DNA from: Membranipora membranacea
Lineage: Eukaryota > Bryozoa > Gymnolaemata > Cheilostomatida > Membraniporidae
NCBI GenBank assembly: GCA_914767715.1
Contig: OU612067.1
Coordinates: forward strand, 23,472,162-23,536,161
Length of the DNA: 64,000 bases
Reading direction: 5' to 3'
Part shown: one piece after another, positions 1-64,000 of the stretch
Layout: each line of letters opens with the position of its first letter
How positions within the stretch are numbered: the first letter of the stretch is position 1
Position numbers and translations under genes: made by a program
Notes under the pieces: model-generated
Told to the model about the DNA's origin: nothing
Seen by the model: only the letters and a program-made list of their open reading frames with translations
Database searches by the model: none

Positions 1-398
1 ATGTATCAAAGGTTAATTTGACAAACAAAGATTGCCTCTCTGAGAGAACCTTTGTAATTTGATTGCTGGTATAATATACATAAAGTACAGATTCAGTTCA
101 GTACAAGATACTCTGTTAGCTATCTGCACCTGTCAGGTATAATTCTTTGTCAACAGGCGTTCGATATTCTGCTATAAGACTTTGTAGCAGAAACTGACAA
201 ATATTGAGTCGTTTTGTTAATAGCGTTTGATGTGTCTAGTGATAGTGATAGTATATTAACAAGAAAATATTAATCTATTTAGTTGTTCTTTAAGTTGTGA
301 CCAGCAGCTCAAATCACCGGAGTGATTATCCAGGGATTTTGTCTGATGAGAACACATTCTGACATTTCTGACATTTAAATCCTAGTATAGAATTTTTG
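1..398. repeat. Local repeat family, copy 1
   Basis: Near-identical to about 10610-10985, and partly matched at 11827-12170 and 12889-13140. Shared landmarks are TATCAAAGGTTAATTTGAC, then GATTCAGTTCAGTACA, ATCTGCACCTG and CTCAAATCACCGGAGTGAT. The match stops at about 398, where the retrotransposon begins. In better-preserved copies this repeat lies beside minus-strand LRR exons, so it is probably intron sequence that was duplicated with them. No coding content seen here. Confidence 0.85.
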
Positions 399-399
399 C

Positions 400-2970
400 T
401 GGTTGCGAGGCACTGCGCATGCGGATTGGTGAGTCGCGGCGGGATGTGTGCACTGTGCTCGCTGTCTACCGGGTGCCCTCGGGCTCTGTGGGGGCTTTTC
501 TGGGGGATTTAGTTCTGATTTTGCCCACTCTCCCCTCGAACTCACATGTTGTTGGTGACATCAATATTGATTTAAATCCAGAAAATTATTTGGACTCAGT
601 TTCAGAAAACTAGAGCGAGTTGATTCAAAGCTAATGTTTTTATAACCTTATTCAATCGCAACAAGAATTGGCGAAACCAAAATAGTATTTTAGATCACAT
701 TATTGTTAAAGATTCAAGTCGTGCACTCTAGATTTTGACATTTCAGATCATAAGCCGGTGTGTGCATCCTTTGTTTACAAAAAGCGCAGCCATAATTTTA
801 ACAAAAATCCTTCGCCAATGAACATAACGAAAGCAAATTATGTGTTATTACAAGAAATTATACAGCAACATAATTGGTCCCCAATTACAGAAATATCTGA
901 CACCAACACAGCTTTTAAACTTTTCATTGAAAAACTAAGCTCATGTGTTGATGATGCGAGCAACAAAATTAGTGCCAGAAAGCATCAACGTTCTACTTTC
1001 AAGAAGCCTTGGATGACTAAGCAATTATTTACACTTACAAAAGAACGTACTAAGCTTCACAAAATGAGCAAATTACAACCATTCAATGGTGAATTACAAA
1101 TGCGGTATAGGAAATTCAGAAATCACGTAACAAACTGCGTAAACATAGCAAGGAAAGAGCATTACAAAGCTCAGTATGATAAGCGTTGTTGGAATATCAA
1201 TGAAAAACGGAGATTTGTCATGAGTTTTTTTGAAAATGATACCAATGGTTCAGATGAGAAAATTTATCTGCGACATGATGGTGATCAGAGCATTTCCGTA
1301 GCTGATAAATTTAATGATTACTTTATCGATGTTGGTACTAATCTGGCAGAAAACCTTCCAACCACTGCAACCAAATTTACACAATATTCTCCTTAAATTG
1401 ATAATGCTTTTGCAGCTGAATTTTCTTTCACTGAAATTGAGACCGCTGCTACTCTTAAAATAATTGATAGCTTCTCCAATAAGAAAGCTAAAGGACCTGA
1501 TAGAATACCAATGCAAGCTTTTAAAGATAATAAATTAACCCTAGCACTACTGTTATCATACTTAGCCGACCTGATGATAAAACCCTCGATTTTCCCAGAC
1601 TGCTTAAAAATTGCTCGTGTGAAACCACTTTTTAAAAAGTGAGATAAAACTAGATGCAATAGTTTCAGACCCATTTCAATTATAATTTTGACATCGAAAG
1701 TTTTAGAAAAACTCCTTTCAATGCAAATCAGAGAGTATCTGGAGTGCAAAACTTTACTCACAAATTACCAATTTGGCTTTAGATCAAAGCGCAGTACAAC
1801 TGACGCAATTAATATTATAATGGAACAGCTTTACAAAATTTTCAATGATAGAGGCATCACCCAGGGTGTGTTTTTAGATTTCTCAAAAGCTTTTGATACA
1901 ATGAATCATGGCATTCTCATCAGTAAACTGAATTTTTTTGGAATTTCCTCTCCCTCTTGTCGACTTTTAGAAAACTATCTTTTAAACAGAAAACAATTTG
2001 TCTTGGTTAACAATGTTGAGTCAGGGTTATTGCAAGTCAAGATTGGTGTTCCCCAGGGTTCGGTTCTCAGGCCACTTTTATTTTTAATTTATATTAGCGG
2101 CCTTTTAAATGCAGCATCTGATCTAATTTATATACTTTTTGCTGATGATACAAACATTTTTAGTACTGAACCTGAAGTTATGAAAAGAACTTTACCTTTG
2201 ATTAATGAATGGTGTATCACCAACCGTCTTGTTATTAACTATGAGAAAACCTTTCAAGTCCTTTTTAAAGCCCCAAAACAAAATTTTTAACCCTGAGGAA
2301 TTCAAGCTCGAATTCGGGAACTCTATTTTAAAAGAAAAAGGAACCACCAAATTTTTAGGACTTGAGTTAGACTCCAACCTAACTTTCGATGAGCATTTGA
2401 AAAGCCTTAAAAAGAAATTAAATTTAACTCTGATGATGATGCAAGCACTCCGTCCAGCCATTGACCAAAAGTCAATGGTTGACATTTACAACTCTTTTTA
2501 TCCTCATTTGATATACGGATTAGAGTTCTGGGGGCACGCAAGCGATAGCCAACTATGACCAATACAGACTCTACAAAAAATGCTCTGCGAATCAATAAGG
2601 GAATTGGACCAGGGGGTCACATTTCTAGTCATTATAAAAAACCAACAACAAGCGAGGAGAGAGGTCCTTGTTGAGCAATGGCATATCCTTGTTCAACAAG
2701 TACCTTTTGGGAGTTTGGACGGGGTCAGGGTGCGATCTCACAGTTGGGCAGGCGGGGCGTCTCTGGTCGTGCGATGGATAGCGGGTACTGTGGGCATGTT
2801 TTGTTTGGGCTTTTCATGATGTTTGTGTGGTGTTTTTGTAATTAGTTGGAGGGTTGGCCGTCACTCTAGTCACAGACTATCTGGCTGACTCATGCTTTTA
2901 TTTACTTTCTTTGAACATTTATTTCTTATAAATTACAACGTTTCTTTATAGCAAAACACAAAAAAAAAAT
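400..2970 (+). mobile_element. Degenerate non-LTR (LINE) retrotransposon, Jockey/CR1-like
   Basis: Contains the tail of an endonuclease domain (VVGDINIDL near 550; ISDHKPV near 742), the linker and a reverse transcriptase, and ends in an A-rich stretch at about 2950-2970. It begins where repeat copy 1 stops matching, so it looks inserted into or beside that repeat. The 5' part of the endonuclease is missing, as usual for 5'-truncated LINEs. Family-level assignment (Jockey/CR1/L2 group) rests on the RT motif style only. Confidence 0.85.
541..2590 (+). pseudogene. Broken endonuclease/reverse transcriptase ORF of the LINE
   Basis: Reverse transcriptase signatures appear in order: FRPIS near 1668, DFSKAFDT near 1877, GVPQGSVL near 2045, FADDT near 2137 with the catalytic Asp pair, and KFLGLELD near 2347. 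The frame is interrupted by TAA at 1394-1396 and by TGA at 1640-1642, which replaces the first residue of the usual GDK motif. A frameshift near 2250-2290 moves the thumb/C-terminal part (2291-2558) into another frame. The element is therefore dead as it stands; the ADD catalytic motif itself is intact. Confidence 0.9.
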
Positions 2971-2974
2971 TATC

Positions 2975-3500
2975 CCAATGAACTGCCTGTAGGCCATCAG
3001 TCACAATAAACCGAACTTAATCAACAATACACCAGTGGTCAGTAAACAATAATAACAATGAATAGAGAATCTCCAATCCTGGTGTTTAAAAAATGATTTG
3101 TGTTTTAAAAGGCTGCAAAAGATGATAGAGCAAATGAGATGTATCAAACTGGATGGAATAATTATGGTTGACCCTGCTGATTTAGAATAATTCCTTGATC
3201 TTTCCATATTAAAAAATAAGATTACTGCTTGTGGTATTCAATAATTTGCAATGTGCATCCAAGTTTTATCTGCCAAATGCAATTACATTTGATTTGTTCG
3301 TATATGATATAAAATGTACAGAATAAGATCATGCCGATGATACCATGTGATTTATCTGCACCTAATAGGTAATAAGGTAATTTCTTTAGACAACGGGCCT
3401 GGTGTGAGTTATTCTCTAATAGGTCTTTGTAGCAGAAACTAAAAAAAATATTGAGTTGCTCTGTTTATAGTGTCATCTGATTGTTATCTCCTAATCTGAA
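2975..3500. repeat. Local repeat family, diverged partial copy
   Basis: Holds the landmark ACACCAGTGGTCAGTAA near 3030, then CCTGGTGTTTAAAA near 3077 and GTCTTTGTAGCAGAAACT near 3422, all shared with the copies at 10.2-13.1 kb. The LRR exon found in two other places is absent here. Confidence 0.6.
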
Positions 3501-4387
3501 AGTGAGTGCAATGGTGGTATTAAGGGATTGAGGCAAATGAACAACAGTTTTTCACAATTATTTATTTATTTTAATTGTTTTATATATGACAATCAGCAGT
3601 GTAATAGCCACTTCAATTTCCTTGGATATATATTCAATCATTCCATGTTTTGATATATGTTAATAGAGAACAAAGTGCTTTTAATAAGCATAATATGTTT
3701 AGTACCACCTCAGGTCTTCACATCAATTAACCCCTACCCACAGAGTAATATGATGACTGACTGGATGTGATAACACTTTCTTAGCTCTAAGCTTTGTCAC
3801 GATTACTAGCCAGTAGAATGAGTAGGCCGTACTACTAGTACAGAGTACACTGTGCAGACGAGCACAGTAGCTAAAAGTGTGTTAGGTGGATACCACTACA
3901 TGGTGGCTGAAGGTTTGTTAGGTAAAAAATATGACAGGGTGCGGAAAATGTCTGAAGTTTCTTTCCCTGCGCGAGGCATATTTGTTTCTCCATCACAACA
4001 GTCCCTGTATGACCTTATTTACGCTTTAACACCTGAGTGTCATGGTGTGTTATATAATCACAAATTGGCTGCACCAACAATATTCATGGTCGAAAATTAT
4101 TAAGTCCCCCGATTTTTGTTGTGATGTAACTTTGACCAAAGCGTGCTGGTATTATCTATGATATTTCTTCATCCATCACGGTCTCTGGATATAGCATTAC
4201 AGTTAGTCTCAGTTCAAACCATGTTTTAATTCCAGTATCTTGAAACTGCAGATTGGACACATCTTTGTGACAGTGACTGAGATATTGTAAGGAGGTGTAA
4301 AATATCCAGAGGTTACTATGTAATGATAAATGAGCAACACAAAAAAAAAAACCGAAACGTCTCTCATATAACTTGTGAAATTTACAC
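3501..4387. other. No gene recognised
   Basis: An open stretch at 3852-4103 (+) has no motif I recognise and no splice or initiation context that supports it. The rest is AT-rich, without clear repeats. Confidence 0.4.
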
Positions 4388-4534
4388 CAGCTGGTTGTTT
4401 TGTCAGTGATAGATGAGATGTCATGTAAAAGTACAGAAATGTGACAGGGACTACTGATAACTAGCATTCTGATATGGAAGTGATGACTTTTGGCTGTAAT
4501 AATTTTGACAACAGCTTCATATGGCGATTCCCAA
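4388..4534 (-). CDS. Candidate orphan exon, copy A (WESPYEAV exon)
   Basis: On the minus strand a strong acceptor (pyrimidine tract then TTATTTCAG) opens a 147-base frame beginning WESPYEAVVKI, continuing through KSHHFH and VISSPCHISVLLHDISS, and closed by a possible GTGTAAAT donor. A second copy at 13443-13588 keeps the frame with mostly conservative changes (for example KSHHYH, VISSSCH, VLIHEVSS). Conservation at protein level over two diverged copies suggests these are or were coding. I do not recognise the domain. Both copies lie 3' of an LRR exon on the same strand, so they could belong to the same gene family. A repeated intron segment that happens to be open is the alternative. Confidence 0.35.
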
Positions 4535-4911
4535 CTGAAATAAGGGATGATGATACAGTATAAATGGTCATTCAACCAAATCATCTTATACAAATTTAGT
4601 GAAGCCATTTTTGAAGCACTGTCACAAAATTTGTTGCAAGTTCTGCATAATACTATATTATGTAGTATATGATACCCAAGTGCAATGTTTTGTTTAATAC
4701 CAAAACATTTTTACAATTATTTTGATAGTCACAGAAAAAACATGAAATGTTCAGCCCTTTATTAAAATAACATATAATACAACCAAACCACAAGCTTCAC
4801 ACCATTTGTTTATCACAAGCCAATGTACAGCTGACTGTGTCTTTGTTCGGAAAAATCTCTGATGGATCGGTGAAAAGAATATAAGCACCAAGATATTAAT
4901 TGTTTTCCTTG

Positions 4912-5230
4912 TCCTTATAGTTGTGACCAGCATCTCAAATCACCGGAGTGATCATGATTCCGGGTTTTTTTTCTGATGAGAACATATTTCTTCTTTAAAA
5001 GACCACCCTTTATTGTTTTCTGACATTAAAATCCTAGTGATGAACTAGTACTGTAACAAGTCATCACCCTCTTATCAACAATTTAATAAACAGACCTGGA
5101 TCCTATGATACTATAAAGTCGCCAGCATGCACCCCATAATATTAATAATCATGATAATATATTTTGTTACAAATAAACAGAGAGAGAAGACAATACTGAC
5201 ACAGTATATGATGAGTTGTCAAGTTCTCAC
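4912..5230. repeat. Local repeat family, partial copy lacking the LRR exon
   Basis: Shares CTCAAATCACCGGAGTGAT (near 4934), the TCTGATGAGAACA block, and the AATCATGATAATATATTTTG...ACAGTATATGATGAG block (5147-5216) with the copies at 10.9-11.2 and 12.0-12.35 kb. Where those copies continue toward the LRR exon, this one runs into unrelated sequence. Confidence 0.65.
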
Positions 5231-5249
5231 AGCTCAGGCTCAGGAGATT

Positions 5250-8200
5250 TCGGATAGATAGAGTAAAACCAAGAAGATGGGAACAAGTGATAACAGACAT
5301 TGTCAACCATTTCAAATCAGAGACCAATCTCAGTTTTATCTTTTGACGAAATCTGTTGTGTATTAGGCGTAATTAAATTACTGTCAGCTATCAGACATCC
5401 CGTCTCTGCCTTTTTGGGAGGTTCAATTGCTGTCATATAATAATGTATAATTAAAACTTTTTATCAGACAAAAATCAAAATCCAATTGCCGTTTTTTCAA
5501 TAGGAAGTCAGTTTAATTGCATTTTTATTTTTAAATTTAGTCATTAGTAAATTGAATTAATACCTACTTGTCACAAAATTCTAAATACAAATGTTGTGGA
5601 TATATTTGATCAGATAAACAAAACAATTTTTGTAAGGAGTTGCCTTCTTCCTCAATAGGAAGAAGTTAACTCCATACAAAATAAAACAAGCGCAAAATGA
5701 ATAAAATAGTGGTGGCTGTTCTGCTCGGGTATTCGGCCCCAAGTGGGTCGAATATGCGACGTAATTCTGGTGCCCCAAGTGAATTTGGACTTACGACCTT
5801 TCAGTTTTGAGACTGATTTGTGATCATGCTGCATTATTGTCATTATATCCACTTTATTTAGCATCGATCTAGAGTAATATCCATAATATGAGTACTTGTA
5901 GCAGTATCATTTTTTGTCTCTCAGTATTAATTCAGGGTCTCTTAGTATTAATCCAGTGAGACGACAGCTGTAGTTTTGTTGCCACAGTTAGTCATAATTC
6001 AGTTGTCGTTATCCATTTCTCAGGATGTGTGGATGATATTTCTTTTTCTCTTCATGCTGTAGTGCTGGCGTGATGCTTGTCATTTTAGCGACCAGCATGA
6101 TTGTTTGTTTCCAGTGCCTGTAATAATAAGAGTTGTAGGACGTTAATCATTCATCAACACATTCACATTTTGTATCAGCTAGACGTTTTATAGGACATTA
6201 TCATTATTATTCTATTCTCTAGAGATAATTAATGCTGGCTAAGATTGTATTCAAACGACCTTCCCTGAGCCCAGCCCGCATTTAACTAAAGAGAGACTAA
6301 TCACCTATTACAACGTAAGTTGACAAAACAGCCTTTACCTCACAAATCACCAGACTAAGCCTTGAGAAAATTATAGGGTTTGAAATTTCTTTTGAGAAGA
6401 CAAAATTACAACCATGGACAACAAAAATGTTTATAAATAATGGAAAAACTGAAGTGAATTAAAATAGAGTTTGTGGGAAATTCTGGTCCAGGAAAATGCT
6501 TGGGACAGATTAACAAAATATTTTTAAGCGTACTGGAAAAATATTATTATCACTATGGCGGAAAAAATTGGTGGACAAATTGATAGGAAAATAGGAGGAA
6601 AATTATGGAAAATTGAAACCGGGGAGCTCCAGTGTCAACGTTAATATCATTCCTTCATTAAAGATTGTCTGAATCTGGCCAAATATGACAACTGGTCTGA
6701 CTCTTGGGGGGATTGATTGTCCATATGTTATACAAAGAGGATATAAAGGAGGATATAAGGAGGATATTTATTTTATAGGATTTTTTTTTATTATTTTCAA
6801 GTTTTTTTGTCAAAAATCAGGCGCTTTCAATCTTCTGATTACAGGATGAAACTTCAAAACTATTAGCAATTTTCCTTTCGGTTAGTTGTTTTGCCTGTGT
6901 TCAGAGTTTAGTGCACTGATTTTCTATACAATTTGAAGAGTTTTATTTTTGTTGACACCAGTATCTTTTTAAATTTGTAGGTAAACATTTTAAACTAGAA
7001 AAACATTTATACTCCCATGTTCATGCAAGTTTTTCACCAAAGTAGTCTGTGGTTATGATTTTTACAAACAGAATATAAACAATTATAACTTGTCTCAAAA
7101 GTCAACACGCAATGACATTTCATAAAAAAAACCTTCGGTAGAATGGGATCCTTTAACCACTGCCACAGGTAAGTCATGCTAACAGTAGGAAGTGATTATA
7201 ACAAAATTGCGCAATAATGGAAATTGATAGACATTGCTATGTGTTTTCAGCCATCCAAATATTGTTAACAAGTTACCCAGCAACATACCTGTCACAAGTG
7301 ACAAATGCCTTAAAGTGTCCTGTCACCGTACCTGATCAGTCGGTCAGCTTACAGGGTCTCATGGTGTTTTCACTACCAAAATCAAATTGGAATGAATATA
7401 AATATTACTACTTTTATGGACATGTTTCTGTAGGAACTTGCGTGTTGACTGGTACCAATGTATTTGAAAAACAAGGCAAAACACTGGAGATTAGTGTAGG
7501 TGACTTGTAAGGTTGTTTAAATAAGGATGGTTATTGTCGGCTCGGGATGTTTCAATGGTCAATTGGGAATCTTATAAGTATTACAGTCATATTGCTGCGA
7601 ACCTATCAGAAACATAGAATGCACATGTACTTGATATAAAAACTCAATGTACGTACCTTGTCACCCGCTAGGGGATAATCTGTTCAGTTGTATGTCTAAT
7701 AATGATTAAGATATTGATTGCCAGAAGCTGCTTCCAAATTAACAATCTCCATTGTGTATGGCCTCATTAATTACTAAGCTAGTCAACTAAGTGCTGAAGT
7801 TAGCTAAGTGTTGAAGTCTTCTGCACAGCACAACTAACACAAGTAGTTAGTTTCCATAGCAATAGGTATGATTGATGAGTAATATCTAATTTGAAAAAAT
7901 GTCTCATGTATTAGGGGGTTGAATGCTACTAAACCTGCTTACGGCATAATTTCGCTTGACTTCCGCTCTGATGTTAACAAAATTATTTCAAGTAAATTAA
8001 TTCATGGTTGGCTATCAGTAGGCTTGAACCCCCATAGCAGGCGTTTCAACCACAACCATGCATAGAAATATAGGAACTAATTAAGAAGGGCATGTCAGAT
8101 GGTATATCACCTTTAATTAGGATAAGATTATAAAATTTATGTGCATAAGAGTTTTCACGGTCATTTGGGAGTCAACGTTGTGATTTATCATTTATTTAGG

Positions 8201-9150
8201 TAACTATTTAAGGGAGGTCTAAGTATTGTATGTTTATGTTGTTTATCTATAATGGTTACTCTTAGTGCTTTGTTAAAAATCAGGGCGAAACTTTAGCTAG
8301 TTGTTTTTTGAAATTCAAAGTAATTGTAAACACAGATATCTCTGTATGCTAGTAAAACTGGTTTTATCAACTGACCACTGGTTCTGACAACACTACACTA
8401 GCCTCAATAGCCTAAATAGCATTAGTAGAATATGGGATGGAGTTTTGATTAGCACTTCACCTATTGGTGTAGGAGGGGATGACTCTCCGTTAGCATTAGT
8501 TTCATACACATTGGATATTTCATGAACTAAGGATAAGTTAGGATAAAGTGTTTGAAGTAATTAAATAAATGAAGATAAATTATGCTATTAATTTGTTTTT
8601 GTATTGGGTAAATGAGAATTTATGGATTCAAACAAACATTTAAATCTAATTCTAAAATTAGGCCAATGACCTTCTCTGTCAAGTTTGGATTGCGGGGACT
8701 TTGCAGCTTTGGTTGTAAGATTACTCCGATATTGTGGCAATGTATCCTACTGTTGAGTGATGTGCAGGTTTTTGGGGAAGGGGCCCAGAAGAACTTCATT
8801 TTTTGTTTCACTATACACAGGATTCAGTGTCAACAAACATTTCTTTACAATTGCCTTTCACAGCGTCCTGTCGCTCCCTGACTGTCACATGCGGGAATAA
8901 TCTTTCATGTAGGGTTTGGGTTTCCCTTCCACCTGATGGTAGGGCATAAGCAATGATCTTCATTGGCCTAAGTCACTCGCGACTATGATTCCGTTGTAGT
9001 GCAATTACTGTGAGCCTTCCAATATAAAGCAATCAGGTAGGCAAACGGGGCTTTCGAGCCTCCGTTGGTAGGGGTGAGCTTCATGATCACAGGCATTCCA
9101 AACTTTGAATCGGCAAAATATTGATGTTGTATTCGCTTTGAATTGAGTTC
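5250..9150. other. About 3.9 kb with no recognised gene
   Basis: AT-rich DNA. The longest open stretches (7217-7510 and 8612-8881, +) show no known domain, composition shift or convincing splice context, and I do not call them. The block near 8010-8060 contains a weak tRNA B-box-like sequence (GGTTCAAGCC on the minus strand) without a matching A box. Confidence 0.5.
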
Positions 9151-9159
9151 ATCTTACAG

Positions 9160-9290
9160 GGCCGCTCCCAGAGACTGCTGATTTGGGCAGCGGTGGATAT
9201 TGTTATGCCGAGAACGGTGGGGAGTATGATTGTAATTTGAATTTTACGGGACTCACAACAGAATTCTCGGTTGTCAAAGTCATTGGTCAG
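9160..9290 (+). pseudogene. Possible exon fragment with an Ig-like GEYDC motif
   Basis: After an acceptor-like CATCTTACAG at 9150-9159, an open frame reads PLPETADLGSGGYCYAE, then GGEYDCNLNFTGL, then SVVKVIG. The G-x-Y-x-C spacing followed by a hydrophobic strand resembles the F and G strands of an immunoglobulin domain. The possible donor (ATTG then GTCAGT near 9287) is weak and no neighbouring Ig exon was found, so this is at best an isolated or decayed exon. Confidence 0.2.
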
Positions 9291-9299
9291 TGTCATTTT

Positions 9300-10230
9300 T
9301 CTGTTTGTTGTTTGTGAGTTGAAAAATTTTAATTCACCAAAAAGAGGGTAGAGCAAAAAATAAGGATTAGCATTCATCAGTTTGAAATTTGGTTGATGAA
9401 TCAGTAATTTCCATCGGTACCTATCCATTATCCAACATTGAGAGTACCTTACCATTTGTAATTGAGTATTTTCCAGCAGCAGTAGGTTTAAGTTATAGTT
9501 ATGATAGTTATTAAAGTTGTAAATTAGGTTTAAGTTATTATTTAATAATTATACTCCCACATTCACAATTGGAAGAAGTTTTCTTGTAACCAGTGTCTGT
9601 CAGGTTGACAACTCCAACTTATGAAAAATAACATGAAGTATAAAGTATCAACTATAAAGTATCAAGTATAACGTTTAAAGTATAGAGTATAAAAATATTT
9701 ACTAGTTTTATCAGGGAGTTAGTTCAGCGCGCCCTAGCCCCATCCTGTGGGTGTATAGTGAATTTAGTTGAACTGATCTACCAAAAGCTTTCAAAACATG
9801 TTTCATTAGGTTGGTTCACCTGATAACCATTCCATGCTATTTTCTGTGGTTTTCCATGGAATGCCTTGCATTCCCGGTCAACTGATTTGTTTTCAGTGAT
9901 GCCGCGAAGACGGCCGAGGGGTAATGAGGGAGTGCCAGTACTCAGAAGACATAATGGACAATGGTGAGCCAGCTATCCTGATGAGCCAGAGGGTTCTTTA
10001 TTGAATTGATTTAATTAGCTTGACGTATCTATAATGTTGATAAGGTTTGTAAGTTTTAGAAAGTCTTCTCATGTGTTTGAAGGGAAATAATTGAGTCGCA
10101 TAATAATATGAGTTTTATTTGTGTCATCAAACAGGAGGGCACAACCCTTAATCGAGTGCTTAGACTTGTCCATTATGCGCATTACTCGGATATCCTTAGG
10201 GTTGTATATAGGAAGTGAGAAATGACTGCA
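9300..10230. other. No gene recognised
   Basis: AT-rich sequence with a short internally repetitive stretch near 9640-9690 (AAAGTATCAA-type repeats). Nothing coding seen on either strand. Confidence 0.5.
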
Positions 10231-11193
10231 GGCTCTCAGTATCAACAAGCCCAACTTAATCAACAATACACCAGTGGTCAGTAAGCAAATGGGACATATC
10301 AACCATCATGAAATATCAATGTCTGACCATAATGATTCAAAATACTACCAATACGTTTCATTTCTAAATTAAAATATGTTGGGAGTTATCCTGTCATATA
10401 AATATAGAAGATAACTGCCTTTTGCGATATAAAAAAAAATAAAATGAACTTTTTTATTTTCCTATTCAATGCCCCTTTCGGGGCCAATGAGAATATGGTT
10501 ACATTAGATATGATACATGATACATCTCATCTGATTAGCGCACCCTTGTACTATGTAAGGGTGGGCAAGCTTGGCCATTGATCGGAGAGCTCACCTCCTT
10601 CGGCAGAATGTATCAAAGGTTAATCTGACAAACAAAGATTGCCTCTCTGAGAGAACCCTTGTAATTTGATTGTTGGTATAATATACATAAAGTACAGATT
10701 CAGTTCAGTACAAGATACTCTGTTAGCTATCTGCACCTGTCAGGTATAATTCTTTGTCAAGAGGTGTTCGATATTCTGCTATAAGACTTTGTAGCAGAAA
10801 CTGACAAGTATTGAGTGTGTTTGATTTGTCTCGTGGAAAGTATATTAACAAGAAAATATAAATCTATTTAGTTGTTCTTTAAGTTGTGACCAGCAGCTCA
10901 AATCACCGGAGTGATTATCCAGGGTTTTTGTCTGATGAGAACACATTCTGACATTTCTGACATTTAAATCCTAGTATAGAACTAGGACTGTAACAAAACT
11001 ATTAAGCGATTAATTGACACCCTCTTATCAACATTTATAAACCAGACCTGAATCCTAAGCTACTGAAAAGTTGCCAGCAACTCCCGATAATGTTAATTAT
11101 CATGATAATATATTTGTTACAAATAAACATAGAGAGAAGACGATACGGTTACAGTATATGATGAGTGATGGTAAGATAGACGATATGACTCAC

Positions 11194-11334
11194 CTTTCAG
11201 GTAGACTTCTCAAGTCACACCTATCCACATCTATCTTCTTAAGTGACCTCATCCCTCCCAATCCTTCAGGTAATGTCTGTAGGTTCCTATTACCGTATAA
11301 GGATAACTCCTCCAGTTCGGTCAGTGAGCAAATG
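11194..11334 (-). CDS. Leucine-rich-repeat exon (two LRRs), LRR gene exon B
   Basis: On the minus strand, an acceptor (TTTTGTTCCCTCAG) precedes 141 bases that read LTELEELSLYGNRNLQTLPE, then GLGGMRSLKKIDVDRCDLRS, then LPE, and end at AG|GTGAGT. These are two LRRs of about 23 residues with the LxxLxxLxL and LxxLPxxL pattern typical of Roco/Shoc2-type LRR proteins. The exon starts with one base and ends with two, exactly as the LRR exon at 15005-15142, so one can follow the other in frame. It is intact, although it sits in a decaying repeat. Parent protein unknown; an LRR-ROCO protein is plausible by analogy with the Roc-COR gene at the right edge. Confidence 0.8.
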
Positions 11335-12359
11335 CTGAGGGAACAAAATTTTCATTCAATAATTATATATAGTTTTCCAACTTAGATTTTATTACTGCCA
11401 CTGACTGAAAGGAAAGTTAACAACAATGATAATCACTGGATTTCTTATGTTTGGTAAATTAATTTTATATTAAGTTTAACCCAATTTTGCATACCAGTAC
11501 CACTAACAAAAAATAGGTTGAGACTTAGGACAACCTTAATTACCAAGCTAGGGGGCCCGTAAAAAGTGTGAGGGGCCTTCTCTGACAAAAAGGACAAGAC
11601 GCAAAAGAAACGAGAGACAGTGCCCTGCTAAAGGGGCACCTATCAGCCTGTAGGCTCTCAGTATGAATAAAACTACTAAAACAACAATACACCAGTTCTC
11701 AGTAAGCATTGCAAAGAGTTAATAGAGAGTTTCTTTTCCTGGTGTTTTATAAAATCTCATTTCTACAATTAACTATGTTAGGAGATATCTTGTCATATAA
11801 ATCGAGAAGATAACTGCCTTTTGTCACGTGTATCAAAGGTTAATTTGACAATAAAAGATATTCTGAGACAACCCATGTATTTGAATTAGCAGTATAAGAT
11901 ATATATATATATAGTACAGATTCCGTTCAGTACATGATACCCTGTTATCTATCTGCACCTGACAGTGTCTACGATTTGAAAGATATGTAATGAAATTGTG
12001 AAAGTATATTAACAAGAAAATATAAATCCATTGCCTTGTTCCTTTAATTGTGACCAGCATCTCAAATCGCCGGAGAGATTCCCCGGTTCTTTTTCTGATG
12101 AGAACATATTTATCTTTTAAATGATCACCTTTTTTTCACATTTAAATCCTAGTATAGGACTAAGACTGTAACAAAACTATTAAGCGATTAATTGACACCC
12201 TCTTATCAACATTTATTAACCAGACCTGAATCCTAAGCTACTGTAAAGTAGCCAGCAACTCGCCATAATAATAATAATCATCATATTATATTTTGTTACA
12301 AATAAACAGAGAGAGAAGACAATAAAATTACAGTATATGATGAGTGATGGTAAGATAGA

Positions 12360-12405
12360 GGATATGACTCCACCAGATCGGTCAGTGAGCAGATGCTGAG
12401 GGAAC
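12360..12405 (-). pseudogene. Remnant of an LRR exon
   Basis: Both ends of the LRR exon seen at 11194-11334 are recognisable (GATATGACT on one side; GATCGGTCAGTGAGCAGATG on the other), but about 100 bases between them are gone and the donor GTGAGT is damaged. It lies at the same place in its repeat unit as the intact exon, so it records exon loss by internal deletion. Confidence 0.65.
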
Positions 12406-13442
12406 GAAAATTTCATTCAATAATTATATATAGTTTTCCGACTTAGATTTTTTTACAGCCACTGGCTGAGAAGAAAATTATTAACAACAATAATAATCAC
12501 ATGATTTCTAATGTTTGGTAAAATAATTGTATAGCAATTTATATCCAATTTTGCATATCAGTACCACTAACAAAAAGAAGGTTGAAACTTTAGACAAGCT
12601 TAATCACCAAGTTAGAGGGCCTGTTAACAGTGCGAGGCATCTTCTCTAGCAAAAGAGACAAGCAGCAAAAGAGACAAGAGGTAGTAGCACCTTAAAGGGG
12701 CACTTATTAGCCTGCAGGCTCTCAGTACAAATAAACCTAACTAAAACAACAACACACCAGTGGCCAGTAAGCAATACAATCCTGGTGTTTTAAAAAACAA
12801 TACTACCAACACATTCTAAATCCTAAAATTAAATATGTTGGGAGTTATCCTGCCTTATAATTATAAAAGATAACTGCATTTTGCCATGTGTATCAAAGGC
12901 TAATTTGACAATTAAAAAGATTCTGAGAGAACCCATGTATTTTTATTGCTTGTTTTATTACTAATTATATAAAGTACAGATTCAGTTCAGTACATGATAT
13001 CCTGTTATCTATCTGCACCTGGCAGGTACATATTCAGCTTTGTCAACAGGTATTAGAGATTCAGCCATGAGACTTTGTAGCGAAAACTGACAAATATTGA
13101 GTTGTTTTGTTTACAGTGTTTGATGTGTCTTGTAGAATATAAACACATATTGGCTGCAGTTACGATATTCATGGTCAAAAATTATGGATATGCTCGATTT
13201 TTTTTCTGATGAAAATTTCACCCAGTGTGGAATGGTCTATGGTTATGTTATGGTCCAAAACTCTAGAGTTGCTCGGTTTTTTTAAAAATCATAATCTCAA
13301 TCAAGCTTGTTGAAACTGAACATTGGAAATATTTTTGTAACAGTCACCTACATAATTGTTAGGAGGTAAAACATATCCCACGGTCATGTAATGATTAATG
13401 ATCACCGAAGGGGTCTCATCACATATTCTATGGTATCTACAC

Positions 13443-13588
13443 CTGCTGTTTCGTTGTCAGTCACAGATGAGACCTCATGTATTAGTACACAAAAGTGACA
13501 GGAACTACTGATAACTATCAGTGTGGTATGGTAGTGATGACTTTTGGATCTCATAATTCTGGCTACAGCTTCATGTGGTGAGGCCCAA
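13443..13588 (-). pseudogene. Candidate orphan exon, copy B
   Basis: Homologous to 4388-4534: it reads WASPHEAVARIMRSKSHHYH, then VISSSCHFCVLIHEVSS, then VTD. The frame is open, but the acceptor position has CAA instead of CAG, so normal splicing would fail. A GTGTAG donor-like sequence closes it. Confidence 0.3.
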
Positions 13589-13827
13589 TTGAGATGAGAG
13601 AGGATAAATGGTATTGGTGATGGTATGTTTTGAAAGATTGTAATGTGGTAAGAATACAAAACACTAAGATATCTTCGTCCTTATAATTGTGACCAGCACA
13701 TTAGGGCATCTTAGACCATCCTACTTAACAAGCCCTCTAAGGCTCAGGCAGCCCTTGAGGAGCTGTGATGCTTGTCAATTTCCCACTTGTGTCGACCACT
13801 GTTTTTTGATGAGGCAGTAGCGGCGAA

Positions 13828-14385
13828 ATTAATAATGTTCATGATAATTTTACAAATTTACCTACAAGGCGCATTAATTACATCATATATAACCGGTGCA
13901 CAATATATATACTAAATATATTTCTATAAATTGGGTGGTGGAAAATGTATAGAAATGCCCGCGCATGGTGAATGATCACAAGAGCTCATGGTCGGTTAGC
14001 GTAATGGCCACGTATTTAATTTCTTGCTTCTAATCTTCCAGATTCACTTAACTCATGTCTCAGATCTCTAATCGCAAATATAACTACTATGTAGTAACCA
14101 GTTGTGTCATCTATTTTGAGCCCAAATAGCCTGTTATTGCCAAAACTTTACTTGTACACATATTTTGTTTTTCACCATTAGACTTTTTCAGGGATGCTTT
14201 CTGGTTCCAGAACCCCGATAGTTAGGTTACATCAACAAATCTGCTCAAGCTTAAAGGGATGATAACTCCAGCAATACATAAATTATTTTGAATGACTGAA
14301 TTTATATCACCTGACTTTGGCTTTCCAAATTAATAACTGAATAACACATTAAACATTTTTTTGTTCGAAACAAACTGTAATAGGG
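13828..14385. repeat. 540-bp direct repeat, left copy
   Basis: Nearly identical to 15170-15720: both run from AATTAATAATGTTCATGATA through GGCGCATTAATTACATCATA and ACTACTATGTAGTAACCAG to TTTGTTCGAAACAAACT. The spacing is about 1.34 kb. The right copy directly flanks the LRR exon at 15005-15142, so this is another duplicated exon-intron unit, in which the left unit has no LRR exon beside it. A tRNA A-box-like GGTTAGCGTAATGG lies inside both. Confidence 0.85.
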
Positions 14386-14389
14386 TCAA

Positions 14390-15000
14390 ACAAAAACATG
14401 CCAAACAACACATGTTTAGCAACTGTTCCAAACAGACCAGGCTAGAATGAACAGCTTCGCTGTACCAAACCAGAAACAAAGTTTTGCACAGGTAATTATG
14501 CCAGAAAATGTAATCTTTTGATCACAAGCCATTGCCCTTAACAAGTGGTAAATTCACACGGGTAGGGGTAGGGGTTTTGCAGGTATAATTTTTACCTGCA
14601 AAACCTAGCTGACCAAATTTGACCCTGAAAAACCGTCTTCCCCAAAACTTTGCCAAGGTCTTAACAATTTATCGCAATATGTCACAAAAGCTACATTGTG
14701 CGGATCTCTGAGATTGCATTCTATATAGTGATGTTTTAAAGTAGATATTAAAAAATGTATCTCATTAAACAGTCATATTAATATAAATTTTAGAGAAGAT
14801 CTCTTTCTCTTTACCTCCTGCATGATAAATAACCGATAAGCTAGACATAATCAAATATGAAAACCTGAAAAGAGGTCACCCAGGAACAGGACACTTATGT
14901 ATCATTCTAGTATCACAATGTGATTGATAAAACAGGCTCACCAAAAGAGACAATCTCATAGGGACAGTGTATGATGTGGTGATACGATTGTGGATATGAC
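14390..15000. other. Spacer between direct repeat and LRR exon
   Basis: No coding feature recognised. The last 60 bases (near 14950-15000) resemble the flank of the LRR exon at 11.16-11.19 kb. Confidence 0.4.
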
Positions 15001-15004
15001 TCAC

Positions 15005-15142
15005 CTTTCTGGCAATCTACTCAGATTACACGAACTCAAATCTAAGCTCTTCAATGTTCTCAGATCGCAGAGTCTATCAGGTAGGCTGTGTAGAGAGTTA
15101 TATGATAAATCTAATGACTCCAGTTCTGTCAGTGAGAGGATA
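15005..15142 (-). CDS. Leucine-rich-repeat exon (two LRRs), LRR gene exon A
   Basis: Minus strand: acceptor TATTTATCTGCAG, then 138 bases reading LTELESLDLSYNSLHSLPDR, then LCDLRTLKSLDLSSCNLSRL, then PE, then donor AG|GTGAGTC. Two canonical 23-residue LRRs. The first base completes a codon left open by the exon at 15761-15986 (CG + T) and the last two bases match the start phase of the next LRR exon at 11334. No disabling change. It is probably a middle exon of an LRR protein, with further LRR exons lost or in the repeats downstream. Confidence 0.85.
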
Positions 15143-15169
15143 CTGCAGATAAATATTAAATTTGACAAT

Positions 15170-15720
15170 TAATTAATAATGTTCATGATAATTTTACAAA
15201 TTTACCTACAAGGCGCATTAATTACATCATATATAACCGGTGCACAATATATATACTAAAAATATTTATATAAATTGGGTGGTGGAGAATGTATAGAAAT
15301 GCCCGCGCATGGTGAATTATCACAATAGCTCAAGGTCGGTTAGTGTAATGGCCACGTATTTAATTTCTTGCTTCTAATCTTCCAGATTCACTTAACTCAT
15401 GTCTCAGATCTCTAATCGCAAATATAACTACTATGTAGTAACCAGGTGTGTCATCTATCTTGAGCCCAAATAGCCTGTTATTGCCAAAACTTTACTTGTA
15501 CACATAATTTGTTTTTCACCATTAGACTTTTTCAGGGACGCTTACTGGTTCCAGAACCCCGATAGTTAGGTTACATCAGGAAATCTGCTCAAGCTTAAAG
15601 GGATGATAACTCCAGCGATATATAATTTATTTTGAATGACTGAATTTATATCACCTGTCTTTGGCTTTCCAACTTAATAACTGAATAACACGTTAAACAT
15701 TCTTTTGTTCGAAACAAACT
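15170..15720. repeat. 540-bp direct repeat, right copy
   Basis: Second copy of the 13828-14385 repeat, with scattered substitutions and very few indels. It occupies the intron just upstream (minus strand) of the LRR exon. Confidence 0.85.
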
Positions 15721-15760
15721 TGCTAATGTCATTGCACCTCAAATATATGGTACCACTAAC

Positions 15761-15986
15761 CGTTCTAACTGATCTGAGTGTGGTGTCTCTCCGAGTTTGA
15801 GTTGTTTCAGATGCGGAGCTATCTCATGTAGATTAGGAGGGATATTACCGTCTATCCTCATTTGTGTAATTTGTATTCTTTGTGATGCCTCTGTCAGCTC
15901 TTGTAATGTCATTGACTTTACTGACACATCCGAAAGTGGGAGGTCAACTTGAGGTTGCCCAGCATGTCTGTACCAGACACGATAAC
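15761..15986 (-). CDS. Exon upstream of the LRRs, with a diverged LRR-like N-terminal segment
   Basis: Acceptor TTACTCACCTTTTAG opens a 226-base frame beginning YRVWYRHAGQPQVDLPLSD, then VKSMTLQELTEASQRIQI, then GNIPPNLHEIAPHLKQLKL, ending at CG|GTTAGT. The QITQMRIDGNIPPNL and LKQLKLG stretches look like an irregular first LRR. The end phase (two bases) joins in frame to the LRR exon at 15142. The family is not recognised. Confidence 0.6.
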
Positions 15987-16472
15987 CTAAAAGGTGAGTA
16001 ATAACAGAAAACATTTGAGCTCTATATTAATGTTTTTTTTTAATTTTCTGTGCTCACATTCGAACTCCAATAAGGATGATCTTGATTTATAGAACATGAA
16101 TTAGAGGCATAAACACATGTATTCAACAGTGAAGTGATCAATATGAGACCCAATACACTTTTTAAGTTCTAAAACAGTTCTGTAACAACAAGATAAGCGA
16201 GAAGACAATCAATAATCACAGAACATTAATATGCATACTATATTTACTTTTACTTTTTACTTTCATTTTCATTGGTATGCTGTAGGCCTAGTTGACCTTA
16301 CAAAAACAGACACTCAAACACCATATATATTATGTTTTCTGTGCCTTGAATGAATTTCATGAACTGGAGAAGGAACAACAATAATAATTATTCTAGGAGT
16401 CAGTTGTTGATCAAGAAAACAAATTGCACGCTTTACAAGTTTGTAATTTGACTTGACTATGTTTAAAATAAA

Positions 16473-16753
16473 CTAGCCTGTATTCAGTATGACGCCAAAG
16501 GTGATATTCTTGGAAAGAGAATCTAGTGTGTATGCCAATAAATCAAGTGTAGGAGTTGCTTCCTTCACAATCATGTACTCTGCTCTTTCATTTATATCAA
16601 CACAGCCGCAAAATTTAGAAAACTGGTTGCTATCAACAGAGGTATTTATAGTTTTATGAGTCTCACCTTGACTTTCTTCCCCAGTGTTTCTCCTCAGCTC
16701 ACTCTCCCTAGCACTGTCTGCCCCACTAGGATCCTCATTCTGTGATGTCATTT
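16473..16753 (-). CDS. Candidate upstream exon, acidic/polar then hydrophobic
   Basis: Acceptor-like GTATCGCAG at 16754-16762 precedes a frame reading MTSQNEDPSGADSARESEL, then a Ser/Thr/Gln-rich stretch, then CGCVDINERAEYMIVKEA, then LDSLSKNITFGVILNTG before a TAG. The next exon (15986) begins in the phase needed after ACAG, but the following bases are GCTAGT, so joining would need a GC-AG intron. The start phase matches the exon at 16861-17002. Plausible but not proven; no known domain. Confidence 0.4.
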
Positions 16754-16860
16754 CTGCGATACATAAAGTGTTTATTTGGCATATTATAAATGGTGAGAGA
16801 ATATACCCACTTATATATATTATTTGCAGTATTGAGCTTCACAACTTCTCTGCAGTTTAC

Positions 16861-17002
16861 TAACAGTTTCTTCACCATGTGGCAAAAAACTTGAGTTGTA
16901 GATTGGAGAAGCTTTAAAATTAGACCAATACCAATACGTATGTCTTTGAAGCGTTGGAGGTGAATAAAAAAATTCCCACAATGCAATCTTAGCCTGGAGT
17001 TC
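16861..17002 (-). CDS. Candidate upstream exon (ELQAKIALWEFF exon)
   Basis: A strong acceptor (CTGATTTTTACAG) opens a frame reading ELQAKIALWEFFYSPPTLQR, then HTYWYWSNFKASPIYNSSF, then LPHGEETV, with a GTAAAC donor in the phase required by the exon at 16753. Without that donor it would run to a TAA about 30 bases further. Aromatic-rich, no domain recognised. With the exons at 16473, 15761, 15005 and 11194 it would form the 5' half of an LRR gene whose start lies above 17 kb and was not found. Confidence 0.35.
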
Positions 17003-17307
17003 CTGTAAAAATCAGTTTCATTATTGACCTGGGAAGGGGGAGGGGTGAGTATAGAATGATAAAGTTTTGTGTTTGGAGGTTTGTGTTTGGAAAGATAACA
17101 TAACTAATGGCATGGGAGGCAGAGGGAGGCAAACTCGAATAAAACATTAAAGATTAAAATTGAAAATAATTATTTTCAGAGGTATGAACTATTGTGTATC
17201 ATTTGCCTGTGGTGTAGCTTTGCACAATGGCTCAGAAGTAATGATGGCTCTTGTGAGAGCTTCATGCCCTCAGCACAGAGATGAAGCCCAAATGATAGGA
17301 CTAGCTG

Positions 17308-17395
17308 ATCTAGACCAAGTTTGGTCGATTTGCCTGCACTCGGAGTTGATCTTGATCCACTGGTCACGCCACGTGACCAGTTGAAGGGAGCAACT
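17308..17395. mobile_element. MITE-like inverted repeat, copy 1
   Basis: CTGGTCACG (17360-17368) and CGTGACCAG (17372-17380) form a near-continuous hairpin, flanked by TTTGCCTGCA on the left and GGGAGCAACTC on the right, the same outer arms as the element at 28388-28505. The flanking phrase TAGACCAA.TTGGTC also recurs beside the other copy. Confidence 0.55.
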
Positions 17396-17399
17396 CGAA

Positions 17400-18689
17400 C
17401 TGATTGGCTCTACAAATATCCTATACAACAGCTAACAGGTTATTACATCACTAGAACGGTTGTTCCCTCTATTGGTGTTGCGGGATATTTAAAAAGCTGT
17501 GTATCAAGGGGCCTCGATACTCGACTTTTTGTAATATCACTCCTCAACCACAGAGGGAACAAACTTGTTCTAGTACAGTAGTGAGTAGACGATTGCCTCC
17601 TTCATTCTGGCGGTATCAGAAAAGTAATACTTAGATAGGATGTCATCAAGCATAATGCAACAGCAATACACCAGGTGCAATGACACAGCTGAAAATACCA
17701 CCTCACAGTGCACCAGGCCCTAAATACCGATTGTACAACTTATCAATTGTGTCAAAATGCCACGCCAGGTTGAGCCAAATACATTTCAGGCCTACATCCC
17801 ATATCCGAAAATGCCATTGCCCATATATCAGAATGCCAAAAAGCATAAGAATCACAAGGAAGATGTCTATCAGATTGGATAGGACATGCTTTGTGTATGA
17901 TGTTCTAATGGGACTACATTCATAATGGACCGAATGGTCGTAGGAAGATGGATAGGTAAGGGAAAAGAACATGCTACTTTAAAATTAACCCCACAGTCGG
18001 TATCATGTAACTGGACTGCGTTTATAATAATCATAACTCATCACACCACAAATGGCAATACTCCTGTCACAAGTAGAACTCCTCACTACCATATTAATTG
18101 AGTTGGCGGCTGGTTAAGTTCTGCCCATAACGGTGAGGATTTGTCTATTATGTGACTGGGGTGGTAAAAGTGTCAGGACTCAGCACACAGTGAACATCAG
18201 TGGTACTTTTGTACAGTGAGTAAGTGGAGCTCAGCTACACTTGGTTATAAACACCCTTCTTGAAGTGGAGCTGAGCTCCACCACATTTTTTTTATTCCCT
18301 GGATAAGCAGGGCTCTCAGCCTGGGAGGATTCGAAACCTGAGTTTTGATATTAGCATGTTGCATAGTGCATATTTTAAAGGTGTAAAACGCCCTGAGCAT
18401 AAACAGCTGAGGGTACGTCTGAGATGGCACTGAACTGAAATATTGTTGGGTGAAACTCCTGAGATTTGAAGATTATGTGCAAAGAATAGCTGGCAAAGCA
18501 AGTCAAAGAATGTATGTTGTTAAAAAAATCAAAGTTGTTCAAAAGTTGTGTAGTTTCCCTCTTTATGTATGTATGTATATATTTGTATCAATTCTCATGA
18601 TAAAATCAATGTTTCTCTTGTGCTCTGTGAATAAAAATAAAGTTTTTAAAAATTATAATAAAACATTGACTAGATTTATAATAAATGAA
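17400..18689. other. No gene recognised; short inverted repeats
   Basis: Around 18218-18285 GTGGAGCTCAGCT and AGTGGAGCTGAGCTCCAC form another inverted repeat. On the minus strand GGTTTCGAATCC near 18330-18342 matches a tRNA B box, but no A box was found at the right distance. Open stretches here have no support as genes. Confidence 0.4.
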
Positions 18690-19255
18690 TCAAGCTATTC
18701 GATTGAGCAGTTTTACACATAATGAGCGAAAACAGTGTTTACGGCAGTTTACACGGTAGGCTGGCACTCTGTATCTACCAGATGGGAGTTGTTCTAGCGT
18801 TATGACAGTGTCTTTGCCCGAAGCGAACATTCTCAGGCATTTAGTTTTGAAGAACTTATCGAATATATCGTCTATGGTTGTAACTTCAAGCCTGCCTTTG
18901 CTTAGTCTACGTGCTGTGTTGATGAGGTGATTGTACTGGTTCTTAATATCAGATGAGAGGTGTCCGTATATAATACATAGGTGATATTGTAGGACGCTTT
19001 CGAGAAATGAGGTGTATGCCAGCTTAATGGTAGTTGTCTTGACATTCATAAAGGCTAGCTGCTTCATGATGAATAGTCGTTTGTTAGCTTTGCTGATGAT
19101 GTTTTTGGTGTTCGTATTGAAGTTAAGCTTATGATTGAGTGTGGTGCCAAGATATTTGTATTCATCTACTCGTTCGATGGCGGAGTTGTTGATCATGATG
19201 GGTGGAGGGTCAGGATCATTGCGTATGTATTTATTGTCTGCCTGATTTGCACACG
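18690..19255 (-). mobile_element. Non-LTR retrotransposon fragment: C-terminus of a reverse transcriptase
   Basis: The minus strand reads VDEYKYLGTTLNHKLNFNTN, then ISKANKRLFIMKQL, then LPSGRYRVPAYRVNCRKHCF, then LCVKLLN and a stop. The EYKYLG start and the RYRVP..R...CFRSLCVKLLN end are hallmarks of CR1/L2-type RT C-termini. About 170 residues stay open, but the catalytic palm is missing upstream, so it is a 5'-truncated insertion. It is a different lineage or copy from the element at 0.4-3.0 kb. Confidence 0.85.
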
Positions 19256-19616
19256 AGCATAATTATGTACCATAGATAAGAAATTACTAAGGAAAGTTTT
19301 TAATTTAGTTGTTAAAGACAACTCCTTGATCATATCATACATAATTTTCTAGAGCGATGCCCTCAAATGCAAGTTCCATACTCTAGTAGCAAGTTCCTTT
19401 ATTGACAAAGTATATGCATCCTTTTCTCGCAACATTTCCTGTTTGTGATAGCAAGTAAATCAATAAAAACCTAGAGCATTTCTTGTAAACATAAAATCGT
19501 AAATAATTTTAGATTTGATCCAGATGAACCAATTCATATGGACTAACCAAGGCCGTCGCCACAGGTGAAAATGAATCCATATGATGTTAAAATATGTTTG
19601 TAAAAATATTGATTTG

Positions 19617-19754
19617 AAGGCGCCAGGGTAGAAAGGCATAACTAATGTAATGTGATGCTATTGAAATCATTGCCTGGATTTATCCGGTTCACCTGCCAAA
19701 TCACTTTTTTAACATGTCTAAAATTCCAATTTCTATTTGGCCATAATAATCTCT
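19617..19754. repeat. 138-bp direct repeat, copy 1
   Basis: Nearly identical to 20026-20163, from GGCGCCAGGGTAGAAAGGC to CCATAATAATCTCT, with about five differences. Recent local duplication. Confidence 0.9.
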
Positions 19755-20025
19755 TTCGCAAATCTCTGGGATTGGCAGTTCAATAAGAGCATAGCTTATC
19801 ACAAATGAAATCAAATACCCAAAACAAATACCACACATTATTCTCATGCGAAAGTTTGGTGTTATCTTTATTATTCATCTCAGCGTTGATATTCCATAAC
19901 GCTTAGAAATCATTGTTTGATCATTGATTTAGAAATGACTTGAATAGGCAGCGCAGTGAGAGTATTATTACAGTGAGTGCAGTGAGAGGCGTTATTAGTA
20001 TTATAGGCAGTGCAATAATCGAATT

Positions 20026-20163
20026 GAGGCGCCAGGGTAGAAAGGCATAATTAATGTAATGTGATGCTATTGAAATCATTGCCTTGATTTATCCGGTTCA
20101 CCTGCAAAATCACTTTTTTAACATGTCTAAAATTCCAATTTCTATTTAGCCATAATAATCTCT
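20026..20163. repeat. 138-bp direct repeat, copy 2
   Basis: Second copy of 19617-19754. The 270 bases between the copies contain small GCAGTG/ATTAGTATT repeats. Confidence 0.9.
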
Positions 20164-20169
20164 ATTAGT

Positions 20170-23100
20170 ATAGGCAGTGCAGTATTATTTACATAGCTTA
20201 TCACAACTAGAATCTAATACTGGATCATTCATTAATAATATGGCATAAATTGATGTAAGGCAACATTTAGCATTGTTTATATATTATTCATCTCTGTCAA
20301 CGAGCAAAATCTGAGTTTTTAGCTTACATTCTAAAATCCCCTGTCTAGCCTGAGTTGAACCCAAAAATCTGAGTAACTCGGGCTAAATGGGGAGTAAACT
20401 GTTCTCATGCTGGAGCCATACTAATAGATGGTAAATACATTAATATTTGAGTGTTGGCTATGTGTTGTCAGTCCAGAAAAGTTATTTCTGCAACCGCCAA
20501 TGGCAAGAAAATAGAGTATAAAAGCAGAAGCATCTACAACAAATTATATCTGTTGCTGGGAAATGGGGATATCTGGCTCCCTCTGGCATAGCTACAAAAG
20601 ACAGGTGATGTCAGAGGATATTGGCTAACAATAAAGCTGCCCATTGGCAACCTCTACAGAAGGTTGCTGGCTAAACCTTGCTGGCTGGGAGGATTGATTG
20701 ATGAATTAAAAATATAAATAAGTAAGAGCTCCACTTCATTATCCCTTACAAAAGTACCACTGGCAAACATTCAATCTCTTGGTATGTTGTGACATTCACA
20801 GCAGTTTGGTGCGAGTGACACAATATTTTTGGCGTCAGTTGATACCTCCACACTCCACAATTTTTAAAAGGTGAAATAGTATGACCACTTTTCATTCTTC
20901 CAATATACAAGGCAGAGGCACTGCTCTTCTCCAAGTTAAGTTTCTATGCCAGGATTGAGGAGTTGAGCACTAGTCATATTCAATGCTTTACTTCATTTGA
21001 ATATAGAGAGCGCTGTTTGTGATTAAGTATTTCGCAAGAAGGAAGTTCTTGATGGTTTCATTTATATCAGAATGGCTTTTCAAAGTATCCTAAACAATGT
21101 ATAATATTGGCACATTGCCAGAGGGATTGTACGAATATGGCACAGTACTCTGTGTGATGTAACCAAAGATTATTACTAAAATGTCATGACTCATGTGAAG
21201 GAACTTGTAGGACATTCCTGTTAACTGTAGCGGAACTAACTCTAAACTTTTAGAAAACCTCAATAAATAAATAAATAAATAAATAAGATATTATCGTACT
21301 CCCACTTTATGTGATCTTTTATCCTTGGCTCATAACAAAATATATTACAGAATCAAATCGGTACTAGGTCAAAATAAGAAGACAGGCAATGGAAATGACA
21401 ATGGCATCGTTCTATTCTGACTCCAAGATGGCCCCTCACCACTGAGCTAACTCTTGTCCCATTGCCCTTGACCATCACACACTTGAGCGGTAACCAGTTG
21501 ATCGTCAACACTTAGGGTGTTGTCGCTCTGACCTGATCAAACGGTGGCTACAGGTAACTGGTACTAGTCATATCGATATACAATCAGTAATATAGGCTCA
21601 CCTGGAATCAAGATTACACCTATCTAACTTGCTTGAGCACAATCCGCTTCGGTATAGAGCGATCCATGCAGCACCAAGTCCTCTTTCCTAGCAGCCAGCC
21701 TCTAAGTTGACTCTTCTATACGGTAAAAGTAATAAATTCCTCCTATGATTAAAGGGCCTGCTACACAGGCCGATGTTTGGCATCTATTAGCATCGACATA
21801 GGCTACGATGGGATCAACCTGCGCTCAACGATGTGCATCGTATGCATCTATAGGCAACACCGATCTGTTGGTGTTTCAGTCGACTTAGTCCGGTCGATCC
21901 TCTCTTTTCATTGGCTGATGGGTTTATAGCAGCAACGCGCAAAAGGTATATGGACTATTATTGTCTGTGATTGGTTAATAATGAGTCATGTTTGTTAAAT
22001 GGCCATACTGGGATATATAATCAGGCGATCACAACGTTGGCTGCATCTGCAAATGTAGCACATGTTACGATGTTAGCATCGAGCACAGGTTGTTTGTAAG
22101 ATGCAAAACATCGGCCCTTGTAGCATGGCCTTAACCAATCCTTCATTCTAGGATTCTAGAATACTCGTTTCCTTTAGTGTTTGGTTTCTACTTTCTTGTT
22201 TGGGAATAAGGGTGATGTAATATGCAGGGAGTTTTGAACATACTCTTGAGTTTTGGGATTTACCAAATTTTGTCCTAATTCCCTGATAGATTGTTGCTCA
22301 AAATGAGTGCAATGCTCGCCGGAGACCTCTATTTGTTTTAGGATAATTTGGCAATGGATGATATTATTTTTTTAGAATCGATAGATTTCACAGAATATCA
22401 TCAAGAATCATATATATCCTGTTGGCAGATTGACAGTGAGATTTATAAAAGAATGTTATGTAACAACACAGTGAATTAAATGCGATTTTTCTCCCAGATT
22501 AGGGCTGAGCACTGCAGAACATATTTTATCCCTTTGGCATTAAATTTTGAAAGGAGATTGAAATGAAGCTTATTCCTAATTTGCTGGTTATTGAATTTAA
22601 CTTCCAATAGTATATGAGCATTGTTCAATGGATTTTGAGTGACCTGCACAGTATGAGCAGAACAAGATTTTGGTATTGGCGCAGCCCTACAACCAGGAAA
22701 AATAAAAAATTAGTCATAATAGATGTTTTCCATAGTTTGTCCATTATTCAAATAAATCCCCTTCAAGAGTGAGTGGCATGGCAAAGCTGATCAAAATTTG
22801 GTGTGCCTAGCATGAGCAGGACTGGAAATACTGGAAAGAAGAAAATGATATATGTTAACCATTGGCAATGATAGTGTTTTAATTCACTGTGTAAACAAAC
22901 ATAGTCTCAATTGAATATTTATAGCCCTTTTGCGACAAGGAACTTATGTACCAATTCAGTTTCAGTTTGTTTCATTATTAAAAGCTAGGAGTTTCAATGA
23001 TTGACACTTTATTTTTTTTGAGCCTCGATATAAAATTGGTTGCCCTAAAATATTGAGCAAACAGTTTTGTGAAGATTACAGGCGCATGGTGCAATGGCAT

Positions 23101-24350
23101 GAACCACGCTCCTCGGCTGAAAAACAAGCCAGTCATTGAAGCTCCAACTAAATGGAGCCTGCTGTAATATTCTATATTTGGGACTAACTGCCTAACTATG
23201 AAATGCCCGTGGGTATACGTTTCTGAGAGAATTATCCCAAAGCGCCCTGGAGTTTTTGCAAGAAAATTTCCAACGCTCAATGACAACAATTGTCTTCCTG
23301 AGTGGATTACCTGATAGCTGACCAGTAGGTTCAGTTGTTATATCCCAATCACTGGTGGTTACTGTCTCTTCTACACTGCCTTTCTTATCCAGCTAGCTTT
23401 AGCGTGTTGTGAGGTTTCCTTAGCTCAAAGTAATCTATGTACACTCTTCCAACATTGACTCCAGTTGCTTCTCTCTTCGCTGTCACGGTTATGAGAAATC
23501 AACATTACTGAGTTACATTTATGACCTATGACCTTTAAAATAGTGAAGCAGGATGACTGGGCTTTCAAAATATATTGAGGGGTGTAACTGGACTGTATAC
23601 CGTATACCGTGAGCCGTCTCAATCCTGCGATATCCATTTCTATAAGCATCAGTATTACTATCAAAACATTAAACTATACATCAACTTGTTTTTGACAGGG
23701 ATAAGGCCTTAGCTAGTTAAAAAAAATCATATTATTAGGGATGAATGCTTGATACGGCCCTAGCTAACAACGTTAACTAAACAGATACAATCACTTGGGA
23801 GTGTGCCAACAACATGAACAGCGAGGAATGATTTGTCAGCTAAGGAATGCTATTCATTTATCATTACCAGGAAATTTGAATTGTGACACAGAAATAAGTG
23901 TTCTCGCAATAGCATAATTTTTCCTGTACCCATCAGATCTGAATGACGAAAACAAACACATCTTAATGTAAATAGATAGCTTCTCGTGAACCATCTTTAC
24001 ATCAGATCGAATCAAGAAATTAGCTCCAACTTGTACACGGTCACATTGCACCGGCGGAAGGAGAGCAAAAGGGTTGCAGGCAAACTGGATCGAGCTTGAT
24101 CTATATTATAATACACAATACGGAATAAATACACAAATAATAAGGGCATAGGCCTGTGCAAATTGTCTTTAGCAAGAGACCTGTTCCATGCTTAGACAGA
24201 GGCTATAATTGGGTTCATAAGCTTTTCGCACCTATCATATTGCATGAAAGAAAATGGTGCATTGCAGGCTGTTCTTGCAGACTTTGATTCAGGACTATTA
24301 ACTTGAAGTGATCGCTGGGATGAAGCAATGGGTCCATATTTTATTTCCAT
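20170..24350. other. About 4.2 kb without a supported gene
   Basis: Contains an (AATA)n microsatellite at about 21263-21286. A minus-strand sequence near 21440-21455 matches a tRNA A box (TTAGCTCAGTGGT) without a clear B box. Near 21770-22110 the motif GATGTTAGCATCGA recurs in related forms. Open stretches at 20746-20934, 22978-23289 and 23425-23664 on the minus strand show no domain and no good splice context. Confidence 0.5.
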
Positions 24351-24375
24351 TAACCTCTATTTGCATATGATTGTA

Positions 24376-24485
24376 GCCTACATGTCTATGAGAAATGAAG
24401 TAACCGGTTCACTGCTGATACGATGCCTTGTCACTACACTACTTAAACATGCCTGTCACAGAGATCTCTTCAGTCTCTTTGAAAT
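24376..24485 (+). CDS. Caspase p10 exon (duplicate copy), first part
   Basis: After ATATGATTGTAG the frame reads YMSMRNEVTGSLLIRCLVTT, then LLKHACHRDLFSLFEI, then GTGAGT. It equals the exon at 59410-59519 with silent changes only in what I compared. YMSMRN aligns with the caspase YYSWRN segment that carries the Arg of the S1 pocket. No upstream p20 exon is present on this strand, so this is a fragment or an exon recruited by an unseen transcript. Confidence 0.75.
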
Positions 24486-24935
24486 CGTGAGTGAGACTTT
24501 ATCATAAACTGTTATTTTCTGGAATTGAAGAAATATACGAAAGTGAAGTACATTACACGGCGCCAAAATATTATGAATATAGTTTCGTTGCGCAATGATT
24601 TTACTGGCGTTGCAAGGTTATTTTATTTCTAAAATATAACTCATAATAATATACTTGCGATCATAATTGACTCCTAATGGTTGTTAACGACCGACCGAGT
24701 GATGGTATATTTCCCCAACAATTTATGAACCACATAATCTGGGGGGGGGGGGGAATTAGTTAAGATGAATCCCATATCTTATTTGACCATGACCACCTAG
24801 AATTTTTCTCAAACTTGTTTGTTTGGACCGCTAACAAAGTAACAAGGGAGGGACTTGTCTTAGTCATGAAGATCCAACAAATGTGAAATATCATATTCAC
24901 AAATATACTATTGAGACACTACTGTGTGTTGCAGG

Positions 24936-25078
24936 TACAGGACAGAGTAAGCGGAGAGAGTAAATCATTAGCAGAGAAATATCCTAATAGCTGTTCAGGG
25001 CAGACAGCTGTACCATTTAAAACATTGACAAAGGGAAGAAAGCTGTATCTGTTCCCTGGGTTCAACCCACGTCGCTAA
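24936..25078 (+). CDS. Caspase p10 terminal exon (duplicate copy)
   Basis: After GTGTGTTGCAG the frame reads VQDRVSGESKSLAEKYPNSC, then SGQTAVPFKTLTKGRKLYLF, then PGFNPRR and TAA. It aligns with the end of caspase p10 (RVN..VA..F....F..KKQIP...S.LTKELYF). Only about three residue differences from the copy at 58774-58917 (G/R, N/D, Q/K). AATAAA follows at 25430-25435. The reading frame has survived, although the gene's catalytic half is absent here. Confidence 0.75.
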
Positions 25079-25694
25079 ACACATATACCCTGCTACTGAA
25101 CACTAATATAGATAGGACTTATAGGTATACGATCAATTGAGATGTTACCACACTTTATGTTGTGTCCCTTATTCACTGGGACTTTTTATCATTATCAAAG
25201 GCATATATCTAACCATCCATGTTGAAGTAAGCCCACCATGCGGTTCTGTTCAAACATGCCTAACACTTTTAGTTAGAGTATTCTTCTCAAAAACTGGCAC
25301 AGTTTGGTTTTGTGTAAGCCTGAGAATACCGAAAGAAATTATCACAGCTGTTTGCATACTACACTATCCTCATCACCCATATTTGATTTAAACTATAATT
25401 ATATATTTTATATTATTCAAAATAGTGTAAATAAACTTTTCCTGTGAAAGAATTGTCAAACACATAGATGTGGAAGTGAAAAAATTGGCGCTTACTAAAC
25501 TTCACCATTATGAAATGTGCAGCTGAGTCATCTAGAGTTACACCCTGCTAGTGGTTAGACTGTAATAATCATGTATAGATAAGCTCCATACACTGCTAAT
25601 GTCTGTCTAATCCTAACTCATAGTGGTGCCTGCTACAGATCTCATACAGCCTGGAGCTGCATAGTTACGAGTTACATCCTTAGTCTTATAAAGA

Positions 25695-25885
25695 TCAGCT
25701 CTGATCACTGCTCGGGTCTGTTTGTGAGGCTGATGGAGCTATAGAGTTTATCTGTGTCTGAAGATGCTGCTTTTCTAATAAAAGTCTCTCTTCAGTAATC
25801 TTATTCTCTTCCAGTTTGTTAGTCAGTGACCTCATCAATGGTGTCACTAAAGTATCTAGTATATGGCAGACGCTGGCTGAGTAAA
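25695..25885 (-). CDS. brcc3: BRCC36 terminal exon: C-terminal coiled coil and stop
   Basis: Acceptor ATTATTTCAG, then VYSASVCHILDTLVTPLMRS, LTNKLEENKITEERLLLEKQ, HLQTQINSIAPSASQTDPSS, DQS and TGA at 25697-25695. The heptad-rich helix matches the C-terminal coiled coil of BRCC36, which packs against its Abraxas/Abro1 partner. The Ser/Thr-rich tail is lineage-specific. Confidence 0.85.
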
Positions 25886-27922
25886 CTGAAATATAATAAT
25901 GACAGATACCTGTTACTCTTAATTATTATGGTCTTGCTTGACTGGCCCACAAAATGCTTGGAATTGTGATATGCGAGGCTACACACACCCACTTTCCATA
26001 CCTTGTGCAAACATTGCCATGTGACTGAGCAATGAGTAAGGACCAATGACCGATCAAATGTGCTGCATTGAACCAACTGGCCAATGACAGAAGCGTAGGT
26101 TAAGATGCTAATTCACAACACCAATACGATGGTCTCTGAAAAGACGCATCGTTAGCGCACCCAACGGCGTTGTTCGGCATTGAACAACTGAGGAAGACAA
26201 TTCCACGGATCTAGTTGGCCTGTGGCCTAGGAGCAGCTTCTAGTGTATGATAGTCTATCTATTGAATAATCACAAGGTTATAACACCTCAGCAACAACGA
26301 GTTTTAGATGAAAATGGAAAAATAATGTGACACCGAGGTTTTGGGGTTTTGTGGAGAGTCGGAGGTATGGTCTGCCAAGTGGAGAATGCAGCGGGAATAT
26401 CACTTGGGAGCTTTTTTTATCGTTCCAGCCTCCAGGCACCTTAGGTGTGTATTCTTCCATATAAACACAATTTTGAGTATGATATTTGAACTGTTCGCAG
26501 TACCATGCAACGAAAATCAAACCAACTACTTTCTTTTTGATAAAAACAATAGTCATGGGTATATCAGATATCACACTCACCTGAAGAGTTATAAACCTGT
26601 GTTACTAGATTACTATCTTTATCAGCTGGTATTGTGGAGCGGTAGGCTATACTCTCTTCTGTTAGTAAAACTTTAGGTAAGGAAATAAGGCTATGTAGAT
26701 TATGTGCTTCATAAGTCAGTTTCTTGTCCACGTAGAGTGGTACTTCTTTTCTGTCAAACCTGAAAATAGAGAAGCTAAGTCCGGCATGTGTGTTTATGAC
26801 TCATCAAACCAGTTCAATTAAATATTTCATTATTGTTGGCAAAGTAACTTAGATGTATGTTAAGTGCCTTTTTTTAATCAGAGATCGGCAACCCTAAATG
26901 TCTCACAATTCCTCAGAACCTCACAGCAAGAAAATGTTACGAAACTTACTCATGAGGGTTACTCGTTTTCTGTACAGACTGAAAACATGTCACTTGGATC
27001 TGTGATTCCTAAAACAGAACCATCTCTTATTACAGGTAGGTAAGTAATGGATATCTGAGCATGTCATGTAAGAGTCGCACTCCCAGCTGAAAGTGAGTAA
27101 TTGAGGTATAAGAGCTCATCTTATGCTGGGTCAGAAAAAAAACCCTCACTAAACCGACAAATAACGTAACACGAAAAATAGTCTACCTGTGTGGTTTTAT
27201 CGATATTAAATACTGAAAAGATAACTCCAACAAAACAAGGATCCATCATCTGATAGTCAGCCTGGGTTCTCACATCTACAACAAAAAGGCGGGTTCATAT
27301 TTGACATCAAAAGTAGTAAGAGTAAGAGAGGCTAGTAAAACACACCACACTAGTCATGTTGTACAAATGTAGCCCAATGCTTTCGAACGAAGTATTACCA
27401 GTAACGTGTTGCAGAGAAGTATTAGTTATTCGAGTACAGATTTGCGAGAGAGCTCAATTTTTACCGAGATAAAGTTTGTACTGATTTTGTTAAATTCACC
27501 CCTTATCATACAAGTGGACCTAATAAATAAGAGGAAATCGTAAATTGGAGTTGTTTGTAGTTCACTTCTCGAACAGGAAGTAATGCGCCGGAAATTCAAC
27601 CAGGTTGCAATTTATGTCATTTTATCATCAATCACATTTCACTTGATAATCCAATGCCACTGACAGCAAACCAGCACAATGGAGAAAGCACATAAGAGTT
27701 TCCCACAAAAATACAACTGAGAGTCACAGAATCTTTCGATGGAAATCATGTGGCCCTTTTATGTGTACCACACTAGTTGCAGACAGCTAACCTATGGCTA
27801 ACTTAATATCAACATTACGTCAATAATCGCCATACAGCAGAGTATATATATATATATATATATCATATATAAGTATATACATACATATAATTGAATATAA
27901 GTATATACATACATATAATTGA

Positions 27923-27973
<51 letters not shown>

Positions 27974-29489
27974 TAGAGTAGACATCAGATTAATAATTAC
28001 CGACATGAGAAGGCCAGACGATGATGTGTGGATGAGAGTGATACCATCCTATTACCCTCATTGGTCTCTTTAACTTCTGACCTAGACTCTGAAATAGAAA
28101 CATTACAAAGTAATCTAAACATTTGTTACTATGGCTTCTACCAAACTGGAACGACAAATGATTGATATGTAAATATATATAAGGAAGCTATATATGAAAT
28201 GTTTATAGCAAATAAAGACACTGAAGTTGTTCTAGAATTTAAGCGCATACGGTAAGAGACATCAGCTGTGATATCAAATGTTCCATGGATTCATCGAGAT
28301 GCCCTCATAGGCTAGTGATAGAACAAGCAAAAATCTGAAAGGTTGCTTAATCTACAGTCATAATTTCATGTCAGCCATATAACAAGTTTGATCCAATTTG
28401 CCTGCATTTCCCTTGCTCCAATTTCACTGGTCACGCCGCAGGTCTTTTTGCCTGCGGCGTGACCAGTGGAGAGGGAGCAACTCCAAATGCAGGCAGATTG
28501 ACCAATCTTAGCCTTGTCACGGTTGGCTACTGACAGAGCTAAACAAGGCTAGACCAAACTTGGTCCATGTCAGTCTTAATGTTGAAACATTATTTTTTCT
28601 GCACACCAAGGTAAGAAGTATTGATGCTCAACATACATCAGCATACATAGCAGCATCGCTGAGTTGTTCAGGTGATATCTCACATCTATCTTTTCATTTA
28701 GTCTGATCTCTGTAGTATCACCAACGCTGACACATGAGCCACAGAGTCATTATCTTACTGTAAAATAAATATCATATCTCCAACTGTGATCTTGCAGTTG
28801 CTTCCATATTAGTGGGGGTCCAGGTGCCTAGTTCAACATGAAAAACGGAATGACACTTACAAGTTTCTGATAATGAATTCTGACACACAGGCTAACCTAT
28901 TCGTATACTATGTGTAATACTTTTTCTATGCTCAGTGCTGAACCATCATCGCAGAGTAAGAGGGAGTCTATGTATGATGACAAAATTCAGCTAAAGTCAT
29001 GAATTCCCCCCTTACACCCCTTTATACATCTCATGTCTACTACTGTATTTGTAATCTCATCATCTTAAAGGTGGAGAATTTTGATCGAAGTGAAAGAGTG
29101 AAAGAGCTAATGTCAGGTCATATCACACATATCATGTGATATACTATTGCATGTACATCTCTGATCGAGGGAGAGTGAACTAATTCACTTAGCATGAGTA
29201 CCATCGGTGTGACAACCCAAGTTCATTTTCATTAATTAAGAGTGGGTACAGGTTAGGTACTTGTACTAAATTGACTCTAATGATCAGAGATACACACGAT
29301 GTCAGTGTGAGGTGATGTGGTACCTATGACATTGTCTCTCTCCCTAATCAATCGGAGCTAACGCATTGGCTAGATATTGGGTATAGTAGCAAAATAGATA
29401 ACATACATCACCAATGAGGAGTCCCATTATCTCCTCTCTTTCAGTAGAACATAGACATCGGACGCTACCACACATCCACTAGCAGACAT
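25695..29489 (-). CDS. brcc3: BRCC36 (BRCC3) homologue, JAMM/MPN+ deubiquitinase
   Basis: BRCC36 is the Lys63-specific deubiquitinase of the BRISC and BRCA1-A complexes. Seven minus-strand exons were placed: 29489-29407, 28757-28637, 28088-28001, 27275-27187, 27008-26950, 26759-26581 and 25885-25695; the last five join in compatible phases. Family landmarks: EREEIMGLLIGD (with the catalytic Glu), VILQRSD, EISPEQLSDAA, GWYHSHPHIIVWPSHVD (JAMM zinc site H-x-H-x7-S-x2-D, complete), VRTQADYQMMDPCFVGVIFS, VTCFQSVQ, ISLPKVLLTEESIAYR, and a C-terminal coiled coil (LTNKLEENKITEERLLLEKQ). The order is the same as in human BRCC3. Exons 1 and 2 carry frame lesions (separate entry). It converges tail-to-tail with the p10 duplicate at 24.4-25.1 kb. 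Confidence 0.9.
26581..26759 (-). CDS. brcc3: BRCC36 exon 6
   Basis: Reads FDRKEVPLYVDKKLTYEAHN, LHSLISLPKVLLTEESIAYR, STIPADKDSNLVTQVYNSS between TATTTTCAG and G|GTGAGTG. It corresponds to the human segment with IPIHIVPH, VELPKILCQEEQDAYR and DSVTKIHN. Length 179, phase 1 to phase 1. Confidence 0.85.
26950..27008 (-). CDS. brcc3: BRCC36 exon 5
   Basis: A 59-base exon reading ESQIQVTCFQSVQKTSNPH between TTTTAG and GA|GTAAGT. Matches the VLYTCFQSIQAQK strand of human BRCC36. The insert that follows in the human protein is absent. Confidence 0.85.
27187..27275 (-). CDS. brcc3: BRCC36 exon 4
   Basis: Reads VRTQADYQMMDPCFVGVIFS then VFNIDKTTQ. Its first two bases complete the JAMM Asp codon begun in exon 3. 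Nearly the same as the human VRTQAMYQMMDQGFVGLIFS. Confidence 0.9.
27842..27975. repeat. TA-rich microsatellite with a 32-bp duplication
   Basis: Long (TA)n runs surround two copies of AAGTATATACATACATATAA followed by TTGAATAT. It lies in a BRCC36 intron. The Ile/Tyr-rich open frame it creates is an artefact. Confidence 0.95.
28001..28088 (-). CDS. brcc3: BRCC36 exon 3, JAMM zinc site
   Basis: Reads SLGQKLKRPMRVIGWYHSHP then HIIVWPSHV, ending one base into the Asp codon. Both His, the Ser and the Asp needed for zinc binding and catalysis are present. It ends 26 bases from a long TA microsatellite (27842-27975) in the following intron. Confidence 0.92.
28388..28505. mobile_element. MITE-like hairpin, copy 2
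   Basis: A perfect 18-base inverted repeat, CACTGGTCACGCCGCAGG (28425-28442) and its complement (28451-28468), encloses only eight bases. The outer arms (TTTGCCTGCATTT...GGAGCAA) continue the stem imperfectly to about 28398 and 28498. Related to 17308-17395. It lies in the region of BRCC36 introns 2-3. Confidence 0.75.
28637..29489 (-). pseudogene. brcc3: Damaged N-terminal exons 1-2 of the BRCC36 homologue
   Basis: Exon 1 (29489-29407): an ATG opens MSASGCVVASD, but the family segment STEREEIMGLLIGD lies in another frame, and about seven family residues between the two are missing. Exon 2 (28757-28637): VAHVSALVILQRSD is followed by an extra T, and KDRCEISPEQLSDAAMYAD continues in the shifted frame after a TGA where BRCC36 has Arg. 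Splicing at the best acceptor (TTTACAG) would also give an immediate TAA. Both exons keep good GTATGT donors. Either the gene is dying, or the assembly has errors here, or an unseen alternative 5' exon is used. Confidence 0.65.
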
Positions 29490-29880
29490 AATTACGCACT
29501 GCCAACTACTACCCTGCAACAAACAAAGATAACTCTCATGTATTATATAGCTGATCAGTTTACTAAACAAATAATGTAACAGTTAAAAAAGGGTGCAAAT
29601 GAAAGTTTAAATTGATTATTTTTAGAGCATTTGAAAAAAATATTTGTACAGCTGACATGGTGCAACTCTCACTGAGGCCCGTGATTTGTTGATTTTACCC
29701 GTGACTCGTTGATTTTTCCCGTGATTCGTTGATTTTTAGACCTTTTTTGATACCATTTTTATTTTCAACCAATGGGACTTAAGCTAGAGAGTAGAGTAAA
29801 ATAACCTCATATAAGTCTTGGTACAGTTATCGAGTGTCCCAGTGGCCAAGGCCTCAACGCACACAGTTCTTTCACTAGAC
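29490..29880. other. Upstream flank of the BRCC36 homologue
   Basis: Contains three imperfect copies of TGATTCGTTGATTTT-type sequence (29680-29740). No exon recognised. Confidence 0.4.
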
Positions 29881-29886
29881 ATTAAA

Positions 29887-30275
29887 AAATAAAGCACAGT
29901 TGTGCTGTAGTATGTAGGATAGGACCAGGGGAACGATGTCTGGGAACCTCTCTTCAGACATGTTCCAAAACACATATGAGACTTGTATAACAAAAGGCTT
30001 TTTGTACTTGAACCAAGGACAGTAGAGACCATAACTCTATGGTAGAGACTAGCTCCTTGCACTAACTTACTGAGTTGCCAGGGTAGGCCTATTATTATCC
30101 TCAATGAAATTTGAATTGACAAATTCTTATTTAATTATATCATGACTTCAATATTATTTCCATTACAAAATAAAGTACACCTATGCTGTAGTATGTTGGA
30201 TAGGCCCTGGGGGCCGATGTCAGGGAGACATGCCCCAATGCACCTATGAGAGTTGTGTAACAAAAGGCCTTTTGT
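29887..30275. repeat. Two diverged copies of a 110-120 bp repeat
   Basis: 29887-30008 and 30169-30275 share AAATAAAG.ACA, GCTGTAGTATGT.GGATAGG, CGATGTC.GGGA and TAACAAAAGGC.TTTTG. Unknown family, probably short dispersed elements inserted in the same orientation. Confidence 0.8.
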
Positions 30276-30279
30276 TTGG

Positions 30280-31430
30280 TGAACAAAGGAGTACAATGGC
30301 AGGCAAAGTGTGCTTGTCTGAATAGTGAATGCATGTTGTTGGATTCATGTGATTGCATGCTGGGGCGCGTGTATGCTAGGCTCAGCTCTCTACTTTTGCT
30401 ACACTCATTTGTGGGTATACACAATCCACCCGCTGCTATGATATGTAGGAACTACTGGTAAAGGGTATTTCACAACTGTACTTTATTTTGTAGGGTCACC
30501 TCAGGGCCTTATTATACATGTTTAGTAAAAAATTATCAGTTCAGATCAAAATCATTCTACTGTTTTAAATTACTGCTGTACTTACTAGAAAATGTGTTGT
30601 CTCTGATTGAAGGCAACACATCGGCTTAATCAATGAGTAAGAGGGACTTCTTGGCTACATAATATTGTACTCATCTGACTTTCCAGTTTCCACTTGCCAG
30701 TATGCTCTTTTAGACGATGATCTCTAACTATTTACTAGGGAGTTCTCTTCAGAGCATATGAACAGAAGATTTAGAGATCAACCTGACAGGAAATAGTTAT
30801 ATTAATAGGCTGCACCCATGATACAAGATGATTCATAGAGTAATAAAATTTACCTGTAGTGTTTAAAACTATGGACTATCTACAAAATCAAAACTAAACT
30901 AAGGAAGACACTTGTGACTTTATTATTATTTATTAACAAGGCTAAGAGCTACAATATATCAGGAAAAGATAGCTTTGCTTTCATATATTGATTGTCAGCT
31001 TGTAACCTTCTTAGCATAAATAGCTTGATGTGAGTCTGAGGCCCATCAGAAGGTTACCTTGGCCATTGCTAGAATAAATGCAATCTCTCTGCAGTCTCTG
31101 TCTGTCTGTTACACTCTGTCTGTCTGTCATTGTTGTGTTAATTATGAATTAGTTAGGTTATTCAAGGAGTAACAGGTTTCTTCTGTGACTCCTTTGGTAA
31201 GTTGGGTACATACTAATTTAGGAATGTTGGAAACAGGGAGAATGGAAATGAAACGACCTGTCTGAAGAAGGATCAGATGGACTCAAACCAAGGAGTTTGA
31301 CAACCATTGCATGGTACTTTCTCCTATATCTTCCTAGTGTTTGTTGGCTGTCTACCATAGCCAAGTGCTTGTCCTATATTGCCCGAGAGTTTATTGACTC
31401 ACAATCTTAGTAAGGTGCTTTTTGTTTTTA
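30280..31430. other. Gap before the first recognisable CUB exon
   Basis: A short (TCTG)n tract lies near 31097-31130. No signal-peptide exon, promoter or CUB half-module could be found, so the 5' end of the CUB gene is either further upstream or in small exons that I cannot see. Confidence 0.4.
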
Positions 31431-31437
31431 TTTGTAG

Positions 31438-32073
31438 AGTGCTGCGGTGAGTTGTCAGGTGAGACAGGAAATTTCAGATTCCCACCTGTTCAGCATGATA
31501 GCTATCCGCATGGAGTTAGCTGTTTCTGGAGAATTGTCACCAGCCTGAATAAGGTAAACAAATACAGAGTTGTGTTCCCTGTGTTCATTTCTACCATACC
31601 TGAATCAAAATTGAAAATGATTTGCTTTCTGCAGTATTTTTGTCGCATAAGTTTATCTGTTACAGGGGAGACAACATATAAAACATATAACATGATAAAA
31701 CATAGTTGGACATGATTTCCTGAAGATTACAAGCTAGAATTGCATTGTGGGATAAGTGCTGCCATAACCTTTGGCATATAGACTAATTGATGTATAAACG
31801 TTGTGTTTTTGTGCTAACTTGTGACATACATTTGTTGATGCCTAGATGTCCTCCGCTTATACAAGTAAAATTTTTTCATGGAGGATTTTTTTACTTTTTT
31901 TCTCAACCTATTAGAAAATCACGTCACTTAGCAGATAAAAAGATATTTGGATTTTTGTTTTCAGGGAGTTGATAACATCACCTCAACACACAACCAACTG
32001 TATTTATGGTTTAAGACTGACTCATCAGTGAGCACACAAGGGTTCGCTGTTACATGGACCTCACAGACTCCAG
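31438..32073 (+). CDS. CUB module 1 (shortened)
   Basis: Exons 31438-31553 ([19 protein letters not shown] ... [11 protein letters not shown]) and 31965-32073 ([28 protein letters not shown]). The middle of the domain (third Cys, YDYLE, DG, fourth Cys) is absent from the intron, yet the two exons join in frame (phase 0). Either a middle exon was lost or this is a genuinely short module. Confidence 0.75.
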
Positions 32074-35000
32074 GTGGGTCTAATTGATAGTATCTAATGA
32101 TGCAGTTTAACAGTGAATAATCAAGAACCAGAAAAACTAAAGGTGGAGCTAAGCCCACCTCTTGTGAAGTCTAGGCATATGGGCTGCATAAAGATTGAAT
32201 CAGGAGAGAGTGATGACTAGGACAGGTCTGGCTTGGTTGCCGGTGTAGGCTGTAGCTTTGCAAACCAGCAACTGGGTGGTCAGCACACTAGTAACAGACT
32301 ATCTGACCAGTATGCTGACCGGTACGTTCACCAGTACGCTGACCTGTACGCTGACCAGTACGCTGACCAGTACGCTGACCTGTACGCTGTCCAGTACGCT
32401 GACCAGTACGCTGACCGGTACGCTGACCAGTACGCTGACCAGTACGCTCACCAGTACGCTGACCAGTACGCTGACCAGTACGCTCACCAGTACGCTCACC
32501 AGTACGCTCACCAGTGCGCTCACCAGTACGCTCACCAGTTCGCTCACCAGTACGCTCACCAGTACGCTCACCAGTACGCTCACCAGTACGCTCACCAGTA
32601 CGCTCACCAGTACGCTCACCAGTACGCTCACCAGTACGCTCACCAGTGCGCTCACCAGTACGCTCACCAGTACGCTCACCAGTACGCTCACCAGTACGCT
32701 CACCAGTACGCTCACCAGTACGCTCACCAGTACGCTCACCAGTACGCTCACCAGTACGCTGACCAGTACGCTGACCACGTCTTTCAAGCTCAGTTTTTTA
32801 TGTTCCATTTTTTGTATTCATTTATGCTAACCCAAATCATAAAAAAAACTAACAAAAAAATAGTTGTTTTACTCGATTAAGAAAAGTCTTAATTACAATG
32901 CCTCCGTCCAAGAGCACTTATCCAAGCATATATGCTACCACCAAGCAAATTTTGATTATAAGAAATTGAAGAGATAAGAAATGGAAGGTCAGATGTCACT
33001 TTTAAGTAATTGTTCTGAAACTGAACTATTTCTCTACTTTTCTTTTTGCAGTTTGCGGTGGTGATATTGGAGATGAGACCAGTGGTTCTATCTCGAGTCC
33101 AGGATATCCTGGTAACTACCCAATCAACAGAACATGTGTGTGGACTATACGCGTACCTGCTGGTAATAACATACATGTACACTTTGTTGGTGTGGATTTA
33201 GAAGCTCATTCTAAATGCAGATAGGACTAACTTGAGGTAATGAAGTTTTCCACAGCTATTTATGAGGTTTCCCATAGTCATTTATGAAGTTTTCCACAGT
33301 CATTCATGAGGTTTTCCACAGTCATTCATGAGGTTTTTCAACCCAATTTATGGGGGGATGGGTTTTTTTGCAAGGATTGAAGTTTCACTTTGTATTCACA
33401 GATCATGTTAGGTTAGCTCATATTTGTACTCTGCATTGGATACACTGATTCATTTTGATTAATAAGTTACAGCGCAGATAATTTACAGAATTTCTCACTG
33501 CCAAAGAAACTATGATCCTCAATTGTTTCTACCAAGCCACAGCACCAATGATCAGTGCTAAAGGATGATCATAAAATATTATTTACTGTAAGTGAATTAT
33601 GGCTGCATTGCTAATATAATCTTACTAATTTTATTGTTGTCTCCCCTGTTGATAGTTCAGGACGGGTTTGAGAGAGACAGACTCGCTTATACAGAGATAC
33701 TGTAACAATACTACACCAGATAACATCATAGTCGAAGGAAATGAGCTCTACATCAAATTCAGCTCAGATATCAGCCTCCAACATAACGGGTTCATGGTCA
33801 CCTGGAATGCTGTCCCATCTGGTAAAAAGCTAAGTTTTGCATGTTATAGACTGGTCATACATCACAGGATGGCATTTATCCAACTGTTTGGTTGCAAGTG
33901 TCTTTAACAAAGAGCAGTAGCAGTATGATTTGGTGATTACATATATGCGGTATGGAACTCTATCAAGTTGAAGGATATATTTGTGGAAATTTGCCTGCAA
34001 TTTTAGAAGTTAAGTTTTACATATCTTAACCCTTTATTATCATCCTGTTTACATTACAGCACCCAATTGTGGAGGAAACCTCAATTTGACGGATGGAATT
34101 CTCATCTCTCCAAACTATCCTAATCACTACGATCACAACGGTGACTGCGTGTGGGTTATCTCGATCCCTGTCAATGAGAGAATTGCTCTTAACTTCACTG
34201 ACTTTGCTATGGAATCGTCCGCTACTTGTGCTTTTCATTATATTGAGGTGTAAACACTGTCTTTCCCACATTGATTCACCAAATTTAGTTTTAGGATATT
34301 TTGAGAGATTGACCAGTGTCGTGCGATGTTTACTAGTGTTCATTAAAGAGAAAGTTTTCGATAGGATAAGCAAATATTTAGGTCCTCCCAAAACTAAACT
34401 GCCATGATTTGTTATGAGCATTGAGTTTTCTAATCAGAGAATTAATTTATTATGATCCAATGTATCTAGGTATTCTGTCAAAATAAATAGCTATGTTAAA
34501 AAGTCTTGATCGATATGGCCTTTCTTTTCTTAGTCTTAATTTGCCAAATTGTCTGCATAGTTTGCAAAGCTCTGTTCCTTCTCTGAGCCCCAAACCTAGA
34601 CCAAAGCCAAGATCAAGTAAGGCATGGTTCATAGTTCTATGTTTGTTTTCTAGGTACATGATGGTACTGCTGATACATCGCCACAATTTGGTAAGTTCTG
34701 TGGAACCTCCTTCCCTGCAATGATCACCAGCACTGGACCAAACTTGTATGTCAGATTCCATTCAGACTCCAGTGTGAACAACCGAGGGTTTAGAGCTACC
34801 TGGACTGTTGGTGAGTAATTTCATTCAATAAACCGGCAAGGGGGAACTTCCCACATAAAAACTCACCGCTGTTACGATTTTTGGGGCCTATTCATATAAA
34901 ACTTAGCTGCAAGTGTTACAATTCTTCATGAATGTACAATCAGACAACGATGTACTGTGAATTCAAGTTGGTGGATTTTGTTCCATCTTTATTGTACAAC

Positions 35001-38000
35001 TCAGTTCCTAAATATGTTTCCTGTTCTATGGATTTCTACGAATCTATTTGATCTATATGATCTATATGATTAAATCTTTGAATTCATGTTTGTCATACAT
35101 TGCATGGCCATTCACCCCAGAACTTAAAAGTGAATGGCAGTTTTTGTGTATATTCTTATGATGTTAGATGGTACATTTGAAATACCGACAACAGTCATAA
35201 ACAATCGCCACATCTGACTGACTTTTCTGAGAATCAACAACAATATAATAACTCAAAGGCCTAATAGTTCCTGGATTTGTGGTTGGTTGTCAGGTCAGGA
35301 AGCTCTTTGGTTTGACTTGACATAATCTTAATCCACTACTAAATACCACAAGCTGAATTAAAATAATTTGTAAATAGAATATCCAAAGAATAGAAATAAA
35401 AATTTATACTTCTAGCCTGATTGGCACTTTCATAACAACAACAGTTATCTTGAGCTCATCACTATTTTTTTGATTATTTTCAGTGTGCGGTGACGATGAT
35501 GGATGAGATATGCAGTCTTTTTCAGATGAATATGTGACTTGGTCCAGAACCAACTAGTTTTTGAATCTCCAACAGTCAACCAAAATTATTGAATAAAGGG
35601 ATATTTTTTATCATGGTTGATAACCTTTCTTGAATCATGGCTCACCAGTGTTTAATCATAATCTTTATACTCCTTTATTTATGTCACTATTAAGATATTT
35701 TCTCTGTTGTCAGCATGCGGAGGAATATTTACAGATCCGACAGGGGTGATAACTTCTCCCTACTGGCCTAGTCAGTATCCTCATTCTAAGACATGTAACT
35801 ACCTGCTGACCGCTGCCGAGTATCAGAATATACAAGTGACCTTCACACAGTTCAGTATTGAGAGCCACACCTCCTGCATATTTGATGGATTGTCGGTAAG
35901 TTAACGTTGCCTACTGTTTGTCAATTTCTTTACAATCCTTTGCAAAACGTACATGGATTGTCATATGTAGCCAATGTGTTGGCGGCTCTGATTGGCTTTA
36001 TCCCACCCAACAGCTAATCATCTCAGAGCATAGAAATAGCGCCAATAGAAACCTAGACCGCTCTTGGGAGTCCTCCCACTTTTCGCCAATCGCCTGTATA
36101 TAAGAAATCAGTGGTAGGTTTTCTTTTGAGAATGAAATTAATGGACTAGCTGAAAAACTAACCCGCCACCTTACTACTATCTGGGTGTAGCAGGAATTTT
36201 TTCTGGACATTGAAATTCATCAAGATAACAGGCTATCCCTACCACTGATTGTGTTTAACCAGTAATAACAAAAACTACAAATACTGGTTAGGCATCTATG
36301 TATCGATGTCTATTTCTCAGAGCCAACAAATTGGCTAGTCTTATGCCGCATATACTTTTTGCACCCGCAAAATGCTGAAATAATCTAAGAAACTATGTTT
36401 ATACCAAAAAAATATCGAAGCTCTCTGGTGCTGCCTGTTACAATAGCCTGAGAGAACTTCCCAATAAACACTTTTTTTATGAATTTTGTAGGCATACAAT
36501 GGTTCTAACTCAGAGGCACTGCTGATGAGACCCTAGATGTGTCATGATCAGATCCCACCTCCACTGATCTCCACAACAAACAGCATGTTCCTGGTTTTCG
36601 CTACGGACGGCTCAGTGAGTGATTTGGGATGCCGAGCTGCTTATGAGTTCTGGAATAGGACAACTCCTGAGGGTTTTAAAAGTGGGGGGGGGGGTGCTAT
36701 TTGTCGAATTTTTGCTTCAAAACCCATCTGCAGAGAGTCACTTGATGGGTTGTTCCTGCCCAGACACAGAAAAATCAATTCTTTATCAGTGTGTAGGGTG
36801 TAGGATATCACTATCGAAGCCTCTTCTTCTTTTTACATCCATACTTAAGTAGTATGGGAAGAGTTCTTCATGTGTGGTTTGTTGGATTTGCTTGTGTTTC
36901 CTGTAAATATAATTGAGGCTATACATCTACTTTATAGCATTCAGATTAATTATGCTGTGTTTTATATTGTATTTTAAACCCAAATTTTACTCCGCCACAC
37001 AATAGAAATATAAATCAATATAATGTGGTAGCAGTTGCAGAACCACCATGCTCTTTTGGCATATCTACCTGTTAGGGGAAGTAGATATCTCACCCTCCTT
37101 GTTGCCAGCAATTGCTTAAGTATAATATTATGTTTATAGTAGTTGTTTTTGAGCAATGAGGGGACAACTTATAATTATATGACCATTCTTTTTACTACTT
37201 ATAGAAAAAATACATGCCTGATCATACGTAATCATCTTTGCTTCAAATATTTGAATTAGGATGAGATGAATATTTCCATGTCATTTCAAGCAGTCTTCTA
37301 GTGAGAAACTCAAATTGTTTGTACTATGTTTCAATCATTGTTTTGTTTCTTACAGGAATGGAGGTAATGAGTTGTCTCCCCTGATTGGATAGTTCTGTGG
37401 AACAAAGGTGGATTCACCAATCTTCTCTCACAGTAACAGGATGTGGATCAAGTTCAAATCAGACGTCTCCAGCGCTGCTCCGGGCTTCAGAGTCTGGTAT
37501 GAGGATGCTGGTGAAGGTAACTTCAATATGTTGTCAATTTTTATGATATTTTCCACCTGAATTTTTGAATCATTCAAAACTTGTTCAATATCAAATTGTT
37601 TACGATTTCATATTCCTATGGCTATTATATATTCCACATTATACTAACAGGTTGTGGCGCTGAGCTGTCTGGCCCAACGGGTAGATTCTTGTCACCAAAC
37701 TACCCTAATGCCTACAACAGAGAAGCAGAGTGTTACTGGACAATCACAGTGGCTCAAGGAAGCTCTGTCATGCTTGTCTTCCTAGACCTTGACATTGAGA
37801 GACACAACTCATGTGCTTACGACTATGTAGAGGTTAGTGTGTGAGCCAGTTGTTGCTGGACTTGCATAATATTTGAGATTTTAAAGACCAATACGACGAC
37901 TTCAAAGTTGCCATGTTTTTCTTTTGATGGCATCGATCTTTATTTTGATTGCAAACATACCACAGAAGAGTAATATGAAGAGAGCAATCAGTTGAGCTCA

Positions 38001-41000
38001 TGTGGGGTGACTTAATGTAAGTGATCAACATCTCTTTACTAGCGGAGTTAGAAGTATATATAAGCTAATGAGGTTGAGTTGATGTAAGCTGGCTATTTCA
38101 AACAGTTGCGAAAAAGTACTTTCTTTGACACAAATAATCATTTATAGGTCATCAAAAGAATACATACTGGCAGATCTCTGGGTAAAATATGTGGAAACAC
38201 ACCACCCCAACCAGTGAGCACTCTGGTAATCAGATGACCGTCAAATTCAGAGCTGATACTTCAATAGGTGGTCGAGGTTTCAGTGCTGCTTTCTTCTCAG
38301 GTATGTTATGAGTCCTGCAAAATATTACTGCCATCAAATGATGAACTTATGGCAATTGAAGCTCCCATGATTGGAACTAAATGAATGTCAGTTTTTACAA
38401 ATGTTTGTTTGTTTTACAGAGAGTCTTCATTATATTGTCAATGACATTGTTGTGCTATTTTTAACACAGAATGCCAGAATCAAGTGTTGAATGCCAGTTC
38501 AGGTGTTATCGAGAGCCCTAACTTCCCTGACCCCTACCCACATAATCGTAACTGTTCATGGGTTATCAATGCTGGGCTCGGTAATATAATTTCACTGGCA
38601 TTCAGTCACTTTGATATTGAGGATGATATAGTCGGCAACCAATGTCGCAACGATTATTTGGAGGTTTGTAATGGTTAAATAGAAAAACCCATGTCTGTCC
38701 GCTCTGCTTAGGTAATACTTACCACTAACCCCTTTCTACTGGATTATTGCTTCGAGTCATGCTTGTCCCATTTGGCATTTTTTGTTGTTGGTGGATCATT
38801 CATATTGGTAAGGCGAGGGTAGTTCTATTGCAAGATATTTCAAACAAACTTGGACAAGAGATAGTCATACTTCTGAATTCAGGCAGAAAATCAATCATTG
38901 AATGGCAATATGAGCAACTCAAGTGTCTAAAACTTACATCCTATTAACCTTCCCCTTACCTTGAAATCAAACAATATTCTGTACTATCTGTTACTTACAT
39001 TCTGCTCATAAATGTTACTAACTTGCCTGCAGAGTGCCAGAACCAGAACTTGACAGCGCACCAGGGTGTAATAGAGAGTCCTAACTTCCCTAACCCTTAC
39101 CCACATTCTCGTAACTGCTCCTGGCTCATCTCAACCTCCACCGGTAATACGCTGAGTGTGCGATTCTCTCACTTCGAAATTGAGGATCATTCCAACTGTG
39201 TCTTTGACTACCTGGAGGTAGGTGGAGCGGTTTTAATTGGTGATCACGTCTTTATCATTCAACACCCAAGCATGCAACCACTAACATCGCTATATTCTAA
39301 TCCTTTGGAATATCCAAAGCTTTTTAGTTAATGTGATGGCGCTAAGACTAAGTCTAAGTCTAAGTCTTCATTGCGGAGAGGGTTGCCCCTCTAGAGTACA
39401 GGTTTTGGGACCCATGGTAAGCCGGGCCCTATATCCTTGCCCGCCGGAATTAGAACAAGATCACAAGTCCGCACTCTTAACCATCAGACCACTCCTGACT
39501 GATGAGTGCTATTTAATCCTGAGTAACTCAATAGGCGGTAGTAGCATACTTTTGACAGTGTATCATTCATAGAACAGAAAATCTGATGCAACAATGTGAT
39601 TTTTAGAAACGCTAACCCTTGCACTTTCCTTTCTTTATAATACAGATAAGAGATGGACCTAGGTTGACAGATAATCTTGTTGGTCGGTACTGTGGTTCTG
39701 ATTTACCCCCACATATCAACTCTACTAGCAATCAACTCTATGTTACATTCAGATCGGACGCTTCCTTGGCTCAGAATGGCTTCAGGCTTGAGTATCTGAC
39801 TATGGGTAAGTTTAAGAGTTCTACTGGTTTGCAATGCTAGGTCGCTTTTACTCGAAATGGCCATCATGATGGGACCCTCCTGACTGGTCAGATTATTTGA
39901 CCTACAGGCATGGACATGCATTTTCTTGATTCTTGAACTTTGAAATTATTGATATCTTATGCTTAGCATAATTCTCTAATCACTAGAAGTAGTATCATAT
40001 TATGAACAAGTAACCAAATATACTATCTCTGTCAGTGTCTGTATGGGCCCGTACAGACATAATGTATAGTACATGTGAGTCTTTCCCAACCACCTGTTTG
40101 TTTGCTACTACTAGAAAATCTAGGTGGATCTAATGATACAAACTCAAGTAATATTGGTAAGATTGTGTGAAAGCTTATCACCGATGTATTTTTAACAAGT
40201 CTTAACAAGTCACTATCATTGTTTGTCTAGATTCAAATGCCCACTTATGCTAAAAAATCTGTATACATGTGTAAAACTTTTTTGTCTAATAACACCATGT
40301 TGCGACAGCCTTGTCCAATCGCCTATCATAAAAGCTTAACCTATCTGTTCGAATGTCTGCAATATGCATGTTTTGTTACAAAGCAACATCACAATCTTAC
40401 AGTTGTGTTTTTGTTAAAAGTTTCCAAGTTAATAAAATGAAGACCCAAGAAGAAAACCAAAATTCAGTGTCGTCGGTGTTAATAAGTGTATGTGTTCCTT
40501 TGTTTTTCGTATTCGCTAGGTTGTGGTGGAGACTTTAATGCAGAAACAGGACAATTCTCCAGTCCAGGATACCCTGGACCTTACCCACACAACAGAGAGT
40601 GTATTTTGAGAATCACAGTACCTATTGGAAGACGCATCCAGCTGGATATAAACAATGTGAACCTCGAATATCACTCAAATTGTACCTACGACTTTATTGA
40701 GGTATAACAAACAGGTTCCGTTTTTGTTTGGAAACACAAATCATAAGCTAGAAAACATTCCAGTTTTGCAGAGAAAAATGTTTAGAAAGTAATCTCATGA
40801 TGAGAGCAGAGACACATAATATTTAAAACCCACAACAACACAAATAACTAGCCATTGAGATGTGATGTGCTCTTAGTCATCGACCATCTGATCTTTTTTG
40901 TTGTGCCCCTCAATCAGCAACAAATCAATCTGCATTCTCTTTCCTGTAGGTTCTCGGTGGTCCCGATTCCAACTCCCCACAGCTTACTAAGATATGTCAG

Positions 41001-44000
41001 GATAGAAACCAGTCGAGCTCAGTCACCTCAACCGGTAACCAGATGTATGTTAGATTTAAGACTGATAGTTCATCTTCAGGCCTCGGCTTTTCTGCTAATT
41101 TCTCATCTGTTGACCAGGGTGAGTATGAGAGTGCAAAGAGGAACAGGCATGAGACTTCATAAACTATAAAAACATTTATTATAATCCAATTTGCTGAAGT
41201 CATGTTGTTTGTACTAAAGCAACATAGCCAACAAATGATTGGCCAAGAACAAATTAATGTATTGAAGAAAAAACGATTTAAAAATCGATATGACGATGAA
41301 TGCACTTTAAATTGCACATGAATGTAGTTTAAATCTAAATCATATTGTGAGTTCACAATTAGAAATATATAAATCTACATCATTGTTTGAGTGATTTGTG
41401 AGCAAGGACCCCCCCCCCCTAGCAGGTTTCAGCAATCAGATAGTCTTTGCTGTTTATAATTAAAAGACCTCCCTGGCTAACAATTGTCTCTGAATCGATT
41501 TAGGCTGCGGAGGTATGTTCACTACTCCTACTGGCAACATACAGTCCCCCGGCTACAATACCGGCTATCCACACAACACAAACTGTGAGTGGAACATCAC
41601 CGTGGCAGCGTTCCAGACAGTACAGATCACATTCAAGAACTTTGACCTTGAAGATCATGATGCCTGTATCTATGACTATGTAGCTGTAAGTACATAGAGT
41701 CATAGTAAATGCAGTTGAATGGTGTAATGGAGAATTGTTATGGACACTCGAATTAAGATTGCAAGTCAAATACATCATGTTTCAGTCATTTGTGTTTGAG
41801 TAGAGCCACCATATTGCGATTCAGTGTTGTTCGTTACACCTAACCAAATCAGATTCTGTACAACTGCCAATTGACTTGACAATGGCTTTCTGGTGAAATG
41901 CTAAATTTGCGAAACATAACAAAAGTCGTTTACTTGTAGATCTATGATGGATTGCTGACTACTTCACCACAACTAGATAAAATCTGCGGCTCTAATCTCA
42001 CAAACCATACATATACTAGTAGCGGTAATACGCTTAGATTGAGAATGGTAGGTTATCCTGTCGGCCTAGAAGGCTCAAAACTTGCAGTGGGATATTAGTT
42101 AAGACTGAGAGCCAAGAACATGTTATGCTAACGCGAGGAATTTCTGATGGAAATATATCATATTAATTTAATACAATTGCTTGAGGTGAGAAATGTATTT
42201 GATTTCCATTTTAGGTGACCTTCTGGCTAACTTGAACAATTTGCTTTGTGTAGTAAGAGATCATGCTTATCACGAGAAATTTATCACTTTTGAAATGATT
42301 AGGTTGCTATTGTGTACGTACAAGACACTGTATTGTGTAGGGTAATATATGCATTGGTCATGGCAATCATATGACTTGACTAAGATGGATGCCAAATACA
42401 TGTTTGTAAGGAGTTGTCTCCACAACATCAAAGGGTACACAACTATTGACTACAAAACAGTTATATTCATTGTTTTTAAAAGATCATAAGGATTTACAGA
42501 CAATGATTTAACAATTATTACAGAGAACTGACTCCTCCAGTAATGGGAGAGGATTTGATGCTTCCTATAAGACAGCATGTGGAGGACGTAAGATTGTAGG
42601 AGACGGTGTAGAAATGATCAGATCACCAAACTATCCTCTGAACTACGACCCTAATACTAATTGTACTTGGACTCTTATGGGAGCATTACCGGGTACGTGT
42701 CTTTTCTTTTCATACTTAAAACATAAATTTTATTTGGAGTTAAAGTTTCACATTGATTGCTTACATGGTTGCAAAATATTGCATTGATGCCTTTATCACC
42801 AATTTGATCGAAATCTCAAATGGAGAGGCTAGAATAGTAACTTCAATAGTCATCCCTCTTCACGCGATGACTTGTAAAATCTGTCAAGCCATCATTTGGT
42901 TGTTGGCTGATAATAACTGCTGTTTATCCTGAATTGATCACGCTTATAATGATTTTAGTGGACAGAATCACACTTCAGTTCAATGATATAGATATAGAGG
43001 AGTCCCAGTCATCACAAGGCTCGGGAGAAGGTCTCTGTATACACGATTCTATCAGGGTATGTCAGATTATTTATCGTGATGGTAGTTTTTTACAGAATTC
43101 ATGTATGTACGCCTTTGAAATCCTAAATCATTTTTCAAAAGCCTTCTATGACTGTATGAAACTTGGGCATCAATTCAGATTTTAGTTAGCAGTGTGACGT
43201 TGACTGGTTTAGACAATAAAGAATGATATCAAATAATATGATTGAGTGTGTATGATAAAGGATAATGGACGAGATGACAATTTTGTCTGGTCCTCTCAGG
43301 CCAACTGTATTTTTTTTGGTTCTTATAATAATAGTGGCGTAATTGGTGACCTGCAGATCCCAGCATTGTAAACTGATGAGATGAATTATCACTGGTTCTT
43401 TGTTCTGTCTTCAGGTACTTCAAGGAGATAATGTGGACGCCCCCGAACACGGCAGATACTGTGGTGATGGTATACCCCAAGCTATAACATCAACTGGTTA
43501 CGCTCTGACTTTGGTCTTCAGCTCAGATGCCTCTGTTCAACAAGGAGGGTTCTCTGCTTCTTATAGCAAATCAACTTCATGTAAGAGAATTTCTATGGTT
43601 TTGTTTGATTGTTGACAAATTGAACATAAATTCATGACCCATTGGTCCTACTCCTCCTGGATTTACTCAAGTTTAAGACCAGTCCTGGAAATCGGCATGC
43701 AAAAGAGGTATTCAAGTGAACTGATTCATTTGTGTAATACAAAAAAATTATCACCAATCATAACTTACAGGGAAGAAAAAAGAAAGATATATGAAACTAA
43801 TTAACAGTGTCAGGCGATACTCGGATGTGTGTTTCTTCGTACTGGATTGCATGGGTTTTATGTGATAAGGCTATATTATGGTTTCAATTATTTCTCTCTA
43901 TTATATAAGTCTGTGGAGGGAACTTTACAGCCACACATGGAGCATTCAGTACACCCAGCTATCCAGACCCGTATCCCAGAGATGCTGAGTGTATCTGGTA

Positions 44001-47000
44001 TCTCAACGCTGCTCCTGGTAACCAAATCCAGCTTAGTTTCACGTAAGTAACAGGTGCAAGACATATTATTGAATCCTTCGAATTCATCATGCAAAGCAGC
44101 AGAGCAACTTATGGAGGATGGGTATACCCTCATTTTGACCGGGTGTTCTTTCCATAAATTTAGTGGTAAATATGATGACAATACTGTCCATGGTTATACC
44201 ATTGCTTGGTCTTAGTAACATTCTCTCTTTTGTATCTAATTATTGAAATATCATTTATCAGGGCGTTTGACATAGAAAACACAGACGGATGTAACAGGGA
44301 TTATGTGGAGATCAGAGATGGACGTGATCAATCAGTATCATTAGGCAGATACTGTGGCCAGTCTATACCAACAAACGTATCAGTGGCTCAGTCAATGTAC
44401 GTCAGGTTCAGATCTGACGCAGCAAATCAACTGTCAGGATTCACAGCCCAGTTTACCACTTGTAAGTAGTCATTTAATTCACTCAAAGTTTGGAAGCAAG
44501 GTAGATTCGGCTAAAAATCACTGTTTCGGTGTAGAAAGTTGTAGATAGACTCCTATTTATATACAAATCTCGGGTGAATGTCGGTTAATTCAGGAGCCTC
44601 ATGTTATGCTCATGATATTTCGGCTCTCCGGTTACTGGAGGTGATAAGCTTAATCTTAGGCTATGTATAAAGATCATTAAAACAATTATAAGATAGCAAA
44701 TCTCCTTGCAAAGATTGACATACAGATTGTTTACTGTATTTTTCACCCTATTTACAGTGACAGGAGGTGACATGGTTGGTAATTCTGGCCAGCTTGCATC
44801 TCCACTCTATCCAAGAAACTACCCACACAACGCTGATCATACCTGGAGTATTATCGTTGATCAGGGCAAGAAAGTCAGGATTCAGTTTGTTGAATTTGAT
44901 ATTGAAACAGGCTCCACATGCCAGTATGACTACCTTCAGGTAAAATTACTTAACGTTGTGTAAAATGATTGATTGAGTTAGTAGTATCTAGTAGTTTACT
45001 AATCAATTAGCCAATGACTGATTTGAACTTAGTTGAGACTCTTTAACAAAAGTTTTTGACTATAGTGCAGATGGCAATTTGAACTAGATATCTATCCTAA
45101 CAGGTTGTTATGAGTCCTTTCTCAATGTGATATACTTTTTTCTAGTTCCTGGATGGCCCAGCAGACAGTGGACCACTAGAGCTGATGAAGATTTGTGGTA
45201 CAAACCCACCCCAGCCGTTCAGTAGCACAGGCAATGTGATGACAGTCGTCTTCCATACCGATGTATCTGCAGTAGGTAGAGGTTTCCTCTTCAACTGGAC
45301 TGCTGTTGATCAAGTGGTCACAACTCCTGGAACAACCCTAGAATTGGATTGACATCAATAAGTGTTCCAGGTGTAAATCTGTATCTACAGGGATAGAGGC
45401 CAGGTTTGATGACTGGAGTGTTTATTTAAATGGATGAATTTAGGAACTACGCAATAAGATTCCGATACAGTTTTGATCTCTTCTATCTTCTTGCAGCTGG
45501 ATGTAACTTCGAGTTAGTTGCCACTGATTCTGCTCAGAACTTAACCTCACCCAACTGGCCTGAAAACTATGATAATGGCATGGACTGTACATGGACTATC
45601 AGATCAACAGGAGGAGAAAAGATTGAGCTGACAATCGTATCACTAGATATCGAGGCTTCCGCAACATGCCTCTATGACGCCCTGCAGATTTACGATGGTA
45701 TTGTGCTTAGACCATGTATTTTACACCAGACTCTCTTTGAGCGCAAAGCCAGTAAATACAGTTGTGTCCCTTATTGACTGAGTGGCACGCCAATTAACAA
45801 GATTCAAAGGAGTGCATACAATCAAGCATAAGCAACATAAGATATTGAGATAAACCTGAAATCGAATATTCTACTGCAGTTGTTGACGGGACTAACATAT
45901 TACCATGACCATATATCATGATTAAATTCATGTGCCATCTTGTGGTACAGGCTGCAGGCTTTGTTCAGTGTATTGGTTATAACTTCACCCTTCACCCTCT
46001 ATTGATTTTAAATTACAGGAGAGAATGAACTACCTGGTAGGCTGTTGGATACTAAGTGTGGTAGAATCACTACTGTACAGCCTGGAATTAAATCTAGCGG
46101 TGGAAGCATGAGACTGAGGTTCACATCTGATGTCAGCGTAACGCGAGCAGGATTCCAACTCCAATATAAGACCAGTACGTACAGTATAAATTAGTAATTC
46201 TAGGCTTTTTCAATTTTCTAGCCTCCGCCATACATACCCTCTTTTAGCTCATCGAAGTTGAATTGATGAAAATGGATTGCAAAAAGTTTGCAGCTTATAT
46301 CATGTTGGCTTTTTTGAAAGTTTCGCAAAACTTATTCTCCATTTGTATTAATTTTTTCATTATGTCTGTCAAACCCACTCTGTTTTGAAGTGCTGTCATG
46401 ATTATATCAATCAGTCAACCAGTTTAACAGCTTTTTTTATGACCTATTGTGTTTTATTTATCCAGCTTGTGGAGGAATTTTGACAGAAGCTCAAGGTGTA
46501 ATTCTCTCTCCTAATAATCCAAATGTCTACCCTGTAAATTCGAGCTGCCAGTGGATGATTCAAGTTCTTACAGGTAGAACTATAGATCTTACAGTTGAAA
46601 GTTTCAGTCTACCCAACTCAAATAACTGTACTGGAGACAGGCTCAGGGTAAGTAAATAATAAAGTAAATATAGTAACATAAATATGATGTGAATACCAAC
46701 GGCATAGTTGATGACTGTAAATTGTTTTCAAATTCCCAAAGATTGCTCAATCTTTGCATTTAATAATGTTTTACATACAACTAGCGATATAAACCCAGGT
46801 TATCCCACAAGTCGACATACTGATCAGATTGCCACTGTGTTTTTTTGCTGCCCATGTTTGAAACCCAAATAAATTTGAAGGGATTAAGACTGAATCTCTA
46901 CTGAATATTTTGTGATGGTCCTCATTTGCTAGATTTTGAATGGTAACAACGAAGACTCGCCATCTATGGAATCTGACTGGGCCTATTGTGGTAATGGTCT

Positions 47001-50000
47001 AACTGCTCCCAAGACATTCAGCTCTGCATCTCACTTCATGTGGGTTGAGTTTGTATCCGACTCTAGCCAGGATACCGGTGGTAACTTCAGAATCTCCTAT
47101 GAAGAGGTGAGTACAGTCTTCATTAGAGCCAGACAAAATTGTGTCTGCAAATCGGACATATATAACTTATACTGCACTGTGTGCTGATGCCTACTATATT
47201 TAATTATCTCGAAATTTAGTACAAAAGTAGTGGTACTGAACCTATGCTATCTATCGGTGAACTTTATTATTTTGATGAAGAGTTTGTTCCCTTGCCCATT
47301 CAACCAAGAGGCTGCTATGCTGTGCATGTAGACTTATTGAGAGGGAAAGTATTGTACATAACAAGTTGTAATCTCCACAGCCGAGCAGAAGCAGCAAGCA
47401 ATAAATCTCAAATGAATGTCTTGCTAAAATATGGAGCATCCCCCTTCCATTATTGTAATTATCGCAAAGTTGAAAAATTCCATTTACTTTCTGTAGAAAT
47501 CAGTTGTGTGTGGAGGACATTTGCTTGTACCTGATGATGATAATTTCGTGGGTTCATTTTCATCTCCTGGATTTGGCGAAAACAACTACCCCCACAATGC
47601 TGACTGTGTGTGGATCATAACTGCTCCATCTAATGCCAGAATTCAACTTGACTTCCCAACATTCGACTTAGAAAATCATGTCACGTAAGTTAGCTTGTAA
47701 TTTGTGTTGGGCTTGGGCAGTCGAATTTCTATCTTGCTGTGTTTACCAATTCTACAAATGTTTTACAGCTCCCCGGCATCGCCATTTTGAAATTCATAAG
47801 CAATTTTTGGTATCTTTGAATTTGACTTGCTAGATAAGCAATCTTGATATGTGATGACGTTTACTTACAATGGCATTCAATATCTGATACTAAATAATTG
47901 ACTGCATCACTTAGTAAATCATAGGCCTTGTTTATTCAACAGTGTCTTGGGTAATTGGAGGTAAGAATTCTAACTACTTTTCTTTATTTTGGTCGTGACG
48001 TGAATGATATTTTATTCAGCATGGTTTTAATACGCTCCTTTTTTCGCCATTCTTCTACAGCTTCAATTTCATAATTCTTGATTGTGATTCATTCAACCCA
48101 AGTACAGCATGTTCGACAAGATCTCGAATCAACCCTTGACCTCTCTAATCTACAAAACATGAATACTCTATTAAATTTCATTTGTAGCTGTAACTATGAC
48201 TACCTTGATGTAAGGGATGGGGGTACTGAGAACAGCCCTTCATTGTCTAAGCTCTGTGGATCAGATAGAATATCTACCATTAGGAGTACCTCCAATGTGA
48301 TGAGACTTAGACTTGTAACTGATGATTCCGTTGGTAAAGGAGGATTCAACATCACCTATAAGAAAGGTTAGTTGGGTTGTATATCTCCAGGTATCACCTG
48401 TCAAAGAGAAGAATATTAGTTTGTTATTTGTTTTCCTTTGATCCCCTGATTGTGGGTACAAACTTTGATATAGAACTTTGGTCACGACCAGATTTTTGAG
48501 CTAACTCCTAACGGAAGGAAAATTATAGGTTTACACTCAACTTTGTGGCCAGTAGATACGGTCAAGGGTGGGTCGTTGCTGTCCAATTACCCTGTGAGAA
48601 GATGAATGATGTTGTTTAACCAAGCTGGTTACATGACCCAAAGGCTGGCAGGCCAGTCTTCCAGACACCACCACAGTCACCGGGATTCAAACACAGGATG
48701 ACTTGCATGAAAAACCCGCACTTCACCAATTGAGCTACGGCTGGTCTTATAAACATTTGTGCATATTCTCATAATCTTCGTTTTCTCTTTACAGATAATT
48801 GTGGAGGTACTATCATTGGAGCCAGTGGACTCATACAATCACCACTGTATCCCACAAACTACCCCAACGGAGCAGACTGTGAGTGGTTCATACAGGGACC
48901 TACTGGACACTTCCTGCACATCAACTTCACACAGTTCCAGCTGAGTAATCAGTTCCAGCCTGATAACTGTACTGGACAGGATAGCCTCAGCTTCTACAAC
49001 AGAGACAGATTTGGTAATAATATTAACACTCAAACATTTTCATTCATAGACCCTGCGCTAATCCATTGCGCAGACATTTCAAAGTGAAATTGGCCCTACC
49101 AATCGCAGCGGTCCATGCAGTTTCCCTCAAACTATTGCTGTGTCACCTTGAAGCCACTGCTGTTTATTTTGGTAATCTTTGAAGAGACGTGAGGCTGGCT
49201 ACAAAATATTTGTAGTTCTTTGTATACTTTTCACCAAAGAGTCAACCAAATGCTTTCTTTGTTGTAGGGAATACTACTGATATGATAGGGAGTTATTGCG
49301 GTAGAAGTGCACTCGCGGACATCAGAACGGCTGATAGCAGAGCTTACATAAACTTTAAATCTAACTCTAATGATAACTACCCAGGATTCTCACTGAACTT
49401 CTATGCCAGCATTGAGAGTAAGTAAAGATCATGAATTTGTCAGGACAAGATTGAATTACATAGCCTAAACCTTGGTTTGTTTGGTTTCTATTTGGCATAA
49501 TGTAGATTTTGAATGAAAAAGACCGCCTCACAAATCTGTTCTCTCCAAATTTTAGCTACAGTACTACCCAGCCCCAGAAATATTATGCCAGTATGTGCAG
49601 CTACAAATAAAACGCTTTTGTCGTAATACAACTTCTACTCTTTAATTTAGGTTGTGGCGGACAGCTAACAACACCTACGGGGTCAATCCAATCACCTAAC
49701 TACCCAGGATATTATCCACACTCGAGAATATGTACATGGTTAATTACTGTACCTTACGGCAAAAGGATCACACTGACCTTCGCTGATTTCAACATAGAGG
49801 TTCACAGCAACTGCTTCTATGATTATCTTGAGGTAATCCATTTTATATGGTGATCTCTAGCATTAGCCAAAACAATGATGTTTCAAAATCCAGTCCAGAT
49901 TGTTTAGCCACAGATTCGTTCATACTCCTCCAATCTTTACAAACACAGTGTTTCTAACAGTGTATACAAAATTACATGCATGGTAATTTCAAACATGAAA

Positions 50001-53000
50001 TGAAAAATAAGATTGGAGACAGTTTGTGATCACAAAAAACCTTCTGTATACAACACTTGGTATTGGTTTGTAGGTCAGAAATGGTCAATTGGAGAGATCA
50101 CCTGTATTAGGCCGATACTGTGGTAATAACACAGCGCAGACCGTCGAATCAAGTGGTAACAAAATGAAGATTCAGTTCAGAAGTGACGGCAGCGTCAGCA
50201 ATGGAGGATTCAGAATTACTTACACATCAGATCAAGATGCAGGTTGGTTAACACCTTTACAGTGTGCTGAAGTCGTATTATAGCTTCTTTTTCAGGACTT
50301 GCCTAAACTACTTGTCACTCTATCGATGCTCACCCGTTCTTGTTACAACAGATTTATGAATACCATGGAATAACCGCAAGAGCCCTGTATTTCAACTTTA
50401 TTTGCAGTTTGCGGAGGACTTATAAATCCATCATCAGGGGACGTTGGATACGTTGTAACGCCTGGATATCAAGAGACCATTATGCCAAATGGTGACTACA
50501 ATCTCACAGGTGTGTAAAATGTGCGACAACATCTCAGCTGAGATCTACATTATCTGTGTTAGACTGAGGAATGTCTCACATTTAACAGCTAACACCTTTC
50601 AAATGCATTCAAATCTATTTTTATCTCAGAGGCCCCATTTTTGTTTTGTTTGGCTAGATATGTTTAATATGAATTTTTGGCATCTCATGAATAAATTTTA
50701 CTCAAAAATGAAATATTTGTCAACAATAAACAGCAGTCCCTTAGTCCTTATGACAAAAGTTCTGTTTTATGGTCCTATATAACCAGGTCTTACTCGAAGA
50801 CTAGTAATTGTATTACATTTATCAGTGTTGTGATAAGACTGTTGCTATTTTTCTTACTCTTTGATCCGTTGGACAGTGATTTTTCTATACAAAAGTTAAT
50901 TTGATTAAAAATTCAAAAGATCTGTCTGTCATATATATATATCTATATTTGATTCATTTACAGGCCAGTATCCCAATTTGCTGCAGTGTGAGTGGGTGGT
51001 CGAAGGAGCCGCTGCTTTGAACCAATCTGTCATTCTCAAATTTGAGCCAGATAGATTCAAACTTGAGCACGATGGCGAATGCCGATACGATTTTCTGTTA
51101 GTTCACGAAGGTGAGTTTGAAACAGTGATTATCCATCTCCAAATGTCTTTTAAAAAATGATCAGGATCCACATGACTCAAAGCTACACATCACTTGGATG
51201 GGTGGTTTTTAATCCGCATGGCAGAGTGCTAAATAATAGTTTGTGTCTTTGTAGGCATAACATCTACTGGTCGAGACGTAGGCAGATTCTGTAGTAATCT
51301 AACCAACAATGTACCCCGAGTTGTATCTGTTCCTGGTAATCAAATGTGGTTAGCCTTTGCTTCAGACGTGTCCGTTCAACACGAGGGATTCAACATCACA
51401 TATCAGTTTGCACGTAAGTTCTAATTATCATCCCTCGTATCAAGTTTTTGTTTCATCCTACAAATTGTAAATTGTAAAAGCAGGGTCTTTTTGCGTCAAC
51501 TTGCAGACCTAGTATTGCTCATTTCGCCCTCATGGATGCTCTCCGCTGAGAGTTACAAATTTATAGGTGTTCATCTAGGCTGAGTTCCCCAAATAATAAG
51601 ATCAGATGTTTTGGTGTTAGTATGATTTCTATTGTTTTTGTGTTTCAGCATGTGGTGGCGTCTTGCAGAGTGACTCAGGAGCTATAACTTCACCCAATTA
51701 CCCAAATAATTATGACCATGATATAGGCTGTGCCTGGGAGATCATTGCGGAGGATGGTGCTCAAATCGAGGTAGGGAGCAAAGATTTGAATGGAAAATTA
51801 ACATTTTGCAAAATTGTTGTATACTTTGGAGTTGGCCCTCTTTGATTCACAGAAGCTGATATGCGTGTCTATAATAGAGCACAGTCCATGTAGACTAGTG
51901 TCTAAAAATTTACTTTGAAGTCTTGTATGTCATCCTTGATTGGCTAACCAACTATATACATATTAGGGTGCAAAGGTCATTACCTTCCTTTCATTGCTTT
52001 ACCTCTGATCAAGTGACAGTGGAGCTCAGAATATCAAAGAGTCCTATCGAGATGATTTTTCATCAACGGAGTTTTTTATATTTTATATTTTAGCTATGCT
52101 ATGAGTCTGACACTAATTGATAATCACAACATCAGTTTAAAGTATCTTCCATTATCAAATGATTCCAAAAAATAATCATGAACTGACACGTGACTCAGCT
52201 TAATTTAGGGAAGAGTATACCAATCTGTTTGTTTCCTGCGCTCACCTTTTCTTGGACATGAAACACGTGATTTCAATACATTTTTACATATCCCGTTCAT
52301 CTTACATTTTCAGCTCACGGTTGATAGTTTCAATCTAGAGAGCAGTACAAAATGTGAGTACGACTACCTAGCAATCTTTAATGGAGGCTCACATTCATCA
52401 CCTCGCATAGCCACCCTGTGCCAGAGTAGCTCCGCAGTCACCAAATTACCCACAAGGCCCTAGCGGTACACCTGTCAACTGTAGATGGGTTATTGGAGCA
52501 CCTGTTGGTAAACAAGTAAGACTTACTGTCACCAACATGGCCATAACTGGAGACTGTAAAGAGAATTATCTTCAGTTCAGAGATCAGCCTCTCACCACTC
52601 AGGTAAATCATAAATATGCCTTTATCTTCACAAGTAGGAATTGAAAGCTTGAATGGAAAGATCTCAGTACATGAAAAAAGAAGAAATTTTTTGAAAGAAA
52701 ATAGGGTTTTTTATATTGCAGTTTCTGTTATCTATCACTGCCATGGCTAAGTTGCCGATTTGAGTTGAACAATAACTGAAATTCAATCTACTGACATATG
52801 CACTCATGTCATAATATATGTGTACATTTAGCTTTGGTTGTTTTGTAACCCCTCAATCTGTTGTATATCTTAGGTTGGCACAGGGCAGAGTATTCCTCAT
52901 TGTGGAACACAACTCCCACAGTCTTTCGACTCATTTGGAAGAGAAGTGCAAGTCAACTTCAAGTATGGAGAGACCGCATCTGGATTCACAGGATTCAGGC

Positions 53001-55388
53001 TAGAGTATACTGTAGCAGGTAGGTTATAATGAGTTACCGATGTTCAAATTAAGGTTTCAGATTTTCCTTTGATTGACAAATGAAAATACCCAATTTTTAT
53101 GACTGCGTTTTAAGCATTAGTCTAGTTATCAAATGTTGTCAATTTCAGACTGTAATCGCCTGTTCACTCAGATGGATGGTAGAATCACTAGTCCTGGATG
53201 GCCTGCTAGTTATTCTAGTAATGTAGACTGCTATATGAACATCAGCCTGCCAGCATATTCCAACAACAGGATAGCTATCTACTTCAATGTCTTTAGTATT
53301 GAGGCTCATGCCAACTGTGAATATGATTATCTAGAGGTGAGTTGCAAAGCAGGACGCTAGAGCTGTAGTATGTTATCTTCAGCCTTTTTGGAGTGGGTCA
53401 TCCCCTCATGAATGATGGGAAAATGTTTTCTAATAAGAAAATTTACAAATGGATAGTTATTACAAAAATATCATGCGAGAAATATATACTGGTATCTTAG
53501 TTGGACGATGTGTTAGCTTCGATTAGCTCTGAATTTAAATCAGATAAAAGCAAAACCGTTGGCTAATCCTAGGATCATCTATTGATAGTTGATAGATTGA
53601 TATTTATAGTTTTCTAAGAATTTATGAACTCATAATTGTACAGGTGTTTGATGGACCGCTAGCTATTGATAGTGCAAGAACAGGCAAGCACTGTGGCAGT
53701 AGCGTTCCAGGCCCACTGCTATCCACCGGAACAGATATGGTGCTACATTTTGTGACTGATAGCAGCGTACATGTCGAGGGATTTGACATAACATATGTAG
53801 CGAGTCAGAGTGGATGCGGAGGAACAATAACTTCTATAACTGGAGGCTTTGCCAGTCCAACTTCCAGAGATCCTGGTAACTTTTCACTTACAACTTTATT
53901 AATTAATTGGTGATAACGCTGCAGTGACAGTAACAGTAACATTCACTTATTGTCGTAATGTCTCACGGTCTGACTTAACTTTCAGCTAAGCTCATTGTAG
54001 AGTTGAGTTATTGCTAAGTTGAGTTGAGTCATCATTAGCTTGAGTGCGGTAAGGCTTTCTAGGTTATAGTAAAGGTCAACTAAGTAGGCTATGGTTTGCA
54101 AATTACCAGAGACTTCTAAGAGGACTAATCAACGGAGCAGCTAGTACAATAAGTCAGACTGTCAGACTGTAACTGGCACTGTCAGACACCAAATAACAAT
54201 GGTAGTAGAGTAAATGTACAAAAGAAGCAATTCCTAGGTCATCGAATCCAGTATGGAAATGAATCCATTTCCATACTGCTTTTTGCAGACTGTTTTTTTC
54301 CTTTCTTCTTTTGGCAAATTATTATGATTATGATTATTATGATTATGATGCCAATAGAAGTATCAAACAAAAATCCAGAGCTGACCATTTAGCAATGATT
54401 ATTGTCAGACAACTCCTCAATTGTTAAACAAAGCCAGAGGTACATTGCAATATGTTGACATAACTCATCAATCACGTTGTTTGTTTTTAGCCACATGTGA
54501 ATGGGTGATACAACTACCTACCAGGCTGCGGCCAGCTCTCGTCTTCAGTGTGATGGACTTGAGACAGAATAACACAGCATGTCCAACTTCATATGTAGAA
54601 GTTAGAAATGGTGGTACATCCTCCTCCCCTCTCATGGGACGCTTCTGTAATGTGAGTATTATGAAAATACTGTTCTCAGGAATATTGGCGACGCGCAATC
54701 AAGCTAGGGCCTGATGTTACACTAGCTGTTTAATGTGACACAATTTGCTCTACTTTTTTTGCAAAAACAAAAATTGTTGTCTAGACAGGCTGTCCTGGCT
54801 GTCCAAACAATTGGTGGGTCTTATCAGTATACATTGATGTCTGAATATTTCTATGTAATTTTGGTAATATTTGCTATTGATCTTTGCTTGTATGCTGTTA
54901 TCTACTGTAGAAGTGTGATGCTGCATGACATATGTGGGTTAATGTGGGTTAAAATCGCAAGTTTTTGTCTCTGTTCGAAGACTAGGAAATAAAAGTGCCT
55001 TGAGGGCGCGGCCGCCATATTCGGCATCAAGTTGCTCTCAGTTTGTAAGCAGGTTGGAGTACACCTGGGGCGGGATTCAAACCGGAGACCTCTAAAGCTC
55101 GCGCGTCAGACAGCAAGCGCTACCAACCAACTGAGCTACCTCCTACTACTATGTTTTTGTTTCTGTTCTGGCTTTTTCATTGGCTGGTGTCACAATTTTG
55201 ATTGGCTCCCAACAGCCAATCAAACTTAAGGCCCAAATGTTTGGCCAAATGCCCAGACTATGTGTAAATGCATCCAAGGAGCACTTTATACCAAGCACCT
55301 CCATTATGTTATAACATCTGCCTTGTTTCATTTGCAGAATGATGTCCCACAGTTGACGGGTCAAAGTAACCAGTTATACTCTAGATAG
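31438..55388 (+). CDS. Giant multi-CUB gene (about 23 CUB modules), 5' end not found
   Basis: CUB modules are about 110-residue beta-sandwich domains of extracellular proteins that bind proteins and often calcium. Here they follow each other without EGF, LDL-A, sushi or protease domains. Most modules use two exons. The first ends after the C..YDYLE-type motif in phase 0; the second starts with V.DG or an equivalent and ends in phase 1, so modules can be added or lost without breaking the frame. Modules 8-12 and 14-19 read cleanly through consistent splice sites. Modules 1, 2, 4, 5, 6, 7, 13, 20/21 and 23 have defects described separately. No transmembrane segment was seen; the last exon ends in a truncated module. 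Cubilin and other tandem-CUB proteins are the nearest known architecture, but cubilin's N-terminal EGF block is not seen. Whether this is one gene, several, or partly a pseudogene needs transcripts. Confidence 0.85.
32305..32778 (+). repeat. 12-bp minisatellite, about 39 copies, unit CACCAGTACGCT
   Basis: The unit has two main forms, CACCAGTACGCT and GACCAGTACGCT. The C form fills the core (about 32493-32760) and the G form dominates both edges, as expected if recent expansion homogenised the centre. As the unit is a multiple of three without stops, it leaves long open frames on both strands; these are artefacts. It lies in the intron between CUB modules 1 and 2. Confidence 0.97.
33052..33821 (+). 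pseudogene. CUB module 2, two stop codons
   Basis: Exons 33052-33236 ([46 protein letters not shown]) and 33656-33821 ([31 protein letters not shown]). Splice sites and phases are intact, but the expected YDYLE reads stop-Asp-stop-Leu-Glu: TAG at 33222-33224 and TAA at 33228-33230 replace the two Tyr codons. Confidence 0.85.
33240..33335 (+). repeat. 22-bp minisatellite, four copies
   Basis: Units of the type GAGGTTTTCCACAGTCATT plus CAT follow directly after the donor of CUB module 2's first exon. Confidence 0.9.
34060..34810 (+). CDS. CUB module 3
   Basis: Exons 34060-34247 ([49 protein letters not shown]) and 34654-34810 ([40 protein letters not shown]). All four Cys present, no lesion. 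Tyr and Asp of YDY are replaced by Phe and His, which may weaken calcium binding. Confidence 0.9.
35485..35560 (+). pseudogene. Relic of a CUB start
   Basis: After TTTTCAG the sequence reads VCGDDDG and then TGA. It resembles the VCGG.. opening of a CUB first exon, with nothing recognisable after it. Phases allow it to be skipped. Confidence 0.4.
35714..36660 (+). pseudogene. CUB module 4, stop codon in second half
   Basis: Exon 35714-35895 is intact ([48 protein letters not shown]). The second exon from 36492 reads [17 protein letters not shown] (36534-36536), then [20 protein letters not shown] and ATDGSVSD. The expected GF..Y end is diverged and no good donor follows. Confidence 0.75.
37355..37516 (+). 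pseudogene. CUB module 5, second half only, with stop
   Basis: Reads [14 protein letters not shown] (37390-37392) where Lys or Arg is expected, then [20 protein letters not shown] and [18 protein letters not shown], with a good acceptor and donor. No first-half exon was found between 36.66 and 37.35 kb. Confidence 0.8.
37651..38300 (+). pseudogene. CUB module 6, frameshift in second half
   Basis: Exon 37651-37832 is intact ([51 protein letters not shown]). Exon 38148-38300 starts [20 protein letters not shown] and ends [20 protein letters not shown], but one base is missing near 38219-38224 between the two parts. Splice sites are normal. A one-base assembly error would give the same picture. 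Confidence 0.8.
38470..38663 (+). CDS. CUB module 7, first-half exon only
   Basis: Reads [49 protein letters not shown]. No second half follows before the closely similar first-half exon of module 8. Start and end phases equal those of the module 8 exon, so the two could be alternative versions of one exon. Confidence 0.85.
39033..39805 (+). CDS. CUB module 8
   Basis: Exons 39033-39217 ([53 protein letters not shown]) and 39646-39805 ([40 protein letters not shown]). Complete, four Cys, acidic calcium-site residues present. The intron between the exons contains a SINE (39365-39500). Confidence 0.93.
39365..39500 (-). mobile_element. tRNA-derived SINE (minus strand)
   Basis: On the minus strand GGTCTGATGGTTAAGAGTGC (A-box region, near 39472-39491) is followed by GTTCTAATTCC (B box, 39446-39456) at tRNA-like spacing. 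Downstream sequence does not form an acceptor stem, so a SINE head fits better than a tRNA gene. Confidence 0.55.
40124..40156 (+). CDS. 33-base linker microexon
   Basis: Between CTAG and GTAAG an 11-codon exon reads [11 protein letters not shown] with its boundary codons. Its phases (1 in, 1 out) fit exactly between module 8 and module 9. Composition is Ser/Asn/Gly, with two possible N-glycosylation sites (NDT and NSS). Confidence 0.6.
40520..41118 (+). CDS. CUB module 9
   Basis: Exons 40520-40701 ([50 protein letters not shown]) and 40950-41118 ([40 protein letters not shown]). Intact. ECILRI replaces the usual C.W.I core. Confidence 0.92.
41504..42569 (+). CDS. CUB module 10 (three exons)
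   Basis: Exons 41504-41685 ([45 protein letters not shown]), 41940-42047 ([29 protein letters not shown]) and the start of 42524-42692 ([17 protein letters not shown]). The last exon runs directly into module 11 without the usual module-boundary intron. Confidence 0.92.
42570..43580 (+). CDS. CUB module 11 (three exons)
   Basis: Rest of 42524-42692 ([31 protein letters not shown]), 42959-43056 ([29 protein letters not shown]) and 43415-43580 ([35 protein letters not shown]). Intact. A six-residue SQGSGE insertion precedes the third Cys, and YDYLEV is replaced by IHDSIRV. Confidence 0.9.
43910..44461 (+). CDS. CUB module 12
   Basis: Exons 43910-44042 ([42 protein letters not shown]) and 44262-44461 ([50 protein letters not shown]). 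The intron sits earlier in the domain than in most modules (after LSFT), and the second exon carries both later Cys. Confidence 0.93.
44758..45340 (+). CDS. CUB module 13, first disulphide lost, unclear 3' splice
   Basis: Exons 44758-44939 ([46 protein letters not shown]) and from 45145 ([40 protein letters not shown]). Cys1 is Thr and Cys2 is His, so the conserved first disulphide is removed as a pair. After [17 protein letters not shown] the frame meets TGA near 45350, and no GT donor in the phase needed by module 14 was found. Confidence 0.8.
45497..46174 (+). CDS. CUB module 14
   Basis: Exons 45497-45697 ([54 protein letters not shown]) and 46019-46174 ([38 protein letters not shown]). 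Intact; the intron falls inside the DG codon pair (phase 1). Confidence 0.92.
46466..47106 (+). CDS. CUB module 15
   Basis: Exons 46466-46647 ([47 protein letters not shown]) and 46933-47106 ([40 protein letters not shown]). Intact; the Glu and Asp of the usual calcium site are not conserved in the first half. Confidence 0.9.
47497..48366 (+). CDS. CUB module 16
   Basis: Exons 47497-47684 ([48 protein letters not shown]) and 48188-48366 ([46 protein letters not shown]). Intact. The preceding exon ends in phase 0, unusual for a module boundary, and this one starts in phase 0 to match. Confidence 0.92.
48550..48750 (-). mobile_element. tRNA-derived SINE (minus strand)
   Basis: Minus strand: A box TAGCTCAATTGGT (48737-48725) and B box GTTTGAATCCC (48692-48682), 45 bases apart as in a tRNA. 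The sequence continues past the tRNA-like head into an unrelated body to about 48550. No matching acceptor stem. Confidence 0.7.
48795..49417 (+). CDS. CUB module 17
   Basis: Exons 48795-49013 ([54 protein letters not shown]) and 49268-49417 ([40 protein letters not shown]). Intact; an insertion (LSNQFQP) precedes the third Cys. Confidence 0.92.
49651..50242 (+). CDS. CUB module 18
   Basis: Exons 49651-49832 ([54 protein letters not shown]) and 50074-50242 ([40 protein letters not shown]). Textbook CUB with the calcium-site pattern E...YDYLE...SD. Confidence 0.95.
50408..51413 (+). CDS. CUB module 19 (three exons)
   Basis: Exons 50408-50509 ([20 protein letters not shown]), 50964-51110 ([32 protein letters not shown]) and 51255-51413 ([40 protein letters not shown]). 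Intact; an additional intron splits the first half. Confidence 0.92.
51649..52437 (+). pseudogene. CUB module 20, C-terminal part missing
   Basis: Exons 51649-51770 ([34 protein letters not shown]) and from 52314 ([40 protein letters not shown]). The sequence then passes within the same exon into the middle of the next module in another frame; the original frame ends at TAG 52461-52463. Confidence 0.8.
52438..53018 (+). pseudogene. CUB module 21, N-terminal part missing
   Basis: From about 52438 the exon reads [43 protein letters not shown] to the donor at 52603, then 52874-53018 ([36 protein letters not shown]). The CGG opening is absent and the frame is shifted relative to module 20: an internal deletion has fused the two modules out of frame. 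Confidence 0.8.
53149..53806 (+). CDS. CUB module 22
   Basis: Exons 53149-53336 ([54 protein letters not shown]) and the first part of 53644-53875 ([39 protein letters not shown]). Intact. Confidence 0.92.
53807..55388 (+). pseudogene. CUB module 23, truncated at the C-terminus
   Basis: End of exon 53644-53875 ([20 protein letters not shown]), exon 54491-54651 ([40 protein letters not shown]) and exon from 55338 ([15 protein letters not shown] then TAG at 55386-55388). In another frame the sequence goes on with a plausible strand (KFIASYTSAEQGGG), so the stop is probably a lesion, not a designed C-terminus. Confidence 0.75.
55060..55145 (-). mobile_element. tRNA-derived SINE head (minus strand)
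   Basis: A box TAGCTCAGTTGGT (55138-55126) and B box GGTTTGAATCCC (55083-55072) lie in tRNA order. The ends do not pair as an acceptor stem and the spacing is about 10 bases long, so a SINE or decayed tRNA is likelier than a working tRNA gene. It lies in an intron of CUB module 23. Confidence 0.55.
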
Positions 55389-55399
55389 CGAAGCTAAGT

Positions 55400-58370
55400 T
55401 TATAGCTTCATATACGTCAGCTGAGCAAGGCGGTGGGACATTCCGGCAGCCCCTCATACCATTAAACATCGGCAAATAGTGGTCACCATCTCTGACATAG
55501 CTAGCATATTATAACAAAACTCTAATACTTCATATTAATCGTGCAATTTTAAAGAAGGTGCTCTCTTTTTTTCTTTTGATCCCATTATAGATAAACAAAA
55601 AGGCAATGCATTTGACTAAAATCACAAAAGTTTTTCTGTTATTTGCTCATGATAAAGAGAAGATTTGTAAGTTATATCACAACGACATGTTGGTCTCCCA
55701 TGACAGGAGTGTGTGTGGTTCTTAAGTGCCAATTTCATGAATTCTTCTAGAGAAAAGCAATTTTTATATGTCACTTTTCTAACAGGCCATTACCATACCT
55801 TACACTTTAGCGTGCACATTTGTAAGGTTGTCTTCTCATGCTCCATAGTTGAGCACTGAGACAAACCTATCAAGTCAAAAAAGTTATTTCGCTGACATAT
55901 TTATCATTTATCGCTATTCCAGTCTTTTTCTGTAAATTTTCACCAATATGATATCATTACAAATAATATACATAGAAATATTTCTATATAAGTCTTGTGT
56001 CGGATAACCAACATACCAACTGGCCCCTCAGTTTAACAAATAGTAAGTAGGAAGCAAATATAGGGAAGAACTTGGCTATTTTAAGATAAAAAGTGCAGGT
56101 GTTTGACATAGTTAGTGTTTAGTTTAGTTTAGTTCCATATAAGGAAAGGATGCATTGTTGTTGTGATTTTGCTTATTACATAATTTAGTCTGAGATAAAA
56201 AGTATGATGACGTATGATCACTTTAAAAAGTAGATACTACTGAAATGTGGTTTTTCATCAGAACTCATATATGAAGAGGTAAAACTTGATAGATGAAATG
56301 TACGATTATTGAAACGATGTATTTGTAATAATAATACACAGCTGTGGCAATGAGCAACCAATATAACACATAATGACACCACTTCTAATATAGAGGAAGT
56401 TAGATGCTAAGGGAAAATCATGAGATCAAAATCATAATTCAATATACTGAGCAGTAATAGAATTTCTCAAAGTTCTCCGTGAATATTACATTTCCCCTCA
56501 ACGAAAATACACATTGAGACCGCCATATTGAGTTTTTGCGTCGCGACGCAATCTTTATATCAAAAGAGCTAAGAAGAATTATATGATGAGGAGAGTATGT
56601 TTTATAGTATAAAGAAACCTTTGGACTCACAAAACTAAGACTTCAGGTCAAGTACACATTATAAGAAATTTGAACAATCATCAGATATCCCAAACCCCGT
56701 GGATGCAGCCCCCTCAATGAAAAGGTTGGGCACCCCTGAACTAAACAATAGTGATTTGATTACAATGGACACCAAATAACAATGCTACGATCTCAAACTA
56801 TATGAAATTCAATATCTATCCCATCTAATCAGTCTCTAAAGTTGACATCACTCAAGACATACTAGGAATAGTTATTATTAGCATTCTGACAGAGAGGGCA
56901 ACTCCTAATATAATTGATACCAATGTTATTTATTAGTGGTGACATGTAGCATTGGGTTTCCAACAGTAAATAACTAATTTGGAAGATTATGACCTCAAGG
57001 GCACCCTATACCTATCAACCAATAGATGATAATCTCAGGATCAATAAACTCATGTTAACTCATATCATATTTTTGTTTTTTCCAAAAGCCGAATAAGGCA
57101 TCCCGAAGAACATTCCATCCACTGCAATCATCTATGATAGTCTATAAATCTTGCTGATTGAGAGATTCTATAGTATGAAAATGGCCAAATTATTTCATTG
57201 TGACAAGTTGTCTTCTGTTTGATATAGAAATGACAACTTCAATAAAAATGCAAATAAACTGTTTGAAATTTTTCTAAATTTGCTTATAATACGTTCCTAT
57301 CACCAGCCTTTCCTATATCTGACTCTTTTTGCATTTGATTCCCACACATTAAACTGAGAATGCCTGCAATTTTGTCATAGAATCAAGCTTTTGCTGAAAT
57401 TTGTACTGCCCAGCTCGGCTCACCCTCTCTGGTTGGAAAGGAGGGTCCACCAGGGGCAATGTTCGATTATAAGCCAAAATTACCAACATTAGGTTTCTGA
57501 ATCGACGATACATATTACCAGATTAACGTTACAAATACAAACTGACTAACTACGTAACAGATTTTTATGCAAAAGAAAGATGATGTTGTTAGATCCTGAG
57601 TTTTTCCATAATACTATATAAATCAGAGATAATATCCACTAGGTGCCATCCTCGACTGAAAAATTGTAAATTTATATCAGTCAGCCAGTACAGGTAGAGT
57701 ATGGATTGTCGTCCATCCCAGTCCAACAGATAGCAAAAATTCTTGTCTGTCCCTGCTCGCCATGCCCAAACTATTCATCCAGCATTTTCTGTCTGTCCAT
57801 CAAAAGATTTTGTCCGCCTGTTCTTGCCCGTCCAGTGCTGATTGCACACCTCAGGAAGCTTTGTTGCTAACAAATTAAAAGCTGTACATGAAGCCTACCA
57901 TAGGGTGTGCTGCGCTAATGAACCAATCCGGATGCCTATCGGACAACCGCCGGATGTCCGCGTTGCATCCAGTGGTTGGCCATTTTGATATATTATTTTG
58001 CAAGAGTGTGACTAAAAACTGTTCATGAATGGTACAACTAAAATGAAATAATATATGCAATATTCTAGTAGCCTAGACAATGTGTTGACTCTGTCTGATC
58101 AGAACAAACACATTGGCTAGTCTAACATTGTGTTGTCTGATCAGTACTTATGAGAACATAACTCTAGTTGAATATTCCTTGGCCATTTTCATACATTAAA
58201 ATGGCCAAAGCTCTGATTGGCTGAAATCTTGTTATTAGAATCAATCGGGATGATGAAAATTGACCTTGAACTTGGGACATTTTCATTATGGTGGCCATTT
58301 TCTCACCTGGCCATTATAATTGTGGCCGTTTTCTTTCCTTGGCCATTTTCATATAGAATCGGATACACTG
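55400..58370. other. About 3 kb with no recognised gene
   Basis: No CUB, transmembrane or other exon could be identified after the last CUB fragment. Near 58180-58350 the phrase TGGCCATTTTC recurs four or five times (a degenerate short repeat). Confidence 0.5.
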
Positions 58371-58409
58371 CTGCATCTATGTGTTTGACAATTCTTTCAC
58401 AAGAAAAGT

Positions 58410-58415
58410 TTTATT
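58410..58415 (-). terminator. Poly(A) signal of the Roc-COR-caspase gene
   Basis: AATAAA on the minus strand, about 360 bases after the stop codon, in the part of the 3' UTR that is shared with the duplicate at 25430-25435. Confidence 0.65.
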
Positions 58416-58773
58416 TTCACTATTTTGAATAATAAAAAACACTCGTATATAATTATAGTTTAAATCAAATATGGGTGATGAGGATAGTGTAGTATGGAAA
58501 TAGTGTGATAATTTCTTTCAACATTCTCAGGCTAACACAAAACCAAACTGTATCAGATTTGAGATGAATACTCTAACTAAAAGTGTTAGGCATATTTAAA
58601 GAGAACCCTGTGGTGGGCTTAATTCCACATGGATGGTTAGATATATGCCTTTGAAAAGTATAAAATGTATCAGTTCATAGGGGATCACACAACATAAAGT
58701 GCAGAAACGTCTTAATTATTGGTATACCTATTAGACTTATATATATTATTGTTCTGTCGTAGGGTATACATGT

Positions 58774-58917
58774 TTAGCGACGTGGGTTGAAACCAGGGAA
58801 CAGATACAGCTTTCTTCCCTTTGTTAATGTTTTAAATGGTACAGCTGTCTTCCCTGAACAGCTATCAGGATATTTCTCTGCTAATGATTTACTCTCTCGG
58901 CTTACTCTGTCCTGTAC
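58774..58917 (-). CDS. Caspase p10, terminal exon
   Basis: Acceptor CTTTGTATTGCAG, then VQDRVSRESKSLAEKYPDSC, SGKTAVPFKTLTKGRKLYLF, PGFNPRR and TAA at 58776-58774. It corresponds to the caspase end with RVN..VA, KKQIP and LTKELYF. Duplicated on the plus strand at 24.9-25.1 kb. Confidence 0.92.
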   Translation of the reverse strand, partial: VQDRVSRESKSLAEKYPDSCSGKTAVPFKTLTKGRKLYLFPGFNPRR

Positions 58918-61900
58918 CTGCAATACAAAGTAGTAGCTTGTAGAACTATTGTGAATATAATAATTCACTTTGATGAGCTCTGATTATCCATGACTAACGC
59001 CTAGTTTGATACCAAGATATTTTCCGGTGTGTCGTGCTAAGTTTGAATAACTTGCCTCTGTAACTTACCAATAACAACAAGAATCAAAAATGTCTCGCTT
59101 AGGCGCTATAAATAGTTAACATTGTCATACTGGAGAGGGGAATTGTCCACACTGCTGATTCGGATTGAATTTAACAGACGTGAGTGACCCAAACTAACCG
59201 CCTGCTCATGTCATTCATAATATTGATTGGGAAAAAATACCATAGTTTATCACATATGATCGTCGTCATCAGCAGTAAGCGGAGACGATAAGGTAGATCA
59301 CGGGTTTTTTTTGTTTTGTTATGTCGTAACTTCCTCTAGCGTCAGAACTAATATCACATATCTTTGGGAAAGAGTGAGCAAGTTAGTTAGTTAGTTAGAG
59401 TCCACTCACAATTTCAAAGAGACTAAAGAGATCTCTGTGACAGGCATGTTTAAGCAGTGTAGTGACAAGGCATCGTATCAGCAGTGAACCAGTTACTTCA
59501 TTTCTCATAGACATATAGGCTACAATCATATGCAAACACTGTGTAAATCTAGTTGTATACATTCAAGAGGGAATAAGATGGCAATCAATGCCGCGATGTT
59601 ATAAACGTTAAATATACACTTTAATATATAAAACATGCCCTAAGATTATTCATTGTCGAATAATGTTCTTTGTGGGTGTGGTATCGAGCAAATAAACAGT
59701 GGTTATCCCCCTTGACATTAAACAAAGTATACTAACTGGCTCAGACATTTATCTTAGTACTCACTCTTGTTTTGTATTTGCATTGTCTATTATTTCTTAC
59801 CTTGTCAATATGTATATATATTCTGTTTTATTCCAGTAATGCTTAGAGTGACAATCAACACTTGTCATTGTGTAACAAACCTTGACATTAGTGTTAATAC
59901 AATTTTATGGAGGAAGCAAGGTTTTGTTTTGCCAGTTTTGCAGTTAAGCAAATAAAAACAATCAAAATAAATATTCAGAATACTTATTTCTGTGTAATGT
60001 TTATTTAATATCGATCTAAGGAGGATTTCTGGGATATCGGAGTTTGTTGATAGTTTTGCATCGAGGCTAAAAACGGATATAATCTCGGAAACTAAATATC
60101 GATCTAAGGAGGATTTCTGGAATATCAGAGTTTGTTGATAGTTTTTGCATCGAGGCTGTACCAGAGTCAATACCCAATCGAGTTATATGTTCATATAATC
60201 TCAAACAAGTAGTTATATTAATATTTGTGCACTATAAGTTTTTATAGTTGCTCGTAAATATTTTAGTTCTAAAATATTAGCCAATTACAAGACAGTAATA
60301 AACACCTGCTATAAGTTTCCTTAGCCAGGTAAAGCAAGTCATACACAAAATAGGAAGGATATAACATGGGATTAGTACGTTGACCTTGTCTGCGAGGAAT
60401 AAGTACTACATTATAATGGCAAAAATGATCTTGACTTCCTGACTCACATTCAAAGCTAGATTTGATCACCATTAGGTCCTCCGTATTGAGGTGGTCTATT
60501 TCTAGTGGTTGACTTCGATGTGATGGTTGCTCTACTTCTGAGGCAGCTGCTTGTATTGGCTTGTATATCTTTGGCTTCCATTGATCATCAGTAGTCGACT
60601 GTTTTGCGGCACCAGCCTTTCCGAGATCTCTCTCAACTAATGAGCAGTAAATTTAAATATTGTGATGTGTGATGAATAGACCAGTCAATTGCATCAAAAC
60701 CCAATTGAACTTGGAGCTATGTTACCAAAATCAATGGGAAAACAGCCCCGAGTTATATTACTTGCCACAAATAACGACTTCAGGGTAGGCTCTTTCCGGG
60801 GAAATTTCATATGATATAATATAAATTAACTGGTAATTTTTCCCAATATGATATGGACCAGCATTAATTCAGCACCAGATATCATCATTGAAATCTTGAG
60901 CAATTTTACATCCATACCTCCAGAGCAGGCTTGAACAACAATGACCTTGGGTTTGCCAGCCATGTTTGGAAAATTTGAAGAAGAGAGCAGGCTGTAAATG
61001 TCCTTTAGCTTGACGCCAACTTGATCTGAGGCCAGGATAACATCGTCTTCACATCCATGAGTCATCAGACAGAGAAAGAACATGCCAAAGTCCTTGTGGT
61101 CAGCACGTTTGGTCTCGTCTTGCACTGCTTTGAGCATTTCCTATAAATTGAAACGTTCTGGAGTCACTAGCAAGTAAGTTAAAAATTTGACAAATCTATT
61201 TACCTGAATCATATTTCATATCATTCGTCTTTTTTTCCATGGCAGCAAGAAACCTTATCAAAGTAGTTGGTTCCATTGCTTTTTTATCTTGTAAAACTTT
61301 ACTCACCTCTGCAGTCACATCCTCAACAATATCCGCCAGCTCAAAATCGAGTGACTTCAGCATGTACTTCAGATTCTTCACATCCATGTCTGATCCTTTT
61401 CGTCTCATCTGTAGAGCTCCTCTACCATTAAAGTTCTCTATGTTGATTATTAGAGCTCTGCCCCTTCTACCTCTACTCATCTTATATATCTGTAAAACAA
61501 GGAGGGCAAGAGAGAGATAAGTAGAGATAGTGCACGCTACTGCATAGAGTATAATGTATAAACTATAGAGGTGAAAAATAATAGTGTTGTACACCAGGGT
61601 CGTAGTTTAGCAACAATGGTATGGGATGTGGAAATCCTTGAGGGTGCGAAGTAAAGGGTATTGTAAGCTCTTAAGGCTCCAAGGTGTTTTAATGATATAA
61701 GTAGCATAGGAAAGTCCCAAATAAGCTGATACTGACACGGAATATTCGATTATGGCATTTTAAGGCCACTCCATTCAGCATTCTAGGGGAGGCGGAGAGC
61801 CCCAGCCTCCGCTAGAACTACGGGTCTGCACACTCTCAAAGTAACTGGGTTCTACACTAATAACAAATTGTGAAGCCCATTGAATACTTTTACCAGACTA

Positions 61901-64000
61901 GTTTTGTTGAACAGTTCCTTTATCTCTGATTTCTCTGTTGGAGCTGGGCGTGGTCTGATCTCATGTAGATGTGTGTCTTCTGTAGAAGGTGAGAGATAAC
62001 CTCCACCATCCTCAGATATAACACTGTCTGAGCGTCCTCTGGTCAAAGTTGCCTGCTCTGGTTCATTGTACTCCGTTGCTGAAACACAGCTTACCTCAGC
62101 TTGAGGCTGCAAATCTTCATTCTCTTCTTCACCTGGAAATCAAAATAATTAGACACGTACTGACTTGTTCTAGAAGAGTGGAAAATTCAGTCTATAAATC
62201 TCAGCCATTCCACAGTTAATATCGGGGTATGTGCCTAATCATTCAAGTCATATAAGAAAGTGATGTTGACAATTGAAATGCTTATTGAGGTAAACTCACT
62301 AGAGCTGTCCGGCACTGAATTAGTTGAGACATATTCCTCAAGCTGTGATATTCCTGTTTTAGTGATGCTAAAACCTGTAAAAAATAACAAAAAAAACACA
62401 CAATTATACAATATTATGCATGTAAAAAAGTAGATTGTGAATTGTAAAACATTCATGTGCAATTTTATAGTAACATTGTCTTTTAGAAGTATATTAATTC
62501 ACTCACAGGGAAATCCGAAGGGTTTTGGGACAACGGATCCAGCCACTTTATCACATCGGCTTGTCTCGTCTCCGGTGTAGGCTGTGAGGCGAGAATTGAG
62601 GCGCTCATAGCTGTAGTGTGATTGGTTAACTTTCTTGAACCATTTGGGATTGACCAGAGTTGTTGGTAACTTTTGTTGAGTCAGCAGACAGTGAGAGCAG
62701 TAGAAGACATGTTCATAACGGACTCCTTTCCACACAGATTCTAGTTCAGATGTGAGCTGCTTCGTTGAATCTAACAGGCTCTTCCATGCATCACAGACTC
62801 TCTTAGGTGGTGTAAGAACTATCAGTGACACCTGTTTCTTGTTCTGGTCATGTAACAGATATCTCATTATTCCATTATCTTCTTGTACTTGAGCGCCGTT
62901 GCTACCTGCTTCAACTGTATTGGCTGGATTGATGTGTATGTCTAGAAACCCTGCAGTAATCAGGTTAAAGATGTACCCAGGTACCGACACACCGTTGAGA
63001 TACAGATCGATTTTCAGTGGAAATAGCTTTGGGCTAGGTTTAGCTGCAGATATGATTTCACTGCTGAAATAAGGAATGATGAACTTCATGCTGTCATCTT
63101 CTCTCCCTATGGGCCCGCAAATCAGGTGGAATGTTTTCAGAAGTGTTACGCCCACCTCAGCTGGCAGCTCTGATTCAGATTTGAGCAGATTGTGAAGCAG
63201 GGCAGCATCGATGACCCCTGTTGCTTTGAAATCCTCCACCATTTTCACATACTCTCGTTTGTCAACATTTCTGTCATAGAATCGGTAGGGCACAAAGACC
63301 TCAATACGATCATCCCATGTTTGGTCAACCCGATGATCATACAGTATCCCTATGAGAGAGACAAGAACATCAGGTCGATGGAATATATATTCACACAGCT
63401 TGTCATTGTCTTGATACCACATTATTCTTCCTATTTCATGAATGTATTGTAGAATATATCGTTTTCTGCTCTTACGGAAACCTTTAACAATGTCAGTAAC
63501 CTTAATAAAAGGCCTGTCTGTCTGCACGGTAAGATCCATGAGTGTCTTATACCAGCTACCTGGTATCTCCGTCATGAGCTGAGAACCGGCTTCGCTAAGG
63601 GCCTTCTTAAGAGAATAAATAACAGTTTCAGTTGAAGTAGCAGATAACTCCAATGCAATATTGATGAGGGGCTTAGATTTGTCACTGAAACTTGTCATAG
63701 AAAAGAACGGGCTTGTAGGGGAACCAGCACTCTCTTCTGCCTCTATTATCTGGAGGCGCAGTTTTTCTGCTGTTGCGATAAGCTGCTGCTTTCTTATATT
63801 AAGCTGCTCTTCAGTAAGCTTATCAGTATGCGTGAGAACTAGCACTGGTTGACCAAGGTTAGGACGTGCTAAGTAGACGTGAGATATCCATCTCATACAA
63901 AGATCTTGTGTTGCAGCATCCTCTCCTTTATCAGTCACCAAACTGTCAAACTCTGCTATATCTATGACAAGAAGCGGGACAGACTGCGTTTTAAATGTCA
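58774..64000 (-). CDS. Roc-COR-caspase fusion protein (3' part; 5' end outside the window)
   Basis: Eight minus-strand exons (beyond 64000 to 62507; 62374-62300; 62132-61894; 61489-61307; 61140-60918; 60636-60448; 59519-59410; 58917-58774) join with fully consistent phases and encode about 840 residues. Domains in order: the C-terminal part of a Roc GTPase (LLVIDIAEFD in G3 position; VLTHTDK as G4), COR (PGSWYKTL, QYIHEIGRIMWY), a polar linker of about 100 residues, caspase p20 (YKM.RGRRGRALIINIENF, RRKGSDMD, MTHG, VVQACSGV) and p10 (SMRNE, RVSRESKSLAEKYP, LTKGRKLYLFPG). Roc-COR proteins are dimeric G proteins; caspases become active when dimerised, so a GTP-regulated protease is a reasonable hypothesis. 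An LRR block upstream, as in other Roco proteins, would lie outside the window. Could two genes be fused by mis-assembly? The shared splice phases and lack of promoter or stop between COR and p20 argue against it. Confidence 0.9.
59410..59519 (-). CDS. Caspase p10, second exon
   Basis: Acceptor GCATATGATTGTAG, then YMSMRNEVTGSLLIRCLVTT, LLKHACHRDLFSLFEI and GTGAGT. SYMSMRNEVTGSLLIRCL aligns without gaps to GYYSWRNPGSGSWFIQAL: the S1 Arg is kept, while the two Trp and one Tyr that shape S2 to S4 become Met, Leu and Met. Confidence 0.9.
60009..60165. repeat. Two copies of a 70-88 bp direct repeat in a caspase intron
   Basis: ATATCGATCTAAGGAGGATT ... TTTGTTGATAGTTTTGCATC plus GAGGCT occurs at 60009-60077 and 60097-60165. 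It lies in the 928-base intron between the two p10 exons at 60448 and 59519. Confidence 0.92.
60448..60636 (-). CDS. Caspase inter-subunit linker and start of p10
   Basis: Acceptor TACTGCTCATTAG, then ERDLGKAGAAKQSTTDDQWK, PKIYKPIQAAASEVEQPSHR, SQPLEIDHLNTEDLMVIKSS, FE and T|GTGAGT. QACSG-VERDLG matches QACRG...LD.G of caspases, and NTEDLMVIKSSFE aligns with EADFLYAYSTVPG. STTDD in the linker is a candidate maturation site. Phases (2 in, 1 out) are exact. Confidence 0.88.
60918..61140 (-). CDS. Caspase p20, second exon with catalytic His and Cys
   Basis: Acceptor ATTTATAG, then EMLKAVQDETKRADHKDFGM, FFLCLMTHGCEDDVILASDQ, VGVKLKDIYSLLSSSN, AGKPKVIVVQACSG and G|GTATGG. Joined to the previous exon it gives DVTAEEMLKAV, which fits the caspase DLT..EI...M segment. 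Catalytic His is in THG (usually SHG), catalytic Cys in QACSG (usually QACRG). Confidence 0.92.
61307..61489 (-). CDS. Caspase p20, first exon
   Basis: Acceptor TTGTTTTACAG, then 61 codons: IYKMSRGRRGRALIINIENF, NGRGALQMRRKGSDMDVKNL, KYMLKSLDFELADIVEDVTA, then GAG|GTGAGT. YKM followed by R/P-x-G-x-ALIIN and the R-x-G-(S/T)-D-x-D segment are caspase hallmarks; the Arg of RRKGSD corresponds to the S1-pocket Arg of caspase-3 (Arg64). The longer open frame past the GTGAGT is intron. Confidence 0.92.
61894..62132 (-). CDS. Linker exon 2 of the Roc-COR-caspase gene
   Basis: 239 bases reading EEENEDLQPQAEVSCVSATE, YNEPEQATLTRGRSDSVISE, DGGGYLSPSTEDTHLHEIRP, then EIKELFNKTSL and GTAAAAG. Acidic and Ser-rich, with several Asp-containing stretches (VISEDG, STEDT) that could serve as caspase cleavage sites separating the protease from the GTPase; that is inference. 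Confidence 0.8.
62300..62374 (-). CDS. Linker exon 1 of the Roc-COR-caspase gene
   Basis: 75 bases between TTTTTTACAG and A|GTGAGT, reading FSITKTGISQLEEYVSTNSV then PDSS. It joins in phase on both sides. No domain. Confidence 0.8.
62507..64000 (-). CDS. Roc (C-terminal part) and COR domains, large exon
   Basis: The frame is open from the window edge to the donor TTTCCCT|GTGAGT. It begins TFKTQSVPLLVIDIAEFDS, where other Roc domains have D-x-A-G in G3; here Glu replaces Gly. Then ARPNLGQPVLVLTHTDKL supplies the G4-like THTDK. COR follows: SLKKALSEAGSQLMTEIPGS, WYKTLMDL, the KRYILQYIHEIGRIMWYQD helix and HRPDVLVSLIGILYDHRV. The C-terminal COR lobe runs to about VPGYIFNLITAGFLDIHIN, followed by a conserved-looking tail (PPKRVCDAWKSLLDSTKQL, FYCSHCLLTQQKLPTTLVNP). 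G1 (P-loop) and Switch I are beyond the edge. Confidence 0.88.

What the first reader, a model, noticed from the sequence alone, without database searches (positions are those of the whole stretch)
58774..64000. A Roco-type GTPase module fused to a complete caspase
Eight exons with mutually consistent phases carry Roc, COR, linker, p20 and p10 on one strand. Known animal Roco proteins carry kinase (LRRK1/2, DAPK1) or no enzyme (MFHAS1) next to Roc-COR; caspases are normally led by CARD, DED or short prodomains. A GTP-dependent dimeriser coupled to a protease that activates by dimerisation would be a self-contained death or immune switch, parallel in logic to an apoptosome or inflammasome but in one chain. 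I do not know it as a described system.
Basis: partly seen in the sequence, partly recalled or inferred. Interest (0 to 1): 0.92.

Follow-up and report, generated by a model that had tools for sequence, protein, structure and literature searches.

The report
LRR–Roco GTPase fused to caspase
A gene from an animal, probably a bryozoan, joins a likely sensor, a GTP-binding switch and a cell-death protease in one protein, and the same genome carries over a hundred loci arranged the same way, which looks like an undescribed family of self-contained immune or cell-death receptors.

Summary
Eight minus-strand exons at 64000-58774 (introns GT-AG, compatible phases) encode half of Roc, COR, linker, p20, p10 and a stop. 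The caspase is unambiguous (Pfam 1.4e-39). Just past the window edge the same exon continues into an intact P-loop and an LRR: LRR-Roc-COR-caspase. The join is real: Watersipora, a bryozoan, has similar annotated proteins, a tandem paralog keeps all eight exons and splice sites, and 112 of 116 Roc-COR exons found in this genome have a caspase match within 4 kb downstream on the same strand, against 0 of 116 in each other orientation. Two caspase classes occur. GTPase and catalytic motifs are kept in nearly all loci inspected; the LRR part diverges fastest. I read this as a greatly expanded family of single-chain sensor-switch-protease receptors. Function and GTP-controlled dimerisation are inference; no transcript was seen. 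My paper searches listed no Roc-COR-caspase. Nearest precedents: amphioxus LRR-caspase hybrids, placozoan Rocos with CARD or death domains, sea-anemone LRR-Roc-COR-TIR.

The parts
62507..64000 (-). Exon 1 (part in window): C-terminal half of Roc and COR, residues 1-497; contains the G4 motif THTDK. It continues beyond 64000 to the P-loop GKSGAGKTS, DFGGHK and an LRR.
62300..62374 (-). Exon 2: start of linker, PCFSI...LEEYV, similar in Watersipora relatives
61894..62132 (-). Exon 3: acidic linker ending in the EIKELF stretch just before p20
61307..61489 (-). Exon 4: p20 first part (RGRALIIN, RKGSDMD)
60918..61140 (-). Exon 5: p20 second part with the catalytic dyad motifs (MTHG and QACSG)
60448..60636 (-). 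Exon 6: intersubunit linker and start of p10
59410..59519 (-). Exon 7: p10 (SMRN, KHACHRD)
58774..58917 (-). Exon 8: p10 end and stop; AATAAA at 58415
24377..24486 (+). Partial second p10 copy, exon-7-like; with flanks 95% identical DNA to the main gene
24935..25078 (+). Partial second p10 copy, exon-8-like; with its 3' flank 86.5% identical DNA over 614 bp; no p20 or Roc-COR found upstream in the window by tblastn at E<=10

Best explanation
This is one gene for a Roco-family protein with caspase output, LRR-Roc-COR-linker-caspase, a member of a lineage-expanded family (112 loci with this arrangement found in this genome, a lower bound). Proposed mechanism: the LRRs bind a ligand, perhaps microbial or damage-derived (inferred). 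This shifts the nucleotide state and the monomer-dimer balance of Roc-COR (inferred from other Rocos). Two caspase domains are thereby brought together and activated by proximity, as initiator caspases are (recalled, inferred here), then cleave substrates and perhaps their own acidic linkers (inferred). Shown: architecture, intact GTPase and catalytic motifs in the loci inspected, conserved order of domains, constraint on switch and protease, expansion. Not shown: transcript, GTP binding, protease activity, ligand, cell death. Confidence about 0.97 in the fused gene, about 0.55 in the sensor-switch-protease mechanism.
For: Gene model and domains. Dyad motifs and the recalled Asp-pocket residues (R of R.GS..D, Q of QAC, R of S.R) are present in the window gene and in the Watersipora proteins P0013-P0015. 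The linker 491-606 itself matches the COR-caspase linker of P0014 (1.7e-8), P0013 (1e-5) and P0015 (2.8e-5) in a search of 21 proteins. The tandem paralog L011 keeps all eight exons and the splice sites; pN/pS is 0.30 in Roc-COR, 0.43 in the caspase and 1.19 in the 41-codon LRR part. Nineteen of 20 caspase loci read on C1 (20 of 134 asked for) have a Roc-COR exon upstream; the P-loop is kept in 18 of those 19, DFGG and THxD in 19 of 19. Of 116 Roc-COR exons, 112 are followed by a caspase match; 0 of 116 in each wrong orientation; shifted control mean 4.15, maximum 10.
Against: No RNA evidence. In the one full-length Watersipora model, P0015, the P-loop is degenerate (GKSSSRKK), so GTP binding is not universal. 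Roc and COR score below Pfam cut-offs in the window gene, and COR is not significant on its own in the PDB profile match. In CtRoco GTP favours the monomer (PMC6337361 passages). The residue after the catalytic Cys is Ser, Ala or Gln in the sequences seen, and activity is untested. The LRR excess of replacements could partly reflect relaxed constraint or faster change overall: synonymous change is also higher there (0.162 against 0.063 in Roc-COR, p 0.09), and the ratio is 1.19 for one pair and 0.81 across the C1 loci, not clearly above 1. Not all loci need be intact genes: 2 of 87 and 21 of 65 Roc-COR matches hold one or two stops, some perhaps at exon edges (not examined).
Confidence: 0.65

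Rival explanations
1. Two neighbouring genes, a Roco and a caspase, are wrongly joined in the model.
For: No transcript was seen, so no cDNA supports the exon 2-3 and 3-4 splices.
Against: Same strand and order at 112 of 116 Roc-COR exons found in the genome; similar linker and kept splice sites; Watersipora proteins P0013-P0015 carry the end of COR or more and a caspase in one annotated chain, by alignment (Pfam COR-A only in P0015, 25.2 bits against a cut-off of 35.3). The Roc-COR reading frames of 11 of 11 relatives checked run to the same PL..PC point, where the window gene has its intron.
Confidence: 0.03
2. The proteins are signalling platforms in which the caspase fold is mainly structural or regulatory (a pseudoprotease), or Roc-COR is a pseudo-GTPase.
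For: P0015 has lost the P-loop; two caspase homologues in this genome, L001 and L002, lack a normal QACxG.
Against: H and C motifs of the dyad are kept in the window gene, in L011, in L004, L006 and 5 of 5 C1 loci read by eye (the automatic pattern had missed the C1 ones), and in 4 of 4 class-B sequences aligned. The P-loop is kept in 18 of 19 C1 loci.
Confidence: 0.15
3. A real fused receptor-protease, but with a developmental or colony-biology role (tissue turnover, self/non-self recognition) rather than defence against microbes.
For: If the source is a bryozoan, it is a colonial animal (recalled). A large, LRR-diverse, clustered family would fit either role.
Against: Nothing here separates the two.
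Confidence: 0.2

Closest known systems
MFHAS1 (LRR-Roc-COR Roco protein)
   Same: LRR-Roc-COR order; Watersipora relatives without a caspase in their models (P0011, P0012) are named MFHAS1 homologues by NCBI.
   Different: MFHAS1 consists only of LRR and RocCOR (PMC6337361 passage). A review says only deuterostomes have MFHAS1 (PMC4104024 passage).
Trichoplax ROCO proteins with CARD or death domains
   Same: Animal Roc-COR proteins joined to death-fold domains (PMC4104024 passage).
   Different: The passage seen names adaptor domains, repeats and ATPase domains, not a protease.
Amphioxus LRRs-caspase and TNFR-caspase hybrids
   Same: Sensor fused directly to a caspase with a QACxG motif, proposed as a direct link from recognition to apoptosis (PMC2575513 passages).
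   Different: No Roc is mentioned in the main text (0 occurrences of 'roc'); its supplements were not seen.
Sea-anemone LRR-Roc-COR-TIR (NG1) and kinase-Roc-COR-death-TIR (NG3)
   Same: Lineage-specific Roc-COR genes (COR at low threshold in NG1) with immune-type output domains (PMC5094078 passages).
   Different: Output is TIR, not a caspase.
Brown-algal ROCO family
   Same: Expanded LRR-Roc-COR family with single-LRR exons, proposed as immune receptors (PMC11378527 passages).
   Different: No other domain combination than LRR-ROC-COR is reported there ('caspase' 0 occurrences).
Inflammasome/apoptosome (NLR or Apaf-1 plus caspase)
   Same: Would work like it: a nucleotide switch brings initiator caspases together (analogy, recalled).
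   Different: One polypeptide, a GTPase of the Roc type instead of a STAND ATPase; no NACHT or NB-ARC hit.

Membership tests
Roco family | Roc followed by COR in one chain | tested here: met
   Roc and COR-A each in 12 of 19 family members at E<=0.01; best PDB profile matches are proteins recalled as bacterial Rocos, carried by the Roc part. In the window gene alone both score below Pfam cut-off.
Roco family | GTP-binding motifs in Roc | tested here: met
   GKSGAGKTS, DFGGHK and THTDK in the window gene with its extension; degenerate in Watersipora P0015.
Roco family | Nucleotide binding and dimerisation through COR | not testable with these tools
MFHAS1 subfamily | LRR-Roc-COR and no enzyme domain | tested here: not met
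   A C-terminal caspase is present.
Caspase family (Peptidase_C14) | Complete p20 and p10 with His-Cys dyad | tested here: met
   Pfam 1.4e-39; MTHG and QACSG; stop shortly after the LYLFPG end.
Caspase family (Peptidase_C14) | P1-Asp pocket residues (recalled: R of R.GS..D, Q of QAC, R of S.R) | tested here: met
   Present in the window gene and the aligned Watersipora relatives; specificity itself not tested.
Caspase family (Peptidase_C14) | Proteolytic activity on dimerisation | not testable with these tools
   Needs purified protein.
NLR / STAND receptors | NACHT or NB-ARC ATPase | tested here: not met
   No such Pfam match in the 884-residue model at E<=1 or in the extended exon 1 at E<=0.1. 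LRR exons further upstream were not scanned with Pfam.

The most novel reading that the evidence does not exclude
The lineage has its own NLR-scale repertoire: at least 112 germline loci in which a diversifying LRR sensor, a Roc-COR GTPase switch and one of two divergent caspase classes form a single polypeptide, so that recognition triggers proteolysis with no adaptor, inflammasome or apoptosome.
Probability: 0.5. Interest if true: 0.93.

Novelty: new variant of a known kind. Interest (0 to 1): 0.87.

Why it matters
My searches found no Roco GTPase with a protease as its output. If the mechanism holds, it is a one-chain inflammasome equivalent and a clean system for asking how the nucleotide state of Roc-COR controls an output domain, a question central to LRRK2 biology: cleavage of a reporter substrate would read Roc-COR state directly. 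It would also show that an animal lineage built a large receptor repertoire on a GTPase other than the NLR ATPase.

Tried and rejected
Led nowhere: Rfam on the window (0 matches at gathering threshold); viral-contig scan (no relative); genome-contig scan with one protein (no relative); structure prediction (switched off), so no fold search was made. A protein search with a permuted caspase-then-Roc-COR alignment, meant to favour fusions in other phyla, returned 14 proteins; the only named ones outside Watersipora were two CARD caspases of sturgeon and paddlefish. The tool needs shared 5-residue words and scored only 7995 candidates, so this is weak evidence for absence elsewhere.

Considered and rejected: mis-joined genes. 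Also the idea that Roc-COR exons without a Pfam C14 call (51 of 116) lack a caspase. Five such loci were read: tblastn with the known caspases saw one weak hit (E 0.003, L032), but by eye all five show a diverged caspase-like exon with an HG motif downstream, and four of five also show the QACQ exon. In the two joined and scanned (L032, L035) Pfam C14 scores 1.2e-11 and 2.8e-11. The class-B profile's best PDB match is a caspase at 1.6e-4, and 27 of 29 chains listed at E<=1 are caspases. A genome search with the L032 sequence then covered 48 of 116 Roc-COR exons. Left unanswered: whether death-domain or Roc Pfam families sit elsewhere in the genome (not answered; TIR and kinase were not asked), and what precedes the 76 of 141 class-A and 48 of 96 class-B caspase loci without a scored Roc-COR upstream.

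Limits of the counts: genome searches score only the best candidates (140 of 515, 86 of 222, 105 of 192, 65 of 252, 139 of 484), so counts are lower bounds. Hits were merged before counting: 145 to 134, plus 7 places picked; 87 plus 65 to 116; 150 listed of 152 to 96. The 116 include one C8 place that matched in two halves. 'Within 4 kb' allows an overlap of up to 300 bp.
Full report
What is there. On the minus strand, eight exons from the window's right end to 58774 read as one frame of 884 residues plus stop, with all seven introns GT-AG and compatible phases. Introns are 132 to 928 bp and the coding exons are richer in GC than the introns (0.435 against 0.346). Residues 611-849 are a caspase by Pfam (1.4e-39) and by comparison with solved caspases (best 3.6e-22). 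Both dyad motifs (MTHG, QACSG) are present, as are the residues that I recall as the Asp pocket. Roc-COR is fainter in this one sequence (COR-A 0.0019, below cut-off) but better seen in the family: Roc and COR-A each in 12 of 19 members at E<=0.01, and a profile whose best PDB matches are proteins that I recall as bacterial Rocos (3dpu, 8r4b, 6hlu). That match rests on Roc; the COR stretch alone is not significant there (0.59).

Beyond the window. The genome tool placed the window at C3:23472162-23536161 of a 339 Mb, 18-contig assembly. The next bases show that exon 1 runs on to an intact P-loop, a DFGG motif and an LRR, with two further LRR stretches about 8 and 11 kb upstream of the edge. 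With this extension Roc scores 1e-5, just under its cut-off. The full order is LRR-Roc-COR-caspase.

Is the join real? Four lines say yes. First, Watersipora subatra, a bryozoan, has annotated proteins with the same parts: P0015 (1413 aa; LRR, sub-threshold COR-A and caspase by Pfam), P0014 (853 aa; caspase by Pfam, its first half aligning with the window's Roc-COR exon) and P0013 (531 aa; caspase behind the end of COR by alignment). Second, the linker alone aligns between the window gene and these three proteins (1.7e-8, 1e-5, 2.8e-5); in P0014 and P0013 the alignment runs through the end of exon 3 into the start of exon 4. Third, a paralog about 100 kb away matches all eight exons without an indel, with AG and GT kept at the introns and no stop before the last codon. 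Fourth, the pattern is genome-wide: the union of two searches gives 116 Roc-COR exons. Of these, 65 have a Pfam-type caspase match and 48 a second-class caspase match within 4 kb downstream on the same strand, 112 of 116 with either (one with both). None of 116 has one downstream on the other strand or upstream on either strand. Shifting the caspase positions by 20-200 kb (200 shifts) gives a mean of 4.15 and at most 10. The four without are three on C1 and one on C8. Of 20 C1 caspase loci read directly, 19 have a Roc-COR exon upstream.

Two caspase classes. Class A resembles the window's. In L011, L004, L006 and 5 of 5 C1 loci read by eye it keeps SHG or THG and QACxG. Class B came to light when five Roc-COR loci without a Pfam call were read. 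It is spread over two exons, keeps M[ST]HG and QACQ plus two arginines that I place in the pocket in 4 of 4 aligned sequences, scores Pfam C14 at 1.2e-11 and 2.8e-11 in the two scanned, and as a profile finds mostly caspases in the PDB (best 1.6e-4). Its exon border was judged by eye.

Selection. Between the window gene and the tandem paralog the ratio pN/pS (uncorrected) is 0.30 in Roc-COR and 0.43 in the caspase, but 1.19 in the 41-codon LRR part of exon 1; the linker has 4 replacements and no synonymous change. The excess of replacements in the LRR part is strong (p 4e-12 against Roc-COR), while its synonymous rate is also somewhat higher (p 0.09). Over 15 C1 loci the ratios are 0.81 for the LRR part and 0.29 for Roc-COR; pairs there are not independent, one of the 15 lacks the LRR part, and the LRR alignment includes some sequence upstream of the LRR that may be intron. 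A partial p10 copy in the window differs from the main gene by 7 synonymous and 3 replacement changes on 58 and 191 sites (p 0.0018). So the switch and protease are constrained while the sensor end changes fast, as expected of recognition genes, though relaxed constraint is not excluded. Not every locus need be intact: 2 of 87 and 21 of 65 Roc-COR matches hold one or two stops, some perhaps at exon edges.

How it may work. Caspases of the initiator type fire when brought together (recalled). Roc-COR proteins cycle between monomer and dimer with their nucleotide. The simplest reading is that ligand binding to the LRRs shifts that cycle and so gathers caspase domains. The sign is open: for CtRoco the nucleotide-free form is the dimer and the GTP form is mainly monomeric (PMC6337361 passages), while another review describes a model with a GTP-bound active dimer (PMC4104024 passages). 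The acidic linker of the Watersipora members holds D/E-x-S-D stretches that could be self-cleavage sites (seen; inference). Watersipora P0015 has lost its P-loop, so some members may be pseudo-GTPases.

What it is akin to. By membership it is a Roco protein and carries a true caspase domain. It is not an MFHAS1 in the strict sense, because an enzyme domain is present. It works, by hypothesis, like an inflammasome in one chain, but no NACHT or NB-ARC was found. Ten paper searches (PMC open-licence library only) listed no paper that by title or abstract describes a Roc-COR-caspase protein, and none appeared in the passages of the nine papers that I opened; no paper was read whole. The nearest described things are amphioxus LRRs-caspase and TNFR-caspase hybrids (PMC2575513), Trichoplax Rocos with CARD or death domains (PMC4104024), anemone LRR-Roc-COR-TIR (PMC5094078) and the expanded brown-algal LRR-Roc-COR family (PMC11378527).

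Source organism. The only named proteins with this architecture or with the closest Roc-COR are from Watersipora, so the animal is probably a bryozoan. The assembly size agrees with what I recall for Membranipora membranacea, but that is recall and was not checked. The relatives P0001-P0010 and P0017-P0019 come from ENA, JGI and one other source without an organism name.

Verdict. The finding is confirmed and larger than reported: one gene in a family of at least 112 loci of this arrangement. I call it a new variant of a known kind, because Roco proteins with output domains and sensor-caspase hybrids both exist, and score it high because the combination, its scale and its testability are unexpected.

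Noticed in passing
window 24360-25478, + strand: Partial, recent copy of the gene's end: p10 exons 7 and 8 and 3' flank, 86-95% identical DNA, without p20 or Roc-COR found upstream in the window.
   Followed up: partly
window 16751-11193, - strand: Two LRR exons (15135-15004 and 11327-11193) and two upstream open stretches (16751-16476, 15981-15742) look like the LRR end of another gene whose Roc-COR was not found in the window.
   Followed up: partly
window about 33.6-54.7 kb, + strand (extent by eye): Gene with many CUB domains; 7 of 7 open stretches scanned between 34.0 and 49.9 kb match CUB above cut-off.
   Followed up: partly
window 1643-2287, + strand: Reverse transcriptase of a retrotransposon (RVT_1 6.6e-35); further possible pieces at 710-1393 (+) and 18693-19262 (-) had no Pfam match at E<=0.01.
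   Followed up: no
window 32306-32777: 39 copies of a 12-bp tandem repeat, open in several frames.
   Followed up: no
genome C9 0.2-2.5 Mb, C8 18-24 Mb, C11 0.6-1.5 Mb, and class B on C11 0.15-0.21 Mb: Further caspase matches in groups without a scored Roc-COR upstream; what they are joined to is unknown.
   Followed up: no
COR end of the family, window exon 1-2 residues 434-498: Invariant C-x-H-C plus two further invariant cysteines (C434, H436, C437, C482, C498 in 16 aligned sequences) suggest a metal-binding knuckle after COR.
   Followed up: no
L001 (C4:18270899) and L002 (C3:17229650): Caspase homologues with an altered QACxG motif: FDSSTG in L001, where the Cys is gone, and IDCNN in L002; L001 at least is a probable pseudo-caspase.
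   Followed up: no
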